Shown one piece after another: positions 1 through 64,000 of a stretch of DNA of 64,000 nucleotides; position 1 is the stretch's first letter; each line of letters starts with the position of its first letter. The position numbers were made by a program, and so were the translations under genes. Source of the DNA: Halomonas salipaludis (GTDB lineage: Bacteria; Pseudomonadota; Gammaproteobacteria; Pseudomonadales; Halomonadaceae). The notes beneath the pieces were generated by a model. It saw only the letters and a list, made by a program, of their open reading frames with translations, was not told the origin of the DNA and did not search any database. The stretch covers positions 496,001 to 560,000 of the forward strand of contig NZ_NSKB01000002.1 of NCBI RefSeq assembly GCF_002286975.1. Reading direction: 5' to 3'.

Positions 1-681
1 GTCGCCGGCGGCCAATGCGCCGTCGACGCCGATCGCCGCCTCGAGCACGCCGGGGCCGGTCTCGGTATGCAGCCCCTCGATGGGAAAATCCATGGCCTCG
101 GAGAGCGCCAGCAGCTCATGGTAGAGCTCGGCGTGCACCGAGCTTCTCAGCATCGAGTAGCCCATCATGTCCGGGGTCAACGGCGTGAGGTTGCGGTAGC
201 CTTTCTCGCGGATCGACTCCGGCGTCTCGCGGAACATGAAGAATTCGTACTCCAGCGAGCCGTGGGCGCTGAAGCCCATCTCAGCGGCCTGGTCGAGCAC
301 CCGCCGCAGCAGCCCGCGCGGGCAGATCGCCTCGGCCTGGCCACTGAACTCGGCGAGAAACAGCAGCATGTCACCCTCCGCCGGCACCTCGCGGCAGCTC
401 TCGGGGACGATGCGCAGCTGGGCATCCGGGTAGCCGGTGTGCCAGCCGGTGTATTTGACGTTGTCGTAGAGCTCGTCCTTGCTGTCCCAGCCCAGCACCA
501 CGTCGCAGAACGCGAAGCCCTCCTCCAGCGCATGGAAGAACTTGTCGCGATGCATGTACTTGCCGAGCATCACGCCATCCATGTCGAACATGCCGACCTT
601 GACGTGGGTCAGGCCGCGCTCCTCGACCAGGCGCCGCGCATCGTCAACGCTGGTGATATGTCGGGGTGATAATTGACTCAT
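1..681 (-). CDS. Glutamine synthetase family protein, N-terminal part (cut by window edge)
   Basis: This is the amino-terminal 227 codons of a gene that runs off the left edge. The start is the ATG at 681, giving MSQLSPRHITSVDDARRLVE. The beta-grasp type segment VKVGMFDMDGVMLGKYMHRD and the later LLFLAEFSGQ and FSAHGSLEYEFFMFRE stretches match glutamine-synthetase-like ligases, which join an amine to a carboxylate of glutamate using ATP. Subfamilies include gamma-glutamylpolyamine synthetases. The C-terminal catalytic half is outside the window, so the substrate cannot be read. It lies on the same strand as the TRAP operon, 83 bases after its last gene, so the ligase may act on the imported compound; that is inference. 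Confidence 0.8.
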   Translation of the reverse strand, partial: MSQLSPRHITSVDDARRLVEERGLTHVKVGMFDMDGVMLGKYMHRDKFFHALEEGFAFCDVVLGWDSKDELYDNVKYTGWHTGYPDAQLRIVPESCREVPAEGDMLLFLAEFSGQAEAICPRGLLRRVLDQAAEMGFSAHGSLEYEFFMFRETPESIREKGYRNLTPLTPDMMGYSMLRSSVHAELYHELLALSEAMDFPIEGLHTETGPGVLEAAIGVDGALAAGD

Positions 682-764
682 GGCAACATCCTAAATAGAC
701 CAACGGTGTTACCCGCGGCGGCGGGCATGCCAGAGGCGGGCAACCGCCCGCCCCCGGCCACTCC

Positions 765-1826
765 TCAGCTGTAGCGATAGGGAGGCCCAGCCTGCTGCAT
801 GGTCTGGCGATAATCCTTGAGGATCTGCACGACCTTGGCACTACGCTCGCTCTGCTCGGCGATCTCGTCCCAGAACGCCAGCGCCTCGTCTTCCAGGGTC
901 TGCCACTCCTCCTCGGGGATCGAAGTGAGCTCGAGCTTGCCGCCGGTGGTGCGGTAGTGGGCCTCGCCCCACCAATACCAGTGCTGGCGGTAGTAGTGCG
1001 AGTTGTCCATGCACAGCTTGAACAGCGTCTGCAGGTGCTCGGGCACCTCGTTCCAGCGGTCGGAGTTGGCGAAGTAGGAGCCTGCCCAGGCGCCGGAGAT
1101 GTTGTTGGTCAGGTAGTAGCTGCTGACATCGGCCCAGCCCACAGTATAGGCCTCGGTGATGCCGGCCCAGGCGATCCCGTCGAGCTCGCGGGTCTGCATG
1201 GCGACTTCGATGTCTTCCCACGGCAGGGTCACCGGGACCACGCCGAAGCGACTCAGGAAGCGCCCGGCGGTCGGGAAGGTGAAGACGCGCTTGCCGCGCA
1301 GGTCCTCGAGGCTGCGAATCGGCTCACGGGTCACGAAGTTGCAGGGATCCCAAGCGCCGGCCCCCAGCCAGGTCACGCCGTCGACCTCGCCGTAGGCCTC
1401 CTCCCAGATCTCCTTGAGGCCGTAGTGATGGAACAGCGCCGGCACGTCGAGGCTGTAGCGCGAGGCGAACGGGAAATAGCCGCCGAACACCGAGACATCC
1501 ACCGGGGCGTTGATCGAGTCGTCGTCGCTCTGCACCGCATCGATGGTGCCACGCTGCATGGCACGGAACAGCTCGCCGGTGGGCACCAGCTGGTCGGCGT
1601 AGTAGAGCTCGATCTCCATCTCGCCGTTGGCGGCCTTGTTGAAGGCGTCGATGGAGGGCTTGATGACGTGGGCCGCCAGCGCCGGGCCGGCGTAGGTCTG
1701 CATGCGCCAGCGGATCGGGCTCGACTGGGCATGCACATAGGGCGCGCCGACGGTCGCCGCGCCCACCGTGGCGGCGGTGGCCACCCCGGCCTTCTTGAGG
1801 AAATTGCGCCTATTGCTATCGGTCAT
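765..1826 (-). CDS. dctP: TRAP transporter substrate-binding protein (DctP family)
   Basis: Periplasmic solute receptor of a TRAP transporter, 353 residues. The start is the ATG at 1826, which has GGAGAA six to seven bases upstream; a longer frame to 1859 has no such support. The N-terminus MTDSNRRNFLKKAG followed by an alanine/valine-rich stretch and a cleavage region near YVHAQ is a twin-arginine signal, as in several DctP proteins that fold before export. The body has typical DctP segments (DAFNKAANGEMEIELYYADQ, LRGKRVFTFPTAGRFLSRFG). It follows the permease genes in the order Q-M-P on the minus strand. The substrate is unknown; the neighbouring ligase hints at an amine or organic acid. 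Confidence 0.9.
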   Translation of the reverse strand: MTDSNRRNFLKKAGVATAATVGAATVGAPYVHAQSSPIRWRMQTYAGPALAAHVIKPSIDAFNKAANGEMEIELYYADQLVPTGELFRAMQRGTIDAVQSDDDSINAPVDVSVFGGYFPFASRYSLDVPALFHHYGLKEIWEEAYGEVDGVTWLGAGAWDPCNFVTREPIRSLEDLRGKRVFTFPTAGRFLSRFGVVPVTLPWEDIEVAMQTRELDGIAWAGITEAYTVGWADVSSYYLTNNISGAWAGSYFANSDRWNEVPEHLQTLFKLCMDNSHYYRQHWYWWGEAHYRTTGGKLELTSIPEEEWQTLEDEALAFWDEIAEQSERSAKVVQILKDYRQTMQQAGPPYRYS

Positions 1827-1918
1827 GATGCTTCTCCCATGGATTGTTGTTGTTACCACTTCATCTCACCGCTTACACGCGGCTCTTATGCCTGCCCGTC
1901 GCCGGACATACTCGCGCC

Positions 1919-3238
1919 TTAGTTGTAGTAGAGCTCCGGCAACCAAAGCGCCAACTGCGGAAAGGCAGTGATCAAACCCAGCCCCAGCAGCATGATCATC
2001 ACGAACGGCCAGACGCTGCGATAGATGTCGCCCAGCGTCACCTCGGGGGGCGCCATGGCGCGCATCAGGAACAGGTTGTAGCCGAACGGCGGGGTCATGT
2101 AGGCGATCTGCACGGTGATGGTGTAGAGCACGCCGTACCACACCGGATCGAAGCCCAGACTGACCACCAGCGGCACGTAGAGCGGGGCGACGATCACCAG
2201 CATCGCGGTGTCGTCGAGGAACATGCCCATCAGGATGTAGGAGAGCTGCATCATCAGCAGGATCTCCCAGGGGCCGAGGCCCATGCGGTCGAGGAACACG
2301 TTCTCGATGGCGCGCACCGCGCCGAGGCCGTCGAATACCGCGCCGAAGCACAGCGCGGCGAGGATGATCCACATGAACATGCAGCTGATGCCCAGGGTGC
2401 GCCTCACCGTGACCTCGATCACCGCGCGGGTCAGGCGGCCCTTGACCAGCGCCGCCAGGGTCGCCGCGAAGGCGCCGTAGGCGGCGCTCTCGACCAGGCT
2501 GGTGACGCCCATCAGGAACAGCCCGGTCATCGAGAAGAAGATCAGCAGCGGCAGGATGCCGGCACTGAGCAGCTTGAGCTTGGCGCCCAGGCGCATGGTG
2601 CGCTCCTCGGCGGGCAGTGCCGGCCCCAGGCTCGGCTGCAGCCGGCAGCGCACCACGATGTAGATCACGAACATCGCCGCCAGGATCAGTCCCGGGAACA
2701 CCCCGGCCAGCCACAGCTTGCCCACCGGCTGACGAGCGATCATGCCGTAGAGCACCAGCACCACGCTGGGCGGCACCAGGATGCCCAACGAACTGCCGGC
2801 CTGGATCACCCCAGTGACCATGATCTTGTCGTAGCCGCGGCGCAGCAGCTCCGGCAGGGCGATGCTGGCGCCGATCGCCATGCCTGCCACGCTCAGGCCA
2901 TTCATCGCCGAGACCACCACCATCAGGCCAATGGTGCCCACCGCCAGGCCGCCCTGTAGCGAGCCCATCCAAACGTGGAACATCTCGTAGAGGTCGCCGG
3001 CAATACCCGACTCGGAGAGCATGTAGCCCATGAACACGAACAGCGGCAGGGTCAACAGCGGGTACCAGTTCATCAGCACGAAGCTGGCGTTGAACGGCAT
3101 CTCCACGCCGCCGTCGCCCCACAGCAGCAGCGCCGCGGCGGCACCGACGAAGCCGATCACCCCGAACACCCGCTGGCCGGTCAACAGCAGCAGCATCATG
3201 GTCGAGAACATCAACAGCGCGATCATCTCGTAGCTCAT
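1919..3238 (-). CDS. dctM: TRAP transporter large permease subunit (DctM family)
   Basis: Large membrane subunit of the TRAP transporter, 439 residues, the part that carries the sodium-coupled transport path. The sequence is almost entirely hydrophobic segments with short polar loops. It contains typical DctM stretches such as GLSVAGMAIGASIALPELLRRGYD, where small-residue-rich motifs recur in both halves. The ATG at 3238 overlaps the stop of the small subunit by four bases (ATGA), showing translational coupling. It ends 92 bases before the receptor gene. It forms one transporter with its two neighbours. Confidence 0.93.
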   Translation of the reverse strand: MSYEMIALLMFSTMMLLLLTGQRVFGVIGFVGAAAALLLWGDGGVEMPFNASFVLMNWYPLLTLPLFVFMGYMLSESGIAGDLYEMFHVWMGSLQGGLAVGTIGLMVVVSAMNGLSVAGMAIGASIALPELLRRGYDKIMVTGVIQAGSSLGILVPPSVVLVLYGMIARQPVGKLWLAGVFPGLILAAMFVIYIVVRCRLQPSLGPALPAEERTMRLGAKLKLLSAGILPLLIFFSMTGLFLMGVTSLVESAAYGAFAATLAALVKGRLTRAVIEVTVRRTLGISCMFMWIILAALCFGAVFDGLGAVRAIENVFLDRMGLGPWEILLMMQLSYILMGMFLDDTAMLVIVAPLYVPLVVSLGFDPVWYGVLYTITVQIAYMTPPFGYNLFLMRAMAPPEVTLGDIYRSVWPFVMIMLLGLGLITAFPQLALWLPELYYN

Positions 3239-3762
3239 GCCTCGCCCTCCTCGTCGATGGGGCGACCCAGCGCCGCGCCCAGATCACGGAAGAAGGTGGC
3301 GAAGGCCTGCAGCAGCATCAGCACGATGCCAAGGCACATGATCAGCTTGATCGGCGCCAACGGCGGCGCCCAGGAGGAGTGGTTGCGCTGGCCGTACTCC
3401 AGCGCATACTGGGTGCTGGAGATGCCGCCCAGCAGCAGGGTGACCAGGAAGGTGATCAAGAATAGGATGGTGACGGCATCCACCGCCGCCTGGGTGCGCG
3501 GCGACCAGCGACTGTAGAACAGGTCCATGCGCACATGGGCGCCCATCTGCATGGCGTAGGCGCCGCCCAGCAGGTAGTAGCTGGCGAGCATGAACTGCGA
3601 CATCTCCACGCCCCACAGCAACGGCGCATTGAGCACCGAGCGCGAGAAGGAGGCGTACAGCAGCAGCCCCATCATCAGGAAGATCATGTACATCACCAGC
3701 CGCCCCACCCCGCGGTTGAGGCGTTCTACCCAGCGTACATAGGCGCTTATTGTTGTTGGCAT
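3235..3762 (-). CDS. dctQ: TRAP transporter small permease subunit (DctQ family)
   Basis: Small four-helix membrane subunit of the TRAP transporter, 175 residues from the ATG at 3762 (MPTTISAYVRWVERLNRG). An in-frame GTG at 3786 would add eight residues but is less likely. Hydrophobic segments begin at LVMYMIFLMMGLLLYASF, and the QMGAHVRMDLF region matches the conserved HV(R/K)(V/M)D loop of DctQ proteins. It is the first gene of the Q-M-P operon. The LysR gene lies upstream on the same strand, 155 bases away. Confidence 0.9.
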   Translation of the reverse strand: MPTTISAYVRWVERLNRGVGRLVMYMIFLMMGLLLYASFSRSVLNAPLLWGVEMSQFMLASYYLLGGAYAMQMGAHVRMDLFYSRWSPRTQAAVDAVTILFLITFLVTLLLGGISSTQYALEYGQRNHSSWAPPLAPIKLIMCLGIVLMLLQAFATFFRDLGAALGRPIDEEGEA

Positions 3763-3917
3763 TGAGTTGCAGTTCCCGCGTCGCACATCGAATGACTTTC
3801 AGTCTTGGACGCGAATTCGGCATCTGGCAAAGAGCATCGGTCACACCGACGCCACTGCTATAGGAAAAATCGATAGTGCACGCCGAAGGCGCATTCGCAA
3901 CGCTGCAATGCCCACAC

Positions 3918-4877
3918 TCAGGGCTGGGTGGAGACCTTGGAGGAGAGCCACGGCAGGCCACGGTCGAGCTCCTGGCGAAAGCGTATCTCCAGCAGGCGGC
4001 GGGCATCGCGGGCCAGCTGGGCGGGCAGGTCGCCGAGTTCGTCGCGCCGCGACACCAGCGTCAATTCGCGCTGCAGCGGTGCCACCGGCAGCGGCGCGAC
4101 GCGCACCTGGAGGGTCTCCAGGCCGGCCTGATAGAGGCACAGCGGGGTGGTGATGGTCCAACCGGCGCCGGCACTGACCAGACGCAGCACGGCGAAGGTG
4201 TTGTCGAGGTGCAGACGCGCCGGCAACTCGAGCCGGTTGAGGCGCAGGTGGCGCTCGATGGCCTGGCCGATCAACGACTGCGGTGTGTAGCGCACGAAAT
4301 CGAGCTGGCGGGCCAGCCAGCGCAGGTTGTCGAGGGGCCCCGACCAGCTGGCCGGCGCCACCAGCACGAAGGGCTCGCGCAGCACCGCGTGGCGCTCGAG
4401 GCCGTCATAGTTCTCGAGGCGGTCGTCGGAGACGATGATGTCGACGTGGCGGGTCAGCAGGGCGTGGCTGTGCATGTGCGACAGCCCGGTGGTCAGGGTG
4501 TAGTCGCGGGTATGGCGCTTGATCAGCTCGATCAGCGGCTGGCCCACCGCCGTGGCCAGCGAGTCGACCAGCGCCAGGCGCACCTGATGCAGCTGGCCGA
4601 AGGCCCCGGAGACCAGCTCGCGGCGGGTACTGCGCGCCTCGTCGAGCAGGCGCCGGGCGCGGTCGTAGAAGAAGCGTCCGGCACTGGTCGGCTCCAGCGG
4701 CCGGGCGTTGCGCTTGAACAGGCTGACGCCAAGCCCCTCCTCGAGGGTGGCCAGGCTCTGGGATACCGATGACTGCTTGAGCCCCAGGCGCCGTGCGGCG
4801 GCGCTCTGGCTGCCCTGCTCCAGGGTCTCGACGAAGATTTCCATGCTGCGTAGATCGAACCCGAAACCGCTGCGCAT
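3918..4877 (-). CDS. LysR family transcriptional regulator
   Basis: 319-residue LysR-type regulator. The winged helix-turn-helix lies at residues 9-70 (MEIFVETLEQGSQSAAARRLG, QSSVSQSLATLEEGLGVSLF, ending FKRNARPLEPTSAGRFFYDRA), and the periplasmic-binding-protein-like effector domain fills the rest. The start is the ATG at 4877. It is encoded just upstream of, and in the same direction as, the TRAP operon and the glutamine-synthetase-like gene. It most likely controls these genes in response to the transported compound, which is inference from position. The gene upstream on the other strand (gamma-glutamylcyclotransferase-like) is divergent, with 95 bases between starts that could hold a shared control region. 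Confidence 0.92.
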   Translation of the reverse strand: MRSGFGFDLRSMEIFVETLEQGSQSAAARRLGLKQSSVSQSLATLEEGLGVSLFKRNARPLEPTSAGRFFYDRARRLLDEARSTRRELVSGAFGQLHQVRLALVDSLATAVGQPLIELIKRHTRDYTLTTGLSHMHSHALLTRHVDIIVSDDRLENYDGLERHAVLREPFVLVAPASWSGPLDNLRWLARQLDFVRYTPQSLIGQAIERHLRLNRLELPARLHLDNTFAVLRLVSAGAGWTITTPLCLYQAGLETLQVRVAPLPVAPLQRELTLVSRRDELGDLPAQLARDARRLLEIRFRQELDRGLPWLSSKVSTQP

Positions 4878-4972
4878 CCCAGTGTCCTTGAGTGGCCCAC
4901 ACTTGACCCTGTATCTCCAGCAACAGAGTATCGTTTAAGGACAACCAGGCCCAGCCTGACCGGGAGGTTCCC

Positions 4973-5383
4973 ATGTCCCATCTGCTGTTCGTGTACGGCA
5001 CCCTCAAGCGCGGTTTCGCCAACCACGCAGGCTATCTCGGCGAGGCCGAATTCCTCGACCTGGCGGTGACCTGCGAGCCCTTTCCGTTGGTGCTCAACGG
5101 TCCGCGTTACTCGCCGGTGCTGGTCGACGCCCAGGGCCAGGGGCTCAAGGTCCAGGGCGAGCTGTTCCGCGTCGACGCCCCGACCCTGGATGAACTCGAC
5201 CGCCTGGAGCGGGTCAATGATCGCGACGGTTATCGTCGCCGACGACTGGCCATCGCCGACCCGCACGGCCAGGTGCAGGCCGCCTGGAGCTACCTCAAAC
5301 CGCCGAGTTGGGTGGAAGATGTCAGGAGCGAGCCCATGGCGGTGTATGATGATCGCCGCTACCGTCCCAGGCCCGACGCCTGA
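4973..5383 (+). CDS. Gamma-glutamylcyclotransferase family protein
   Basis: 136 residues with the YGTLKRG phosphate-binding type motif at residues 9-15 (VYGTLKRGFANHAGYLG), which marks the gamma-glutamylcyclotransferase/AIG2-like fold. Family members release 5-oxoproline from gamma-glutamyl amines or amino acids. A glutamate suited as the catalytic acid is present in the KVQGELFRVDAPTLDELDRLE region. It has a good ribosome site (GGGAGG) before the ATG at 4973. It is divergent from the LysR gene. Together with the glutamine-synthetase-like gene it would fit a gamma-glutamylation pathway that adds and later removes glutamyl groups; that link is inference. Confidence 0.85.
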   Translation: MSHLLFVYGTLKRGFANHAGYLGEAEFLDLAVTCEPFPLVLNGPRYSPVLVDAQGQGLKVQGELFRVDAPTLDELDRLERVNDRDGYRRRRLAIADPHGQVQAAWSYLKPPSWVEDVRSEPMAVYDDRRYRPRPDA

Positions 5384-5433
5384 GCCAACGTTTCATTCAT
5401 GGCCGACCCCATCGCTACAACCCGGAGGTAACG

Positions 5434-6246
5434 ATGAGCGCTACGGCAAGCGCCCCACCCGATGCATTTCGCCCCGCCTCGACCTGGACCGCCTGGGGCC
5501 AGTGGCTGGCCCTGGCAACCATGAGCATCGATCACCTGACCCGCTACGTGCTGCCCGAAAGCTGGCAGCTCGACTGGGCCGGCTCCTCGATCGGGCGCAT
5601 CGCCTTCCCGCTGTTTGCCGCCATGGTCGCCTGGCACGGGCTGTTCAACACTCGCAACCCGCAGCGCTATGCGCGGCGCATCCTGGTCATCGGCCTCGTC
5701 GCGCAGCTGCCCTACATGATGATGCCGCGGGCCTCGGACGCCTTTATCCTGAATGTCTGCTTCACGCTGGCGGCGGGGCTTTGCGGCGGCGCCTGGCTGC
5801 GTGAACTGGCGGCCCGTCAGGCGCGCGGCGAGCTGGCCGCGCACTGGGCGGCACTCGGCGCCGCGGCAACGCTGGTCGCCTGGTACCTGCTCGGCGACTG
5901 GGTCGAATACGGCCACAACGGCCTGCTGCTGATCCCGCTGCTGATGTTCGCCATGCACCATCTGAGCCAGGCCGGAACCCACTTTTCGGCACGCCTGCTG
6001 GCCGCCGCCGCGGCATTCCCGGCGCTGTGGGTGGCGGGCCAGATGAACGCCTCGGACATGGCCAAGTCGTTCACCGTGGCCACCTGCCTGACGGTGCTGC
6101 TGCTCGCCGCCGGCGCCGCCCAGCGCGTGCCCCGAGTCGGCGTGGTGATGCCGCGGCGGCTGTGGCTGGCCTGGTACCCCGGCCACTTCGCACTGATCGC
6201 CGCCTGGCTTTGGGTTATCGGCGCCGCGAGTTGGCCTCTCGGCTAG
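5434..6246 (+). CDS. TraX family membrane protein
   Basis: 270 residues, a multi-spanning membrane protein of the TraX family. The plasmid-encoded prototype N-acetylates F pilin, but chromosomal copies have no known role. Seen directly: the conserved opening with MSIDHLTRYVLP, then IGRIAFPLFAAMVAWH and the arginine-rich RYARRILVIGLVAQLPYM, followed by several hydrophobic helices. The start ATG at 5434 is preceded by CGGAGG. There are no conjugation genes nearby, so a pilus role is unlikely; acyl transfer to another surface molecule is possible. It ends 15 bases before the convergent b5/FMN gene. Confidence 0.82.
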   Translation: MSATASAPPDAFRPASTWTAWGQWLALATMSIDHLTRYVLPESWQLDWAGSSIGRIAFPLFAAMVAWHGLFNTRNPQRYARRILVIGLVAQLPYMMMPRASDAFILNVCFTLAAGLCGGAWLRELAARQARGELAAHWAALGAAATLVAWYLLGDWVEYGHNGLLLIPLLMFAMHHLSQAGTHFSARLLAAAAAFPALWVAGQMNASDMAKSFTVATCLTVLLLAAGAAQRVPRVGVVMPRRLWLAWYPGHFALIAAWLWVIGAASWPLG

Positions 6247-6261
6247 TGGCCTAACGCGCCC

Positions 6262-7098
6262 TTACGGCCAGCTGTATACCCCGCGGTTGAGGCCGTCGCG
6301 CATCGCCGAGATCACCTTGGCGCCGCGCAGGGTGGCGCCGCTGAAGCCGTCTACCTCGTCGACCACGCGCGCCGGCTCGTAGAGCGCGAATATAGTAGTC
6401 AACGGCTCACCCTCCAGCCACTCGGTAATCCGACGGTGCTGGACCATCACCGGGTAGAGGTCATCGCCCTCCTCGAGGGTCAGGTAGTCGACGCCGCGAT
6501 AGGCGAGGTGGCGGAAGTTGACGTCGGTCAGGTGGCCATCGCGCAGGTCGAAGGTGATATTGACCTGTATCTCGCCACGATCGGTGAACACGCCCCGGTA
6601 GTGGCCATCCATGGGCTGGCCCAGCATGGCCCGGTGCAGGCGCTGGTCCTCGGCGGGCGATACCGACGCCGCTGGGCTGGCATCCTGGCGCTCAGCGTCT
6701 GCGCTGGTGTCCTCGACGTCGCCGCTAAGCGGCTCGCCCTGGTCGTCGACCAGGTCACCGATACGGTAGTTCTCGAGCTGGCGCTCGGCACCCGGGCTAT
6801 GCGGTCTCCCGGGGCTCTTGTTGTCCCACGCTTCGCTGGATTCGCGGCCGCACCACTCGAGGATGACCTCCTCCTCGGTGGGGTGGTCAGGCACATAGTC
6901 GGTGATGTCGTAGACGCCGCCATGGATGGCCTTCCAGCAGCTCTCGGCACTGGCGTGCTCGGCCAGCTCGTCGAGCGTAATGTCACGCGTCTCGGACGCC
7001 CCGTCGGTCTCATCGTCCGAAGACAGCGCATGCACCGACACCAGGGTGCCGATACTGGCCAGGAAGGCGATGAAGGCACTATAGGCAAACTTGTTCAT
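6262..7098 (-). CDS. Exported cytochrome b5-like / FMN-binding domain fusion protein
   Basis: 278 residues. One N-terminal hydrophobic segment (residues 5-22) anchors or exports it. Residues 38-115 form a cytochrome b5-like domain with two candidate heme ligands, H72 in DHPTEEE and H100 in PHSPGAERQ; the usual HPGG is here HPTE. An acidic linker (about 118-150) leads to an FMN-binding domain ending in DGFSGATLRGAK, where T256 of SGAT fits the site that ApbE enzymes load with covalent FMN. It overlaps the upstream flavocytochrome gene by ATGA. Electron carrier outside the cytoplasm is the natural reading; the terminal acceptor is unknown. Confidence 0.82.
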   Translation of the reverse strand: MNKFAYSAFIAFLASIGTLVSVHALSSDDETDGASETRDITLDELAEHASAESCWKAIHGGVYDITDYVPDHPTEEEVILEWCGRESSEAWDNKSPGRPHSPGAERQLENYRIGDLVDDQGEPLSGDVEDTSADAERQDASPAASVSPAEDQRLHRAMLGQPMDGHYRGVFTDRGEIQVNITFDLRDGHLTDVNFRHLAYRGVDYLTLEEGDDLYPVMVQHRRITEWLEGEPLTTIFALYEPARVVDEVDGFSGATLRGAKVISAMRDGLNRGVYSWP

Positions 7099-8387
7099 AG
7101 GAAATCGAAGACCTCGCAGTGGATGCGCGCGGCCGGCACGCCTTGGGCGTCAAGCAGGTCGCGCAGGTGGCCAATCATCCCGGGCGGGCCGCACAGGTAG
7201 ATCTCTCGGTCGGCGTAGTCCGGGCAGTGGTGACGCAGGAAGGATTCGGTCAGCGGGCCCAGCTCGCGATAGAAGTGGGTCGTCACCGTGAAGCGCTCGT
7301 TCTCCCCGGCGCAGCGGGTGAGCTCATCGAGGTAGTAGGCGCGGTCAGGGCCATTGGCCAGGTAGAACAGCTGCACGCCGCGCCCCTCGTCCACGTCGGC
7401 CATGCCCCGCGCCGCGCTGACAAACGGCGTGATACCGATGCCGCCGCCCAGCCATAGCGCATCGCGATCGGGATGGTGCGCGGCGAAGAAGTCGCCGTAG
7501 GGGCCCTCCAACATTACCCGGCTACCCACACTGACCGTCTGCAGCGCGTGACTGGCGTCGCCGAGGTCCTTGATGCCGATCCGCAGCAGCGGGTCATGCG
7601 GTGCCGAGGCGATGGTGTAGGGATGTTCCTCACCCCGCCCCGCCGTCAACGACTCGTCGAGCGGCGTGAAATAGACGAACTGGCCGGGGCGATAGCCAAG
7701 CCCGCGGGCCTCCGGGCGCAGCGCAATTTCCACCACCCCGCGGGCCAGCGGTGCGACGCTCGCCACCCGGTAGGGGTGGCGAGCAAGCGATGGCGACAGC
7801 AGCTTGCGCCACACCATGGCCCCGGCGCCCAGGGCGCCGAGCAGCCACCACGGCCAGGTCTCCCCCGCCAGCGGCAACGCGTGGCCCAGCGCCAGCAGCA
7901 GCGCCGCTGCCGAGAGCATGTGCAGCCCCTTCCAGCGCTGGTAGTCGAGCCGCCCGAAGAAGCGGAAGGTCGGCGCCAGGAAGATCACCATCGCCAGCCA
8001 GGCCAGCCAGCCGCTCCACAGTGCCAGCTGCGACGGCGGCGGGAACAGCGTCAGCACCGCCACGTCGAGGCCCGCCGGCACCCGCGCCAGACCCAGGGCC
8101 AGCACGTGCAGCATGATCAGGATAAAGGCGCTGAAACCGAGCAGCCGGTGCAGCTGCCAGAGCCGGTCGAGTCCACCGAACCAGCGGTCGAATCCCGGCA
8201 GCCGGATACTCAAGGCCGCGGTCACCAACAGCATGGCAAGCCCCACAATCCCGCTGACGCGCCCCACCCAGCCGAGCAGCGCCGCCGCCTCACCCGGCGG
8301 CCAGCCCAGTCTCGGCGCGGCCACCATCAGCGGCACCAGCAGCGCGACGATCAGCAGCAGGTCGCCGCGGTAGAGACGCAACGCCAT
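7095..8387 (-). CDS. Ferric-reductase-like transmembrane flavocytochrome (NAD(P)H oxidoreductase)
   Basis: 430 residues. The N-terminal half is a ferric-reductase-like membrane domain with paired histidines H80/H94 and H156/H169 (QLHRLLGF, IMLHVLAL, KGLHMLSA, ALGHALPL), spaced to hold two b hemes. The C-terminal half is a ferredoxin-reductase module: an FAD site at HPYTIASAP, an NAD site at GGGIGITPFVSAARG, and the closing YLCGPPGM. It would pass electrons from cytoplasmic NAD(P)H across the membrane. Its stop overlaps the start of the b5/FMN gene, so the two probably form one electron route. The start ATG at 8387 has GAGGAGGG upstream, and a perfect FNR/Anr box lies 73 bases before it. Confidence 0.88.
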   Translation of the reverse strand: MALRLYRGDLLLIVALLVPLMVAAPRLGWPPGEAAALLGWVGRVSGIVGLAMLLVTAALSIRLPGFDRWFGGLDRLWQLHRLLGFSAFILIMLHVLALGLARVPAGLDVAVLTLFPPPSQLALWSGWLAWLAMVIFLAPTFRFFGRLDYQRWKGLHMLSAAALLLALGHALPLAGETWPWWLLGALGAGAMVWRKLLSPSLARHPYRVASVAPLARGVVEIALRPEARGLGYRPGQFVYFTPLDESLTAGRGEEHPYTIASAPHDPLLRIGIKDLGDASHALQTVSVGSRVMLEGPYGDFFAAHHPDRDALWLGGGIGITPFVSAARGMADVDEGRGVQLFYLANGPDRAYYLDELTRCAGENERFTVTTHFYRELGPLTESFLRHHCPDYADREIYLCGPPGMIGHLRDLLDAQGVPAARIHCEVFDFL

Positions 8388-8459
8388 ACGCCCTCCTCAT
8401 CAGTCAGATCTACAGTGTCGACGAGGCGCGAGCTGACGCAAGACAAGACACGGCGTTAC

Positions 8460-8473
8460 TTGATCCATATCAA
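8460..8473. promoter_or_regulatory. FNR/Anr-type binding site
   Basis: TTGATCCATATCAA is a perfect match to the FNR/Anr consensus TTGAT-N4-ATCAA. It lies in the divergent space between the flavocytochrome gene (start 8387) and phoX (start 8564). It is closer to the redox operon, 73 bases before its start codon, so it most likely ties that operon to low oxygen. Which promoter it serves is inference. Confidence 0.7.
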
Positions 8474-8498
8474 CGCATGTCACCCAATCGACGCCATT

Positions 8499-8516
8499 AG
8501 GTCATGCCAGTGTCAT
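8499..8516 (+). promoter_or_regulatory. Candidate PhoB box upstream of phoX
   Basis: AGGTCAT and GTGTCAT are separated by four bases, matching the two 7-base half-sites of the PhoB box (CTGTCAT-N4-CTGTCAT) at 5 and 6 of 7 positions. It lies 48 bases before the phoX start, where PhoB would act. The match is imperfect, but the gene downstream is a classic phosphate-starvation gene. Confidence 0.5.
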
Positions 8517-8563
8517 CAAGGCTGCCAACAATGGCGTTTCGTTCCACGTGAGGAGACATGGCC

Positions 8564-10588
8564 ATGAAACACCCGCAGCAACCCGGCGCGGTCGATCCGA
8601 TTCTCGCCGACGGCGACGAGCCGCTCAGCAATATGTCCGGCAACCCCTATTTCGGCGATATCCTGGAGACTCGTCTCAGTCGGCGCAGCGTGCTGCGTGG
8701 CAGCCTGGCCACTTTCGTCGCCGGCGCCATGGCCACGCACCTGCCGTTCTCCTCCGCCTTCGCCGCCGAGGGAAGCGCTGCGGCGGCTCCCAGTCTCGGC
8801 TTCTCGGCAATTCCCACCAGCGCCGCCGACGCTGTGATCGTGCCCGACGGTTACCGGGTACAAGCCATGCTGCCCATGGGCACCCCGATCAGCGGCGCCA
8901 TGCCCGCCTACTCGCTCTCCGCCAGCGGTGAGGACCAGGCCCACCAGGTCGGCAGCCACCACGACGGCATGCACTTCTTCCCGCTGCAGGGCAGCTCCCG
9001 CGACGGCCTGCTGGTGATGAACCACGAGTACATCGAGCCGCGCTTCCTGCACGCCGCAGCGGCCGGCCTAGCCCTCGACCGCAGCGGCTTCCCGCAGAAC
9101 GAGGACGGCAGCCGCGACGACGACCAGGTGCTCAAGGAGCTCAACGCCCACGGCGTAACCGTGGTGCGCGTGCGTGCGGACGACCAGGGCCAGTGGCAGG
9201 TGGTCGAGGACGCCCACAACCGCCGCATCACCGGCCTGACGCCGATGCGCCTGGCCGGGCCGGTCGCCGGCACCGAGCACGTGGTGACCAAGTACAGCCC
9301 GGACGGCAGCATGACCCGCGGCACCCTCAACAACTGCGCCCACGGCGTCACGCCGTGGAACACCTACCTGGCCGCCGAGGAAAACTGGGCCGGCTACTTC
9401 GCCAATAGCGACGCCGAGCTCGACCGTCGCCAGGCCCGCTACGGCATCGAGACCCGCGACAGCGGTCGCTACCAATGGCACCGGGCCGCCGGCGGCGCCG
9501 ACGAGTATGTGCGCTTCGACGCCAGCGCCCGCGGCGCCTCCGCCAGCGAGGACTACCGCAACGAGCCCCATGCCTTCGGCTGGATGGTCGAGATCGACCC
9601 CATGGACCCGGCCTCGACACCGATCAAGCGCACCCACCTGGGCCGCTTCGCCCACGAAGGGGTGATCTTCGCCCCGGCGGTGGAGGGCCAGCCGGTAGTC
9701 GCCTACTCCGGCGACGACGCACGCTTCGAATACATCTACAAGTTCGTCTCGGCGCGCCCCTTCGAGGCCGCCACGGCCGACGGTTCCCTGCTCGACGAAG
9801 GCACGCTGTATGTGGCGAGATTCAACGATGACGGCAGCGGCGAGTGGCTGGCGCTGGTCCCGGGTGAGAACGGCCTGACCCCGGAAAACGGCTTCGCCGA
9901 CCTGGCCGATATCCTGGTCAATACCCGCAGCGCCGCCGACCACGCCGGCGCCACCAAGATGGACCGCCCCGAGTGGGGCGCGGTGGACCCGATCACCGGC
10001 CAGGTCTACTTCACCCTGACCAACAACACCCAGCGTGAGGAAAACCAAACCGATGCCGTCAACCCTCGCGCTGATAACACCTTCGGCCAGATCGTGCGCT
10101 GGCAGGAAGAGGGCAGCCATGCCGGAACCCGTTTTGCCTGGGACCTGTTCGTGCTGGCCGGCGACCAGGACGACAGCCGCGACCTGACCGGCGAGCCACT
10201 GGACCAGGACGCCATCTTCGCCAGCCCCGACGGCCTGTGGATCGACCCAGACCGCCGCGTCTGGATTCAGACCGACATCAGCGAGTCGGTGATGAACAGC
10301 GGTATTTATGAGGTATTCGGCAACAACCAGATGCTCGCCGCCAACCCCGAGACCGGCGAGATCAAGCGTTTTCTCACCGGCCCGGTGGGCCAGGAGATCA
10401 CCGGCGTGATCACCACTCCGGATCAGCGCACCATGTTCGTCAACGTGCAGCACCCGGGGGCCACCACCGAGGCCGAGGCCTTCGCGGCGGGCAATCTGAT
10501 CAGCCACTGGCCGGACGGCGGCAGCGCCATCCCGCGCTCGGCCACTCTGGTGATCACCCGCGAGGACGGCGGCATCATCGGCGCCTGA
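8564..10588 (+). CDS. phoX: PhoX family alkaline phosphatase
   Basis: 674 residues of the PhoX (DUF839) family: calcium- and iron-dependent exported phosphatases that release phosphate from organic esters. A twin-arginine signal lies near residues 45-70 (LSRRSVLRGSLATFVAGAMA, then SSAFAAEG). The conserved segments GLLVMNHEYIEP, NNCAHGVTPWNTYLAAEENW, GRFAHEGVIFAPA and MDRPEWGAVDPITGQVYFT fit the metal-binding beta-propeller. AGGAG at 8551 sits eight bases before the ATG at 8564; the ATG at 8558 is too close to it. It stands alone, with a PhoB-box candidate upstream and a strong hairpin after the stop. Confidence 0.95.
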   Translation: MKHPQQPGAVDPILADGDEPLSNMSGNPYFGDILETRLSRRSVLRGSLATFVAGAMATHLPFSSAFAAEGSAAAAPSLGFSAIPTSAADAVIVPDGYRVQAMLPMGTPISGAMPAYSLSASGEDQAHQVGSHHDGMHFFPLQGSSRDGLLVMNHEYIEPRFLHAAAAGLALDRSGFPQNEDGSRDDDQVLKELNAHGVTVVRVRADDQGQWQVVEDAHNRRITGLTPMRLAGPVAGTEHVVTKYSPDGSMTRGTLNNCAHGVTPWNTYLAAEENWAGYFANSDAELDRRQARYGIETRDSGRYQWHRAAGGADEYVRFDASARGASASEDYRNEPHAFGWMVEIDPMDPASTPIKRTHLGRFAHEGVIFAPAVEGQPVVAYSGDDARFEYIYKFVSARPFEAATADGSLLDEGTLYVARFNDDGSGEWLALVPGENGLTPENGFADLADILVNTRSAADHAGATKMDRPEWGAVDPITGQVYFTLTNNTQREENQTDAVNPRADNTFGQIVRWQEEGSHAGTRFAWDLFVLAGDQDDSRDLTGEPLDQDAIFASPDGLWIDPDRRVWIQTDISESVMNSGIYEVFGNNQMLAANPETGEIKRFLTGPVGQEITGVITTPDQRTMFVNVQHPGATTEAEAFAAGNLISHWPDGGSAIPRSATLVITREDGGIIGA

Positions 10589-10606
10589 CCGAAAGCAGTC
10601 TCCTCG

Positions 10607-10646
10607 AACGTAAGCGGCCCCGTCATCTGACGGGGCCGCTTACGTT
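10607..10646. terminator. Long perfect hairpin between convergent phoX and purK
   Basis: A 16-base perfect stem (10607-10622 against 10631-10646) with an 8-base loop TCATCTGA lies 19 bases after the phoX stop and 14 bases after the purK stop. It can form on both strands and serves the two convergent genes. There is no clear T-run on either side, so it is only a probable bidirectional terminator. Confidence 0.65.
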
Positions 10647-10659
10647 GGATGACGGGCGG

Positions 10660-11772
10660 TTATTCGAAGCTGAAGCCCGGCGCCGGTGCATCCGGCAGCA
10701 ATGCGGCGCAGACGCGTACCTTGTCGAGCAGCTCGGCGTGGGTCGGCGCCAGCAGGTTGACGTGGCCAAGCTTGCGCCCGGCGCGCTCACGCTTGTCGTA
10801 GCGGTGCAGATGAGCGTCGGGGAGCGCCAGGATCTCACCAGGAACGCCCTCGCGGCCGATCACGTTGACCATGCAGGTCGGCATGCGCACGGCGGTATCG
10901 CCCAGCGGTAGCCCCTGGATCGCCCGCAGGTGGTTCTCGAACTGGCTGGTCACCGCGCCGTCCATGCTCCAGTGGCCGGAGTTGTGCACGCGCGGCGCCA
11001 TCTCGTTGGCCAGCAGGCTGCCGTCGCGGGCCTGGAACAGCTCCAGGGTCAGCACGCCGACGTAGTCGAGTTCGTCGAGCAGCGCACGGATATAGCCGTC
11101 GGCGGTCTGCTGCACGCTGGCATCGAGGTCCGGCAGCGGCGCAATCGAGTAGCGCAGGATACCGTCGACGTGCTGGTTCTCGGCCATCGGGTAGAACACC
11201 ACCTGGCCGTCGCGGCCGCGCACGGCGATGATCGACACCTCGCGCACGAAGTCGACGAAGGCCTCGACAATCAGCCGCGGGTGGTTGATGGTGCGCCAGG
11301 CATCTGCGGCCTCGGCGGGATCCTTGAGCACCGCCTGACCCTTGCCGTCGTAGCCCTCGGTAACCGACTTGGCGACCACCGGGGTGCCCAGTTCACGGGC
11401 CGCGGCTTCGAGCTCGGCGGCGCTCTCCACCAACCGATAGGCCGGGGTGGGGATGCCCAGGCGGTCGAACAGCGCCTTCTCCTCGGCACGGTTCTGGCAC
11501 ACGCGGATCGCCTCGCTCGAAGGATAGACCGGCTTGACTTCCTCGATGGCCTGCACCAGCGACACCGGCAGGTGCTCGAATTCGTAGGTAACCAGATCGA
11601 CCTTGTCCAGGAAGGTGTCGAGGTGCCTGCGATCGGTATCTATCATCACATCGCCGATACCGGCGCTGGGGTGGCCGGTGGTATCCAGGAAAGTGAAGCG
11701 GTTGGCCAGAGGATAGCCGGCCAGGGCCAGCATGCGGCCCAGCTGGCCGGCACCGAGTACGCCGATATTCAT
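10660..11772 (-). CDS. purK: 5-(carboxyamino)imidazole ribonucleotide synthase
   Basis: 370 residues. PurK uses ATP and bicarbonate to carboxylate aminoimidazole ribonucleotide (AIR) to N5-CAIR in purine synthesis. ATP-grasp fold: N-terminal MNIGVLGAGQLGRMLALAGY, the ATP loop TEGYDGKGQAVL, and the metal-binding part LTLELFQARDGSLLANEMAP followed by RVHNSGHWSMDGA, all as in characterised PurK. The start ATG at 11772 is 10 bases after the purE stop; a longer frame upstream only overlaps purE. It is translated with purE as an operon. Confidence 0.97.
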   Translation of the reverse strand: MNIGVLGAGQLGRMLALAGYPLANRFTFLDTTGHPSAGIGDVMIDTDRRHLDTFLDKVDLVTYEFEHLPVSLVQAIEEVKPVYPSSEAIRVCQNRAEEKALFDRLGIPTPAYRLVESAAELEAAARELGTPVVAKSVTEGYDGKGQAVLKDPAEAADAWRTINHPRLIVEAFVDFVREVSIIAVRGRDGQVVFYPMAENQHVDGILRYSIAPLPDLDASVQQTADGYIRALLDELDYVGVLTLELFQARDGSLLANEMAPRVHNSGHWSMDGAVTSQFENHLRAIQGLPLGDTAVRMPTCMVNVIGREGVPGEILALPDAHLHRYDKRERAGRKLGHVNLLAPTHAELLDKVRVCAALLPDAPAPGFSFE

Positions 11773-11782
11773 CTGCTTTACC

Positions 11783-12292
11783 TCACTGCGCGTCGGGTCG
11801 CGGATCGGGGTTGTCGAGCACCGCCTGGGTCTGCTCGGCGCGGAAGGCCTCCACCGCCTCGCGCACCTTGGCATCCTGCAGGGCGACGATCTGTGCCGCC
11901 AGCAGGCCGGCATTGGTGGCACCGGCCTTGCCGATGGCCAGCGTCCCCACGGCGATGCCGCCGGGCATCTGGGCGATCGACAGCAGCGAGTCGAGACCTT
12001 TCAGCGACTTCGACTCCACCGGCACGCCGAGCACCGGCAGCGGCGTCTGGGACGCCACCATCCCCGGCAGATGCGCGGCGCCACCGGCGCCGGCAACGAT
12101 CACCTGCAGGCCGCGCTGAGCGGCGCTCTTGGCATAGTCGAACAGCAGGTCCGGGGTGCGGTGGGCCGAGACCACCTTGGTCTCGCAGGCCACGCCGAGG
12201 CGCTCCAGCATCGCTACCGCATGTTCCATTACCGGCCAGTCGGACTTGGACCCCATGATCACGCCGACGCGTGGCTGCTGGTTGGATGGCAT
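11783..12292 (-). CDS. purE: 5-(carboxyamino)imidazole ribonucleotide mutase
   Basis: 169 residues. PurE moves the carboxyl group of N5-CAIR to carbon 4 to give CAIR, the step after PurK. The class I signature is present: [17 protein letters not shown] near the start, [14 protein letters not shown] with the catalytic serine and histidine, and [13 protein letters not shown]. The tail after about residue 160 is short and polar. It is first in the purEK operon; the start ATG at 12292 follows a 248-base gap. Confidence 0.97.
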
Positions 12293-12340
12293 CTATGGCT
12301 CCCGGAAATGGCGCTGAGAATTCGAAGGGCAAGTATTCTA

Positions 12341-12360
12341 ACGGCGCCCGTGGGCGCCGT
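12341..12360. terminator. Short GC-rich hairpin upstream of purE
   Basis: Inverted repeat ACGGCGCCC / GGGCGCCGT, a 9-base perfect stem with a minimal loop, in the 248 bases between the TAXI permease gene (stop 12541) and purE (start 12292), both on the minus strand. It may end transcription of the transporter operon before purE. There is no good T-run, so this is tentative. The rest of this gap shows only short repeats of a CCAT-type motif. Confidence 0.4.
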
Positions 12361-12540
12361 CATCTTGACCAAGTGGGCAGGGATGATTCGTTGACAGGCC
12401 TATTGCGAATACCGGCACCGCTCAGGACTGATCCGGGGGCAGGCCTACGAGGAGGCGCTGTAAACCATCCATGGGCGCTACCGATGCCATCCATGGCATC
12501 GAAACCTCCTCTTCGGCCTGCCCCCGGCGTCCTTCGCTTA

Positions 12541-14562
12541 TTAGCTATTCGGCGAAGGCGTTGCCGCCGCCTCACGGCGGCTGGCCAGCCAATTGCCGCC
12601 GATCGCCAGCGCCATCACCACCACCCCGGCAATCTCGGCCATCAGATTGGGGTAGAACACCGCCACGATCGACGGCACGATCGCCAACCGCGGCAACCAC
12701 GACATGCGCGTGAACAGGTAGCCCTCCAGCGCCGCGGCGAAGGCACATAGCGCGAAGATCGCGATCACCCCGTTCCATATCACCACCGGTACCGGCCCGC
12801 CGATGATGATCTCCGGGTTGAAGACCATGAACATCGGGATCAGGTAGAGGCCCTTGGCAAACTTCCAGGCCTGGAAGCCGGTCTCCATCGGCTTGGAGCC
12901 GGCAATCGCCGCGCCGGCGAAGCCAGCCAAGGCTATCGGTGGCGTGACATTGGAGTCCTGGGAGTACCAGAACACCACCAGGTGGGCGATCAGCAGCGGC
13001 ACGCCGAACTCGGCGGTCAGCGCCGGGCCGACCAGCACGATCAGCACGATATAGCTGGCGGTCACCGGCAGGCCCATGCCCAGGATCAGGCTGGCCAGCA
13101 GCACCATTACCAGCGCCAACACCAGGTTGCCGCCGGAGAAGGCCATCATCATCGACGAGAACTTCAGGCCCAGCCCGGTGAGGCCGACCACGCCGACGAT
13201 GATACCGGCTACGGCACAGGCCATGGACACCGCTACCGCGTTGCGCGCGCCCAGTTCAAGGCCTTCGACCAGCTTGACAAAGCCGGCGATCACCACCCGC
13301 TTGATGCCTTCGAAGGTCACCTTCTGGCCCTGGCTCGGTGCCACGAACAGGAACCAGATCGCATAGCGCAGCACCGCCACGGCAACCATGGTGACCACCG
13401 CATAGAAGCCCACCCGCATCGGCGAGAGGTTCATCACCAGCAGCCACACCAGTACGCCCAGCGGCAGCAGAAAGTGCCAGCCGTCGCGCATCACGTCGCG
13501 CATCTTGGGCAGCTCGCTCCGCGCCATGCCCTGCATGCCCTGCTTGAGGGCGATGATATGCACGAACAGGTAGACGGTGGCGAAGTACATGATCGCCGGC
13601 AGGATGCTGACCTTGACCACATCCAGGTATGGCGTATTGGTATATTCGGCGATCAGGAAGGCGCCGGCGCCCATCAGCGGCGGCATGATCTGGCCGCCAG
13701 TAGACGCCGCGGCCTCGATGCCGCCGGCCTGGTGGGGCTTGTAGCCGAGGCGCTTCATCAGCGGAATGGTGAAGGCCCCGGTGGTCACCACGTTGGCGAT
13801 GGCGCTGCCGGAGATTGAGCCCATGCCCGCCGAGGCGATGACCGCCGCCTTGGCCGGACCGCCACGCTGGCGCCCGGTGGCCGCATAGGCCATGTCGATA
13901 AAGAACTTGCCGGCCCCGGTGCTTTCGAGAAAGGCGCCGAACAGCACGAAGATGAAGATGTAGGTCGCCGCCACGCCCAGCGGCAGGCCGAAGATGCCCT
14001 CCTGGCCGAGATACAGCTGGCCGGCGACGCGATCCAGGTTATAGCCACGGTGCTCGAGTATGCCCGGCATCCACTCACCGAGCCACGGCAGCTCGCCGCG
14101 CGGCCCGGCGAAGGCGTAGACGATGGCCAGCACGCCGATCAGCGTCATGCCGAAGCCGACGGCACGGCGGCTGGCCTCGAGGACGGTGACGGTGGCGATG
14201 CAGGCGATCAGGATATCCGTCTCGCTCCAGAACCCGGCTCGCGAGATGATCTCGTCGAGGAAAAACACCAGGTAGCCCCCGGTCACCGCAGCCCCGGCCA
14301 GGAATACCGCGTCGATCAGCCAACCAATGGCCCCGCGCTTGCGGTGAGGGCCGAAGACCGGAAAGATCAGGAAGGCCAGCGTCATGATCAGCGCCAGGTG
14401 AATCCCGCGCTGGTAGAACAGCCCCAGCGGCTGGATACCCGCCGAGTAGAGCTGGAACAGGGACAGCCCTACCGCCACGATAGTGATCAACCACAGTATC
14501 GCGCGCGGCTGAATGGCGTTGCCGCCCGGCATCTGCACCGGTGGGCTCGTCGAGTCGCTCAT
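12541..14562 (-). CDS. TRAP transporter fused permease (DctQM, TAXI type)
   Basis: 673 residues with small and large TRAP membrane subunits joined in one chain, the usual form in TAXI systems. The N-terminal 170 residues hold the DctQ-like helices; the remainder carries DctM-type segments, for example AGMGSISGSAIANVVTTGAF and MPPLMGAGAFLIAEYTNTPY, then SQDSNVTPPIALAGFAGAAIAG in the second half. The start ATG at 14562 comes 30 bases after the DUF1850 gene. The gene order (receptor, DUF1850, permease) is typical for TAXI transporters, which often move glutamate or other dicarboxylates; the substrate here is unknown. Confidence 0.94.
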   Translation of the reverse strand: MSDSTSPPVQMPGGNAIQPRAILWLITIVAVGLSLFQLYSAGIQPLGLFYQRGIHLALIMTLAFLIFPVFGPHRKRGAIGWLIDAVFLAGAAVTGGYLVFFLDEIISRAGFWSETDILIACIATVTVLEASRRAVGFGMTLIGVLAIVYAFAGPRGELPWLGEWMPGILEHRGYNLDRVAGQLYLGQEGIFGLPLGVAATYIFIFVLFGAFLESTGAGKFFIDMAYAATGRQRGGPAKAAVIASAGMGSISGSAIANVVTTGAFTIPLMKRLGYKPHQAGGIEAAASTGGQIMPPLMGAGAFLIAEYTNTPYLDVVKVSILPAIMYFATVYLFVHIIALKQGMQGMARSELPKMRDVMRDGWHFLLPLGVLVWLLVMNLSPMRVGFYAVVTMVAVAVLRYAIWFLFVAPSQGQKVTFEGIKRVVIAGFVKLVEGLELGARNAVAVSMACAVAGIIVGVVGLTGLGLKFSSMMMAFSGGNLVLALVMVLLASLILGMGLPVTASYIVLIVLVGPALTAEFGVPLLIAHLVVFWYSQDSNVTPPIALAGFAGAAIAGSKPMETGFQAWKFAKGLYLIPMFMVFNPEIIIGGPVPVVIWNGVIAIFALCAFAAALEGYLFTRMSWLPRLAIVPSIVAVFYPNLMAEIAGVVVMALAIGGNWLASRREAAATPSPNS

Positions 14563-14592
14563 GGATTCCTCGTCAGACGTCGTCTGGATCGC

Positions 14593-15114
14593 TCAATGCT
14601 CGAGCGTGATAAGTTGAAGGATGACCCGTTCACCGCTGGCCTGCTCGCTAAGACTCAACGAGTGCGCTTCACCGCCTGCCTCCCAGATCAGGCGATGGTC
14701 GACCTCGCGAGACCCCACTCTCAACGCATAGCGGTTGTCGGCAACGGGCTCATGAATATCATTGATCCAATAGCCACCCTGGCCATCGGAGACCTGCTCG
14801 CCACGCCCGAGGGAGTGCCCCAGGCCAGCGGCAAAATCGGGCTGGTGACTGCGTTCCAGCTGCATCTCGCCGGCCACGTTGCGGTAGCAGTCGAGCACCC
14901 TGAAATGGCGTACCGAGTGATTCCACGCCAGGCACCAGCCCTCGCCGGGCGCCCGCGTCAGCTCGGCGAAAATCTCGCCATCCGCGCCCAGCGCCTGCAG
15001 GGTATCGGGGTGCGATGCATCATCTGCCACCGCTAATATGGGGATGGCACCACACGACAGCAGGGCGAACACCAGTGTCCGCCCTGCCAGGTTACCGAAT
15101 CGCACGATGCCCAT
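14593..15114 (-). CDS. DUF1850 domain protein of the TAXI TRAP operon
   Basis: 173 residues with an N-terminal hydrophobic segment (LVFALLSCGAIPILAVADD) that looks like a signal peptide or anchor. The rest matches DUF1850: GEGWCLAWNHSVRHFRVLDC, the GLGHSLGRGEQ stretch and the RVGSREVDHRL region. DUF1850 proteins are found with TAXI receptors and fused permeases, but their role is not established. It lies between those two genes on the same strand with short gaps (35 and 30 bases), so it is probably a part or helper of this transporter. Confidence 0.85.
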   Translation of the reverse strand: MGIVRFGNLAGRTLVFALLSCGAIPILAVADDASHPDTLQALGADGEIFAELTRAPGEGWCLAWNHSVRHFRVLDCYRNVAGEMQLERSHQPDFAAGLGHSLGRGEQVSDGQGGYWINDIHEPVADNRYALRVGSREVDHRLIWEAGGEAHSLSLSEQASGERVILQLITLEH

Positions 15115-15149
15115 CCCAAATCACATCAGTGGATGTCGTGGCGCCGCGA

Positions 15150-16109
15150 TTACGGGCGCAGACGATCCGGGATATCGGCCTCGACTTCCTCGAAGTAGCG
15201 AATTGCGCCTGGGTGCAGCGGCACCGGGGTGGATTCCATGGTGAACTCGATGGTGGTGTCGTTGGCCGCCGGGTGCACGGCGATCAGCTCGTCGGTATGT
15301 TCGAACAGCAGCTTGGTCAACTCATAGGCCAGCTCTTCGTCCATATCGGAATTGACCACCAGGACGTTGGGGATACCGATGGTCTGCACCGCCTCGTCCA
15401 TGCCGTCGTACATGCCGGCTGCCAGCTCATAGGGGGCGAACACCGGCTCGTCCTCCTGGGCGTTGGCGATCTCCTCGTCGGAGAAGCCGATCAGGCGGAT
15501 GTCGCGGGTTGCCGCCAGGTTGAGGATCGAGCTGGTGGGCGGGCCCACGCTCCAGAAACCGGCGTCGATGTCGCCGTCGCGGATGGCATCGGCGGTCTCG
15601 TTGAAATTGAGACGTTGGGGGTTGAAGTCGTCGTAGCTCATGCCGTTGGCTTCGAGCAGGGCGCGGGCATTGAGCTCGGTACCGCTGCCCGGGGCACCCA
15701 CGGAAACCCGCTTGCCTTCGAGATCGGCCAGCGACTCGATATCGGACTCGGCCAGGGTCACCAGCTGCACGGCATTGGGATACACCGACGCCAGGGCGCG
15801 AATGTTCTCGATCTGGCGCTGTTCGAAATCGCCGGTACCGTTATAGGCTTGGTAGACCGTGTCGGCCAGGGCCAGAGCCAGGTCGGCATCGCCGCGCATG
15901 ATCAGGCCCATGTTCTCCACCGAGGCGCCGGTCACTTCGGCAGTGGCGTCGGCGCCTTCGATATGGTCGTTGATCATTTCGGCGAAACCTCCGCCGATCG
16001 GGTAGTAGACCCCGCCGGTGCCACCGGTGGCGATGGACAGCTGCTGCGCCGCGGCCAGCGGGGCGGTAGCCAGCAGTGAAGCGGCAACCGCATATTTGAT
16101 AGTGCGCAT
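15150..16109 (-). CDS. TAXI family TRAP transporter solute-binding protein
   Basis: 319 residues, first gene of the TAXI operon. The signal peptide is MRTIKYAVAASLLATAPLAAA with cleavage near AQQ. The diagnostic opening SIATGGTGGVYYPIGGGFAE is the TAXI family motif for binding the carboxylate of the ligand. Further family segments are VTGASVENMGLIMRGDADLA and KRVSVGAPGSGTELNARALL. The start ATG at 16109 has GGAGG upstream (tcctcc at 16116). It hands its ligand to the fused permease. The substrate is not readable from sequence. Confidence 0.95.
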   Translation of the reverse strand: MRTIKYAVAASLLATAPLAAAQQLSIATGGTGGVYYPIGGGFAEMINDHIEGADATAEVTGASVENMGLIMRGDADLALALADTVYQAYNGTGDFEQRQIENIRALASVYPNAVQLVTLAESDIESLADLEGKRVSVGAPGSGTELNARALLEANGMSYDDFNPQRLNFNETADAIRDGDIDAGFWSVGPPTSSILNLAATRDIRLIGFSDEEIANAQEDEPVFAPYELAAGMYDGMDEAVQTIGIPNVLVVNSDMDEELAYELTKLLFEHTDELIAVHPAANDTTIEFTMESTPVPLHPGAIRYFEEVEADIPDRLRP

Positions 16110-16266
16110 GGACTTCCTCCGGTCGTGAAACCTGACGTTCGTTATGATTATTGGCGATCACGCGAATACTAGCGGTCGCACTCCTGAAAAACCTAGCACG
16201 TCAGTAGCCTAAGTGACTACAACGGCAATTTCACCATTGCCGGGCGAGGTTGAATATGCCGTGCAT

Positions 16267-16806
16267 TCAACGCTCGCCGCTGAGCCAGACCGGGGTCAGC
16301 TCGTGCTGGCCTCGAGCGTCGGTCACGTAGAGCGTGCCCTCGCTGATCATCACCGCCCAGTCGATGCTGCGCGGCAGGTCCTCGGCCAGTTCCGCCAGTG
16401 CCGCCTCGGGCAGGCTGGCCACGTGCACGTTGGCCAGCGCCTCGGCCGATCCCAGCACCCTTGAGGCCCAGGCATCGACCTTGCCATAGGCCAGCAGCGA
16501 GACCCGCTCGGCGCGGCGCGAGCACCAGGTCAGGCGGTCGGCATCGGGCAGGCCGACCTCGATCCAGTGCAGCACCCGGCCGTCGAGACTCTTCTGCCAT
16601 AGTGCTGGCTCATCGACGTCCGAGAGCCCACGGCCGAAGGCCAGTGCCTCGTCGTACCACAGCGCATGCGCCAGCAGCCTCACCGTCATGCGCGTCTCGG
16701 TCTCCGAGGGGTGGCGGGCCACGGTAAAGCGCTCGGTGGCATAGACGCCGCGATCCAGATCGGTGAGCGATAGGTTCACTTTATACGGGGTTGCGCTAAG
16801 CGCCAT
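16267..16806 (-). CDS. yaeQ: YaeQ family protein
   Basis: 179 residues, the standard length of YaeQ, a conserved proteobacterial protein with a nuclease-like fold related to the PD-(D/E)XK group. Characteristic stretches: the N-terminal KVNLSLTDLDRGVY, RMTVRLLAHALWY, DVDEPALWQKSLDGRVLHWI and EVGLPDADRL. E. coli YaeQ can compensate for loss of RfaH, but its activity is unproven. It is a single gene, divergent from the small helix-turn-helix gene at 16971. Confidence 0.93.
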   Translation of the reverse strand: MALSATPYKVNLSLTDLDRGVYATERFTVARHPSETETRMTVRLLAHALWYDEALAFGRGLSDVDEPALWQKSLDGRVLHWIEVGLPDADRLTWCSRRAERVSLLAYGKVDAWASRVLGSAEALANVHVASLPEAALAELAEDLPRSIDWAVMISEGTLYVTDARGQHELTPVWLSGER

Positions 16807-16970
16807 TGCAAGATCCTGATGTCCAAAGCAATAAAACAGGCCATTGAATGCAGTCTACGCGCTCTCGGTGAGCAGGTCTGCGTGCGGCAAAAAAATCTCC
16901 ATGAAGCGCTGGAAGATTGCCGCAAAACCTTGCATCCTGAGCAGGTCGCAAGCCAAGCCAACGGAGCCAC

Positions 16971-17240
16971 ATGAGCACGGCACGATTAACGACCGGTTGG
17001 GACCTGCGCGAGCCTTCGCCAGCGACACCCGACCTGGACGTCCGGGAACTCGAGAAGCGTTCCCGCCTGATGCGCGTCGTCACTCGCCGCATCGCCCTAT
17101 CCGACCTGCCCAACCGCGAGATCGCTCAGCGCGCCGGCATCCCCACGCAGCGCCTCAGCGACCTGCTGGCCGGCAAGATCGAGCATTTTTCCGTCGAAGA
17201 ACTGGAAACCCTGCGCCATAGCGTCGAAGACGAGGGCTAG
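16971..17240 (+). CDS. Small helix-turn-helix (XRE-like) protein
   Basis: 89 residues. A helix-turn-helix is visible at residues 40-75 (SDLPNREIAQRAGIPTQRLS, then DLLAGKIEHFSVEELETL), like the XRE/HigA-type small DNA-binding proteins. Its stop codon abuts the start of the next gene (TAGATG), so it is co-transcribed with the SelD-associated type oxidoreductase and probably the ABC genes. It may regulate this operon. No toxin gene is beside it, so an antitoxin role has no support. The start ATG has CGGAG five bases upstream. Confidence 0.75.
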   Translation: MSTARLTTGWDLREPSPATPDLDVRELEKRSRLMRVVTRRIALSDLPNREIAQRAGIPTQRLSDLLAGKIEHFSVEELETLRHSVEDEG

Positions 17241-18389
17241 ATGGCCCGTGAGCTGCTGCTCGTCGGTGGCGGTCACAGTCATGTCGAGGTCCTGCGCCGC
17301 TTTGCGCTGGACCCCGCCCCCGACGTACGCCTGACCCTGATCAGCCGCGACCGCTTCACGCCCTACTCCGGCATGCTGCCCGGCTACCTCGCCGGGCACT
17401 ACGACTTCGGCGATGTACATATCGACCTGGCGCCGCTGGCCGAAGCCGCCGGCGCGCGCTTCCTGCGCGACAGCGTCGACGGCCTCGACCTCGCTGCCCA
17501 GCGGGTGATTCCCCATGATCACTCGCCGCTGACCTACGATCGCCTGTCGCTGAATATCGGTGCCGCACCGCGCCTGGCAGCAGTGCCCGGCGCCGCCGAC
17601 CACGCCACGCCGCTCAAGCCCATCGACGGACTCAATGCGCGCTGGCTGGCGCTGCTCGAGCGGCTGCAGCACGACCCCGTCAGCAAGACCATCATGGTGG
17701 TCGGTGGCGGTGCCAGCGGCGTCGAGGTGCTGCTGGCCATGCAGCAGCGGCTGCAGCGCCTGTGTCGTGAGCGCGGTCTGGCCGAATCGCTGTTGCGCTT
17801 CTGCCTGGTGACCCGCGGCCCGCGGCTGCTGGCCAACCACAACCCGCGGGTTCAACGGCGCTTCGCACGCCTGCTGACACGTCGCGGCGTGGCGCTGCAC
17901 AGCGAGGCCGAGGTGGTCAGCGTCGGCGCCGGGCGCGTGCATACCGCCGACGGCCGCACGCTGGCCTTCGATGAGCTGCTGTGGGCGACCCAGGCCGGCG
18001 CCGCGCCATGGCTGGCCGATACCGGCCTGGCGCTGGATGGTGCCGGCTTCATCCGCGTCGACGACCATCTGGCCAGCGTCAGCCACCCTCACGTGTTCGC
18101 CGCCGGCGACACCGCCTCGATGGTCAACTATCGACGCGACAAGGCCGGGGTTCACGCCGTGCGCCAGGGCCCTGCGCTGGCCGGCAATCTGCGCGCCAGC
18201 CTTCACGACCGCCCCCTGACCCGCTACCGCCCCCAGCGCCGCCACCTGGCACTGATCAGCACCGGCGACCGCTACGCGGTGGCCTCTCGTGGCCCCTGGA
18301 GCTGGTCGGGCAACTGGGTGTGGCGCTGGAAGGATCGCATCGACCGTCGCTTCATGGCCCGCTACCGCCCACCGCTGCCGACACCATAA
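17241..18389 (+). CDS. FAD-dependent pyridine nucleotide-disulfide oxidoreductase family protein (SelD-associated type)
   Basis: 382 residues resembling NADH-dehydrogenase-II-like flavoproteins. The N-terminal FAD site is LLLVGGGHSHVEVLRRFAL, the NAD site is IMVVGGGASGVEVLLAM, and the late FAD contact is VFAAGDTASM. The GGGHSHV variant and the TPYSGMLPGYLAGHY segment match the family that occurs fused to, or next to, selenophosphate synthetase SelD. No selD lies in this window. The neighbours downstream are a PhnD-like ABC importer, a set repeatedly found with this enzyme. It may reduce a selenium species; that is inference from context. Confidence 0.82.
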   Translation: MARELLLVGGGHSHVEVLRRFALDPAPDVRLTLISRDRFTPYSGMLPGYLAGHYDFGDVHIDLAPLAEAAGARFLRDSVDGLDLAAQRVIPHDHSPLTYDRLSLNIGAAPRLAAVPGAADHATPLKPIDGLNARWLALLERLQHDPVSKTIMVVGGGASGVEVLLAMQQRLQRLCRERGLAESLLRFCLVTRGPRLLANHNPRVQRRFARLLTRRGVALHSEAEVVSVGAGRVHTADGRTLAFDELLWATQAGAAPWLADTGLALDGAGFIRVDDHLASVSHPHVFAAGDTASMVNYRRDKAGVHAVRQGPALAGNLRASLHDRPLTRYRPQRRHLALISTGDRYAVASRGPWSWSGNWVWRWKDRIDRRFMARYRPPLPTP

Positions 18390-18484
18390 AGGCTGCGCCG
18401 ATCTGCTATCATGCCGGCGTTCTACGTCCTCTAGCCGTTATGACAACGCCCGTCACAAGACGCGCCGACATGGAAGACCCCGCT

Positions 18485-19354
18485 ATGCTACGTCGCCTGA
18501 TACTCGCCGGCAGCGCCGGACTCGTGCTACTCCTCGCCCCGCTGGTCGCCGCCGATACCCTGGTGTTCACCGCCATCCCCGATGAGGACGAAACGCGCCT
18601 GCAGCAGCGCTTCCAGGCAGTAGCCGACTATCTCGCCGACGAGCTCGAAGTAGACGTGCGCTTCATCCCAGTGACCTCCTACGCCGCCTCGGTAACTGCG
18701 TTTCGCAATAACCAGGTGCAGCTGGCCTGGTTCGGCGGCTTCACCGGCGTGCAGGCCCGCGAGCTGGTGCCCGGTTCCCGCGCCATCGCCCAGGGTGTCG
18801 AAGACCCCGAGTACAAGAGCTACTTCATCGCCAACCACCAGACCGGCCTCGAGCCGCACACGGGTGACACTGCCCCCGAGGGGCTGCGCGACCTGACCTT
18901 CAGCTTCGGCTCGCAGAGCTCTACCTCGGGACGCCTGCTGCCGGAGTACTTCCTGCGCGAGCACCTCGGCGCTTCACCGGATGAGTTATTCGCCCGGGTC
19001 GGTTTCAGCGGCAACCACAGCCGCACCATCTCGGTGGTGCAATCCGGCGCCTATCAGGCCGGGGTGGTCAGCTACAAGGCATGGGAGAACGAGCTCGAGG
19101 CCGGCAACATCGACCTCGAGCGGGTGCAAGTGATCTGGCAAAGCCCACCCTATCCGGACTACCAGTGGACGGTGCGCGGCGACATCGACGAGCGCTTCGG
19201 CGACGGCTTCAGCGAACGCCTGCAGCAGGCCCTGCTCGACATGGACGCTCCAGAGCTGCTGGCCAGCTTCCCGCGCTCGGGCTTCATACCCGCCAGCAAC
19301 GACGACTACCAGGAGATCCTCGACGTCGCCCGTCAGCTGGAGCTGATCGACTGA
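18485..19354 (+). CDS. PhnD-like ABC transporter substrate-binding protein, putative selenate type
   Basis: 289 residues. The signal peptide is MLRRLILAGSAGLVLLLAP with cleavage near VAADT. PhnD-family features: FIPVTSYAASVTAFRNNQVQ, LAWFGGFTGVQARE and FGSQSSTSGRLLPEYFLRE, where the SSTSG stretch would hold an oxyanion. I prefer the ATG at 18485 (GGAAG nine bases before); the in-frame ATG at 18470 adds five residues. The gene is followed with overlap by the ATPase and permease. Phosphonate-type receptors placed next to the SelD-associated oxidoreductase have been proposed to bind selenate; phosphite or phosphonate cannot be excluded. Confidence 0.85.
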   Translation: MLRRLILAGSAGLVLLLAPLVAADTLVFTAIPDEDETRLQQRFQAVADYLADELEVDVRFIPVTSYAASVTAFRNNQVQLAWFGGFTGVQARELVPGSRAIAQGVEDPEYKSYFIANHQTGLEPHTGDTAPEGLRDLTFSFGSQSSTSGRLLPEYFLREHLGASPDELFARVGFSGNHSRTISVVQSGAYQAGVVSYKAWENELEAGNIDLERVQVIWQSPPYPDYQWTVRGDIDERFGDGFSERLQQALLDMDAPELLASFPRSGFIPASNDDYQEILDVARQLELID

Positions 19355-20007
19355 TGACCCCACTGGCGCTCACCGACGCCGTGGCCGCCTACGGCGCGAC
19401 CCGCGTGCTCGGCCCGCTGAGCCTGACGCTAGCCCCCGGCGAGCGGGTCGCGCTGGTCGGCAAGAGCGGCGCCGGCAAGTCGACGCTGCTGGCGCTGATG
19501 TACGAGCAGTGGCGCCAGCGCGAGGTGGCGCTGATGCCCCAGGCGCTGGGACTGGTCGACACCCTCTCGGTGTTCCACAACGTCTATATGGGGCGCCTCG
19601 ACCGCCACCCCTGGTGGCGCAACCTGGTTACCCTGGCCAGGCCCTGGCGCGACGACATCGCCAAGGTCGACGTCCTGCTCGAACGGCTTGGCATCGCCGA
19701 CAAGCGCTGGACGCCCTGCGGCGAGCTCTCCGGCGGCCAGCGTCAGCGCGTCGCCGCGGCGCGCGTGCTCTACCAGCGCGCCCAGGTGCTGCTCGCCGAC
19801 GAGCCGGTCTCGGCCCTCGACGGCCCCCAGGCCGCCAGCGTGATGCAGGCCCTGGCCGACGGCTACCCGATGGCGGTGCTGGCGATGCACGACCTCGACC
19901 TGGCGCTGCGCTACTGCACCCGGGTGGTGGGCATCCAGGGCGGCGAGATCGCCATCGACCAGCCCAGCCAGCGCCTCAGCGTCCACGACCTCCAGCCGCT
20001 CTACTGA
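19354..20007 (+). CDS. ABC transporter ATP-binding protein (PhnC-like)
   Basis: 217 residues. Walker A is GKSGAGKST, the Q-loop region is ALMPQALGLVDTLSVFHNVY, the signature is [15 protein letters not shown], Walker B is QVLLADEPVSALD, and the switch histidine is in LAMHDLDLAL. The ATG at 19354 overlaps the receptor stop (TGATG), so translation is coupled. It is shorter than most PhnC proteins, with a compact segment between Walker A and the Q-loop. It energises the importer with the double-length permease that follows. Confidence 0.92.
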   Translation: MTPLALTDAVAAYGATRVLGPLSLTLAPGERVALVGKSGAGKSTLLALMYEQWRQREVALMPQALGLVDTLSVFHNVYMGRLDRHPWWRNLVTLARPWRDDIAKVDVLLERLGIADKRWTPCGELSGGQRQRVAAARVLYQRAQVLLADEPVSALDGPQAASVMQALADGYPMAVLAMHDLDLALRYCTRVVGIQGGEIAIDQPSQRLSVHDLQPLY

Positions 20008-20016
20008 GCCCGCCCC

Positions 20017-21498
20017 ATGTCGATGCCGATCTCCGCCACCGTTCGCGTGACCCTGGGCTTGATCGTCGTGGCGCTGGCCTGCCTAGCCTTCGGCGACTTC
20101 GAGATCAGCGCCCACGACCCCTGGCAGGAGCTCGGCCGGCTGGCCATGGGGCTGATCCAGCCCAACTTCTCCAGCGTCGACTTCCTCGGCGAGGCGATCC
20201 TGCGCACCGTGGCCTTCGCCTTCGTCGGGGTCGGCCTGGGGGCCGCCGCGGGGCTACTGTTAGCGCTACTCTTCCAGCACCTCTGGGTGCGCACCTTTTG
20301 CGCTTTCATTCGCGCCATCCACGAGCTGTTCTGGGCGCTGATCTTCCTGCAGAGCTTCGGGCTGCACCCGCTCACCGGCGTGCTGGCGATTGCTATCCCC
20401 TATGCCGGGATCTTCGCCAAAGTCTACGCCGAGATCCTCGACGAGACCGACCCGGAACCGGCGCGCACCCTGCCGCGCCGCGCCGGGCGCCTCTCGGTGC
20501 TGCTCTATGCGCGCATCAGCCAGGCCTGGCCGCACCTGGTCAGCTATACCGCCTACCGCCTCGAGTGCGGGCTGCGTTCCAGCGCGGTGATCGGCTTCGT
20601 CGGCATGCCGACGCTGGGCTTCCACCTCGCCGGCGCTTTCGCCCAGGGTCACTACGCCACCGTCGGCGCACTGCTGATCCTGTTCTACGTACTGATCGGC
20701 ACCCTGCGGCTGTGGGTCCGCCCCCAGCTGCTGCCGCTCTACCTGATCGCCGCCCCCTTCTGCCTTGGCACCGGCCTGCCGATCGTGTGGAGCAACGTCA
20801 GCCGCTTCTTCACCTACGATATCGTGCCCGCGCCGCTGCGCCACGGAGAGGGCATCGAGGGGCTGCTGCCGTGGCTGGGGGACCTGCTCGTGCACCAGGC
20901 GCTGCCTGGTATCTGGAACACCCTGCTGCTGACCCAGATCGCGCTGGTGCTTACCGGGGTGTTGGCGATGGCGCTGTTCCCGGTGATTTCGCGCCACTTC
21001 ACCGGGCGCCTGGGCGGCAGCGCCGGCCATGTACTGCTGGTGGTGATGCGCTCGACGCCGGAGTACCTGCTGGCCTTCATCCTGCTGCAGCTGTGGGGGC
21101 CCTCGATGCTGCCGGCAGTGGTGGCGCTGGCGCTGCACAACGGCGGCATCATCGGCCATCTGCTGGGGCGGCGCAGCAACGAGATCGCGCTGCGCCAGGA
21201 CGCGCCGCGCGGCGTCGAGCGCTACGCCTACGAGGTGGCGCCGCGGGTCTACGGCCCCTTTATGGCACTGCTGTTCTACCGCTGGGAGATCATCATGCGC
21301 GAGACGGCGATCCTCGGCATCCTGGGGATCGCCACCCTCGGCTTCTATGTCGACAGCGCCATCCAGGAGATCCGCTTCGACCGCGCCATGCTGTTGATCC
21401 TGATCACCGCGCTGCTCAATATCGGCGTCGATATCCTCGCCCGGCGGCTACGCGCCAAGCTACGCCTAAGGCACACCATCAACCGCCAGAGCTGCTAG
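20017..21498 (+). CDS. ABC transporter permease, tandem PhnE-like domains in one chain
   Basis: 493 residues, about twice the length of a single PhnE. Two permease units can be seen. The first spans roughly residues 55-240, with the ATPase-docking loop near [18 protein letters not shown]. The second spans residues 300-480, with a loop near [20 protein letters not shown]. Each is followed by further hydrophobic helices. A fused dimer would serve one ATPase pair. The start ATG at 20017 is nine bases after the ATPase stop. Its TAG stop shares the four bases CTAG with the convergent ilvD stop. Confidence 0.88.
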
Positions 21499-23192
21499 CC
21501 CGATGACTCGGGCAGGTCGGTCACCGCGCCCTGCGATGCCGAGCTCACCGTTCTGGCGTACTTGGCCAGCACGCCGCGGGTGTAGCGCGGTGCCGGCTGC
21601 TGCCAGGCGCTGCGCCGACGCGCCAGCTCCTCATCGGAGAGAGCGACCTCGATGATGTCGGCCTCGGCGTCGATGGTGATGGTGTCGCCGTCCTCGACCA
21701 GCGCCAGGGGCCCACCTTCGAAGGCTTCCGGGGCGACATGCCCGACCACGAAGCCGTGGCTGCCGCCGGAGAAGCGTCCGTCGGTGATCAGTGCCACCTG
21801 GCTGCCCAGGCCACGACCCATGATCGCCGAGGTAGGAGTCAGCATCTCGCGCATGCCGGGGCCGCCGCGGGGGCCCTCATAGCGGATCACCACCACATCA
21901 CCGGCCACCACGCTGCCGTCGTTGATGCGCGCCTGGGCCTCCTCCTCGGAGCCGAACACCCGTGCGCTGCCCGAGAAGCGCGTGCCCTCCTTGCCAGTGA
22001 TCTTGGCCACCGCGCCCTGGGGCGCCAGGTTGCCGTAGAGAATGCGCAGGTGGCTCTCGGGCTTCTGCGGCGCGTCCAGCGGCGCGATGATCCGCTGATC
22101 GGCGGGATAAGGCGCCACCTCGGCGAGGTTCTCGGCCAGCGTCTTGCCGGTCACCGTCAGGCAGTCGCCGTGCAGCAGGCCGGCACCCAGCAGCATCTTC
22201 ATCAGCGGCTGGATACCGCCGATCGCCACCAGCTCGCTCATCATGTAGTGGCCGCTGGGGCGCAGGTCGGCCAGCACCGGCACGCGGCGGCCCAGTTCGG
22301 TGAAATCCTTCAGCGACAACTCGACGCCGATGGTGCTGGCCATGGCGATCAGGTGCAGCACCGCGTTGGTGGAGCCACCCAGCGCGATCACCACGGTGAT
22401 GGCGTTCTCGAAGGCCTCGCGGGTCATGATGTCGGAGGGCTTGATATCGCGGGCCAGCAGCTCCAGCACCGCGGCGCCTGCGGCCTCGCAGTCGGCGCGT
22501 TTGGCCTCCGAGACGGCGTTCTGCGCCGAGCTGCCCGGCAGGCTCATGCCCAGCGCCTCGATGGCCGAGGCCATGGTGTTGGCGGTGTACATGCCACCGC
22601 AGGAGCCCGGCCCGGGGATCGCCGTTTCCTCGATCTGCTTGAGCTCGATGAGGTCGAGATCACCCCGCGAATGGGCGCCCATGGCCTCGAACACCGAGAC
22701 GATGTCGGTATGCCCCTCGCCGGGCATGATGGTGCCGCCGTAGACGAACACGCTGGGCCGGTCGAGCCGCGCCAGGCCCATCATGCAGCCCGGCATGTTC
22801 TTGTCGCAGCCGCCGATGGCCACCAGGCCGTCGAAACCCTCGCAGCCGGCCACCGTCTCGATGGAGTCGGCGATCACCTCCCGCGACACCAGCGAGTACT
22901 TCATGCCCTCGGTGCCATTGGCGATGCCATCGGAGATGGTGATGGTATTGAAGATCACGCCCTTGCCGCCAGCCGCATCGGCACCGTCGCTGGCGCGCCA
23001 GGCCAGGTCGTCGATATGGCTGTTGCACGGCGTGAGGTTGCTCCAGGTCGAGGCGATGCCCACTTGGGGCTTGGTGAAGTCGCTGTCGGTGAAGCCCACA
23101 GCACGCAGCATGGCGCGGCTGGCCGCCTTGCCTGGGCCATCCACCACCGGGGCGGAGTGACGGCGGCGGGAATCCTTCGGCGTATCGCTCAT
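21495..23192 (-). CDS. ilvD: Dihydroxy-acid dehydratase
   Basis: 565 residues. IlvD dehydrates 2,3-dihydroxy-isovalerate and 2,3-dihydroxy-3-methylvalerate in valine, leucine and isoleucine synthesis. The iron-sulfur cysteines are visible in [24 protein letters not shown] and [15 protein letters not shown]. The C-terminal [20 protein letters not shown] is the family signature with the active-site serine. The start ATG at 23192 has AGGAG seven bases upstream. It is shorter than the E. coli form (616) and fits the other common length class. It is a single gene, convergent with the ABC permease. Confidence 0.97.
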
Positions 23193-23277
23193 GGGGCGCT
23201 CCTGACGGGTTCGATGCATCCTTTAGAACATAGAGAGTGCCCCCCATGAGGGCATCTGGCAACCGGCCAGGCCGGCG

Positions 23278-23970
23278 TCACTCGAATCGCGCCCAGACCG
23301 CATCGTGGAACGCGCGCTCCTTGGCCACCGTGTCGCGGAAGCACTCGGCCATGCGGGTGAAGGTGGCGTCATCGAGCGTTTCCGCCTCCTCCTCCAGGCG
23401 ACGACGCAGCCAGGCGACGAATTCCTGAAAGGCCGGGTTGTCGTGCAGATCGATCCACTCCCCCATCAAGGGGTGCAGCCCGTCGACGCGGCTCACCCGC
23501 AGCGCCCACTCGAGATAGACCCACTCGGTCACCACCAGCGCCGCCAGCAGCTCGGCGTAGCCGCCGCTCTGGCCCGTATCGCGCAGCAGCCGCTGGAAGG
23601 CCTGGGTCTCGGGCAGGTAGTCGGGTGCCTGGTCGGCCACACCGAAGGTCTCGAAGGTGCGCTGGAAGGTGCTGTTCTCGTCGCTGGTCAGCATGCCCAT
23701 GAACTGGCCCAGCACCACCCGATCGTCCATGCCCGGGGCATGGCCGATGGCGTGGCCGATCAGCGCCGTGAAGGGATCGACGAAGCCGTAGTCCTGCACC
23801 ATGTAGGCGGCGAAGTCGTCTCCCGCCAGCCGCCCCTCGCCCAGGGCGTCGAATAGCGGGTGGTTCACCGTGGCCGACCAGTCAGGCTCGCTGATCTCGC
23901 GCAGCCAGTCGCTGATGCGCGGGGCGCTGCGCGAGGCGGCCCAGTCGCGGTACTGCTCGAGCATGCTCAT
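23278..23970 (-). CDS. tenA: TenA/thiaminase II family protein (cysteine-less type)
   Basis: 230 residues of the TenA helical fold: WSATVNHPLFDALGEGRL, AAYMVQDYGFVDPFTALIG and VVTEWVYLEWALRVSR. TenA enzymes salvage pyrimidine fragments of broken-down thiamin. The catalytic cysteine of classical TenA is absent at the expected site (here V-V-T-E-W); the only cysteine is near the C-terminus, so this belongs with the TenA_E class. The start ATG at 23970 overlaps the symporter stop by ATGA, with AAGGAG upstream. It is in one operon with the symporter under a TPP riboswitch, which supports a thiamin-salvage role. Confidence 0.9.
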   Translation of the reverse strand: MSMLEQYRDWAASRSAPRISDWLREISEPDWSATVNHPLFDALGEGRLAGDDFAAYMVQDYGFVDPFTALIGHAIGHAPGMDDRVVLGQFMGMLTSDENSTFQRTFETFGVADQAPDYLPETQAFQRLLRDTGQSGGYAELLAALVVTEWVYLEWALRVSRVDGLHPLMGEWIDLHDNPAFQEFVAWLRRRLEEEAETLDDATFTRMAECFRDTVAKERAFHDAVWARFE

Positions 23971-25367
23971 GATGCGCTCCTTGTCATGGAGGATGAGTGA
24001 GAGGGACGCCGCCAGGCGATCAGCAGGCTGACCAGGGTCGACGCCAGCAGTGCACCGAGGAACGGCGCCAGGGTCGGAATGCTGTCGGGGAAGCTCGCCG
24101 CCAGCAGGCCGGCGCTCAGGCTGCCGGAGGCCACCCAGCCCGGCACCACGGCGCCAAGCATGCCGGCGACGCCGCCGGCCACTGCGGCCAGCGGACTCAT
24201 GCGCTGCCACAACCCCAACAGCACCGGCACCACGATGGCGGCGCACAGCAGGTCGGCGATCAGAAACAGGCGTAGCACCGAGTAGCCCTGCAGCGCCACC
24301 GCCACCACCGGCACCATCAACGCCACCGTGGCCAGTCTGGCCCCACCGATCGACAGCCCCGGTTTGCCGGCATCCGCCACCACCAGCGAGGCGATGCCGT
24401 TCTGCAGGGTATCGACGCTAGACGCCACCAGGGTCACCGCCAGCACCAGCGCCGGCAGCGCCAGCCAGGCCGGCGCCTCGGCCAGCAGGGCGAAGAACGG
24501 AATTGGCGGCTCGCCCAGGGCGATGCCGCTCATCGCCGCCAGCATGCCCAAGCCACCGATCAACATCACCACCACCACGCAGATGCCGGCGCCCAACCAG
24601 GCGCCCTGCCCCAGGGCGCGGTCATCGCGAGCCGACCACACCCGCTGCCAGTAGCCCTGATGGAAGAGGTTGGCGGCCGTGACCGCAATCACCAGGGTCA
24701 GCGCCACCGACAGCGAATTGCCCAGCGGCGCCGTTGGCAGGACCGCGCCGGCTGGCATCTCCGGCAGGCGCCATAGCGCCACGCCGCCCACCAGCAGCAA
24801 CAGGACCAATAACAGCCAGGCCTGCCAACGGTCGGTGGCAAGGCTGGCGCGCAGCCCGCCAAGCGCGGTATAGAGCAAGGTAACCAACGCCACGCCGATC
24901 ACCACCAGCGCCGGCGGCACGTCCGAGAGTAGTGCAGCAATCGCACCGATGGCCGTGAGCTCAGCGGCCAGGAAGCAGGCCATGTAAGCCACCGAAACCA
25001 GCGACACCCAGCGCCGCACGCCGGCCCCGTAGCACGCCTCGGCGAACTCGCCGATGCTGCGCCCGCGAGGCAGGCGGCGACGGATCGCCGGACCATAAAG
25101 CCCCAGCACGATGAACGGCAGCGACGAACCGATGGCATAGCCGGCCAGCGCCAGCGGCCCAACGAAGGCGCCGATTTCCGGCGGTGCGAAGAGGATCCAG
25201 GCGCCCATGCTCGAGGCCAGGAACGACAGCCCCAGGGTTTGCGCTCCCTGAGAGTTGCGCGCGGTCACGTAGTCGTCGAGGGGGCCGTCGGCGCGGCGCG
25301 CACGCAGGCCAAGGTAGGCAAAGCACAGCAGCGCCGCGCCGAGCACGGCAGACGTGAGATAGGGCAT
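23967..25367 (-). CDS. Sodium:solute symporter, predicted thiamin-precursor transporter
   Basis: 466 residues, SSS family (sodium-coupled symporters) with about a dozen hydrophobic segments. Recognisable parts are the N-terminal DDYVTARNSQGAQTLGLSFL, the SSMGAWILFAPPEIGAFVG region and RSIGEFAEACYGAGVRR. The gene starts at ATG 25367, eight bases after the GAGGAAG ribosome site. The TPP riboswitch directly upstream and the overlapping tenA gene indicate that its cargo is thiamin, a pyrimidine fragment such as HMP or amino-HMP, or another breakdown product. The exact compound cannot be told. Confidence 0.85.
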   Translation of the reverse strand: MPYLTSAVLGAALLCFAYLGLRARRADGPLDDYVTARNSQGAQTLGLSFLASSMGAWILFAPPEIGAFVGPLALAGYAIGSSLPFIVLGLYGPAIRRRLPRGRSIGEFAEACYGAGVRRWVSLVSVAYMACFLAAELTAIGAIAALLSDVPPALVVIGVALVTLLYTALGGLRASLATDRWQAWLLLVLLLLVGGVALWRLPEMPAGAVLPTAPLGNSLSVALTLVIAVTAANLFHQGYWQRVWSARDDRALGQGAWLGAGICVVVVMLIGGLGMLAAMSGIALGEPPIPFFALLAEAPAWLALPALVLAVTLVASSVDTLQNGIASLVVADAGKPGLSIGGARLATVALMVPVVAVALQGYSVLRLFLIADLLCAAIVVPVLLGLWQRMSPLAAVAGGVAGMLGAVVPGWVASGSLSAGLLAASFPDSIPTLAPFLGALLASTLVSLLIAWRRPSHSSSMTRSAS

Positions 25368-25373
25368 GTCGCA

Positions 25374-25460
25374 CTTCCTCCGCCGGTATTAACCGGATCA
25401 GGTTCCAGGGTCGGCGTATGGCCCTCTCAGCCCCCGCAGCTGCGGCGGGACTCCCCTGGC
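25374..25460 (-). promoter_or_regulatory. TPP riboswitch (THI element)
   Basis: On the minus strand, in order: CCAGGGGAGTCCCG, a GC-rich P3 stem CCGCAGCTGCGGGG, the conserved core GCTGAGAGGGCCATACGCC, then GACCCTGGAACCTGATCC and GGTTAATACCGGCGGAGGAA. These are the conserved parts of the thiamin pyrophosphate aptamer. The 3' end contains the symporter ribosome site itself (GAGGAAG), so TPP binding would hide it and block translation. No separate terminator hairpin is seen between aptamer and start codon. Confidence 0.95.
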
Positions 25461-25658
25461 GACAGTGAATCGTTGGGTTGTGTGCCCGGCGCTAGACCGG
25501 GACGCTCATCATCGGTTGCGCCCCCTTGGAAGTCAAAGTGCTGCCAGCCGATTCAAGTCGACGTTTCCAGCGGCCGATACTAATGTGATGGACTACCGAT
25601 GCTGCCGCACCTTGCCGTGCGCCGCCGACAACAAGACCCACGCCACCGAGATCGCACC

Positions 25659-26360
25659 ATGCCCTACACCGAAGCTCAGGAACACACCCCAGGTCGCTTG
25701 CATACGCTTTTCGCCGAGCCCTACAGCGCCTTCGACAATCAGGCCATGGAGCGGCAACTACACCTGGTCGTGGCGCTCAAGGTGTTGCTCGAGGCACCGC
25801 TGCGCCAGGGCCGGCTGATGCTGCGGGTGATTCATGGCTGGGAGAATGGCAGTGCCGAACCGGCGGCACTGGCACACAGCGAGCATCGCGTGGACACCAT
25901 GGCAGACGCAACGGCAGTGGCCGACCGCTACCGCCAGGCAACCGAGCAAGGTGGTGAATTTCCCGATACGGCCGGGTCACTGCTGGCCGTCCCGCTGGCA
26001 GAGGCGATCGCCGCTGCCGAACGCCAGGGGCAAACCATCGACGACGAAACGCGTCACAACCCCGCTCACTGGCCGATGTTCCCTCACGGCCTGTCGCTAT
26101 ACACCTTCTTCAAGGTCTACCATCGGCTGACCTACGGTGAAGACGACTCCTACCGCGTCAGCCGCTGTGATACGCCACAAGGCATGCGCGAGATCCACGA
26201 ATTCCATCTCGAAGAGGGTGAATTCGCCATCGTCACGCCGGCCACCGATGCCGAGGACGGCGACACCCTGGTAATCCTCCATGAGAGCCAGCTGGCACCG
26301 GTGCTGGCGCTAATGGAGGAGTGCCTGATCGCAGCACGCAAGTGGGGGCTGGTCGGCTAG
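25659..26360 (+). CDS. Conserved-looking protein of unknown function
   Basis: 233 residues, not recognised. There is no signal peptide or membrane segment. It is acidic and has the codon use of its high-GC neighbours. It has an ordered look: an N-terminal helix-rich part (PYSAFDNQAMERQLHLVVAL), a central aromatic stretch WPMFPHGLSLYTFFKVYHRL, and a C-terminal part ending HESQLAPVLALMEECLIAAR. The start ATG at 25659 gives MPYTEAQEHT; frames upstream read into the riboswitch region. It is divergent from the thiamin operon and convergent with selO, sharing a CTAG stop overlap. Confidence 0.7.
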   Translation: MPYTEAQEHTPGRLHTLFAEPYSAFDNQAMERQLHLVVALKVLLEAPLRQGRLMLRVIHGWENGSAEPAALAHSEHRVDTMADATAVADRYRQATEQGGEFPDTAGSLLAVPLAEAIAAAERQGQTIDDETRHNPAHWPMFPHGLSLYTFFKVYHRLTYGEDDSYRVSRCDTPQGMREIHEFHLEEGEFAIVTPATDAEDGDTLVILHESQLAPVLALMEECLIAARKWGLVG

Positions 26361-27850
26361 GTGCCGCAGAAGGTGCGAAATACCCGCGCGGTAGGCGGTG
26401 CCGGCTGGGCGTAGTCGATATCTGCGGCGCGCTCCTCGAAGGGCCTTGCCAGCACCTGCATCAGCCGTTCGAAGGGGGCAAAGTCACCCTCGTCGATGGC
26501 CGCGGCCAGCGCCTCCTCGACGCGATGATTGCGTGGGATATAGACCGGATTGGCCAACCGCATGTGCCGCGCGATCTCACTGCTTTCGACATCCTCCCGC
26601 GCTAGGCGTCGACGCCACTCGGTGAGCCAGGCCTGGATCGGCTCGGCGCGCTCGAACAGCTCTACCAGATCCTTCTCTTGCGCCTCACCCTCGGCGGCGG
26701 CGCATAACCGCCGGAACGTCAGGGTGAAGTCGGCGCGCCCGGCCTGCATCGCCTCCAGCAGCGACTCGGCGAGCTCACGATCCGCCGCCTCGCTACTGGC
26801 TGCCGCCTCGCTCAGGCCCAGTTTGGCGCGCATTACCGCTAGCCATTCGGCCTCGTAACGCCCCGGATAGGCCTCGAGTACCTCGCTGGCGCGGGCGATG
26901 CCCCGTTGCTGGTCGTCATCTATCAGCGGCAGCAGGGTTTCTGCAAAGCGCGCCAGGTTCCACTGCGCGATCCATGGCTGATTGGCGTAGGCGTAGCGGC
27001 CGCCCTGGTCGATGGAGCTGAATACCGTTGCCGGGTCGTAGCGCTCCATGAAGGCACAGGGGCCGTAGTCGATGGTCTCGCCGGCGATCGAGGCGTTATC
27101 GGTGTTCATCACCCCGTGAATGAAGCCGAGCCCCATCCACTTGGCCACCAGCGCCGCCTGGCGCACCTGCACCGCCTCGAACAGCGCCAGATAGCGCTCC
27201 CCTGCCGAGGTGATATCAGCGAGATCGGGATAGTGACGCTCGATGGCGTGATCGGCAAGCTGCTGGATCGCCTCGCTGTCGCCGCGAGCGGCGAAATACT
27301 GGAAGGTGCCGATGCGCAGATGGCTCGATGCCACGCGGGTCAACACCGCCCCAGGCACCGGCACATCGCGTACCACCCGCTCGCCGGTGGTCACCGCCGC
27401 CAGTGCCCGGGTGGTGGGCACGCCCAGCACCTGCATCGCCTCGCTGACTAGATACTCGCGCAGCACCGGCCCCAGCGGTGCACGGCCGTCGCCACCGCGG
27501 GAGAACGGCGTACAGCCGGCGCCCTTGAGCTGGATATCGCGCAGCCGCCCATCGCGGTCGGTGACCTCGCCGAGCAGTACCGCCCGGCCATCGCCCAGGC
27601 GCGGCACGAAGTTGCCGAACTGGTGCCCGGCATAGGCCTGGGCCAACGGTGCCGCCCCATCCGGCACGCGATTGCCGGACAGCCACTCGGTTGCCGCGGC
27701 CTCGTCGTAGGCGCTCAGGTCGAAGCCCAGCGCCTCGGCCAGCGGCCGATTGAAGGCCACCAGCCGCGGCGCCTTGACCGGCACCGGGTCGAAGCGGGCA
27801 TAGAAGCGCTCGGGAAAGTTCGCGTAGCGCAGGGTGAACTCGGGAAACAT
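26357..27850 (-). CDS. selO: SelO family protein adenylyltransferase (YdiU)
   Basis: 497 residues. SelO is a pseudokinase-fold enzyme that transfers AMP from ATP to serine, threonine or tyrosine of target proteins. Seen: the N-terminal LAQAYAGHQFGNFVPRLGDG, DIQLKGAGCTPFSRGGDGRA, the nucleotide-site stretch REYLVSEAMQVLGVPTTRAL, and the metal-binding MNTDNASIAGETIDYGPCAF. The last three residues are C-G-T, a cysteine at the place where eukaryotic SelO carries selenocysteine. The start ATG at 27850 has GGAG seven bases before; an upstream TTG at 27877 is less likely. Confidence 0.96.
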   Translation of the reverse strand: MFPEFTLRYANFPERFYARFDPVPVKAPRLVAFNRPLAEALGFDLSAYDEAAATEWLSGNRVPDGAAPLAQAYAGHQFGNFVPRLGDGRAVLLGEVTDRDGRLRDIQLKGAGCTPFSRGGDGRAPLGPVLREYLVSEAMQVLGVPTTRALAAVTTGERVVRDVPVPGAVLTRVASSHLRIGTFQYFAARGDSEAIQQLADHAIERHYPDLADITSAGERYLALFEAVQVRQAALVAKWMGLGFIHGVMNTDNASIAGETIDYGPCAFMERYDPATVFSSIDQGGRYAYANQPWIAQWNLARFAETLLPLIDDDQQRGIARASEVLEAYPGRYEAEWLAVMRAKLGLSEAAASSEAADRELAESLLEAMQAGRADFTLTFRRLCAAAEGEAQEKDLVELFERAEPIQAWLTEWRRRLAREDVESSEIARHMRLANPVYIPRNHRVEEALAAAIDEGDFAPFERLMQVLARPFEERAADIDYAQPAPPTARVFRTFCGT

Positions 27851-28095
27851 GGGTGGCTCCACGGCGGGGTCGATCAACGAATACCCTAGTATAACGCTCA
27901 GATTTGCAGCTGACGAACTGCCTCGCTATTGCCAGGAAATAGTGGATGACTGGGAGACGTAACAGCAATCAGCCAGGGTATCAGCATGCTGTGGGCTGCG
28001 GGGGAACTGAGGAGCTGGGCGTAACGGACGTCGAGACGAGCCCCCGCAGGGGCGATGGTAGCGAGTGACCACGCGCCATGCCTCAGCGACAGGAC

Positions 28096-28857
28096 TTACT
28101 GGATGTCCAGTGTTTGTCCAATATCCAGCACCGCAGGATCGACCTCACGCTCGATCAGGTCGAGATCCCGCTGTACAAAGTCCATCAGACTGTCGGAGGC
28201 TGCTGCGGCGGCGGACGCATCCTCAGACAGGATCGCCTCTAACACCCTAAGGTGTCCGTCGATGGTACCCGACAGGTCTTTCCCTTGCGGGACATGGGTA
28301 TGATAAATCCATCCCACCCGTCGAAAGATGGTGTGCAGCGGCCTAAGCGAGTACTCCAGAAACGGTTCATCACAGATCGAGAGCATCTGGGCATCAATCT
28401 GCAGATCGAAGCGGTTGAACTCCGACAGAGGCATCTGGGCCCTTTTCGCCCACATAGCGTCGGAGATCTTTCTCAGCGTCGTTCTCTGCAGGGCAGAGGC
28501 CTTATCGCAGGCCAGGGTGATCACGAAGCGCTCCATGTCACGCCTCAGCCTTAACAGCGTCGCCGCTCTTGCGAGGTCCACCGGCGCCACTTGAATACCC
28601 TGACGAGGCCTGACGGTTACCAGGGTGTCCGATGCCAGCCGTGTCACTGCCTGGTACACCGGCATACGGCTGTAGCCCGTAATATCTTGCAAGTCCTGAA
28701 TTTTCAGGTTGCTGCCGGGCTTGAGGCGGCAGGTGACGATAAGCTCCTCAAGATCCCGGTAGGCCAGTTCAAGCAGGCTCTGGTCATCACGCGGCTTTGC
28801 CCGACCCGGTGGCGCCCCTTTCTGCTGTGTCGCGGAGGTATCTCTGGGGGATGTCAT
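28096..28857 (-). CDS. GntR family transcriptional regulator
   Basis: 253 residues. The winged helix-turn-helix is at residues 28-90 (SLLELAYRDLEELIVTCRL, then LQDITGYSRMPVYQAVTRLA and VTVRPRQGIQVAPVD). The C-terminal helical domain (about 100-240) resembles the FCD-type ligand domain used by sugar-acid regulators. The start ATG at 28857 has GGGAG seven bases before. It lies downstream of the TRAP and sugar-acid genes on the same strand but 280 bases away, so it may have its own promoter. The likely role is control of that cluster; palindromes at 32183 and 35431 are candidate sites. Confidence 0.88.
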   Translation of the reverse strand: MTSPRDTSATQQKGAPPGRAKPRDDQSLLELAYRDLEELIVTCRLKPGSNLKIQDLQDITGYSRMPVYQAVTRLASDTLVTVRPRQGIQVAPVDLARAATLLRLRRDMERFVITLACDKASALQRTTLRKISDAMWAKRAQMPLSEFNRFDLQIDAQMLSICDEPFLEYSLRPLHTIFRRVGWIYHTHVPQGKDLSGTIDGHLRVLEAILSEDASAAAAASDSLMDFVQRDLDLIEREVDPAVLDIGQTLDIQ

Positions 28858-29093
28858 GGTGTCGCTCCCAATCGATTGGCGGAAATAGGCTGCCGGTGGA
28901 GCAAGCAATCGAGCACTCCTGCGCCGGATATCAACACTGACAGCATTCCGCCATCGGCGTCATTGCTTTGGCCGTAGGCGTAACCCAACGCCCGCGAACA
29001 ACGATACACTGCCATCACGATCACTTCCTCTGGTTCACCCAAGGCTCCGCCAAGACACGCTCGCCCAGTCATCGGTCTCGGCGCTGGTCGTCA

Positions 29094-29124
29094 GCGCGTC
29101 ACTACATAACTGCTAGTGACGCGC
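29094..29124. terminator. Hairpin downstream of the sugar-acid TRAP operon
   Basis: An 11-base perfect stem GCGCGTCACTA / TAGTGACGCGC with a 9-base loop lies 14 bases after the stop of the large TRAP subunit (29138, minus strand). There is no T-run. It probably ends or stabilises the operon transcript. The remaining 230 bases up to the GntR start contain no gene that I can support. Confidence 0.5.
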
Positions 29125-29137
29125 AATATCGCGATAG

Positions 29138-30418
29138 TCAGTTGAACAGCGTCAGTGGCAGTAGCGACAACTGAGGTACATAAGCAATCACGACCAGTGC
29201 CAAAATCATCACTATAACAAACGGCACTACACCCTGAATGACTGGGCCCAGCGAGCTATTGCCAATCCTGGCGGCAACAAAAAGATTGATGCCAAGAGGC
29301 GGTGTAATGAAACCGATAGCGAGACTAACCACCATGATGATACCGAAGTGCACAGGATCCACGCCCACTGACGTCACAACGGGGTAGAGGATTGGAGCCA
29401 GCACAAGAATGGCTGGGGTAGTATCCATTACGCACCCCACTAAGAGCAGTAACAGCAGGATGATGAGCAGCAATACGATTGGGTGCAATGAAAACTGTAG
29501 TATGAGATCCGCGATAGAGGATGGAATACGCTCAATGGTCAGTATCCGTGCAAAGGTTGATGCACAGCCTAAAATCACCATCACAGTGCCTGTGGTGGCA
29601 CAGGAGCGAGCAACGGTCCTGAAAATATCCCTCGGCAACAGCTCGCGGTGAATGAACACACCACAGACGAATGCGTATACTGACGCTACCGCGGCTGCTT
29701 CAGTGGGGGTAAACACGCCTGCATAAATCCCCCCCAGGATAATAATAGGATTTAGTAGCGCCCACTTAGCATCCCACATTAAACGCAGTGTTTTGGCGCC
29801 ATCAAAAGACTCTTGCGTACCCCTCCACCCCATTTTACGCGAATAATAGTATACATAAGCAATAAGCAACAGGCCAATCAGCATTCCCGGCAGGATACCG
29901 CCTAGAAATATGTTGGTGATGGATGTTCCAGTGGTAACACCATACAATACCATTGGAATAGATGGAGGAATAATGACACCAATGCTGCCGGCAGCCGCTA
30001 CCAATCCTAATGTAAACGACTTGGAGTAGCCGGCTTGAAGCATAGTGGGCACCACCATTGAGCCCACCGCCGCCACGGTCGCCGGACCTGAGCCGGAAAC
30101 GGCAGCAAAGAACATGCAGACAACAACCGTCACTATCGCCAACCCACCGGTGATACGCCCAAAAAATGCATTGGCGACAGCAAGGATGCGTCTTGAGACG
30201 CCCCCGGCGCCCATCAGGTCACCGGCGAGGATAAACAGAGGAATCGCCATGATCGGAAAACTATCGGTGGCAGTAACCAGTGTCTGAGCCACATATAGTT
30301 CTGAAAGGGTGCCAAAAGACAATATCGTTACCACGCAGGCCAAGCCAATCGCAATCCCCACGGGAACATTAAGGATTAACAGTACGACTAGGCTGATGAA
30401 TAGAACGGCTGCTGTCAT
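29138..30418 (-). CDS. dctM: TRAP transporter large permease subunit (DctM family), sugar-acid cluster
   Basis: 426 residues, nearly all hydrophobic helices. DctM hallmarks: PLFILAGDLMGAGGVSRRIL, AAVSGSGPATVAAVGSMVVP and LIPPSIPMVLYGV-type stretches, with GFITPPLGINLFVAARI near the end. It starts at 30418, one base after the DctQ stop. Base composition is clearly AT-richer than the flanking chromosome, near half GC by eye, with codons ending in A or T. It forms the transporter for the neighbouring idonate/gluconate-type enzymes. Confidence 0.93.
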   Translation of the reverse strand: MTAAVLFISLVVLLILNVPVGIAIGLACVVTILSFGTLSELYVAQTLVTATDSFPIMAIPLFILAGDLMGAGGVSRRILAVANAFFGRITGGLAIVTVVVCMFFAAVSGSGPATVAAVGSMVVPTMLQAGYSKSFTLGLVAAAGSIGVIIPPSIPMVLYGVTTGTSITNIFLGGILPGMLIGLLLIAYVYYYSRKMGWRGTQESFDGAKTLRLMWDAKWALLNPIIILGGIYAGVFTPTEAAAVASVYAFVCGVFIHRELLPRDIFRTVARSCATTGTVMVILGCASTFARILTIERIPSSIADLILQFSLHPIVLLLIILLLLLLVGCVMDTTPAILVLAPILYPVVTSVGVDPVHFGIIMVVSLAIGFITPPLGINLFVAARIGNSSLGPVIQGVVPFVIVMILALVVIAYVPQLSLLPLTLFN

Positions 30419-30419
30419 G

Positions 30420-30914
30420 TTACAGCTCCCCTTGCTGTGACAATTCAGGGTGTTTCAGTCGCCAATAGATTGTCTGCAACTGCCGTATCGCGGTTAGAGC
30501 AAAACCAACGCAAGGTGCTGCATACACGATCCACATTGGTACGTTAACCGCAGGAGACGTCTGTCCTAGCATTATCTGACGCTCAATTACTGACCAACTG
30601 GTCCATACAATATAGAGAGAAAATATCAAAAACAGCACATCACCTAGCACGACTACCCAGGGACGGAGAAAGCTAGGAAATAAGTGGAGTGCAGTATCGA
30701 TTTTAATATGGCGCATTTCCCGCGCGCCAAAGCTAATCCCCAGATAGATCAACCAAATAAAGAGATAACGGGCAATTTCCTCGGACCATGAGAGCGATGC
30801 GCCCATTACATAACGCATGAACACTTGCACTGCGAGAAGCGCTGCCATCATCAACATCAGCACCACGCATACAGAGATTTCTGCGTACTCATCAATCCAC
30901 TTAACGACTTTCAT
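30420..30914 (-). CDS. dctQ: TRAP transporter small permease subunit (DctQ family), sugar-acid cluster
   Basis: 164 residues from the ATG at 30914, preceded by GGAGAGAG; an upstream alternative start adds eight residues. Four hydrophobic segments are visible, with the DctQ-typical WSEEIARYLFIWLIYLG and the GAREMRHIKIDTAL loop between helices two and three. It is AT-rich like dctM. Between it and the receptor gene is a 225-base gap with a hairpin that may reduce expression of the membrane subunits relative to the receptor. Confidence 0.92.
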   Translation of the reverse strand: MKVVKWIDEYAEISVCVVLMLMMAALLAVQVFMRYVMGASLSWSEEIARYLFIWLIYLGISFGAREMRHIKIDTALHLFPSFLRPWVVVLGDVLFLIFSLYIVWTSWSVIERQIMLGQTSPAVNVPMWIVYAAPCVGFALTAIRQLQTIYWRLKHPELSQQGEL

Positions 30915-31098
30915 TTGCTCTCTCCGGCATGGGTGCAAAATGATACAACACGCTCAGGGGCCAAGTAGGTGCCAGAGCTATCTCCGTCCTCTTCCTGCCG
31001 CGCTGTACAGAACGGTCATTGATCTGCTTACCCCCATGCATCGTAATATGAACAAACATTAGTACCTGTTGAGATCGCATGACGCGGGCCATCCAAAA

Positions 31099-31129
31099 TG
31101 CGCCACCCTAGCAAAGCCAAGGTGGCGCA
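31099..31129 (-). terminator. Hairpin with T-run between dctP and dctQ (attenuator candidate)
   Basis: Perfect 9-base stem TGCGCCACC / GGTGGCGCA around a 13-base loop, 10 bases after the dctP stop on the minus strand. Read on that strand the stem is followed by TTTT. It sits inside a single transport operon, so it fits a partial terminator or an mRNA-protecting hairpin that gives more receptor than membrane subunits. Confidence 0.6.
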
Positions 31130-31139
31130 GCACAACAGA

Positions 31140-32126
31140 TTAATCGCTCAGCAACTGTTCAAGATACTCAGGATTATCCATCATGGAACTCACCAGGGAG
31201 TAGATGTCGGCATCTACCATCGTTTGCTGCCACAGCGTTTTCTGTTCAGGCGTCAACTCAGTTACGGTGATCCCTTCCTGATTGGAAAACTTTTCTACTA
31301 CCTCCGCTTCAAGTTCCTGCGAGCGCTGCCGCTGGAACTCGGTAGCCGTCTCAATAGACTCGTTGATAGCCTGACGCTCAGATTCATCCAGAGCGTTATA
31401 CCGGTCGAGGTTCATAAAGACGATAAATGGAGTGTAGACATGCTGGGTCAGAGACACTTGGTCTTGCACCTCGAGGAAGCGATTGCTATCGATGATCGAT
31501 AACGGGTTCTCTTGGGCGTCTACGGTCCCCTGCTGCAGAGCGGTAAAGAGTTCAGGGAAGGCCATCGGTGTAGGGTTGGCACCCAGCGCACGCCACGCGG
31601 CAAGGTGTACCCTATTCTCCATGGTCCTGACTTTCTTGCCCTCCAGGTCTGAAGGCTCAGCCACCACATTGCTCTTGCCGGTGTAGTTGCGGAAGCCATT
31701 TTCCCAGAAAGCCAAGCCCTTCAAGCCTTTGCCTTCCAGGGAGGCGAGAATCTCTTGGCCAATTTCACCATCGAGCGCTGCATAGGCTTCTTCTGAGGAC
31801 AAGAAAAGGAAAGGTGCGTCGAACAAGTAGAAGTCTGGTATCAAATTGGCCAATGGGCTGGTAGACGCAATACCAATATCGATATCGCCAAAGATAGTAC
31901 TCTCAAGCACGACGCGATCGTCACCCAACTGGTTATCTGGGTATAGGTTAATTTCCAGTGAACCTCCGGTCTTTTCTTCGACCAGTCTCTTGAATTCAAT
32001 ACCCGCTTCTTTAGCAGAGTCTGCAACCACGTTCGCCAAGCGCATTGTATCGGCTTGGGCAATAGCTGGTGCCAAGGCAAGAGCTAAAACGGTCAACCCT
32101 TTTTTAAGTCCGGAATGGATAGGCAT
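31140..32126 (-). CDS. dctP: TRAP transporter substrate-binding protein (DctP family), sugar-acid cluster
   Basis: 328 residues. The Sec signal peptide is MPIHSGLKKGLTVLALALAP, cleaved near AQADT. The DctP core is visible: RLVEEKTGGSLEINLYPDNQ, the GLAFWENGFRNYTGKSNVV segment, then LEGKKVRTMENRVHLAAWRA and LFTALQQGTVDAQENPLSII, with the arginine that binds the ligand carboxylate in VRTMENRVH. The R-x-M-x-x-x family and the dehydrogenase neighbours suggest a sugar acid (uronate, idonate or gulonate type). An inverted repeat lies 57-73 bases before the start. Confidence 0.93.
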   Translation of the reverse strand: MPIHSGLKKGLTVLALALAPAIAQADTMRLANVVADSAKEAGIEFKRLVEEKTGGSLEINLYPDNQLGDDRVVLESTIFGDIDIGIASTSPLANLIPDFYLFDAPFLFLSSEEAYAALDGEIGQEILASLEGKGLKGLAFWENGFRNYTGKSNVVAEPSDLEGKKVRTMENRVHLAAWRALGANPTPMAFPELFTALQQGTVDAQENPLSIIDSNRFLEVQDQVSLTQHVYTPFIVFMNLDRYNALDESERQAINESIETATEFQRQRSQELEAEVVEKFSNQEGITVTELTPEQKTLWQQTMVDADIYSLVSSMMDNPEYLEQLLSD

Positions 32127-32182
32127 ACTTGTTTTCCTTATGTGTGATAGCTGGCTCGGAAAAACTCACTAACTTTGTTATC

Positions 32183-32199
32183 TTTCATATCATATGAAA
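32183..32199. promoter_or_regulatory. Inverted repeat upstream of dctP, operator candidate
   Basis: TTTCATAT-C-ATATGAAA is a perfect 8-1-8 inverted repeat in the 129 bases between idnD and dctP, in an AT-rich stretch suited to a promoter. It could be a site for the GntR regulator at 28096. It is not identical to the palindrome at 35431, although both contain an AT-rich ATAT core. Confidence 0.4.
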
Positions 32200-32255
32200 A
32201 TTCATGAAATAGTATCTTGGCAATAAACCTCCTACTTTATTCAGTGAGCACCATC

Positions 32256-33299
32256 TCAACAGGCCTCGAAATCAATTTGCACCTTCATTGCCTTTTCACG
32301 TTGCGATGCAAGTTCGAAGGCTTCTTGGGCAGATGACATTGAAACAGAGGATGTGATGAAAGATGCCAAGTCGACAACACCCTTGTCAATCAGCTCAACG
32401 GCTTTATAAAATTCCTGATCGAAGCGAAAACTTCCCTTAATCTCAATCTCCTTAGCGACTATCAGGTTTACCTCCACCGGTATTTTTCCTCCAAGCCCGA
32501 CCGTCACGATCGTGCCTCTTGGGCGGATAGCCGCTAACGCAAAGTCCAATGCCTCAGGACTACCTGAACACTCAAACACCACATCTTGAGTCCCCTTTCC
32601 AGCGGTTAGCATAGCCAGGGCGCTCTCATCGTTTGCGACATTAATGGTGGTTGTCGCCCCCATTTCCTTGGCTATTCTCAAGGGTGCCTCATACATATCG
32701 GTTGCTACGATCTCTTGAGCACCGGCAATAACACACGACATCACGGTCAAGCACCCAATCGGGCCACAACCTGAGACAAGTACTTTTTTTCCCTTCAGGT
32801 CGCCCGCCTGGCTGACAGCGTGCAGACAAACTGCCAGCGGCTCTGCACAGGCGGCCTGGGACAAATCAGTGTCTCTGTTTAGCAGGACAAGCTGCCGTTC
32901 GGGGATCGTTATTTCTTGGCGAAACAGCCCTTGCTGATGCGGAAACCTCATGGCGCTGCCGAAGAATCGCATGTCGTCGCAGTGATTACGCAACCCTTTT
33001 CGGCAATATGCGCAGGTATCGCAGGGCATTGAGGGGTTCACGGCAACTCTGTCACCAGGTGATAGGCGATCGACGCCTTCACCCACTGCAGCGACGACGC
33101 CTGACACTTCATGCCCCAAGATCATCGGTTCACGAAGCCTCACCGCACCAAAGCCCCCATTATGATAATAGTGAAGGTCAGAGCCGCAAATTCCTCCTTT
33201 ACTTATGTTGACCTTCACCTCACCCCATTGCGGCTCCGGGGCGCCAGTTTCGCCCGTCACTCGAAGATCGTTTGCTGCATGTATCTTGATAGAAAACAT
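32256..33299 (-). CDS. idnD: L-idonate 5-dehydrogenase-like zinc alcohol dehydrogenase
   Basis: 347 residues. Medium-chain zinc dehydrogenase: catalytic zinc residues in GGICGSDLHYYHNGG and ILGHEVSGVV, structural zinc cysteines in PCDTCAYCRKGLRNHC, and the NAD site VLVSGCGPIGCLTVM. The SDLHYYHNGGFG opening is closest to L-idonate 5-dehydrogenases, which oxidise L-idonate to 5-ketogluconate. I use the ATG at 33299; a TTG at 33320 would overlap the upstream stop. It is followed by the TRAP genes and preceded by the gluconate-dehydrogenase-like gene, so it is part of one catabolic unit. Confidence 0.88.
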   Translation of the reverse strand: MFSIKIHAANDLRVTGETGAPEPQWGEVKVNISKGGICGSDLHYYHNGGFGAVRLREPMILGHEVSGVVAAVGEGVDRLSPGDRVAVNPSMPCDTCAYCRKGLRNHCDDMRFFGSAMRFPHQQGLFRQEITIPERQLVLLNRDTDLSQAACAEPLAVCLHAVSQAGDLKGKKVLVSGCGPIGCLTVMSCVIAGAQEIVATDMYEAPLRIAKEMGATTTINVANDESALAMLTAGKGTQDVVFECSGSPEALDFALAAIRPRGTIVTVGLGGKIPVEVNLIVAKEIEIKGSFRFDQEFYKAVELIDKGVVDLASFITSSVSMSSAQEAFELASQREKAMKVQIDFEAC

Positions 33300-33316
33300 A
33301 GCCTGTCTCTTTGAGT

Positions 33317-34084
33317 TCAAAGCACCGAGATCATGCCGCCATCGACATAAACGATATGGCCATTGACATAGTCTGAAGCAGCGGACGATAGATAAATGGC
33401 AGTGCCGGCCAGTTCCTCAGGGTTCCCCCAGCGCCCTGCCGGCGTACGCCCTTTTACCCAGCCATCGAATTCGGGGTTAGAGGTTAACGCTTCATTCATG
33501 TCCGTTAGCATATAGCCTGGGCCGATCGCATTCGCTTGAATCCCATGCTGCCCCCACTCCGCTGCCATGGCCTTGGTCAACATTTTGATACCGCCCTTGG
33601 CGACCGTATAAGGCGCCACAGTGGCCCGCGCGAGTTCACTGGTCAGTGAGCCGATATTGACGATCTTGCCCTTGCCACGTGGCACCATGCGTTTAGCGGC
33701 CTCGCGCCCGACCACGAAGGCCGAGGTGAGGTTGACGTCCAGCACGCGCTGCCAGTCGGCGGTCTCGAGTTCAAGCATCGCCTTTCTGAACTGGATGCCC
33801 GCGTTATTGATCAGGATGTCGATTGCCACCCCATCGCGGTCGAAATGTTCGAAGGCCTCTCGTACCCCTGCATCATCGGTAACATCGAAGGCCGCGACAT
33901 CGACCCGATAGCCGGCCTCGGTCATTTCCTGGGCAGCGACAGCCAACCGCTCCTCGTTGACACCGTTGAGAATCACCCGCGCCCCAGCCGCGGCGAGCCC
34001 TTCGGCGAAGGCGCGTCCCAGGCCGCGGGAAGACCCGGTAATCAGGGCGGTCTTGCCGGTCAAGTCGAACAGTTCGATGGACAT
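33317..34084 (-). CDS. idnO: Short-chain dehydrogenase, gluconate 5-dehydrogenase-like
   Basis: 255 residues, classical SDR. The cofactor site is ALITGSSRGLGRAFAEGL, followed by the NNAG motif in LINNAGIQF, the active-site serine in NIGSLTSE, and YTVAKGG with the catalytic tyrosine and lysine. The FDLTGKTALITGSSRGLG opening and WGQHGIQANAIGPGYMLTDM stretch match gluconate 5-dehydrogenases (IdnO), which reduce 5-ketogluconate to gluconate. Its start at 34084 is 11 bases after the dehydratase stop. With the idonate dehydrogenase it would convert idonate to gluconate; other sugar acids are possible. Confidence 0.88.
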   Translation of the reverse strand: MSIELFDLTGKTALITGSSRGLGRAFAEGLAAAGARVILNGVNEERLAVAAQEMTEAGYRVDVAAFDVTDDAGVREAFEHFDRDGVAIDILINNAGIQFRKAMLELETADWQRVLDVNLTSAFVVGREAAKRMVPRGKGKIVNIGSLTSELARATVAPYTVAKGGIKMLTKAMAAEWGQHGIQANAIGPGYMLTDMNEALTSNPEFDGWVKGRTPAGRWGNPEELAGTAIYLSSAASDYVNGHIVYVDGGMISVL

Positions 34085-34095
34085 TTCGTGTCTCC

Positions 34096-35295
34096 TTACA
34101 GGGTGGATTGGCGCGTGGAGAGATCGCTGCGGGTGAAGACGCTCGGGAGCAGTTCAACGCCGAGGCCTGGACCCTCCATGGGATAGACGTAACCCTTCTC
34201 GATACGTGGCACCGCAGTGACCAGCTCGTTGTACCAGCCCTTGTAAAAGGCCCGCACGCTCTCCTGGATCAGCGTATTGGGCTGGCTGAAGGACATGTGA
34301 ATGGCCGCAGCGAAGCCCACCGGGCCGATGCAGTCATGGGGCGCAAAGGGGCGATGCCAGGTCTCGGCCAGTGCGGCAATCTTGCGCCCCTCGGTCAGCC
34401 CACCGGTCCAGCACAGGTCGACCATGACCACGTGAGCAGCGTCGCGCTCCAGCATGTCCTTGTAGGGCCACCGCGAGCCCAGGGTCTCGCTGGCGCAGGT
34501 CCACACCTTGGTGGAAGCCGCATACTCGGCAAGCGCCTGGGGCGAGTTCATGCGGATCGGATCCTCGAACCACAGCGGCGCATATGGCTCCAGTGCCTGG
34601 GCGATCATCTTGGCGGTGGGCAGGTTCCACTGGGAATGAAACTCCACCATGATGTCCATCTCGTCGCCAACGGCGCGGCGGATATCCTCGAAGGGCTTGA
34701 GCGCCTGCTTGAGCTGACGTGACGTGATGTACTGGCCACGCGTCTCGGCGGCAATGGGATCGAAGGGCCAGATCTTCATGGCATCGATACCGGACTCGAG
34801 CAGGTTCTCAGCCAGTTGCGCCGGACGGTTCATAAAACCATCGAGATCTTCGTAGGGCCCCTCCGACGCCCCCGCGTTCCAGTTCGCCACCGGTTTGATG
34901 TTGTTCGTCCTGACGTAGCGGTATCCGGCGCAGGTGTTGTAGACGCGGATCTTGTCCCAGCACAGACCACCAAGCATCTGATGCACGGGCAGGTCACATA
35001 CCTTGCCGAAGATGTCCCACAGGGCGATGTCGATGGCGGAGGCGGCGCGATATTCGGCGCCGGTCGAGGACTGCGCCATGGGCAGCGACACCATTTCCTT
35101 ATGCAGCGCCTCAATGTTGAGCGGGTTTTGTCCCAGCAGGCGCTGGGCCAAGGTGTCATGGATATGCGCTTCCACAGCCCCAGCACCATAGAAGGTCTCC
35201 CCCAGCCCCACTATTCCAGCATCAGTAACTACATGTACCCAGAGCACATTAGCGAACTCATCCAAACGGTATGTCTTTATTTCGGTAATTTTCAC
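34096..35295 (-). CDS. Enolase-superfamily acid-sugar dehydratase (mandelate racemase/muconate lactonizing family)
   Basis: 399 residues from a GTG at 35295, which yields the family-typical N-terminus KITEIKTYRLDEFANVLWVH. An ATG at 35352 is the alternative; neither has a strong ribosome site. Seen: the lid VGLGETFYGAGAVE, the catalytic lysine region AMKIWPFDPIA, metal ligands in IMVEFHSQWN, LWFEDPIR and CASETLGSRW, and the late catalytic FAPHDCIGP. The family removes water from aldonic acids such as galactonate or mannonate. It is the first gene of the sugar-acid operon and feeds or parallels the two dehydrogenases. Confidence 0.85.
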   Translation of the reverse strand: MKITEIKTYRLDEFANVLWVHVVTDAGIVGLGETFYGAGAVEAHIHDTLAQRLLGQNPLNIEALHKEMVSLPMAQSSTGAEYRAASAIDIALWDIFGKVCDLPVHQMLGGLCWDKIRVYNTCAGYRYVRTNNIKPVANWNAGASEGPYEDLDGFMNRPAQLAENLLESGIDAMKIWPFDPIAAETRGQYITSRQLKQALKPFEDIRRAVGDEMDIMVEFHSQWNLPTAKMIAQALEPYAPLWFEDPIRMNSPQALAEYAASTKVWTCASETLGSRWPYKDMLERDAAHVVMVDLCWTGGLTEGRKIAALAETWHRPFAPHDCIGPVGFAAAIHMSFSQPNTLIQESVRAFYKGWYNELVTAVPRIEKGYVYPMEGPGLGVELLPSVFTRSDLSTRQSTL

Positions 35296-35430
35296 AAGCG
35301 TGATCTCGGTGATCGTGTAGGAATACCCAGCCAGCTTAGCGACACCCAGCATGGTTCTACGGCCGGTGGCAATTGCGTTGCCAGCTCTCAATCAGGAGCG
35401 TGGAATGCCGAGCAAGGCTCTTTGATATAC

Positions 35431-35444
35431 TGTGATATATCACA
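35431..35444. promoter_or_regulatory. Perfect palindrome TGTGATATATCACA, operator candidate
   Basis: A 14-base perfect palindrome inside a longer near-symmetric AT-rich stretch, 136 bases before the GTG start of the dehydratase gene. The half-site TGTGA also resembles CRP half-sites, though a CRP site would have a six-base spacer and here it has four. It is a good candidate operator for the sugar-acid operon. It lies in a 481-base gap (35296-35776) in which I find no gene; the remainder has low coding character. Confidence 0.5.
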
Positions 35445-35776
35445 AATAGCAATGCGCTAGCATCGGGTCAAATAAATCCTTTTGCCACACACCATTCGCC
35501 TTCTCCTAACACCCACAGACGCCCTTCAACCGATTGATTTCAGGAGTATATTGAGAGCTTCTTCGGCACTTTATACTTTAGTTTAAAGGGTGCGTAATAT
35601 CCGCTAGCAGGCCGTGCTGGCAGGGTGCAGGTGTCGCGACCGCAACGCACATCACGTTACCGAAGGAACACTGCAAGTGGTGTCTCGAAGTGAGCGAAGT
35701 CTTACTTTCCGAAGGCAGGGGATACCTATGGATTCCGCTGCCACGCGGAGCATGGGGGAGGTAGACAAGCCGATCT

Positions 35777-36013
35777 TTAGCCAAGTGGATCCATGAACAC
35801 CTCAGCAAACTGGCGGAACTGATCCAGATGATGGCGACAGATCGCAAATACCACTTGCCAGTCAACCACCTCGGAGTTCTGCACCACGATATTGCGAAAG
35901 CCCACCGATTTACGCATATCCTCCGCTAGCTCACGGCTGATGACGCCTCGCTCGGCAAGCACCTCGAATCTGGACCATGGTAATTGGCGAGGGCTGATCA
36001 GCGCTTGATCCAT
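35777..36013 (-). pseudogene. hepT: Truncated and mutated HepT toxin (HEPN family)
   Basis: 78 residues, about half the normal HepT length. It matches only the C-terminal half of the family: FEVLAERGVISRELAEDMRK, VGFRN, and DWQVVFAICRHHLDQFRQFA. The catalytic R-X4-H-X-Y motif should read like RNIAVHEY; here it is RNIVVQNS, so the histidine is glutamine and the tyrosine is serine. The N-terminal helices are missing at the point where the MntA gene ends, and the two frames overlap by 16 bases. Very likely a dead toxin, though a leftover partner-binding role cannot be ruled out. Confidence 0.75.
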
Positions 36014-36414
36014 GCCTTCTGCCTTGCCCTCAAAATCCGCTGCTGCAGCGGCACGAAGTCTTCATTATCAATGATATTGCGATAGACCAGCTTGGCCCAG
36101 GCGGTATCACTGCCCTTCAACCGCACTCCACTGGTCACGATCTGGGTCAGCAGTGGCTGGCCCGCCGTCCTGAGGTCGATCAGATCCACCGAACGCCCAA
36201 AGGCCAGCGCCAACGCCTCGATCATGGCGACTTCTTGCTCGGCGGAGAGTGGCTGCGACGCTTCTACCGCCACGTCGATATCACTCTCGAGTCGCTCGCT
36301 CCCATGTGCCATCGAGCCGAACAGCACGATCTGTTCAATACCTTCGACACCCTCCAGCGCATGGAGGACAGCCTGGCAGGTGGCCGAAAATTGGGCGTCA
36401 ATTGGGATGCTCAT
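35998..36414 (-). CDS. mntA: MntA-type nucleotidyltransferase antitoxin
   Basis: 138 residues of the minimal nucleotidyltransferase family. The active-site motif is intact: LFGSMAHGSERLESDIDVAV (GSX10DXD), with a further acidic residue in SVDLIDL. In HepT/MntA pairs this enzyme adds AMP to the toxin tyrosine and so silences it. The toxin frame downstream has lost that tyrosine and its first half, so the antitoxin appears to have outlived its target. The start ATG at 36414 lies 33 bases after the TRAP large-subunit stop, same strand. Confidence 0.88.
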   Translation of the reverse strand: MSIPIDAQFSATCQAVLHALEGVEGIEQIVLFGSMAHGSERLESDIDVAVEASQPLSAEQEVAMIEALALAFGRSVDLIDLRTAGQPLLTQIVTSGVRLKGSDTAWAKLVYRNIIDNEDFVPLQQRILRARQKAWIKR

Positions 36415-36447
36415 CGCAATGACCTAACGTGGGTAGCGACATGCCGC

Positions 36448-37713
36448 TCAGCGCCCGATCAGCCCGGTGGTCAGCCACGGCTGCCAGGCCAGCAGCACCA
36501 GGGTCGCCAGGGTCGCGAGCAGGAACGGGATCAGCGCGCGGAAGATGCGCAGCGTCGAGGCGCCGGTCATCGATGAGGCAATGAACAGCCCCGCCCCCAC
36601 CGGTGGCGTGAGCAGGCCGAGCACCAGGGTCAGGCACACCACCACGCCGAACTGGTAGGGGCTGATGCCAAACTGCTGGGTGGCGATGGGCAGCAGGATC
36701 GGCACCACCAGGATCAGCGCGGCGATGCCGTCGATGACCATGCCCACCAGCAGCAGCGAGCCGATCACCAACAGCAGGAACAGGAAGGGGTCGGTGGTCA
36801 GCGCCGAGATCGCCGCCGCCGCCATCTGCGGCAGACGCTCGTAGGTCACCACCCAGCCGAACACCCCGGCGGCGGCGATCAGCATGATCACCAGCCCGGC
36901 GTTGACCGCGGTACGCGTCAGCACCCGCGGCAGTTGGCCCAGCGTCAGCTCGCCGTAGAGCAGGCGCCCCAGCAACAGCGCCGCCAGCGAGGCCAGCGCC
37001 GCGGATTCGGTGGGCGTCGCCACCCCGAGCAGAATCCCGCCGATGATGATCAGCGGGATCGACAGCGCCGGCACGCCCATGATCAGCGCCCGGCGCGCCT
37101 CGTCGCGGGTCGGCCAGTTGCCCTTGGGGTACTGCTGGCGCAGCCCGACCACGGCAATCGCCAGGAAAAAGCTGAAGCCCAGCAGCAGCCCGGGCAGGAT
37201 GCCGGCGATGAACATCTCGGCGATCGGTACCTGGGCGATCACCCCGAACAGCACGAACAGCATCGACGGCGGAATGATCGGCGACAGCAGGCCGCCAGCG
37301 GCGGTGATCGCCGCGCTGTAGGGCTTGTCGTAGCCTTCGCGCTCCATGGCCGGCACCATGGCCCGCGACATGATCGCGATCTGCGATGCCGCCGAGCCGA
37401 TGATCGCCGCCATCATCATGTTGGCGACCAGGTTGATATAGGCCAGGCCGCCGCGGAAGCCGCCCACCAGCAGCCGCGCCAGATCGATCAGGCGGCGAGT
37501 GACCCCGCCCTCGTTCATCAGCTCGCCGGCCAGCATAAACAGCGGAATCGCCAGCAGCCCGTAGCTCTCGATGGCACCAAACAGCTGCTGCGGGTAGGAC
37601 TCGAACAGCACCGTATTGCCCGAATCGGCGATATACCACGCCGCGGTGAGCGCCAGCACCAGGGCGATGGGCACCGCGGCGAGCAGCAGGATGGCAAACA
37701 CCACCACGGTCAT
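36448..37713 (-). CDS. dctM: TRAP transporter large permease subunit (DctM family), fourth system
   Basis: 421 residues from the ATG at 37713 (MTVVVFAILLLAAVPIALVL), overlapping the DctQ stop by ATGA; a longer frame upstream lies inside dctQ. DctM features: PLFMLAGELMNEGGVTRRLI, the AAIIGSAASQIAIMSRAMVP and LSPIIPPSMLFVLFGVI stretches, and LGLLTPPVGAGLFIASSMTG near the end. Composition matches the high-GC chromosome, unlike the TRAP genes at 29-32 kb. It forms one transporter with the next two genes. Confidence 0.94.
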   Translation of the reverse strand: MTVVVFAILLLAAVPIALVLALTAAWYIADSGNTVLFESYPQQLFGAIESYGLLAIPLFMLAGELMNEGGVTRRLIDLARLLVGGFRGGLAYINLVANMMMAAIIGSAASQIAIMSRAMVPAMEREGYDKPYSAAITAAGGLLSPIIPPSMLFVLFGVIAQVPIAEMFIAGILPGLLLGFSFFLAIAVVGLRQQYPKGNWPTRDEARRALIMGVPALSIPLIIIGGILLGVATPTESAALASLAALLLGRLLYGELTLGQLPRVLTRTAVNAGLVIMLIAAAGVFGWVVTYERLPQMAAAAISALTTDPFLFLLLVIGSLLLVGMVIDGIAALILVVPILLPIATQQFGISPYQFGVVVCLTLVLGLLTPPVGAGLFIASSMTGASTLRIFRALIPFLLATLATLVLLAWQPWLTTGLIGR

Positions 37714-38276
37714 CGGCTGGGCTCCTCGGCCGGTGCTCGCAGGTCGCGCAGCGCCTGGCACAGGTTACTGACGCCGTGCAGCGTCAGCGACACGGCGAAC
37801 AGCGGCATGATCAGCCACACCCAGAACTTCCTGATGCCCAGGGTCGAGGTGTTCTCGGCGTAGATGAAGTTGAAGGTCTGGCCTTGGAAGGCCTGGACAT
37901 CGAAACCGGCGCGCCACAGCGCCAGCGGCTGATACCAGCGCCAGCACAGCCACAGCATGAGTAGCGCGAAGGTCAGCACGGTGAGGTCGACGAACAGCGA
38001 CAGCCAGCGCCGCGGGCGACCCGGCAGCGCATCGCTGAGCAGCGTCACGGCGATGCCCTGGCGGCGCTTGAGCACCGCCGAGGCGATCAGGAAGGTCATC
38101 CAGATCATCGCATAGATGGCCAGCTCGCTGATCCAGTAGAGCGGGCTACCCGCAGCGCGAAAGGCGATATTGACCAGGATCAGCAGGGTCACCGCGGCGG
38201 CCAGTGCCGCCGCGACGATCTCTTCGAGTCGGGCCAACCGCAGGGAGAGGCGTGACAGCATGGCGCGTTCGTTCAC
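37710..38276 (-). CDS. dctQ: TRAP transporter small permease subunit (DctQ family), fourth system
   Basis: 188 residues with four hydrophobic segments and the DctQ-type stretches WISELAIYAMIWMTFLIASA and VLKRRQGIAVTLLSDALPG. The start is a GTG at 38276 that overlaps the receptor stop (GTGA). The ATG at 38261 is a possible alternative, because GAGGAG lies directly against the GTG. It has an extended periplasmic or linker part around QAFQGQTFNFIYAENTSTLG. Operon order is P-Q-M. Confidence 0.9.
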   Translation of the reverse strand: MNERAMLSRLSLRLARLEEIVAAALAAAVTLLILVNIAFRAAGSPLYWISELAIYAMIWMTFLIASAVLKRRQGIAVTLLSDALPGRPRRWLSLFVDLTVLTFALLMLWLCWRWYQPLALWRAGFDVQAFQGQTFNFIYAENTSTLGIRKFWVWLIMPLFAVSLTLHGVSNLCQALRDLRAPAEEPSR

Positions 38277-39259
38277 TCCTCGCGCAGGCGCTCAGCTTCC
38301 TCGCGCAGCGCCTCGAGGGACGGCGCCTTGTCGGCCCAGATACCTTCCCACTCGGCGATGGCGTCGCTGAAGAACTCGGCGTCGGCCTCGACGATATTGA
38401 GGTCGAGCTCGCGGATCTCGGCTTCCTGCTCGGCGTCCTGCTGCTGGAAGCCGGTGATCACGTTGTCGAGGTGCTCGGCCATGGCGGTGCGGATCATGTC
38501 CTGGTCGTCCTCCTCCAACTCGTTCCATACCCGACCCGAGACCACGCCCACCATGGGGAACATCATATGGTTGGAGATCAGTAGGTTATCGGCCTGCTCG
38601 TGGAATTTAAGAATCAGGATCGAGTCGAAATCCATGTCGATGGCGTCGACCTGGCCGTTGGCCAGCGCATCGTAGACCTCGAGCAGCGGCAGCGGCGCCG
38701 GCGCCGCACCGGTGGCGGTGTAGAAGTCGCGGATCGGATCGAACGGGGTAATGCGCAGGCGCTGGCCGCGCATGTCGTCGACGCTCTCGATGGGCGAACG
38801 CGACAGCACCTGGCGCATGCCCACCATGCCGTAGCCCATGCCGACCAGGCCCACCCCGCCGGGCAGCTGGTCGAGCAGCGCATTGGCGGCGTCGGACTGC
38901 AGCAAGCGCGCGGCGTGATCGACGCCATCCACCAGGTAGGGCGCATAGAGCGCACCGAAGTCCGGCACCCGGTTGGAGATCTCGGCGATGGTCAGAAAGG
39001 CCATGTCCAGTGCGCCGGTCTGCAGCTGCTGAACCATCTGCGCCTCGTTGCCGAGCTGCTGGGCCGGGTAGACGCTGACGCTGTGCTCGCCGCCGGAACG
39101 CTCGGCGAGGGTCTCGGCGAAGGCCTCGGCCTCCTGGGACCACATGTGCTGGGGTGGGGTGATCAATCCCAGGCGAAACTCCCGCGCCTGGGCGGAGAGC
39201 GAAGCAGTAGCGAAGGTGGTGGCCGCAACGGCCAGTGTCAGCGTCTTGAGGGGGCGCAT
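38273..39259 (-). CDS. dctP: TRAP transporter substrate-binding protein (DctP family), fourth system
   Basis: 328 residues. The signal peptide is MRPLKTLTLAVAATTFATAS, cleaved near SAQAREF. The DctP body is HMWSQEAEAFAETLAERSGG, then SVSVYPAQQLGNEAQMVQQL, DMRGQRLRITPFDPIRDFYT and YDALANGQVDAIDMDFDSIL. The usual ligand-binding arginine lies in RLRITPFDPIRDF. The C-terminal 60 residues are strongly acidic, in line with a halophile's periplasm. First gene of the P-Q-M operon. The ligand is unknown and no catabolic genes adjoin it. Confidence 0.93.
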   Translation of the reverse strand: MRPLKTLTLAVAATTFATASLSAQAREFRLGLITPPQHMWSQEAEAFAETLAERSGGEHSVSVYPAQQLGNEAQMVQQLQTGALDMAFLTIAEISNRVPDFGALYAPYLVDGVDHAARLLQSDAANALLDQLPGGVGLVGMGYGMVGMRQVLSRSPIESVDDMRGQRLRITPFDPIRDFYTATGAAPAPLPLLEVYDALANGQVDAIDMDFDSILILKFHEQADNLLISNHMMFPMVGVVSGRVWNELEEDDQDMIRTAMAEHLDNVITGFQQQDAEQEAEIRELDLNIVEADAEFFSDAIAEWEGIWADKAPSLEALREEAERLREE

Positions 39260-39415
39260 GAGAGCCTCGTCGTTATCGGAATAGTATGGAGCTCGACAAG
39301 GTTACCTCAGCGCCCGCGTTGATGGCACCCGGCTTTAGCTACCGATTGCGGCAGCCATCCCTGCCGTTCCGGCTACACTGGCGCATACTGACACCTATCT
39401 ATTCAGGAACCCTCA

Positions 39416-40255
39416 ATGCTGGATTCCGACAACCTCCGACCCGACATCGGCGCTGCCCCAGCTGCCCCGCTATGCCTCGAACTCGCCTATCGCCCGCCCT
39501 ATGCCTGGCAAGCCCTGCGCGACTTCCATGCCAAGCGCGCCATTCATGGCCTGGAGTGGGTCGATGACGACCGCTATGGCCGGACCATACGCTGGGGACA
39601 GGCACGCGGCCGCTTCAGCGCTGTTCACCACCCAGATCGCCATGCCTTCGAGGTGCATCTGCAGCTCGATGCTCCCTCTATGCTCGACCCGGTAATAGGT
39701 AATATCCGCCGAGTGCTCGACCTCGACGCCGATACGGCACTGATCGAGTCGCACCTGGCCAAGGCGCTGCCTAGCTTGGCCCTGGTGGAGGGGCTGCGCC
39801 TGCCCGGCACCTGGACGGCATTCGAGGCCGGGGTACGGGCGATCCTCGGCCAGCAGGTCTCGGTGGCGGCGGCCCGGCGCCTGGTTACCATCCTGGTCAG
39901 CGAGCTGGGCGACGCCGAGGCCGACGGCCAGCGCCACTTCCCCAGCGCCGAACAGATCGCCGCCAGTGAGCTGGCCTTTCTCGGCATGCCGGATGCCCGC
40001 CGCCAGACCCTGCGCCGCTTCGCCGCCTGGCATGCCTGCGGAGAGGCCGGCGAGGATCCGCGCGCCTGGACCACTCTCAAAGGCATCGGCCCGTGGAGCG
40101 CCGACTACGCCGCGTTGCGCGGCACCTCGCACCCGGATATCTGGCTAGCCGGCGACCTGGGAATCCGCAAGGCGCTACCAGCCCTGCACGACGCCGACCC
40201 GCAGCGCGCCACTCCCTGGCGCAGCTACCTCACCTTTCAACTCTGGAGTCGTTGA
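39416..40255 (+). CDS. alkA: DNA-3-methyladenine glycosylase II (AlkA family)
   Basis: 279 residues. AlkA cuts alkylated bases out of DNA. An AlkA_N domain occupies about residues 20-95. The glycosylase core holds VRAILGQQVSVAAARRLV, the helix-hairpin-helix TLKGIGPWSADYAALRG (219-236), and the catalytic aspartate D247 in LAGDLGIRKAL. It is close to the AlkA part found at the end of Ada-AlkA fusions, but here no Ada domain precedes it. Single gene, divergent from the TRAP receptor gene. Confidence 0.93.
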   Translation: MLDSDNLRPDIGAAPAAPLCLELAYRPPYAWQALRDFHAKRAIHGLEWVDDDRYGRTIRWGQARGRFSAVHHPDRHAFEVHLQLDAPSMLDPVIGNIRRVLDLDADTALIESHLAKALPSLALVEGLRLPGTWTAFEAGVRAILGQQVSVAAARRLVTILVSELGDAEADGQRHFPSAEQIAASELAFLGMPDARRQTLRRFAAWHACGEAGEDPRAWTTLKGIGPWSADYAALRGTSHPDIWLAGDLGIRKALPALHDADPQRATPWRSYLTFQLWSR

Positions 40256-40529
40256 TCCAACATAGAATGTGACAATTACGATCATCCATAAAACTTATTA
40301 AACATGGCGATATATCTCGGCCAGAACCGCACTCAATGAAAATTAGCAGGATCGGGCAATCTTCCGCGACAAATGCGCCTACTGGTGATGGCCATCCCCC
40401 CTATCATCTCTCTCACGGTCGTCACGACCGACATGCTGTCCACCGGGCATCCACGGGCAACGTCCATCAGGTCACCGCGACAGGCAAGCCCGGCAAGACG
40501 GAATGTCATTCAACGAGAGGGTTATCACC

Positions 40530-40901
40530 ATGAAATACACCACCATCATCATGCAAACCATCACCGCCGGTGCCCTGGTCATGGGCCTGGCCGCCCAAGC
40601 CACTGCCTCCAACGCCACTCAGGTGCGCTTCGAGGTCGGTAGTCCAGCCCTCGGCGGCACACAGGAAGGCATCCACGAGTACCGCGTCGCTGCCGAGGAT
40701 AATCAGTCCAGCGAGAACTACGGCGCCGGACACTACCGCACCACCTTCGAGGTCGGCAGCCCAGGACTCGGTGGCACACGGGAAGGCGTCCACCGTCAGC
40801 GCGTCGAGGTCGAGAGTCTTCAGGCCGCTGATCGCGATGTTGCCCAGTCCGAGCGTGCCGGCCCTAGCGTCGACAGCCCAACTCAAGGCACTCGCGGCTA
40901 A
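40530..40901 (+). CDS. Small exported protein with two tandem repeats, unknown function
   Basis: 123 residues. The signal peptide is MKYTTIIMQTITAGALVMGL, cleaved near ATASN. The mature part carries two copies of one motif about 40 residues apart: RFEVGSPALGGTQEGIH.YRV at residue 32 onward and TFEVGSPGLGGTREGVHRQRV after it. The second half of each copy is polar and disordered-looking. GAGAGGG precedes the start at 40530, and a clean terminator follows the stop, so it is a separately expressed gene. The family is not recognised; secreted or periplasmic location is likely. Confidence 0.75.
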   Translation: MKYTTIIMQTITAGALVMGLAAQATASNATQVRFEVGSPALGGTQEGIHEYRVAAEDNQSSENYGAGHYRTTFEVGSPGLGGTREGVHRQRVEVESLQAADRDVAQSERAGPSVDSPTQGTRG

Positions 40902-40936
40902 GCACCGCCGAGACAACTAGCGCGACGCAAGCACCG

Positions 40937-40966
40937 CGGGCCACCCACTTGGGTGGCCCGTTTGCG
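40937..40966 (+). terminator. Rho-independent terminator after the small repeat protein
   Basis: A 10-base perfect stem CGGGCCACCC / GGGTGGCCCG with loop ACTT, followed by TTTGCG on the plus strand, 35 bases after the stop at 40901. It separates this gene from the DsbA-like isomerase gene. Confidence 0.8.
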
Positions 40967-41039
40967 TATTGCCCCCTGCATGCAGCTACACTTACCCGAC
41001 CGCTCGCTGATATCAGCACGCGGAATACAGGGAATCAGC

Positions 41040-41636
41040 ATGCACATCACCTACTACTTCAGCCAGGTCTCTCCCTGGTCCTACCTGGGGCACGCCAAGA
41101 TCGGCGAGATCGCCTCACGATACGACGCCACAATCGACTATGTGCCGGTTACCCTGAGCGCTGTCTTCCCCCGCACCGGTGGGCTGCCACTCCCCAAGCG
41201 GGCACCCGAGCGTCAGGCCTATCGCATGGCGGAGTTGAAGCGCTGGCCACAGCTGCGCGGCGTGCCGCTCAACGTGGAACCGCGACACTTTCCCACCGAC
41301 GATCGCCCGGCCGCCCGCCTGGTATTGACCGCCAAGGCGCAGGGGCACGATATCGCCCAGCTATCGCTGGCTATCCTGCGGGCCTGCTGGCATGAAGAAC
41401 GCGACGTCGGCGATCTTGCCACCCTGGGTGAGATCGCCACGGCGTTTGGCCTGGATGGACCGGCCCTGCTCGAGGCGTCGGAAGCCGAAACGGGGCAGAA
41501 GCGTCTCGATGACGCCTGCGAGCAGGCAATTACCGCCGGCTGCTTCGGCGCTCCCTGGTACGATGTCGATGGTGAACCCTTCTGGGGCCAGGACCGCCTC
41601 GAGCTGGTGGAGAAGAAGCTGGCCGGCGAGCTATAG
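41040..41636 (+). CDS. 2-hydroxychromene-2-carboxylate isomerase / DsbA-like thioredoxin-fold protein
   Basis: 198 residues, thioredoxin fold of the DsbA/kappa glutathione-transferase group. The N-terminal YYFSQVSPWSYLGHAKI has S-P-W-S where DsbA has CXXC, so it is not a disulfide oxidase; the serine suits glutathione binding as in HCCA isomerases. The C-terminal CFGAPWYDVDGEPFWGQDRL is the family's cis-proline loop and closing motif. The start ATG at 41040 follows a short gap after the terminator. Isomerisation in aromatic degradation is the family reference; the real substrate is unknown. Confidence 0.88.
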   Translation: MHITYYFSQVSPWSYLGHAKIGEIASRYDATIDYVPVTLSAVFPRTGGLPLPKRAPERQAYRMAELKRWPQLRGVPLNVEPRHFPTDDRPAARLVLTAKAQGHDIAQLSLAILRACWHEERDVGDLATLGEIATAFGLDGPALLEASEAETGQKRLDDACEQAITAGCFGAPWYDVDGEPFWGQDRLELVEKKLAGEL

Positions 41637-41660
41637 CCTGCGCCGACACGACTGAGCCCC

Positions 41661-42605
41661 TCAATGCGCCAGTGCCATGCCAGCAGCCTGCGGTGGGGGT
41701 AGCAGCGCCAGCGAGGCCTTCATTTCACGCACTTCCTCGCCCGGCGGCCGCCCGAACAGGCGCTTGAACTCACGGCTGAACTGCGACGCGCTCTCGTATC
41801 CCACCCTAGCCGCGGCCCCCGCCGCCGTCAGGCCATCGCGGATCATCATCAACCGGGCCTGATGCAGTCGGGTCGACTTGATGTACTGCAGAGGCGAGGT
41901 TTGCGTCACCGCCTTGAAGTGCACATGAAAGGCCGCTGGGCTCATGCCGACATCGCTTGCCAGACGGCCCACCTCGAGGGTGTCGGCATAATCCGCGTGG
42001 ATGCGCTGTAGGGCCTTGGCAATACGGCCGAACTGGCCTTGCTGGGCCAGCGCCGCTCGCGCACTGCTGCCCTGCTCACCGACCAACACCCGGTAGTAGA
42101 TCTCCCGTACGATCCCCGGCGCCAGCACCTGCGCCTCGGTGGGCGAAGAGAGTGCCTCGAGGAGCCTTAGCGTGGCATCCGCCATGGACTCCCCAAGCGG
42201 CGTCGAGAGCATACCCCGTGGTGTCGACTCTGAACGTGCGTCCGCCTGGTCCAGCATGAAGGCCAGCTCAGCCACCGCGGCCATATCCAGCCGAATCGAT
42301 ATGGCCAGCAGCGGCTCCTCAGGGCTGGCCTCGGTATCCGAGGCAAAGGGCAGCGGCACCGACAGCACGAGATAGTGTAGGGCATCGTAGAGATACACGT
42401 CATCGCCCAGGTACCCCCACTTGCGCCCTTGGCAGACGATCACGATGCCCGGCTCATACAGCACCGGGGTGAGTTTCAGCGGGCGGTCCGAGCGCATGAA
42501 GCGCACTTCGTTCAACAGCGACTCGGTGTAGCCTTCATTCGGGGCAAGCAGATACAGCAGTTCGATCATTCGCTCTTGGGAATCCAAGGTAGGTCGCGTC
42601 GCCAA
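41661..42605 (-). CDS. AraC family transcriptional regulator (AraC_N type)
   Basis: 314 residues. The N-terminal AraC_N domain (to about 190) includes LTPVLYEPGIVIVCQGRKWG, and the C-terminal double helix-turn-helix runs from about 205 (LASDVGMSPAAFHVHFKAVT, RVGYESASQFSREFKRLFGR). It begins with a TTG at 42605 preceded by GGAGG nine bases away; the reading is secured by the matching start of the relic copy at 52415. The gene is convergent with the isomerase and divergent from nothing close. A shortened paralogue lies 10 kb to the right. Likely regulates an adjacent dehydrogenase. Confidence 0.9.
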   Translation of the reverse strand: MATRPTLDSQERMIELLYLLAPNEGYTESLLNEVRFMRSDRPLKLTPVLYEPGIVIVCQGRKWGYLGDDVYLYDALHYLVLSVPLPFASDTEASPEEPLLAISIRLDMAAVAELAFMLDQADARSESTPRGMLSTPLGESMADATLRLLEALSSPTEAQVLAPGIVREIYYRVLVGEQGSSARAALAQQGQFGRIAKALQRIHADYADTLEVGRLASDVGMSPAAFHVHFKAVTQTSPLQYIKSTRLHQARLMMIRDGLTAAGAAARVGYESASQFSREFKRLFGRPPGEEVREMKASLALLPPPQAAGMALAH

Positions 42606-42793
42606 GCGGTAGTCCCTCCTTTCGCTACACTTAGCATTTTAGGCAGACTTTTCTCGTCGATGACACCTAAAAAGCATGTAAAAAATATAATCAGGCAACA
42701 CTGCAATAGGAATGGTTGTTACGTAAGAGGAGCACCAACAGCCAGCGCATGCGCTGGCTGTTGGCTCTTTTGGATGACTCGTACCTGACGTCG

Positions 42794-43759
42794 TTACACC
42801 ACGTTTATCCATTTCTCACTGAGGAACCAGAGCTGCCTAGCCCTGTCGGCGTCGAGCGCGTAGGACTTCACACCGTCGGCAAAGGGGTTGGGGGTATCGT
42901 CGATCGGAGCGACCGCGCAGTCTTCGAGGTAGCGCCCGCCAATCTCGTCCTGGTCGGCCACGACGGCAGCCCAGACCGAGGTGGCGGCCGCCTGGGGAAT
43001 CTCTTTCAACTCGAGTGGGGGAAGACCCGCATCGGCGCGTGCTTTGCCCACCGTCTCGAAAAGTTCCTGCACCGCTTCCGGAGAGAAGTGACGGCCGAGG
43101 TCCGTCATGCTGTTCCCCGGCATCACCGATGCCGCGCGGATCCCGCGATCCCGATGCCGCCGGTCGAATTCCACGGCGAAGAGAGACGTGGCCGTCTTCG
43201 ACTTGCCATAGGCGACAAAGGGCTCGTACTCCTGTCGTTCGAAACCAGGATCATCCAGGTCGACATCGGCAACGCGGTGTGCCTGGGACGAGAGCATCAC
43301 CACGCGGCCATTGTCGGCGAGCAGCCGTTCGATCCGGTTAATCAAGGCAAAATGGCCGAGATAGTTGGCGGCAAACTGAAGCTCGAAGCCGTCCACCGTT
43401 TTTTCGAACGGCGTGGCCATTACCCCGGCGTTGGCGATGATGGCGTCGAACGGCGTCCCATCATCCAGCAGTGTGTCCGCACAGGCGCGAACACTCTGCA
43501 GGGAAGCCAGATCCAGCTCCACCAGTGCCAGATCGCCCCCGCCCTGCGACGCGGCGTCACGCACCGCTGCCGTGGCCGCCTCGGCTCTGGCGAGGTCCCT
43601 CACCGCACCGATGACACTGGCGCCCTTGGCCACGAGCGCACGGGCCGTTTCGAGCCCGATGCCCGCTGAAATCCCCGTCACGAGGAATCGCTTTCCGGTG
43701 AGCTCGATGCCGGCAAGCACCTCCACGGCGGTCGTCTTTGCACCCAGTTTCTCAGTCAT
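42794..43759 (-). CDS. Short-chain dehydrogenase/reductase (retinol-dehydrogenase-like SDR)
   Basis: 321 residues from the ATG at 43759. SDR motifs: cofactor site FLVTGISAGIGLETARALVA, IIANAGVMATPF in place of NNAG, active-site serine in VVMLSSQAHRV, and YGKSKTATSLFAVEF with the catalytic tyrosine and lysine. Its length and the QFAANYLGHFALINRI stretch fit the longer SDRs related to retinol dehydrogenases and protochlorophyllide reductases. It follows another SDR gene in the same direction 53 bases away, making a two-gene operon under the TetR-controlled promoter. Confidence 0.88.
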   Translation of the reverse strand: MTEKLGAKTTAVEVLAGIELTGKRFLVTGISAGIGLETARALVAKGASVIGAVRDLARAEAATAAVRDAASQGGGDLALVELDLASLQSVRACADTLLDDGTPFDAIIANAGVMATPFEKTVDGFELQFAANYLGHFALINRIERLLADNGRVVMLSSQAHRVADVDLDDPGFERQEYEPFVAYGKSKTATSLFAVEFDRRHRDRGIRAASVMPGNSMTDLGRHFSPEAVQELFETVGKARADAGLPPLELKEIPQAAATSVWAAVVADQDEIGGRYLEDCAVAPIDDTPNPFADGVKSYALDADRARQLWFLSEKWINVV

Positions 43760-43812
43760 TTCTTTTTCCTCTACCCAGTCATAGGGGAGCGTCTTCGCCC
43801 CATTCTTGATGC

Positions 43813-44568
43813 TCAGATTTGGAATCCGCCAGCCACGTCCAGTACGGCGCCACTGATGTAGCCCGCGTCGGGTCCTGCCAGGAAGCAAACCGTCGCCGCG
43901 ACCTCCTCGAGGGTGGCAATGCGGCGGATGGGATGAAGATCCATCAGCGTTTCCGGCACGTTGTGCGCGACTTCCGCCGCCATATCCGTCGGCATGATGC
44001 CCGGCTGCACGACATTGACAGTGATGTTGCGCGGGCCAAGATCGCGCCCAACACCTTTCGCGTAACCCACGATGGCGGCCTTGGTGCCCGCGTAATCCGC
44101 CACACCGGGGAAGGCCACACGGCTGGCGATGGCCGAGCCGATGAAGATAATGCGTCCACCGTCCGAGAGCTGGCGTGCGGCGGCCCGCGTGGTTGCCACC
44201 GCACCGAGCACGTTGATTTGCCACTGGCGGTCGAGCGCCTCGGCATCGAGTTCAGGATCGTCGACCAGCTTGCCCTGAACCGCGATGGCGGCGTTGTTGA
44301 CGAGGATGTCGAGTCTGCCGAAATGAGAGACGACGTCATCGATCAAGGCGGCGGCAGAAGAGGTATCGGCCTGGTCGCTCCTGATCGCGATGGCCCGAGC
44401 CCCTTTTGTCTTTAGCTTCTCGACCACAGCCTCGGCCTTCTCGGCAGAGGCCACGTAGCTGATGGCCACGTCCGCCCCCTGTTCGGCAAGCGCTTCCGCA
44501 ATGGCCGCTCCAAGCCCGCGCGACCCGCCGGTAACGAGTGCGACCTTGCCACTCAATGTCTTCTGCAT
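43813..44568 (-). CDS. Short-chain dehydrogenase/reductase (FabG-like)
   Basis: 251 residues, classical SDR. ALVTGGSRGLGAAIAEALAE binds NAD(P), then ILVNNAAIAV, IFIGSAIASRV with the active-site serine, and YAGTKAAIVGYAKGVGRDLG. The closing YISGAVLDVAGGFQI is the FabG-like end. The start ATG at 44568 has AGAGGTGG close upstream. It is divergent from the TetR gene; the shared 144-base space holds a perfect 16-base palindrome, so TetR repression of this gene pair is the simplest model. The substrate is unknown. Confidence 0.9.
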   Translation of the reverse strand: MQKTLSGKVALVTGGSRGLGAAIAEALAEQGADVAISYVASAEKAEAVVEKLKTKGARAIAIRSDQADTSSAAALIDDVVSHFGRLDILVNNAAIAVQGKLVDDPELDAEALDRQWQINVLGAVATTRAAARQLSDGGRIIFIGSAIASRVAFPGVADYAGTKAAIVGYAKGVGRDLGPRNITVNVVQPGIMPTDMAAEVAHNVPETLMDLHPIRRIATLEEVAATVCFLAGPDAGYISGAVLDVAGGFQI

Positions 44569-44619
44569 AACCACCTCTCTCAACGTGGAGGAACGATTCC
44601 GCTAGAAGGGAATCGAAAA

Positions 44620-44635
44620 AGTAACGATCGTTACT
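44620..44635. promoter_or_regulatory. TetR-type operator AGTAACGATCGTTACT
   Basis: A perfect 16-base palindrome in the 144 bases between the divergent SDR gene (start 44568) and TetR gene (start 44713), followed by related sequence TAACTAACGTTATT. Size, symmetry and place fit the operator of the adjacent TetR protein, covering both promoters. Confidence 0.7.
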
Positions 44636-44712
44636 ATAACTAACGTTATTGAATTGGACTGAGGGCGTCAAGGAATTTAGTATCGATCGGTATGAAAAGA
44701 GGAGGTGATCCG

Positions 44713-45324
44713 ATGGGACGTCAGCGCGAATTCGATGTGGAGCAGGCGCTGGACGCGGCTCTCTGTATGTTCTGGCGCAAGGGCTACGAAGGCACGTCGT
44801 ACACCGACCTGACGCAGGCCACGGGTGTCGAGCGCCCCGGGCTCTACTCGGCCTTCGGCAATAAGGAGGCGCTGTTCCGTCGAGCGATCGAGCGCTACTT
44901 CACGCACTACCTGGACTATTTCCCGGTTGCGCTGGAGCGGCCAACCTCACGAGAGGTGGTGGAAGAGATCTTTCGCGGCGCGGCAGAGCTGCATACCCGC
45001 CACCTCGACCGCCCGGGGTGCCTCGGCATTCATGGCGCCCTGGCGGGCTCGGACGACGCCGAGCCCATTCGTCAGGCACTGGTCGAAGCCCGTGCAAAAG
45101 GCGAGGTCATGCTGCGCGAGCGATTCGAACGGGCCAAGCAGGAGGGGGATCTACCACCGTCGGCCAACAGCGCCGTGCTGGCCGCCTATGTCATGACCGT
45201 GCTGCACGGCATGGCGGTACAGGCCAAGGCCGGCTTCAGCCACGACATGCTGGTGGCCATCACAGAGCACGCGCTTTCCACTTGGCCGGATAACAGTTCC
45301 CTGTCTACCGGCAATCCACCCTGA
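44713..45324 (+). CDS. TetR/AcrR family transcriptional regulator
   Basis: 203 residues. The N-terminal helix-turn-helix is at residues 8-52 (FDVEQALDAALCMFWRKGYE, YTDLTQATGVERPGLYSAFG, then NKEALFRRAI); the C-terminal ligand-binding helices include the RPGCLGIHGAL and AAYVMTVLHGMAVQAKAGF stretches typical of this TetR subgroup. A strong ribosome site, GGAGGTGAT, lies just before the ATG at 44713; the upstream in-frame ATG at 44692 is therefore rejected. Divergent from the two SDR genes, which it probably represses. Confidence 0.93.
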   Translation: MGRQREFDVEQALDAALCMFWRKGYEGTSYTDLTQATGVERPGLYSAFGNKEALFRRAIERYFTHYLDYFPVALERPTSREVVEEIFRGAAELHTRHLDRPGCLGIHGALAGSDDAEPIRQALVEARAKGEVMLRERFERAKQEGDLPPSANSAVLAAYVMTVLHGMAVQAKAGFSHDMLVAITEHALSTWPDNSSLSTGNPP

Positions 45325-45692
45325 GCCTGGCTTCAGGCCGTACCGAGAACGACGGGAGCCAGGCCGGATGCAGACCGGCAGCTACCAGCGGTTAAGGGGT
45401 TTGGTGGTTGAACACGCCAAAGATGCTGGTCGCTATGAATGACTGTTTTTCCACTGCCGCGGCGATTGCCCGTACTCCCATGCGACGCGCGGAAACATCG
45501 ACGTGACGCTGCTCATAGCCGACTGATTGCACATGCCACTTACTCAGCATATCGTGCTGAGTAAGTGGCTATTATTCATATCGACCCCGACAGCGACCCC
45601 AGCAAGGTTGTGCGCTAGGTAGGCCAACAGCGGATAAGCGTTCCTTGCCGGCCGTCCATCCAGCTTTGCATCCACCCTTTGAAGCTCTATCC
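45325..45692. other. Gene-free stretch with one strong hairpin
   Basis: 368 bases between the TetR gene and the convergent AraC gene. I find no supported gene. The only marked structure is the perfect inverted repeat at 45535-45569. Base composition drops in its second half (TATTATTCATAT), unlike the coding sequence around it, which suits decayed or acquired DNA. Confidence 0.5.
45535..45569. terminator. 15-base perfect hairpin
   Basis: GCCACTTACTCAGCA and its exact complement TGCTGAGTAAGTGGC flank a 5-base loop TATCG; the plus strand continues TATTATT. It lies 210 bases after the TetR stop and 123 bases after the convergent AraC stop. A terminator is possible, but the distance is large. It may instead be the inverted end of a lost mobile element. 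Confidence 0.45.
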
Positions 45693-46604
45693 CTAACGCT
45701 CTTGCTTACCTGCATACGCACCGGGAGAAAGGCCCTCGTGCCGGACAAATGCCATCCCGAAGGCGCTGGCGGATCCATAACCGACCCTCAGGGCGATCTC
45801 CGTGTTGGTAAGTTTGCCATGTCGTAGTAGGGTCTTGGCGATGGCCATGCGCCAGTCCGTCACATATTCCATCGGCGCGCGTCCGATTTCCTTCCGGAAC
45901 TTCTCGAAGAAGCCGGAGCGGGACATGCCCGCGTCCTTCGCCAGCCTAGCGACGGAAATCTCGCCCCCCACATCCGAGTGGATGCGCTGCAAGGCGACGG
46001 CCAGTTTCGGATCGGACAGCCCACGCAGTAACCCCGCGGGCATGTCCACGGCAGGCCCCGAGCGGAGCGCCTCGATAAGTAGTACCTCCAGCAGCCGCTC
46101 GAGGATCAGCTTACGCCCCGGCCGCTCTGCGCGGGTCTCCTCGTGGATCACCGGCACCAGAGCCATCAGGCGGGCGTGGCCGGAGACATGGATCATCTCG
46201 GGCAACAGTGACACCAGCAGGTCGCTTGGGGGTGCTTCGAAGCGGCAGTGCCCGACCAGCGCGCGCATCTCCACGGGGGCGTCAGCGGGGCCGAGGCGAA
46301 CCCGCCCGGGGCCGACTTCAAGCGGCCGGCCCGGCCCCTTCGGTTCCGGAGGCACCTCACTGGTCATGCGAAAACCATGCAGATCGGGGATCAGGATGAA
46401 GTCTCCGGCCGACAGCGTGACCGGCGCCTGACCGGTTACCTCAACCTGGCAGCCCCCCTCGACCATCGCGCAGTAGAAGGGGCTGGCCATGTCATGCCGC
46501 TCGACCTGCCACTGGCCTCCCGCCTCAACCATCTTCGAGATGGACACCGCCGGTTTGAGCAGCATGACGACGCTGGACAGGGGGTCTTCGATACCATCGT
46601 GCAT
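45693..46604 (-). CDS. AraC family transcriptional regulator (cupin-type N-terminal domain)
   Basis: 303 residues from the ATG at 46604. The N-terminal cupin part (about 1-190) has YCAMVEGGCQVEVTG and LSAGDFILIPDLHGFRM; the C-terminal DNA-binding part has LAKDAGMSRSGFFEKFRKEI and IALRVGYGSASAFGMAFVRH. This domain pair is common among regulators beside oxidoreductase genes. It is divergent from an SDR remnant and the hydrolase gene (46703-47916), so these were probably its targets before the SDR was lost. Confidence 0.9.
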   Translation of the reverse strand: MHDGIEDPLSSVVMLLKPAVSISKMVEAGGQWQVERHDMASPFYCAMVEGGCQVEVTGQAPVTLSAGDFILIPDLHGFRMTSEVPPEPKGPGRPLEVGPGRVRLGPADAPVEMRALVGHCRFEAPPSDLLVSLLPEMIHVSGHARLMALVPVIHEETRAERPGRKLILERLLEVLLIEALRSGPAVDMPAGLLRGLSDPKLAVALQRIHSDVGGEISVARLAKDAGMSRSGFFEKFRKEIGRAPMEYVTDWRMAIAKTLLRHGKLTNTEIALRVGYGSASAFGMAFVRHEGLSPGAYAGKQER

Positions 46605-46702
46605 ACTTCTGGACTCTTGATGAATAATTATGGACATTCGTGTATAGAATGAACGGCCGCTGCTGTCTATCCTCTCCTGCACATCAGACGAGGAGACCAG
46701 AT

Positions 46703-46918
46703 ATGCCCCGTATACTCATCACCGGCACCTCTTCGGGCTTCGGCCGGGCCATCGTCGCGCAATTCCTCGACCGGGGCTGGGAGGTCATCGCCACGATGCG
46801 CAATCCTTCCGCCGAGGGCCTGCCCGTTTCGGACAACCTGCGGCTGATGCCCCTCGACGTCACCGACGCGGATAGCATTGCCGCCGCCGTTGCGGAAGCA
46901 GGCCTCTCCGCCGCCTGA
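46703..46918 (+). pseudogene. Remnant of a short-chain dehydrogenase (N-terminal piece)
   Basis: 71 residues covering only the cofactor-binding start of an SDR: RILITGTSSGFGRAIVAQFL, then DRGWEVIATMRNP and LRLMPLDVTDADSIAAAVAE. It ends after EAGLSAA, where a normal SDR (about 250-280 residues) would go on to the NNAG and YxxxK parts; none of these follow in any frame before the hydrolase gene begins 54 bases on. The ribosome site GAGGAG is still present. This is a truncation by deletion, so no enzyme activity is expected. Confidence 0.75.
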
Positions 46919-46971
46919 TCCACGGGCGCAGCAGAGGCGCTGTGCTCGCAGCTTCAAAACGAGGCGAACAG

Positions 46972-47916
46972 ATGAACCGACTGATCAACTTGTCCCGCGT
47001 CCTGCCGACGCCGGAACCCGCCCTGACCGTCGCCTATACCCCGATCCGCCTGGCGATGCCTGACCGCCAATCCCTGGAGCTGCGCCTCACCGCGCCTGCA
47101 ACCGGGGACACTCTTCCGATCGTGATCCTGTCGCACGGCTTCGGTCCGTCGAACTATATCCCCTCGAAGGACGGCTACGCCCCGCTCGCCCAGTTTTGGG
47201 CCGAACGGGGGATCGTCGTCATCCAGCCGACGCACGCCAGCTCACGGGTCGGCGGGCTTGCCCCCGACCAACCTGAAGGCCCCTTCTTCTGGCGCGAGCG
47301 CGTGGTCGAGTTACGTGCGATCGTCGATCAGTTGGCCGAGATCGAGCGACAGGCCCCCGCCATCGCAGGACGGCTGGATCACGATCGGATCGCCGTGGCG
47401 GGCCACTCCTTCGGCGGACATACCTGCAGCCTGCTGCTTGGCGGACGTTTGCAGGGGGAGGTGTTCTCCGATCCACGCATCCGCGGTGGTATCCTGCTGG
47501 CGGCCCCGGGTCGCGGCGGCGCCGATCTGACACCAGAGCATGCCACTCGCTTTCCCTTCTTCGATGTGGATTTCAGCGGCATCGAATTGCCGATACTTGT
47601 GATCTGCGGCGCGTTGGATGATCCCCATTTCACGCCGCGCGGCCCAGAGTGGCACGCGGATTCCTTCTATGACGCGCCGGGGGCCGAGGCCCTGCTGACG
47701 ATCAGCAACGTGGGCCACGGGCTAGGCGGAATCGCGGGGCTCGACGCGCGCGAGACCGAGGTAGAAGATCCCGAGGCACTGGAGGCGACCCGGCGTCTGA
47801 CACTGGCGTGGCTAAGGAGCATATTCTGCATAGAGCAAGACACCTGGAAACAGAGCCAGGCTGCGCTCCGAGATAGCGCGGCCCCCGTCGCGAAGATTAC
47901 CGTGAGAGAAAGCTGA
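46972..47916 (+). CDS. Alpha/beta hydrolase (dienelactone-hydrolase-like)
   Basis: 314 residues with no signal peptide. The oxyanion-hole segment is IVILSHGFGPSNYIP, the nucleophile elbow is VAGHSFGGHT with the catalytic serine, the acid is probably in VICGALDDPHF, and the histidine is in ISNVGHGLGGI. The general layout is that of dienelactone hydrolase or PAF-acetylhydrolase-like esterases. The start ATG at 46972 has GAGGCG upstream. It follows the SDR remnant in the same direction, divergent from the AraC gene. The substrate is unknown. Confidence 0.83.
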   Translation: MNRLINLSRVLPTPEPALTVAYTPIRLAMPDRQSLELRLTAPATGDTLPIVILSHGFGPSNYIPSKDGYAPLAQFWAERGIVVIQPTHASSRVGGLAPDQPEGPFFWRERVVELRAIVDQLAEIERQAPAIAGRLDHDRIAVAGHSFGGHTCSLLLGGRLQGEVFSDPRIRGGILLAAPGRGGADLTPEHATRFPFFDVDFSGIELPILVICGALDDPHFTPRGPEWHADSFYDAPGAEALLTISNVGHGLGGIAGLDARETEVEDPEALEATRRLTLAWLRSIFCIEQDTWKQSQAALRDSAAPVAKITVRES

Positions 47917-48116
47917 GTCGAGGTCTCATGTCAGCTCGCCGTCATATTTGGGCAGTGGCTTTACCCCGCTCACCGAAAATTCGCCGGTGAGGCTTCGAAC
48001 GGCCGGAGTCTCGCTGCTTACCGTGCGAGTTCACAACTGCAGTCAGTTCCCTATTGCAAGTTATCCAATAATGGCATAACAAGTGTCCTCCGCTCATACA
48101 ATGCTACATTCCATTC

Positions 48117-49127
48117 TTAATCCTCCTTGAGCACTGTAGCTCCTGCGCTGATTAGCTCATTCAGGAACCACTCCGCATTAATAAGATGTTCCGGAAAGTA
48201 GAGACCTGGCGAAACGGGAGGCTGGCCTTCCAGTCCGAGAACCGTCGAAAGCGTCAGTACAACACTGACGCCCGTCAGCGTGGCTTGGCCTCGCGTAAAC
48301 TCGAGGCTCGCACGACGCGTTTGAGTTTTACCGCCAACCTCGCCCTCAATTTCCACGACGAGTTCAGTCGCGATGCTGCCTCCGCGCAGCCGGCTCGAAG
48401 AAACGCTGCTGGCAATATCGAAGCGAACGTCGTCCGCGCCGGTCATGGCGTGGAGACTGACCACATCATAGGGAGCGAAAGCCATTGCCTCGAGCTCCCG
48501 GCCGTCGACAGCGTTGATCGTTCGCGTTGTTGCGGCGCCGGACAGCCAAACACGGTGTCCGTTCTTGAAGGCAAGGATGCCTATCCCACCTTCGCTACCC
48601 CGTTTCATGTCGGCAATGGCGGCCGGGCCGGTCGCATCCAGCTCATCCACCACTGCCCCAACCTTCACGGATCGAACCGTATCCAGGGACGTTACGCTGG
48701 CCTGCGTGAGGAACACCGCGGTTCCGCCATGCCAATGGCTCGCAAGCACGATCGGGGATGCCTGGGGACGTCGCATAAAATGGGCCATCTCGGCGCCCAC
48801 TTCGACGAGCCAGTTTCCGATGCTAAGGTAAGGCACTCCCTTTTCCTGCGCCAGAGCAAGGCCTTTGAGCCCCTCGTCGGGCACCAGCATCACGACAGCG
48901 GCCAGGGCCACGTCCTTCGCAAGACCTAGGCCGGGCTTGTCGACATCGACGTCGACCGCCTCGGCGGAGCTTAGCTCACGTGCGACAGCCCGGGCCTTTT
49001 CCAGATTGCGACCGCCGATCAGGATTGGAATGTCCGCATGCCGTTCGCGAAACAGCTTCACCGTGCATGACCCGACGACGCCCGAGCCTCCCACGAACAG
49101 GACTTTTTCTGTCATCTCTTTCATCAT
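48117..49127 (-). CDS. NAD(P)-binding saccharopine-dehydrogenase-like protein
   Basis: 336 residues from the ATG at 49127 (AGAAGGG upstream). The N-terminal Rossmann motif is VLFVGGSGVVGSCTVKLFRE, and the LIGGRNLEKARAVARELSS segment is typical of saccharopine-dehydrogenase-like reductases. After residue 120 it differs from true lysine-pathway enzymes: WHGGTAVFLTQASVTSLDTV and the SGAATTRTINAVDGRELEAM stretch suggest the group of uncharacterised trans-acting reductases. It lies downstream of the epoxide-hydrolase-like gene on the same strand, 97 bases away. Confidence 0.78.
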   Translation of the reverse strand: MMKEMTEKVLFVGGSGVVGSCTVKLFRERHADIPILIGGRNLEKARAVARELSSAEAVDVDVDKPGLGLAKDVALAAVVMLVPDEGLKGLALAQEKGVPYLSIGNWLVEVGAEMAHFMRRPQASPIVLASHWHGGTAVFLTQASVTSLDTVRSVKVGAVVDELDATGPAAIADMKRGSEGGIGILAFKNGHRVWLSGAATTRTINAVDGRELEAMAFAPYDVVSLHAMTGADDVRFDIASSVSSSRLRGGSIATELVVEIEGEVGGKTQTRRASLEFTRGQATLTGVSVVLTLSTVLGLEGQPPVSPGLYFPEHLINAEWFLNELISAGATVLKED

Positions 49128-49224
49128 CTTCACCCTTCTATAAAAGTGGTTTGCTTGGATGCTCTGCATCTCAGGCGTTCTCAATTCGGGGCACGCCGGT
49201 TATCGGTGGCCGCTCTACATGCGC

Positions 49225-50343
49225 TCAATGCGGTGCGTAGCGTTGCTCGAGCCAAGCAATGACCAGCCGGTTCAACTCTTCTGGCTTTTCCTCTGGTGTC
49301 CAATGCCAGGTGTCGGCAAGGACATGCGTTTCGAGATCCGGCACATGGGCGTCCATCCCATCCATCATGCTCGGCCTGAGCACCACATCGTTGGCTGCCG
49401 CTACCATCAGCGACGGCACACGGACGGTCTGATCGATATCAAGCCCCGCCTCCCAGTTGCGTGTGATGTTGCGGTACCAGTGGATGGCGGGAGTGAAACC
49501 GGTGCGCTCGAAATGCCTGACGTAGTAGTCCAGCTCGGCTGAGGTCAGGACGTCGTTTCCAGGGAGTTCCGCCGATGCGGGCTGGCCGTAATACTCCATA
49601 TTCAGGACCGCCTGAGGCAGGCTATCCCAGCCTTCCGGCGTGCCGAGATCCTTGCGCATTGCGCCTCTCAAGGTGCCTCTTACGTCCCGGTTCATGATGT
49701 CATCGGCCGCTCGCCCATCCTGGAACATCAGTACGTACATCTGCGGGCTGTAGACCTCCTGCATCTGGGCAACCGGGTCGACGTGCGGATCTGCCATGAA
49801 GTCCTGCCCTTCCGGCAATACGGGGTTGACGAGATCCGGGTGAAGCCAAAGCATCCAGTGAGGGATGTGCGGTGTATTAAGCGAGATCACCCCGGCAATG
49901 CGCTCTTCATGGAAAAGCGCCATCTGCCATGCGAGGAGGCCGCCCCAGTCATGGCCCATGACGACAGCCTTCTCCACATCGAGCGCGTCCATCAGGCCGG
50001 CGACATCTCCCGTCAGCTGGGCGATGTCGTAATCTTCGATTGCAGTGGGGGTGTCACTGAGACCGTAGCCTCGCAGGTCGGGAACGATCACGCGGTAGCC
50101 GGCGTCCACGAGCGCGGGGATCTGGTGGCGCCAGGTGAACGCCAATCCGGGAAAGCCGTGAAGCAGGACAATGGCCGGCCCGGCCCCAGCTTCATACACC
50201 GCCAAGTTGATTCCATTGGTTTCGACCATGCGAACCGGTGGCATGACCGTGGGCTCAGTGGCCCACGAAAGTGAAGGCATGCCCGCAGAAAGCATGGCGG
50301 CGGCCATGCCTGCGAGAACAGCTCTACGCGTAAGGTTAATCAT
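49225..50343 (-). CDS. Exported epoxide-hydrolase-like alpha/beta hydrolase
   Basis: 372 residues. A twin-arginine-type leader NLTRRAVLAGMAAAMLSAGM is followed by a cleavage region near SWATE, which is unusual because most epoxide hydrolases are cytoplasmic. The core has VLLHGFPGLAFTWRHQIPAL (oxyanion hole), VVMGHDWGGLLAWQMALFHE with the nucleophilic aspartate D in GHDWGG, and TWHWTPEEKPEELNR with the catalytic histidine; SLMVAAANDVVLRP probably carries the acid. Tyrosines of the cap domain are present. It should open epoxide rings or split related halides or esters outside the cytoplasm. Confidence 0.88.
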   Translation of the reverse strand: MINLTRRAVLAGMAAAMLSAGMPSLSWATEPTVMPPVRMVETNGINLAVYEAGAGPAIVLLHGFPGLAFTWRHQIPALVDAGYRVIVPDLRGYGLSDTPTAIEDYDIAQLTGDVAGLMDALDVEKAVVMGHDWGGLLAWQMALFHEERIAGVISLNTPHIPHWMLWLHPDLVNPVLPEGQDFMADPHVDPVAQMQEVYSPQMYVLMFQDGRAADDIMNRDVRGTLRGAMRKDLGTPEGWDSLPQAVLNMEYYGQPASAELPGNDVLTSAELDYYVRHFERTGFTPAIHWYRNITRNWEAGLDIDQTVRVPSLMVAAANDVVLRPSMMDGMDAHVPDLETHVLADTWHWTPEEKPEELNRLVIAWLEQRYAPH

Positions 50344-50449
50344 TCTCTTCTCCTGAGACGCTGATTTTTACTCCCGTTTCCAGGCAAGCACCGGCGCAGG
50401 GAGACTAGATGACAGATGTGCCTGGAGAGAGGTAGCCGCGTCGGTGATT

Positions 50450-51454
50450 TCAGTGATGGGAAAGTTTTACGAGCATTTTCCCGGTATTTTTTCCGGCGAA
50501 GAGGTCGAGGAACGCGGTAGGCGTATTCTCGAGACCATTGACGACCGTCTCTTGCCATTTAATCTTCCCATCCAGAATCCATTGCCCGACATCGCGCTGG
50601 AACTCCTCCCAGAGGTCGAGATAGTTGGTACAGATCAAGCCCTCGAGTCGGATGCTTTTCTCGATGACCGAATAGATGTTGCGGGGTCCGGTGGGGGTGT
50701 CGTTGTACTGCTCGATCATCCCGCAGAGGGGAAAACGGGCGAAATCGTTGGCGACGGCCAGTGCCGCCTCTAGATGTGCCCCGCCGACATTGTCGAAATA
50801 GATATCGACGCCGTCGGGGGCCGCTGCGCTCAGGGCCTCAGTCAGATCAGGCACTTCCTTGTAGTTGATCGCGACATCGACACCAGCCTCTTCGCGCAAC
50901 CAGCGGAGTTTTTCTTCCGAGCCGGCCGAGCCGATCACCCGGCACCCCTTGATCTTGGCTATTTGCGCAACCAATGATCCCACCGCGCCCGCCGCCGCCG
51001 AGACGAATACCGTCTCTCCTGGCTTGGGATTGCCGATGCGTAGAAGGCCAGCATAGGCGGCCAGACCGGGAAAGCCGAGTGGCCCTAGATAAGCCTGCAC
51101 CGCTATGTCCGTATCGATGCGCGTGGCAGAATCCGCAGCGATCAGTGCAAGATCGCGCCATCCGGCGAAATGGCTGACTGTGTCGCCGGGCGAGAAATTA
51201 GCGTCGCCACTTTCGACGACAACTCCGATCGCGGCCCCATCCAGAGGCTGGTTCAATTCAAAGGCCGGTATGTAAGTCTTGCGGTCGTTCATCCGGCCAC
51301 GCATGTAGGGGTCGACCGATAGCCACTCGTTGCGGACAAGCAGTTGGCCGCTAGCAGGTGCATCGAGAGCGCTCTCGACAAGTTTGAAATCATCGGCTTG
51401 GGGCAGCCCGTCTGGGCGGTCGACAAGGTGAAACCGGCGGGAGAGAATGGTCAT
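50450..51454 (-). CDS. NADP-dependent zinc-free alcohol dehydrogenase family reductase (CurA-like)
   Basis: 334 residues, medium-chain reductase family without zinc ligands. Seen: SVDPYMRGRMNDRKTYIPAF, typical for CurA/leukotriene B4 dehydrogenase-type enone reductases, the cofactor site TVFVSAAAGAVGSLVAQIAK, and NVGGAHLEAALAVANDFARF. These enzymes reduce the double bond of enones with NADPH. The start ATG at 51454 has GGAGG seven bases before. It is divergent from the TetR gene at 51578, with a large inverted repeat between them, so it is probably that regulator's target. Confidence 0.9.
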   Translation of the reverse strand: MTILSRRFHLVDRPDGLPQADDFKLVESALDAPASGQLLVRNEWLSVDPYMRGRMNDRKTYIPAFELNQPLDGAAIGVVVESGDANFSPGDTVSHFAGWRDLALIAADSATRIDTDIAVQAYLGPLGFPGLAAYAGLLRIGNPKPGETVFVSAAAGAVGSLVAQIAKIKGCRVIGSAGSEEKLRWLREEAGVDVAINYKEVPDLTEALSAAAPDGVDIYFDNVGGAHLEAALAVANDFARFPLCGMIEQYNDTPTGPRNIYSVIEKSIRLEGLICTNYLDLWEEFQRDVGQWILDGKIKWQETVVNGLENTPTAFLDLFAGKNTGKMLVKLSHH

Positions 51455-51496
51455 GGAACCTCCGTGGTTGGGCGGGCCGCCCAGGCAAGTGGATGC

Positions 51497-51535
51497 TACC
51501 AAAAGTAAGCTACTAATAGTAACTTACTCTTGGTA
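51497..51535. promoter_or_regulatory. Large inverted repeat, TetR-type operator
   Basis: Two 13-base arms, TACCAAAAGTAAG at 51497-51509 and CTTACTCTTGGTA at 51523-51535, match as an inverted repeat with a single mismatch around a 13-base centre that is itself symmetric (TACT-AAT-AGTA). It fills the space between the divergent reductase (start 51454) and TetR gene (start 51578) and is the natural operator of that TetR protein. Confidence 0.75.
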
Positions 51536-51577
51536 GTATATGAGGAAGGCTCAAGCTGTCAAGCAGAGGAGTGGCAA

Positions 51578-52144
51578 TTGGCGAAAAAACTTCCGAGAGC
51601 AGCCAGAAGGGCTCAGCTCCTTGAAACCGCTCGCACGATAGTGCGCGAGGAAGGGACGGATGCACTGACGCTCGGTGTACTCGCCGAGCGTGCAGGAGTG
51701 AGCAAGCCGATCACCTACAGCCATTTTGATAGCCGATCTGGGCTGATGATCGCCCTCTACAAGGGCATCATGGAGCAGCAGGTAGCGGCGCTAGCAACGG
51801 CGCTGTCACAGACCCCTGCGCGATTGGAGGATGTCGCTCAGGTCGGCGCGCAAGCCTACATGGAGTGCACCACCGCTGTGGGCCCGGAATGGCATGCCAT
51901 TGCCGCTGCACTTCGGGGCGACGCACAGATGGATGCCTACCAGCAGGAGATGCTACGGGGCCATATCGCTTTCTATGTAGATGTATTGACGCCCTTGTCT
52001 CGTCTTTCGCCCGAGGCTGTCCACCGTCGCTGCGTTGGCCTGATCGGGGCCGCTGAAGCATTGTCAGACGAGATGGTCCGTGGTGGCTGCACGAAAGAGC
52101 AGGCGGCGAACGATCTCGCCGCGCTGATCGTAAGCTGGTTTTGA
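51578..52144 (+). CDS. TetR family transcriptional regulator
   Basis: 188 residues. The start is a TTG at 51578 with AGAGGAG seven bases before; longer frames upstream run into the operator. The helix-turn-helix is at residues 10-50 (RAQLLETARTIVREEGTDAL, LGVLAERAGVSKPITYSHFD). The rest is the helical ligand-binding domain. It is divergent from the CurA-like reductase, and the inverted repeat between them suggests that it represses both itself and the reductase, probably lifting when an enone or aldehyde binds. Confidence 0.9.
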   Translation: MAKKLPRAARRAQLLETARTIVREEGTDALTLGVLAERAGVSKPITYSHFDSRSGLMIALYKGIMEQQVAALATALSQTPARLEDVAQVGAQAYMECTTAVGPEWHAIAAALRGDAQMDAYQQEMLRGHIAFYVDVLTPLSRLSPEAVHRRCVGLIGAAEALSDEMVRGGCTKEQAANDLAALIVSWF

Positions 52145-52205
52145 GCATCAGGCGTTTGGCCCGCTGATGGTGAGTCAGCGGCGCCAGCCTTCTCGCCCTA
52201 AACTC

Positions 52206-52415
52206 TCAATGCGACACTGCCAGGTCTGCCAACCGTTCAGGTGACAATAGCGCCAGAGAGGCTTTCATTTCACGCACTTCCTCGCCGGGCGGCCGGTCCG
52301 AGCGCATGAAGCGCACCTCGCTGAGTTGCGACTGGGTAACCCCCTCATGCGGCGCTAGCCGATACAGCAGCGCAATCATTCGCTCTTGGGATTTAAAACC
52401 AGGTCCTATAGGCAC
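52206..52415 (-). pseudogene. AraC regulator relic with internal in-frame deletion
   Basis: 69 residues. The first 42 align with the start of the AraC protein at 41661-42605 (SQERMIALLYRLAPHEGVTQ and EVRFMRSDRP), and the remainder aligns with its last 28 residues (PGEEVREMKASLALL). About 245 residues, including both helix-turn-helices, are gone, with the frame kept. The join lies where the two parts share GCGG(C/T)CGG, so a deletion between short repeats is likely. The GTG start at 52415 and its GGAGGG site remain. It cannot bind DNA. Confidence 0.85.
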
Positions 52416-52643
52416 TTAATCGCCCTCCCCACCATTCGCGCCAATAAAGGTTTAGGCAAATTTTCGGGATAAAAAAACCTTAAATACGCCTCACCAATAG
52501 AATCCGGCAATGCTGCAATAGGAATGGCTCTGTCGGCGTGCAGTGCACCGCCGTAGGCTTATCACAACGACGCTCTTGCTCGTGGATCGATTATTCGAGC
52601 CCCGCAACAGGGTCGTCCCAAGCCCCCATACGGAGTCATTCTC

Positions 52644-53366
52644 ATGAGTAAAGTCATTCTTCTCACCGGCGCCAGCAGCGGCATTGGCGAGGCCACCGCC
52701 CGGTTGTTGGCCAAACAGGGTCATCGTTTGGTCATCGGCGCACGCCGTACCGAGCGCCTGGAAGCGTTGGCTCAGGCCCTTCGTTCCGAAGGCGGCAACG
52801 TAGAGTATCGCGCGTTGGACGTGACTCGACGCGACGACGTGCAGGCCTTTGCCGATGCCGCACTGAAGCTCCATGGTCGCATCGACGTGATCATCAACAA
52901 TGCCGGCATCATGCCGCTCTCGCCCTTGGCCTCGCTCAAGGTCGACGAGTGGGACCGCATGATCGACGTCAACATCCGCGGCGTGCTCCACGGCATCGCC
53001 GCCGTACTACCGACCATGCAGGCCCAAGGCAGCGGGCAGGTGATCAACATCTCCTCCATCGGCGGCCTCTACGTGGTGCCTACCGGCGCCGTCTACTGCG
53101 CCACCAAGTACGCCGTGCGGGCGATTTCCGACGGGCTGCGCCAAGAGCACGACAACCTCCGCGTCACCTGCGTCTATCCCGGCGTGGTCGAGTCGGAGCT
53201 AGCCGACACCATCACCGATGCCGGCGCCGCCGAAGCGATGAAGAGTTTCCGCCAGATCGCCCTCAAGCCCGGCGCCATCGCCACGGCCATTGCCCATGTC
53301 ATCGGCCAGCCCGACGAGGTGGACACCAGCGATATCGTGGTTCGCCCCACCGCAAGCCCGGCATGA
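52644..53366 (+). CDS. Short-chain dehydrogenase/reductase
   Basis: 240 residues, classical SDR: ILLTGASSGIGEATARLLAK, VIINNAGIMPLSPL, INISSIGGLYVVPTGAVYCA with the active-site serine, and YCATKYAVRAISDGLRQE. It resembles the YdfG/clavaldehyde-dehydrogenase group, which reduces small aldehydes or oxidises hydroxy acids. The start ATG at 52644 is followed 24 bases after the stop by an exported decarboxylase-like gene, so the three genes to 54229 form an operon. The relic regulator lies upstream in divergent orientation. Confidence 0.92.
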   Translation: MSKVILLTGASSGIGEATARLLAKQGHRLVIGARRTERLEALAQALRSEGGNVEYRALDVTRRDDVQAFADAALKLHGRIDVIINNAGIMPLSPLASLKVDEWDRMIDVNIRGVLHGIAAVLPTMQAQGSGQVINISSIGGLYVVPTGAVYCATKYAVRAISDGLRQEHDNLRVTCVYPGVVESELADTITDAGAAEAMKSFRQIALKPGAIATAIAHVIGQPDEVDTSDIVVRPTASPA

Positions 53367-53390
53367 GCCCCGACGCACGAGGAAAAACCA

Positions 53391-53879
53391 ATGCTCTCAA
53401 TTACCACACCAGGCAAGGCCTCACTCGCCAGCCTTGCCTTAGCCGCCACGGCAGCCCTGCCCTTCACGGCTCAGGCGACGACGACCGAAGCGCGCAGCGA
53501 ACGAGGTGCAGAGATGATCCGCCATCTCAACAATGGCGAAGCACAGCCAAACCTCGAAGCCATGCGTGAGGAGTTTCCCTTTCTCGCCGAAGCGACGGAG
53601 GCCTATGCCCTGGGCGATGTCTGGGGGCGGGATGTACTCGACGATCGCACACGACAGCTCGCAGCTGTCGCCGCCATGGCAGCCATGGGCGAAACCGGCA
53701 TCATGCGCGTCCATGCCGGCTATGCGCTCAATGTCGGTGTCTCGGAAGAGGAGTTGAAGGAGGTCATTTACATGATCACCGTCCCCGCCGGGTTTACGCG
53801 TGCCATTACCGCCTCACAGGCGCTTTCAGAAGTATTCGCTGAGCACCGATCCACCTCCCGGATGGAAAGCTCGCAGTGA
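53391..53879 (+). CDS. Exported carboxymuconolactone decarboxylase-like protein
   Basis: 162 residues. The signal peptide is roughly ASLASLALAATAALPFTAQA, followed by a carboxymuconolactone decarboxylase domain: EATEAYALGDVWGRDVLDDR, TRQLAAVAAMAAMGE, then MRVHAGYALNVGVSEEELKE and VIYMITVPAGFTRAITASQA. It lacks the CXXC of AhpD-type peroxidase partners, so it is nearer the gamma-carboxymuconolactone decarboxylase group. An exported copy is unusual. It overlaps the next gene by four bases (GTGA). Its role is unknown; it may act on the product of the SDR. Confidence 0.85.
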   Translation: MLSITTPGKASLASLALAATAALPFTAQATTTEARSERGAEMIRHLNNGEAQPNLEAMREEFPFLAEATEAYALGDVWGRDVLDDRTRQLAAVAAMAAMGETGIMRVHAGYALNVGVSEEELKEVIYMITVPAGFTRAITASQALSEVFAEHRSTSRMESSQ

Positions 53880-54229
53880 CCACCGGCCGTCGCTTATCCC
53901 ACCTCAGGGTGCTGCTTTACGCTGCACTCATCACGCTCTCAACGAGCAACAGCAGCGTGCTTGCTGAGAATGCATCTGGAGACGTCACCATGGCAGACCA
54001 CCCCTATGTCGGCATGTGGGTCACCGACGACGGTTACATCCGCCACGAACTACTGCCCAACAATCGCTACGACGAAGCCCGCGGCGAGCGCGAGAGCGCC
54101 TATCAAGGGCGCTATCGCGTGACCGGCCAATATATCGAGTACTGGGATGACACCGGCTTCACCGCCGATGGAGAATTCATCGACGGTGTGCTCTATCACG
54201 CCGGGATGGTGCTGCGGCGTCGGCAGTGA
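53876..54229 (+). CDS. Exported Atu4866 domain protein
   Basis: 117 residues, starting with a GTG at 53876 inside the stop of the previous gene. The N-terminal hydrophobic leader (LRVLLYAALITLSTSNSSVL) is followed by an Atu4866 domain: YVGMWVTDDGYIRHELLPNN, RYDEARGERESAYQGRYRV and IEYWDDTGFTADGEFIDGVL. This small beta-barrel-like domain has no firm function but often occurs with SDRs and decarboxylase-like proteins, as here. Coupling and leader suggest that it acts with the exported decarboxylase-like protein. Confidence 0.8.
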   Translation: MTTGRRLSHLRVLLYAALITLSTSNSSVLAENASGDVTMADHPYVGMWVTDDGYIRHELLPNNRYDEARGERESAYQGRYRVTGQYIEYWDDTGFTADGEFIDGVLYHAGMVLRRRQ

Positions 54230-54232
54230 CAC

Positions 54233-55180
54233 TCACGTCTTAATGATGCCAAGCCCCTGATTGAGCTGCCCGAAAGGCACATGCACCGACGGCAGGATAT
54301 CGCTGGTGGCCGATAGGTGAGACGCTTGGTCGTCGAAGAAGATGTGCGGCTTGATAATACCGAGCACATGCTCCTTGGCGATGCCGCCGAGGAAATAGGC
54401 CTCGTTGACGGTCACCCCCCAGCTACGCATGGTATGAATGACTCGCTCATGGGCCGGCGCATTACGGGCCGTCACGATAGATACCCTGACCTTGGGTCGA
54501 TAGGCGCCCTGAGTTTCTTCTTCACGCTGCTTCTCCAGCATCTGGATGTGGGCCAGCTTGCGCAGGAACACGGCCAGCAAGCCCGCCTCGGGCGGTACCT
54601 GGGCATTGGCCCGTTCATACTCGTGAAATGCATCGATCCCCTGCTGCTGGTAGATGGTTTCGGACTCGTCGGTGACCAGCACACCGTCGAAGTCGAAAGC
54701 GATACGCAGTTCCTCCTCATCAGTCAGGTCGAGGTCGCCTGAGGACAATACCTGACCCGCCGGATGCCCCGCGAGGATCGCCTGGTCGACATCCTGGCGA
54801 TTGGCTGACAGAAATAGGCTGATATTGAGTGCCGGGATAAAACGGTGGGGGTAGCGCCCTTGCAGGAAGATCGCCCGCGTAATACCCAACTCATGGTGCT
54901 CTATCGACTTCATGACACGCAGCCCGGTTTCCGGATCGTTGCGCGACAGCAGCACCACTTCGATGGGTGGATCCTCCGGGCTCAATTCGTTCAGTGACAG
55001 TAGACGCTTGATAAAGGGGAAGGCAACGCCTGTGACGAGGGGAATATCCTCGTGATCGCGCTGGTAAATACGATAGGCCGCCTCGCCCTGTTCGCGAAAT
55101 ACCTGGTCGGACTGCGACAGGTCGAAGAGGGCGCTGGACGCCAGTCCAATAACCAAGCGTTCACTGAGGTCGTAGGGCAT
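54233..55180 (-). CDS. 5'-nucleotidase (cytosolic NT5C1-like family)
   Basis: 315 residues matching the bacterial relatives of cytosolic 5'-nucleotidase I. Seen: the N-terminal LVIGLASSALFDLSQSDQVF with the DLS variant of the first HAD motif, AFPFIKRLLSLNEL, ALNISLFLSANRQDVDQAIL, then LRIAFDFDGVLVTDESETIY with the main catalytic aspartates, and IFFDDQASHL for the last acidic pair. It removes phosphate from nucleoside monophosphates. It is convergent with the Atu4866 gene, 3 bases apart. The start ATG is at 55180. Confidence 0.88.
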   Translation of the reverse strand: MPYDLSERLVIGLASSALFDLSQSDQVFREQGEAAYRIYQRDHEDIPLVTGVAFPFIKRLLSLNELSPEDPPIEVVLLSRNDPETGLRVMKSIEHHELGITRAIFLQGRYPHRFIPALNISLFLSANRQDVDQAILAGHPAGQVLSSGDLDLTDEEELRIAFDFDGVLVTDESETIYQQQGIDAFHEYERANAQVPPEAGLLAVFLRKLAHIQMLEKQREEETQGAYRPKVRVSIVTARNAPAHERVIHTMRSWGVTVNEAYFLGGIAKEHVLGIIKPHIFFDDQASHLSATSDILPSVHVPFGQLNQGLGIIKT

Positions 55181-55299
55181 GCGCGTTACTCATCGCCGAT
55201 GATAGGAGAAGCTTGGGTGACCATGCCCCAGCGGCGATGGTCGATCAAGTGGCTCCACTCTCGAACGGCTACGGGATACCGCACTCAAATCGCTCAGGT

Positions 55300-55677
55300 T
55301 CAGCGCGAAGGCGCCGAAGGCTCCGGTCGCGTAATCAGCCAGACCGCCACCGCTACCAGTAGCGCCACGATCGCCCAACGCAGCCAGCCCTGGCCTAGGT
55401 GCAGCAGGATCATCACCATGCTGGCGACGATCATTCCCACGGCGACGAACTTGGCTCGCCGTGGGATCGCCCGCTCCCTTTCCCAGTTCTCGAGCAGTGG
55501 CCCGACATAGCGCCGCGAGCGGATCCAGGCCTCAAAGCGCGGCGAGCCGCGAGAGGCACAGTAGACCGCCGCCAGCATGAACTCCGTGGTCGGCAATAGC
55601 GGCAGAAACAGGCCCAGAAAGCCCACAGCGAAGCTCAATGCCGCCAATGCCACCCATAACAATCGCACCATTACCAT
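55300..55677 (-). CDS. YbaN/DUF454 family small membrane protein
   Basis: 125 residues with hydrophobic segments at the start and the end. The DUF454 hallmark is clear: GFLGLFLPLLPTTEFMLAAV, then ASRGSPRFEAWIRSRRYVGP and the ENWERERAIPRRAK stretch. An ATG at 55677 and one two codons later share the GAGG site; the longer is given. The role is unknown in general; in some bacteria such genes lie near heme or iron uptake genes, and here the iron block starts just to the right, divergent. Confidence 0.88.
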   Translation of the reverse strand: MVMVRLLWVALAALSFAVGFLGLFLPLLPTTEFMLAAVYCASRGSPRFEAWIRSRRYVGPLLENWERERAIPRRAKFVAVGMIVASMVMILLHLGQGWLRWAIVALLVAVAVWLITRPEPSAPSR

Positions 55678-55752
55678 CGCCTCGTTAACCTACGGTTCAT
55701 CCAATGCCCATGAGAGTTAACGTTCCAGGCGGGGTAATTCATCATATCCAAT

Positions 55753-55771
55753 ATTATTGAGAATCATTACT
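55753..55771. promoter_or_regulatory. Fur-box candidate upstream of the siderophore-interacting protein gene
   Basis: ATTATTGAGAATCATTACT agrees with the 19-base Fur consensus (GATAATGATAATCATTATC) at about 13 positions, including an unbroken AATCATTA core. It lies 43 bases before the ATG at 55814. The gene and the neighbouring heme-uptake genes are classic iron-regulated functions, which supports the call. Confidence 0.65.
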
Positions 55772-55813
55772 ATCAGTGATAGCATTCCCAGCTCACCATG
55801 GGAGTCATCCACT

Positions 55814-56744
55814 ATGGCTGGACGCACGAGCTATCGCCTTTTCGATATCACCCTGGCACGCCGTACCCAGGTCAGCCCATCGCTGGTCAGGTTCACCTTC
55901 ACCGGGCCCCAGGTGGGCCAGATGGCCACCCCCCGCGCCGGACCAACGCGTCAAACTGTTCTTTCCCAAGGACGCCAGCGGCCTAGACGCGCTGTTCGAG
56001 ATCGCCAAGCTGGAAGAGCACGACTGGTTCGGCGCCTATCGTGCCCTGCCCGACGCCCAGCGCCCGCCCATGCGCACCTACACCATTCGTGCGCTGCGCC
56101 CGGCACGCGGCGAAGTCGATGTCGAGTTCGTGCTGCACGGCGACAACGGCCCCGCCTCACGCTGGGCGATGCGCGCCCGCCCCGGCGACCGCCTGGCGAT
56201 GACCGCCCCGCTGGCCAATGCCGGGGGCGAAAAGCTCGGCTATGAGTGGAAGCCACCGCGGGGCGTACGGCGCATTCTCATCGTCGCCGACGAGACCGCC
56301 CTGCCGGCGGCGGCCGGCATCTTCGAAACACTCGACGACCTGCCCCTCGCCCCACGGGTAGAGGCCTTGATCGAAGTGCCGCGTAGCGATGATATCCAGC
56401 CCCTCTCTCCCCCCGCCAAGCTGCGCTGGTTGACCCGCGATAGCGAGCCGGATTGCCACCACGGCGACCTGCTGATGCGGGCCATCCGCGATATTGACCT
56501 GCATCAGGAGGTCCGTGCCCTGGGCGGCCAACCGCATGGTGGCTCCACCGAGGGGCTCGATGAAGACGACGCCGCCCTGTGGGAGCCCGCGAGTCTCGAC
56601 GACCATGCCCCCTTCTATGCCTGGATTGCGGCAGAAACCAAGGTCACCCGGGATATTCGCCGCTATCTGGTCAATGCGTGCGGCTTGCCCAAGCAGTGCG
56701 TCACCAGCATGGGCTATTGGCGCCTGGGCAAGACCGACGACTGA
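55814..56744 (+). pseudogene. Siderophore-interacting protein (ferric-siderophore reductase) with a one-base frameshift
   Basis: The start at 55814 gives YRLFDITLARRTQVSPSLVR and FTFTGPQVGQMATP, then the frame is lost at a run of six C at 55929-55934. Taking out one C restores PAPDQRVKLFFPKDASG and the whole remaining protein: RPPMRTYTIRALRP (FAD site), ILIVADETALPAAAGIFETL (NAD(P)H site) and the C-terminal TKVTRDIRRYLV...YWRLGKTDD. Intact length would be about 309 residues. Family members reduce iron from siderophores in the cytoplasm. The shift may be a true mutation, a slippage site or an assembly error. Confidence 0.85.
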
Positions 56745-56766
56745 ACATCGCGTGGAACCTCGAGGC

Positions 56767-57348
56767 ATGACAACACCGGCCAATCGCTGGCGGGACACCC
56801 CTAATCGCTATGGTCTCGTCAGCCGTCTCCTCCACTGGCTGACGGCAGCGCAAGTGATACTGCTATTCGGCGTACTGCTGGCCTGGAAGGGATTCGGTGA
56901 GCACCCCGTCACCCTGCTGCTGGCAAGGATCGGCCCCCACGGCTCACTGGGCGCCATGTTGCTGGTGACGACACTGCTGCGCGCCATCTGGGCCTACCGC
57001 CAGCGCCATCACCGACCACCCCGCCCACCAGGTTTGGGGGGATTGCTGGCGCGCTGCATGCACCTGGCCTTCTATGCGCTGTTGATCCTGATACCGGCGA
57101 TGGCCATCCTGCGCCAGTATGGCCGGGGCGGCCCGCTGATCTTCTATGGCAAGGAGCTGATGCCGGAGGCGGAGCGCGAGATTGCCTGGATGATGGCGCC
57201 TGCCGACCTGTTGCACAGCACCCTGGCCTGGCTGCTGCTGGCACTGATCGTCGGCCATGTGGCGATGGCACTGGCCCATCGCCTGTGGCTCAAGGATGGC
57301 ATCCTGGCGCGCATGCTGGGCAATCCCAGCCCCCAACAGGACACCTAA
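56767..57348 (+). CDS. Cytochrome b561 family protein
   Basis: 193 residues with four hydrophobic segments, as in bacterial cytochrome b561. Histidines able to hold two b hemes are present: H in SRLLHWLTAAQVI, GPHGSLGAMLL, LLHSTLAWLLL and LIVGHVAMALAHRL. The N-terminus DTPNRYGLVSRLLHW is typical. It probably passes electrons across the inner membrane. The start ATG at 56767 lies 22 bases after the siderophore-interacting protein, suggesting co-transcription from the Fur-box promoter and a part in iron or heme reduction, which is inference. Confidence 0.9.
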   Translation: MTTPANRWRDTPNRYGLVSRLLHWLTAAQVILLFGVLLAWKGFGEHPVTLLLARIGPHGSLGAMLLVTTLLRAIWAYRQRHHRPPRPPGLGGLLARCMHLAFYALLILIPAMAILRQYGRGGPLIFYGKELMPEAEREIAWMMAPADLLHSTLAWLLLALIVGHVAMALAHRLWLKDGILARMLGNPSPQQDT

Positions 57349-57360
57349 CCAAACCGCGCG

Positions 57361-58710
57361 CTAACCTGCACCGAAAGCCCCCACCACCCGCTCGATATCG
57401 CCAGCGTCGAGCACGCCCGCCTGCCAGCGCAGCGACAGCCAGGCGAGCAGGTAGTCGTAGCGGGCGCGGGCCAGGTCGCGCTGGGCTTCGACGTGCTGCT
57501 GTTCGGCGTTGAGGGCATCGAGGTTGGTGCGCTCGCCGCCGAGGATGCTGCGCCGGGTGGCATCGAGCCGCGCTTCGGCGGCGGCCACGGCATCGCGGTA
57601 GGCCTCGATGCGCCGCTGGCTGCTCAGGGTCATGCGGTACTGGCGCTCGACGTCGTTGAGCAGTTCGGCCATGGCGCCGTCGAGCTCGAAGCGGGCCTGC
57701 TCCAGGCTGTCGCTGGCCTGACGGCTGGCGGCGCGCACGCGCCCGCCAGCGTAGAGCGGCACCTGCACTTCCACGCCGATGCTGTCGGTATCGTAGCGCT
57801 GACCCACCTGGTTCTCGGCGTTGGAGTCGGTGATCTGGCTGCGCGCCGCCAGCCGTACACTGGGCAAGTGGCCGGCACGCTGTTGGTTTCGGTGCTGCCG
57901 GGTGGCTTCCAGCAGGCTACGCTGGGCGGCAAGCTCGGGGTTATGCGCCACGGCGCGCTCGCGCCACTCGTCCAGCGGCGGCAGGGCCGGCGTTTGCAAC
58001 CGTGCATCATCGCGTAGCGGCGCCAGCGCAGCGCCGGGCGAGTGGCCGATCAACACCGCCAGGGAATTGCGGGCATCCTGGCGGCGGTCCTCGGCCTCGA
58101 TCAACTGCGCCTCCACCAGCCGCCGCTGGGCCTCGATCTCCATCTGGTCGGTACGGGTGCCCTCGCCGCCTGCCACGAAGCGCCGGCTGCGCTCGGCCTC
58201 CTCTTCCAGGGCCCGGCCATGGGCGCGCATCAGCACCACCTCCTCCTCGGCATAGAGGGCGTCGGTATACGCCTGCAGCACGCGCACCGCCAGCGCCTGT
58301 CGCGCCCGCTCCAGGGTCAAGCCGGCGGCCTCGGCGCGTGCCTTGCCCTCGCGGTACTGAGCGAATGCCGCCGCATCGAACAGCGGCTGGGTCAGGGTGA
58401 AGCCGGAGGAGTAGCTGGAGTACGCCAGGTCCTGACGGGTCGCTCCCGCGACGGTGTCCTGGCGAATCTCCGCGTCGTTGCGCATGCGGCTATAGCGGTA
58501 GCTTAGATTGGGCAGCAGCGCCGCACGCCCCAGCGCCTGTTCGTGGCTGCCCGCGGCGCTCTCGCTGCGAGCCGCCTGCCAGGTCGGGTCGTGCTGCAGC
58601 GCCAGCTCATAGGCCTGGCGGAAATCCAGCGCCATGGCGGGCAGGGCCAGCAATGCGCTCCCGGTCACCAGCAGCCAGGCAGCGAGCACGCGGCAAACCA
58701 ACTTATCCAT
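57361..58710 (-). CDS. hasF: TolC-like outer-membrane protein of the type I exporter
   Basis: 449 residues. The signal peptide ends near ALPAMALDF. Two TolC repeats: the first around FRQAYELALQHDPTWQAARS and NLSYRYSRMRND, the second around VDVLQAQ-type segments here seen as GERTNLDALNAEQQHVEAQR. Long alpha-helical stretches form the periplasmic tunnel. Its ATG overlaps the adaptor stop (TGATG), making it the last gene of the hemophore exporter operon. Many organisms use the general TolC; a dedicated copy here, as in Serratia-type or Pseudomonas-type systems, indicates a self-contained exporter. The symbol is by analogy. Confidence 0.9.
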   Translation of the reverse strand: MDKLVCRVLAAWLLVTGSALLALPAMALDFRQAYELALQHDPTWQAARSESAAGSHEQALGRAALLPNLSYRYSRMRNDAEIRQDTVAGATRQDLAYSSYSSGFTLTQPLFDAAAFAQYREGKARAEAAGLTLERARQALAVRVLQAYTDALYAEEEVVLMRAHGRALEEEAERSRRFVAGGEGTRTDQMEIEAQRRLVEAQLIEAEDRRQDARNSLAVLIGHSPGAALAPLRDDARLQTPALPPLDEWRERAVAHNPELAAQRSLLEATRQHRNQQRAGHLPSVRLAARSQITDSNAENQVGQRYDTDSIGVEVQVPLYAGGRVRAASRQASDSLEQARFELDGAMAELLNDVERQYRMTLSSQRRIEAYRDAVAAAEARLDATRRSILGGERTNLDALNAEQQHVEAQRDLARARYDYLLAWLSLRWQAGVLDAGDIERVVGAFGAG

Positions 58711-60071
58711 CAGGCATCCCCCCAGGCGGTGCGGGCGCGATCCAGCAGCGGCTTGAACAGGTAGTTGAGCAGCGTACGCTCACCGCTGCGCACGAAAGCC
58801 TCCACCGGCATGCCGGCACGCAGGGCGTCACTGCCCAGCCCCTCCAGGTCCTGCGCTGCCACCTCCACCCGCAGGCGGTAGTAGGGCTCGCCGCTGCGCT
58901 CATCGACCAGGCGGTCGGCGGAGACCTGGGCCACTTCGCCAGGCACCCGCGGCGTGGTGCTGCGCTCGAAGGCGGTAAAGGCCAGCTCCACCGGCAGCCC
59001 AGCGTGCACCCGGTCGATATGCTCCACCGGCAGCTGGCCCTCCACCAGCAGTGGCTCATGCTCGGGCACGATCTCCATCAGGCGGCCGCCCGGCGCCACC
59101 ACGCCGCCCTCTGTGTGCTGGGCCAAGCCCACCACGATGCCTGCGGCCGGCGCGCGTAGCTGGGTATGCGCCAGCTCGAACTCCGCCGTGGCCAGGCGGC
59201 CGGCCAGCTCACTCATGCGCCAGCGTGCCTGGGTCAAGGCGTCTCGTACGTCGCGCTGATACTCCTCGCGGCGCTGGGTCATGCGCAGCTGGAGTTCATC
59301 GATCTGGCGCTGGGTCTGCTCCAGGGTGCCGCGGTCGGCGACCAGCTCGCCCTGCAGTTGGGCGTACTGGCTCTCGACCTCCAGCAGGCGGTTGCGCGGA
59401 ATGTAGCCCTCTTCCGCCAGGCCGCGCAGGTTGTCGCGCTGTTCGCCCAGCAGCGCCAGCCGTCGGCGCTTCTGCGTCAGCGATGCTTCGAGCCCGCTAG
59501 CCTGGGCGCGCTGGCCTGCCAAACTGGCGTCCAGCCCCGCCAGTTCCGAGGCGAGCGAGGCCTGGCGGCTCTCGAACAGCTGGCGATGCAGTGCCAGCAC
59601 AGTCAGCCGTTCCGGGTCTGCCTGCTCGATCAGCTCGGCGGGGTAGTCGATGCTGGCAAGGCCATCGCGCTCCGCCTCGAGGCGGGCGATCTCCGCCAGG
59701 ACGGTGCTGTACTGGCCACGCAATACGTCTACCTCGCTGCTATGGCGGGTCGCATCCAGGCTGACCAGCACCTGGCCCTGGGTGACGCGGTCGCCCTCGC
59801 GCACCCACAGGCGCTCTACGATGCCGCCGCTGGGGTGCTCCACCGCCTGGCGGTTGCCCGACACCACCACGGTGGCGGGGACCGCCACGCCGTTGTCCAA
59901 CGGTGCCAGGGCCGCCCACACCACGAAGCCCACGAAGCCCGTCAGCAGCAGCCAGCCGCCCAAGCGACGCGGACGCCGCCGCCGCTGCGCCATCGCTTGC
60001 CAGTCCGGCGTGGCCGACGCGATGGCAGTGCCGGTCTCGGTGCCATGCGCCGTATCGGGAGATAGCCTCAT
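58710..60071 (-). CDS. hasE: Type I secretion membrane fusion protein (HlyD/HasE family)
   Basis: 453 residues. One N-terminal membrane segment (residues about 38-58, [20 protein letters not shown]) is followed by long coiled-coil helices (about 95-290, rich in leucine, glutamine and glutamate) and the periplasmic beta domain with [20 protein letters not shown] and [20 protein letters not shown]. This is the PrtE/HasE type adaptor that links the ABC exporter to the outer-membrane channel. ATGA overlap with the exporter gene upstream and TGATG overlap with the tolC-like gene downstream show a tight operon. Confidence 0.93.
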
Positions 60072-61816
60072 GCGCTGTTCTCCATCTGGTAGGGACTGTG
60101 CGCCATCAGGGTTGCACTGCGGGCAGCGGCCTGACGTGACGCCCCCGCCTGCAGTACCTCCTGGGTCGGGCCGAACCGCGCCTGCCGGCCGCCCTTCAAT
60201 GCCAGCAGATGCGTGGTGGCCTTGAGCACCTGAGGCCGATGGGTGATCAGCACCACCGTCGCCTTGCGCTCACGCAACCACTGCAGGGCCGCCAGCAGCG
60301 CCTGCTCGCCGGCGTCGTCGAGGTTGGCATTGGGCTCGTCGAGCACCACCAGCGATGGCGGACCGTAGAGCGCTCGGGCCAGGCCAATGCGTTGCCGCTG
60401 ACCACCGGAGAGCCCCACGCCGCCGTCGCCCAACGGCGTGTCGTAGCCCTGGGGCAGCGACAGGATCAGCTCATGCACCCCAGCCGCCTTGGCGGCGGTA
60501 ATGACCTGGGCCGAATCCGGCTCGGCAAAGCGCGCAATATTCTCCGCCACGCTGCCGGCAAACAGCTCCACGTCCTGGGGCAGGTAGCCGATGTGCGGCC
60601 CTAACTGGGCCTTGTCCCAGTGCTGGATGGCGGCGCCATCCAGCCGCACCGTACCCACCTGGGGCCGCCATACGCCCACCAGCAGCCGCGCCAGGGTCGA
60701 CTTGCCGGAACCCGAGGGGCCCACCACTCCCAGCGCGTCGCCCGGCGCCAGGCGAACGTCGATCTGCACCAGGGTCGGTTTGCGCCCTCCCGGCGGCATT
60801 GCGCTGACGGCTTCTACCGCCACCTCGCCCCGCGGCGCGGGTAGCGCCATGCCCGTTTCGCGGGCAGGATGCGCCTCCAGCAGCGCCGCCAGACGCTGAT
60901 GCGCCAGGCGCGTGGTGCTCCACTGCCGCCAGGCGTTGATCACCTGGTCGATGGGCCCCAGCACACGTCCCATCAGGATCGATCCCGCGATCATGGTGCC
61001 CGGGCTGATGGCGCCGCCCACCGCCAACCAGGCGCCCAAGCCCAGCACCAGCGACTGCAGCGCCACGCGCAGGCTCTTAGATGCCGCGGTGATCAGCGCC
61101 GTGCGCTCGCTGGCCAGCCCCTGCAGGGCAACGAAACCGCCGTGCAGCCGCGCCCAACCCCGCGACAACGCACCCAGCATGCCCATGGCTTCGATGGCCT
61201 CGGCATGGCGCAGCTGGGCCTCGGCGGTGCTGGCGGCCTGCACCGACAGGCCGCCCGCTTCACGTAGCGGTGGCTGGGAGAGCCGCTCGTTGAGCCACGC
61301 CAGGGCGACCAGCAGCACCGCGCCCGCCAGTGCCAGGCAGCCGATCCAGGGGTGGAACAGGAACATCACCAATAAATAGAGCGGAAACCAGGGGGCATCG
61401 AAGAAGGCGAAGATGGCGTTGCCGGTGATGAACTGGCGCAGCGAGTCGAGATCCCGCGTGGCCTGGCCCGCCTGGGCACCCTGGCCGGCCAGGCCGCGCT
61501 CGAAGGCCGCCGTATAGGCCCGCTCGCCGAGCCGCTCGTCCATGCGCTCGCCGATCTGGATCACCACCAGGCTGCGCACGTACTCCAGCGCCCCCATCAG
61601 CGCCAGCAAGCCCAGCGCCATCAACGTCAAAAGCAGCAGCGTGGTGGTATTGCCCGAGGCCAGCACCCGGTCGTAGACCTGCAGCATGTAGAGCGGCGGC
61701 ACCAGCATCAGCAGATTGATCACTGCGCTATAGATGCCAACGCTACGAAAGCCGCCGCGATAGGCACCCAGCGCCTGGCGTATCTCGTTACGCGGCTCGC
61801 CGCGCGAAGGTTTCAT
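60068..61816 (-). CDS. hasD: Type I secretion ABC exporter (PrtD/HasD family)
   Basis: 582 residues. The N-terminal membrane domain has six helices ([20 protein letters not shown] and onward; it lacks a C39 peptidase domain, as PrtD/HasD types do). The C-terminal ATPase has Walker [16 protein letters not shown], signature [17 protein letters not shown], Walker [14 protein letters not shown] and the switch histidine in [11 protein letters not shown]. It exports the hemophore by its C-terminal signal. It starts 222 bases after hasA, and the intervening gap contains two hairpins. Confidence 0.94.
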
Positions 61817-61996
61817 GATGGGCTGCCCCTATCGGATGAGTCGTGAAAATCCGGCGAATCCCTCCGGGGACTCGCGCGTGCATTCGGTATCACTCATCAC
61901 AGGGTCACGGTAACCAGGCTTGACATCGCACCGCCGCCGGCGACAATGCCAAGGCGCCCCGGGCACAAGGCCCGTGGCGCGGTGATCAAAGGTTGC

Positions 61997-62023
61997 GGCA
62001 AGGGGAATCCCCTTGCCTTTTTT
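61997..62023. terminator. Hairpin with T-run between hasA and the exporter genes
   Basis: A 9-base perfect stem GGCAAGGGG / CCCCTTGCC with loop AAT, followed by TTTTTT on the plus strand; on the minus strand, which carries the operon, the stem comes 16 bases after the hasA stop but the T-run is on the wrong side. A second imperfect hairpin (GCGCCCCGGG / CCCGTGGCGC) lies at about 61953-61979. Together they suggest attenuation or mRNA stabilisation so that hemophore exceeds exporter. Confidence 0.55.
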
Positions 62024-62038
62024 ATTATGTGGCGATAC

Positions 62039-62659
62039 TCAGGCAGCCAGGGCGACGTCGAGGTCGCTGGTGCTGGCTACGCCGGTAGTAGAGACATCTC
62101 CTGCCAGGCCAGCCAGCTCAAGATCGGCGAAGGTAGAGTTCACCGACAGGCTGTAGTCATCGAGGATGTCGTTGATGACCCCCTCAAGAGCCGTGGTGTC
62201 ACCTCCCATCAGGCCCCATACCACTTCATGGACGATGTTGTCTTGGCCTTCGCTCTGCTCGCCGAACAGGTCGAGACCGCTGAGGTCGAGGTAGGTTTCA
62301 TCCAGTGCGAAGTTGCCATCACCGGTTGACTGCCAATCCTCCAAGTCGGCGCCAAACGCCAGCGAGTCCAGCGAGCCATACAAGATGTGCCAATTCGAGG
62401 GCCAGCCATCAAACAGCGTATAAGTGAGGTCGTTACCATCCGCCGCGCCGGCAATAAACGAGAAATCCTCGATATCGCCAAGCTCGGAGGTAACAGCGTA
62501 CTCGGTGCCGAATAACGGTCCTGGGAACCCCTGAGTGCTATTGAAGCTACTGTTATACTCGTGACCGTCCTGAGCATAGAAGTCGCTAAAGTCGTTGAAG
62601 AAATCCGCCAGCGTGCTGGAAGCAGTAAGGTTACCGCCATACTCTACAAAGAAGGACAT
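62039..62659 (-). CDS. hasA: HasA-type secreted hemophore
   Basis: 206 residues, close in plan to Serratia HasA (188): MSFFVEYGGNL start, GTEYAVTSE, LTYTLF, HILYGSLDSLAFG and IVHEVVWGLMGGDTTALEGV, then INDILDDYSLSVNSTFADLE. The heme ligands are kept: H33 (loop DGHEY) and Y80 (NDLTYTLF), with H91 as the tyrosine's helper. There is no N-terminal signal; the last residues DLDVALAA form the type I export signal. Small insertions around residues 72-76 and 84-90 distinguish it. AGGAG lies before the start at 62659. It takes heme from host or environmental heme proteins to the receptor encoded upstream. Confidence 0.94.
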   Translation of the reverse strand: MSFFVEYGGNLTASSTLADFFNDFSDFYAQDGHEYNSSFNSTQGFPGPLFGTEYAVTSELGDIEDFSFIAGAADGNDLTYTLFDGWPSNWHILYGSLDSLAFGADLEDWQSTGDGNFALDETYLDLSGLDLFGEQSEGQDNIVHEVVWGLMGGDTTALEGVINDILDDYSLSVNSTFADLELAGLAGDVSTTGVASTSDLDVALAA

Positions 62660-62759
62660 GCTTACATCTCCTATATTGCCTAGTTGAATGGAGCAGCAAC
62701 GTGCTCCGCTATTCTGACCACCGGCGAGCCGGCGGTCGGAATTCTGGTATTTATCTCCA

Positions 62760-64000
62760 TCAGAAGCGGTACTCGGCCCCTGCTATCACCGTACGTCCCG
62801 GCGAGGCACTCATGACTTGAACATCCCCCATGGGAATGCCGTAGGCTTCGTCACGCAGGTTATCCACGGTCAGATTGAGTCGTAGATTCTCCGTCGGGGT
62901 ATAAACGGCATAGAAGTCGGTGACGTTATAAGGCTGAATGGTCCCGTCACGGGTAGAGCGATAGACTCCTTCTTCCGATTGCAGCTGCTTGTGTCCCGAC
63001 GAGTAGCGATGGCGCAGGCCGACATCCAGACGCTGATCAAGAGCTCGAGTACCCAACTGCAGTGTATAGACCTGCCGCGGAGGTTTGGGGTAATACCATA
63101 GCCCCACATTTGAACAGTTTCGGGTTTCACAGTAAGTGACCCCACCGAGAATGTCTGTCTGATACCTTAAATTGGACCTCATATCGGTATCGGTATAGCT
63201 GGCTCGACCATAAACCGTGCCAGTATCGTAAGAGAGGTCGATCTCGAATCCTTCGCTGGTGACCGGAGAGGTATTGACGAAGCCCTGGGTTTGCAGTGGC
63301 AAAAGAGCCCCCGCTCCAGGGGCGCGTACCTGCGCCATACCCATCCAGTTCTTGGTATAGGCAGTGAAGTAGCTAAGCTTGGCGCGGAAGCGGTCACCGT
63401 CAAACAGAAAATCGTCGAAGGTCAGGTTGCTACCCACCTCCCAGGTCTCCGAGCGCTCCGGCTCGAGATAGGGATTGGGAAAGATCAGGGTCGGGTCATT
63501 GACATAGCGATGGTCGCCACCCACTAGGGTCTGGGTGATCGTCGGTGGCCGCCAGCCCTTGCCCCAATTGGCATACAGCTGCCATGACTGGAAGGGCTTG
63601 ACCGCTACGCCTAGGTTGGGGGAGACAGCTTCATCCTTGTGGTCGGCTTCAATCGTGTAATAGCCCCTTCCACTGCCGTAAGGGGTATAATATTCCGTCT
63701 CGCCCTTCAGGCGGTATTGGTCGTAGCGCACCCCGGCCTGCAGGGTGAGCCAGTCGTTATGGTCGAACTGCAGGGCACTAAATGCGCTGCCGAGCCAGCG
63801 CTCCCCATCGGGGTTCATGCGTTCCAAGCCCCCGGTATAATCTCTATTGGTCTCTCGCGTCCCGCTGGCACTGGGCGAGGTCTCATCTTTGCTAATATCA
63901 AAACCGTAATTCCAGGCCACGTCGAAGCCGGGGATGGTAAAGCGGGCGTTGTTCTCCGCAGTCAGCCCATAGGTTTCGGTGCGGGTACGCGAGTTGAAAC
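62760..64000 (-). CDS. hasR: TonB-dependent heme/hemophore receptor, C-terminal part (cut by window edge)
   Basis: The C-terminal 412 residues of an outer-membrane receptor; the reading frame is open to base 64000, so the plug and signal peptide are outside. Beta-barrel repeats of aromatic-alternating strands, the conserved NPYLEPERSETWEVGSNLTF, and the final strand ending VIAGAEYRF mark a TonB-dependent receptor. Its place directly before hasA, as in other has loci, supports a hemophore receptor; a general hemoglobin or siderophore receptor is possible without the N-terminus. The stop is 100 bases before the hasA start. Confidence 0.88.
   Translation of the reverse strand, partial: FNSRTRTETYGLTAENNARFTIPGFDVAWNYGFDISKDETSPSASGTRETNRDYTGGLERMNPDGERWLGSAFSALQFDHNDWLTLQAGVRYDQYRLKGETEYYTPYGSGRGYYTIEADHKDEAVSPNLGVAVKPFQSWQLYANWGKGWRPPTITQTLVGGDHRYVNDPTLIFPNPYLEPERSETWEVGSNLTFDDFLFDGDRFRAKLSYFTAYTKNWMGMAQVRAPGAGALLPLQTQGFVNTSPVTSEGFEIDLSYDTGTVYGRASYTDTDMRSNLRYQTDILGGVTYCETRNCSNVGLWYYPKPPRQVYTLQLGTRALDQRLDVGLRHRYSSGHKQLQSEEGVYRSTRDGTIQPYNVTDFYAVYTPTENLRLNLTVDNLRDEAYGIPMGDVQVMSASPGRTVIAGAEYRF

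Follow-up and report, generated by a model that had tools for sequence, protein, structure and literature searches.

A NOX-like flavocytochrome paired with a cytochrome b5 protein carrying an optional FMN domain: a proposed outward electron relay in Halomonas salipaludis

Organization of the locus

The window, a 64,000-nucleotide stretch of Halomonas salipaludis DNA, lies on contig C12 of the 5.48 Mb source genome (G000). Its minus strand carries two genes that overlap by 4 bp: one for a transmembrane flavocytochrome of the NOX/ferric-reductase type (7095..8387, 430 aa), and one for a protein that its open reading frame and Pfam matches identify as a cytochrome b5 domain joined to an FMN domain (the b5-FMN protein; 6262..7098, 278 aa). 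This is the overlapping operon that the first-pass annotation described, and both reading frames lie where it placed them. A chance reading frame or a pseudogene is ruled out for the pair by the matches in relatives and by the conserved adjacency of the two genes. The closest of the named loci that we compared with the window come from Franzmannia, Halomonas, and Billgrantia.

The transmembrane flavocytochrome

The 430-aa protein matches the Pfam domains Ferric_reduct (1.5e-13), FAD_binding_8 (6.3e-9), and NAD_binding_1 (2.1e-9), and its PF01794 score of 51.3 bits is above the cut-off of 28. By sequence, the closest solved structure is the NOX of Streptococcus pneumoniae (SpNOX, 8qt6; E 1.9e-24). 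The AlphaFold model (pLDDT 80.8, pTM 0.75) matched full-length SpNOX in Foldseek with an E value of 8.6e-23 and TM scores of 0.78/0.84. It contains six transmembrane helices (7-27, 34-59, 73-101, 121-140, 156-173, and 178-201). His80, His94, His156, and His169, invariant in all 14 aligned flavocytochromes, sit on helices 3 and 5 of the model in an arrangement that fits two stacked b hemes, and the pairs His80/His94 and His156/His169 are the probable heme ligands. With the Pfam domains, the SpNOX match, and the four invariant histidines, the earlier description of a ferric-reductase-like membrane protein with FAD, NAD(P)H, and two-heme sites holds.

The likeness to SpNOX raises the alternative of a bacterial NADPH oxidase, which would reduce O2 to superoxide outside the membrane and use the b5 or b5-FMN protein as an accessory or as a second O2-reactive site. 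Bacterial NOX proteins are defined in passages of PMC5676040 by a set of three filters, and the window's protein fits two of them. The histidine spacings (H80-X13-H94 and H156-X12-H169) agree with the filter of His-X12/14-His twice plus six transmembrane helices, and the GIGITP motif, present in 14/14 flavocytochromes, passes the sequence filter. The FAD motif speaks against an oxidase: it begins HPYT in 14/14 and reads HPYTI in the window, not H[PSA]F[TS][LIMV]. Two more distant flavocytochromes (L065 and L066) carry HPFTI.

The cytochrome b5 domain and the N-terminal helix

The b5 domain (residues 39-117; 6748..6984, minus strand) matches Cyt-b5 in Pfam at E 1.6e-15 over residues 41-116. Its nearest structure is cytochrome b558 of Ectothiorhodospira vacuolata (1CXY; E 3.4e-25, 56% identity), followed by a eukaryotic b5 at 8.5e-14. 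To our knowledge, 1CXY is a crystallised bacterial cytochrome b5 without an assigned function. It shares with the window's domain the two axial histidines, two cysteines, and a four-residue insertion before the second heme ligand, whereas two eukaryotic b5 proteins aligned alongside it have neither the cysteines nor the insertion. Unlike the b5-FMN protein, 1CXY has no FMN domain and is a chain of 90 residues. Counterparts of Cys54 and Cys83 are present in 45/45 members of the b5 set. The two cysteines of 1CXY presumably form a disulfide, and the window's b5 domain is probably disulfide-braced as well.

The probable heme ligands of the b5 domain are His72 and His100. The first-pass annotation had pointed to HPTE in place of HPGG. 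The reading is correct (H72-P-T-E) but the feature is not unusual, for HPT and the second ligand His100 are invariant in 28/28 aligned relatives. With HPT family-wide and HPGP in 1CXY itself, HPTE gives no ground to doubt heme binding, and heme loss on its account is rejected.

The protein starts with a hydrophobic helix (residues 1-25; 7024..7098, minus strand; helix 3-27 in the model) that would serve as export signal and probable membrane anchor. In 12 divergent members, mean column identity is 0.556 for residues 4-20 versus 0.545 for the b5 domain (residues 39-117), and Ala11 and Phe12 are invariant in 45/45. Cleaved signal peptides are not usually conserved so strongly. The signal-peptide control for this comparison consisted of 8 closely similar proteins, which are too uniform to discriminate. 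Because the helix is conserved like the b5 domain, we interpret it as a probable membrane anchor that would dock against the flavocytochrome. The helix may thus be a retained anchor and not a signal peptide alone. Of the exported b5-FMN protein proposed earlier, the domain content and the N-terminal export or anchor helix stand. A cytoplasmic location, which the first-pass annotation named as the finding that would speak against its view, is not what is predicted.

The FMN domain and ApbE

The FMN_bind-like domain covers residues 163-278 (6265..6612, minus strand). Its match to Pfam FMN_bind (PF04205; E 0.0026, residues 175-270) scores 18.8 bits, below the 22-bit gathering cut-off. Scanned singly, 20/20 members of the FMN-domain alignment match FMN_bind at E ≤ 1, the best at 1.3e-4; the match of L069, from a phylum-wide sample, is 0.092. 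The top PDB match of the FMN-domain profile is 8P2B, at a marginal E of 0.065. In fold searches with the whole b5-FMN model the b5 domain filled the list, accounting for 49 of the 50 matches in the one that contains 8P2A. Model residues 163-273 align to 8P2A with Z 7.8 and rmsd 3.0 over 86 of 89 residues, where a Z below 8 may, according to the tool, reflect a common arrangement. The domain is divergent, and its assignment is supported by these several weak lines.

According to passages of PMC10339131, the crystal structures 8P2A and 8P2B show domains (SaFMN3-D2 and CbFMN4-D1) with covalently bound flavin that carry the motif DxxxGAT and were made with ApbE. DxxxGAT, and probably the FMN_bind fold, are common to them and the window's domain; they differ in being repeats within multi-flavin proteins (PMC10339131), and the sequence likeness is marginal. 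The SGAT motif was located at residues 253-256 within DGFSGAT (250-256), which agrees with DxxxGAT and places Thr256 as the candidate site of ApbE attachment, as claimed before. [ST]GAT is found in 20/21 aligned FMN domains, the remaining one (L033) having SSAT.

A genome without any apbE would have spoken against this attachment in the view of the first-pass annotation, and in the source genome three matches to apbE were found. Two of them cover the full length and, judged by eye, carry lipoprotein-like signals, and the third is partial and beside nqr; they lie on contigs C23 and C33, apart from the pair on C12. At E ≤ 0.001, NqrC is the only FMN_bind match in the source genome. ApbE is present in 40/42 genomes tested, comprising 28/29 with b5-FMN, 11/12 with b5 only, and Natroniella. 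The 29 are 25 of the 31 Halomonadaceae genomes with b5-FMN (the six omitted being incomplete assemblies) plus G812, G635, and two Saccharospirillum. Within the 42, ApbE gave no match in G635, where the start of the b5-FMN gene is at a contig end, nor in G394. Since ApbE occurs in b5-FMN and b5-only genomes alike, its presence does not discriminate between them.

Pairing across genomes

The search for the b5-FMN protein and its gene neighbours found the pair in other species, genera, and families. The b5-FMN protein is matched in 40 of 275 Halomonadaceae genomes and the flavocytochrome in 37 (E ≤ 1e-60, with at most 6 candidates scored per genome), all 37 being within the 40. The three further genomes are G089 and G243, in which the contig ends at the gene, and G273, which holds a stop-ridden, decayed remnant around SGAT only. 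The b5 gene is present in 26 of the 27 named loci, many of which come from the same species as the 275 genomes, and the flavocytochrome gene is directly upstream in 26/26. Two of these 26 have defects: the flavocytochrome of L033 has an internal deletion, and L034 is truncated where its contig ends.

Across the class, a sample of 369 genomes gave 11 matches besides the source genome. Four of them (L053-L056) are signal-bearing b5 proteins of the b558 type with an adjoining flavocytochrome in 4/4; L057 and L058 are other proteins, and L059-L063 are five short, weak matches. In the order of one of the class-sample genomes, 5/19 genomes match, with three new loci that carry the pair (L065-L067) and one contig fragment (L068). 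The phylum sample of 398 genomes had two matches at 1e-10 besides the source genome, one with the pair (L069) and one to another protein (L070). Outside the family, the two genes are adjacent in 8/8 loci with the flavocytochrome region in view. A plasmid search returned two partial matches, an unannotated Fusobacterium record with 31% identity to the FMN domain and a b5 match in Streptomyces.

The flavocytochrome partner is kept at 45-92% identity across species, genera, and families, so the pairing is not due to chance. The two genes go together: the b5 gene accompanies the flavocytochrome in 37/37 Halomonadaceae genomes that have the latter, and other families contain related pairs. This bears on the oxidase alternative, for a b5 partner in 37/37 genomes would be needless for an enzyme that reacts directly with O2.

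Loss and exchange of the FMN domain

The 40 family matches comprise 31 with the FMN part, 8 with b5 only, and the one remnant. In 7 of the 8 b5-only genomes the flavocytochrome gene is directly upstream, and in G236 the contig breaks off at that point. More distant families likewise have a b5 protein without the FMN domain. The earlier proposal of a chain from NAD(P)H to FMN keeps its parts and their pairing, and FMN as the essential terminus falls, with 8/40 family genomes being b5-only.

In a tree built from 42 flavocytochromes (leaving out three partial proteins, and with L054 scored as FMN-bearing from the visible start of the domain), the FMN state has to change five times, and well-supported branches force at least four of these changes. 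The simplest reading is one gain, a replacement in Saccharospirillum, and three losses, in Billgrantia endophytica, in a clade of five Halomonas, and in Vreelandella rituensis. In B. endophytica (L048), the final residues of the FMN domain persist out of frame downstream of the b5 gene, a scar that shows the loss in that species. By eye, L048 alone has such a scar among the 14 loci whose sequence beyond the b5 gene was read; the losses in the Halomonas clade and in Vreelandella rituensis would follow from the tree.

The two Saccharospirillum loci (L049 and L051) combine the same b5 module with an FMN_bind domain to which that of the window gave no match at 1e-4, and in L049 this domain scores 22.8 bits, just above the Pfam cut-off. 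It is distinct or strongly diverged. The FMN domain has also been exchanged in two close relatives of the window's pair, L018 and L030. Their b5 and flavocytochrome parts are about 90% identical to those of the window and their FMN domains only 60%, and uniting the six FMN domains of the window's clade was rejected (p-AU 0.0014, for a group picked after the identities had been seen). Natroniella (L050) has the FMN domain only, as two tandem stand-alone copies with signal-like N-termini. With the source genome as the single match of the FMN-domain profile among 274 class genomes, this FMN type is rare.

The flavocytochrome and the b5 domain form the constant core, and the FMN domain is optional and exchangeable, probably as an output module. 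Because b5 is constant and FMN dispensable, the b5 domain would take electrons from the membrane hemes, with FMN as an output or side module.

An FNR/ANR-type box upstream of the pair

An exact match to TTGAT-N4-ATCAA, which we take to be the FNR/ANR-type consensus, lies 72 bp upstream of the flavocytochrome start and also 5′ of the divergent phoX gene. This sequence, TTGATCCATATCAA at 8460..8473, is the sole exact box in the 64 kb, where 0.02 would be expected, and it is kept 5′ of most relatives' genes. Within 42 upstream regions the box is found with at most two mismatches in 31, at most one in 18, and none in 5, counts that are inflated by the kinship of the sequences. Random 350-bp stretches reach at most one mismatch in 2.1% and at most two in 11.5%. 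In Halomonadaceae, 26/32 upstream regions have at most two mismatches, 25 of these at a distance of 72-88 bp; the distance is 52-55 in Saccharospirillum and 40-51 in family f175. The box is absent (three or more mismatches) in 11/42 upstream regions, namely 6/32 in Halomonadaceae (the near relative L007, and L029, L031, L036, L038, and L048) and 5/5 distant loci (L103-L107).

Control genes of the same loci had no box with at most two mismatches (purE 0/15, traX 0/20, lysR 0/14). The phoX gene, which shares its intergenic region with the flavocytochrome gene, has one in 9/15. In L045 and L046 a purK-like gene takes the place of phoX upstream, and a two-mismatch box is retained at 85 bp, so the box belongs at least to the flavocytochrome gene. 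Read from sequence, it suggests that the pair may be used at low oxygen under an FNR-type regulator. Such control again speaks against the NADPH oxidase, which gains from the observation in passages of PMC10339131 that reduced SaFMN3 uses O2. Taking these points together with the FAD motif and the constant b5 partner, we consider an oxidase unlikely.

The same upstream regions bear on an assimilatory ferric reductase that would free iron from ferric complexes in the periplasm. The 19-base Fur consensus has 6 to 11 mismatches to its best match in the 42 regions, so Fur control has no support there, and an iron-uptake gene was absent among the few neighbours scanned. The Ferric_reduct domain would suit such a role, as would the iron transporter in some MsrQ-like clusters (passages of PMC8238504). 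We regard this function as very improbable.

The box can also be read differently, as DNR/NNR-type regulators use boxes similar to that of FNR. The pair might be a dedicated donor to a periplasmic enzyme encoded elsewhere, for example in MsrPQ-like repair, denitrification, or nitric oxide handling. A hint of denitrification comes from the name of one host, Billgrantia aerodenitrificans (L027), and the related MsrQ serves a periplasmic enzyme (passages of PMC8238504). No gene of this kind was recognised in the loci, where most neighbouring ORFs were only clustered or listed, and we give a dedicated enzyme partner a low probability.

Neighbouring genes and an MtrAB-like conduit

Beyond the pair, the most widespread ORF family is shared by no more than 16 of the 27 named loci, and therefore no acceptor gene is indicated. 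A functional link to phoX, to traX, or to what we take to be purE/purK-like genes was rejected; these genes seem simply to share this part of the chromosome, and some lineages do not retain them. One distant order includes four genomes (G561, G643, G644, and G641) in which an MtrB/PioB porin gene lies near the pair in convergent orientation, with a spacing between the matches of about 70 to 230 bp in three genomes and 3.8 kb in G643. A cytochrome with ten CxxCH heme motifs adjoins the porin in all four. The porin scored above the cut-off in 6/44 genomes tested, these four plus G812 and G085. MtrB gave no match over the cut-off in the other 38, nor in the source genome. As a general partner, an MtrAB neighbour is ruled out by these counts (porin in 6/44, close to the pair in 4). 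For the porin-cytochrome clusters of iron oxidisers, different inner-membrane proteins containing FRD-like heme motifs have been proposed (passages of PMC5566968), and these clusters parallel the f175 loci. Together, the FNR-type box and the MtrAB neighbours favour use at low oxygen.

A proposed outward electron relay

The compared sequences show the parts, how they pair, that the FMN domain is optional, and that the FNR-type box is conserved. On these grounds we propose a relay of two pieces that carries electrons outward when oxygen is low, in which b5 would pass electrons to an ApbE-flavinylated FMN or directly to acceptors. We put the probability of this reading at roughly 60%. In the predicted order and direction, cytoplasmic NAD(P)H would reduce the FAD of the flavocytochrome, and the electrons would cross the membrane through two b hemes, the inner one placed at His80/His156 and the outer one at His94/His169. 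The outer heme would reduce the membrane-tethered b5 domain on the outer face. In H. salipaludis, the b5 domain would pass the electrons on to an FMN attached by ApbE to Thr256, and this FMN would deliver them to a periplasmic or diffusible acceptor. The step from b5 to FMN could be uphill if the b5 heme lies near the values of eukaryotic b5 hemes, which sit at a higher potential than SaFMN3. The midpoint of the crystallised SaFMN3 is −184 mV (PMC10339131, in part).

A more specific form of the relay is an export module under anaerobic control. Its NOX-like flavocytochrome would depend on a tethered outer-face b5, and the missing partner of 1CXY would be such a flavocytochrome. Its ApbE-loaded FMN output domain would be added, lost, or swapped between lineages, and in one order it would feed an MtrAB-type conduit. 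We hold this form tentatively, at odds somewhat short of even.

If the relay is correct, the family of the bacterial cytochrome b5 1CXY gains a likely partner and role, and NOX-type flavocytochromes can pass electrons to a dedicated protein on the outer face rather than straight to oxygen. Relatives with no FMN domain, with FMN type A, and with a second FMN type would also make a natural series for probing what an ApbE-attached flavin contributes to an electron-export chain. The FNR-type box opens the physiology to direct testing.

Comparison with known systems

The FNR-type box, the relationship to 1CXY, and an FMN domain that is lost or exchanged go beyond the first-pass annotation. Among the best-ranked titles and abstracts of a literature search for the b5-FMN domain pair and for the cytochrome b558 family, whose coverage leaves out most subscription journals, none describes such a pair. 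A related set of systems appears in a flavinylation study in eLife from 2021, presumably that of Meheust and colleagues. Passages of that study (PMC8238504) report MsrQ-like clusters with FMN-binding proteins, many with an NAD-binding domain, and propose NAD(P)H-driven transfer across the membrane. These systems resemble the window's pair in having a PF01794 membrane cytochrome, often with PF00175; theirs is encoded with an FMN-binding protein, and the window's lies next to an FMN_bind-like gene that scores below the Pfam cut-off. The pair differs from them by the fusion of b5 to the FMN domain, by an apbE outside the cluster, and by the missing FMN domain in sister lineages. The term 'cytochrome b5' is absent from the available text of PMC8238504 and PMC11334425, and 'Cyt-b5' from the available main text of PMC8238504.

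With SpNOX and the bacterial NOX/long bFRE proteins, as described in passages of PMC5676040, PMC11031084, and PMC3591440, the window's flavocytochrome shares six transmembrane helices, two bis-His heme sites, and an FAD/NAD(P)H dehydrogenase domain. Unlike them, it has the FAD motif HPYTI and a constant b5 partner, and O2 as its acceptor is without support. The window's pair is a variant of the known flavinylation-associated FRD/NOX-like systems.

Loss and probable exchange of the FMN domain

In L018 and L030, two loci whose gene pairs are close relatives of that in the window, the FMN domain shares only 60% identity with its window counterpart, whereas the b5 domain and the flavocytochrome share about 90%. 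This difference makes it likely that the FMN domain alone was replaced at these loci by recombination. The b5-only locus of Billgrantia endophytica (L048) carries a scar of FMN-domain deletion at 6378-6440, where the final codons (DGLNRGVYEWP) persist directly past the new stop in a different frame.

The b5-FMN frame is open in L033 and L083 despite a defective flavocytochrome gene, which lacks residues ~154-270 in L033 and is broken across two frames in L083. In the L033 b5-FMN protein, SSAT replaces the predicted FMN-attachment motif SGAT.

Neighboring and other flavin-related genes

In Natroniella (L050), the two stand-alone FMN proteins are followed by two mutually similar lipoprotein-like proteins (7142-9637). 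Each has one SGAT and one AGAT motif, and they are possibly multi-flavin proteins. An ApbE-like gene adjoins nqrF (L100, 5239-6288); its match to the ApbE family is confined to the family's second half, and it is predicted to encode a short or divergent flavin transferase.

In the window, the intergenic region at 8388-8557 is common to the FNR-type box and a divergent PhoX phosphatase gene. In two genomes of family f175, a P-type ATPase gene lies ~50-80 bp upstream of the flavocytochrome gene on the same strand (L102, 9339-12086, by Pfam scan; L108, 3804-6542, putative). In genome G812, the upstream neighbor of the pair encodes a P-type ATPase of the heavy-metal type carrying YHS and HMBD domains (L106, 10215-12653), and it may belong to a metal-resistance island.
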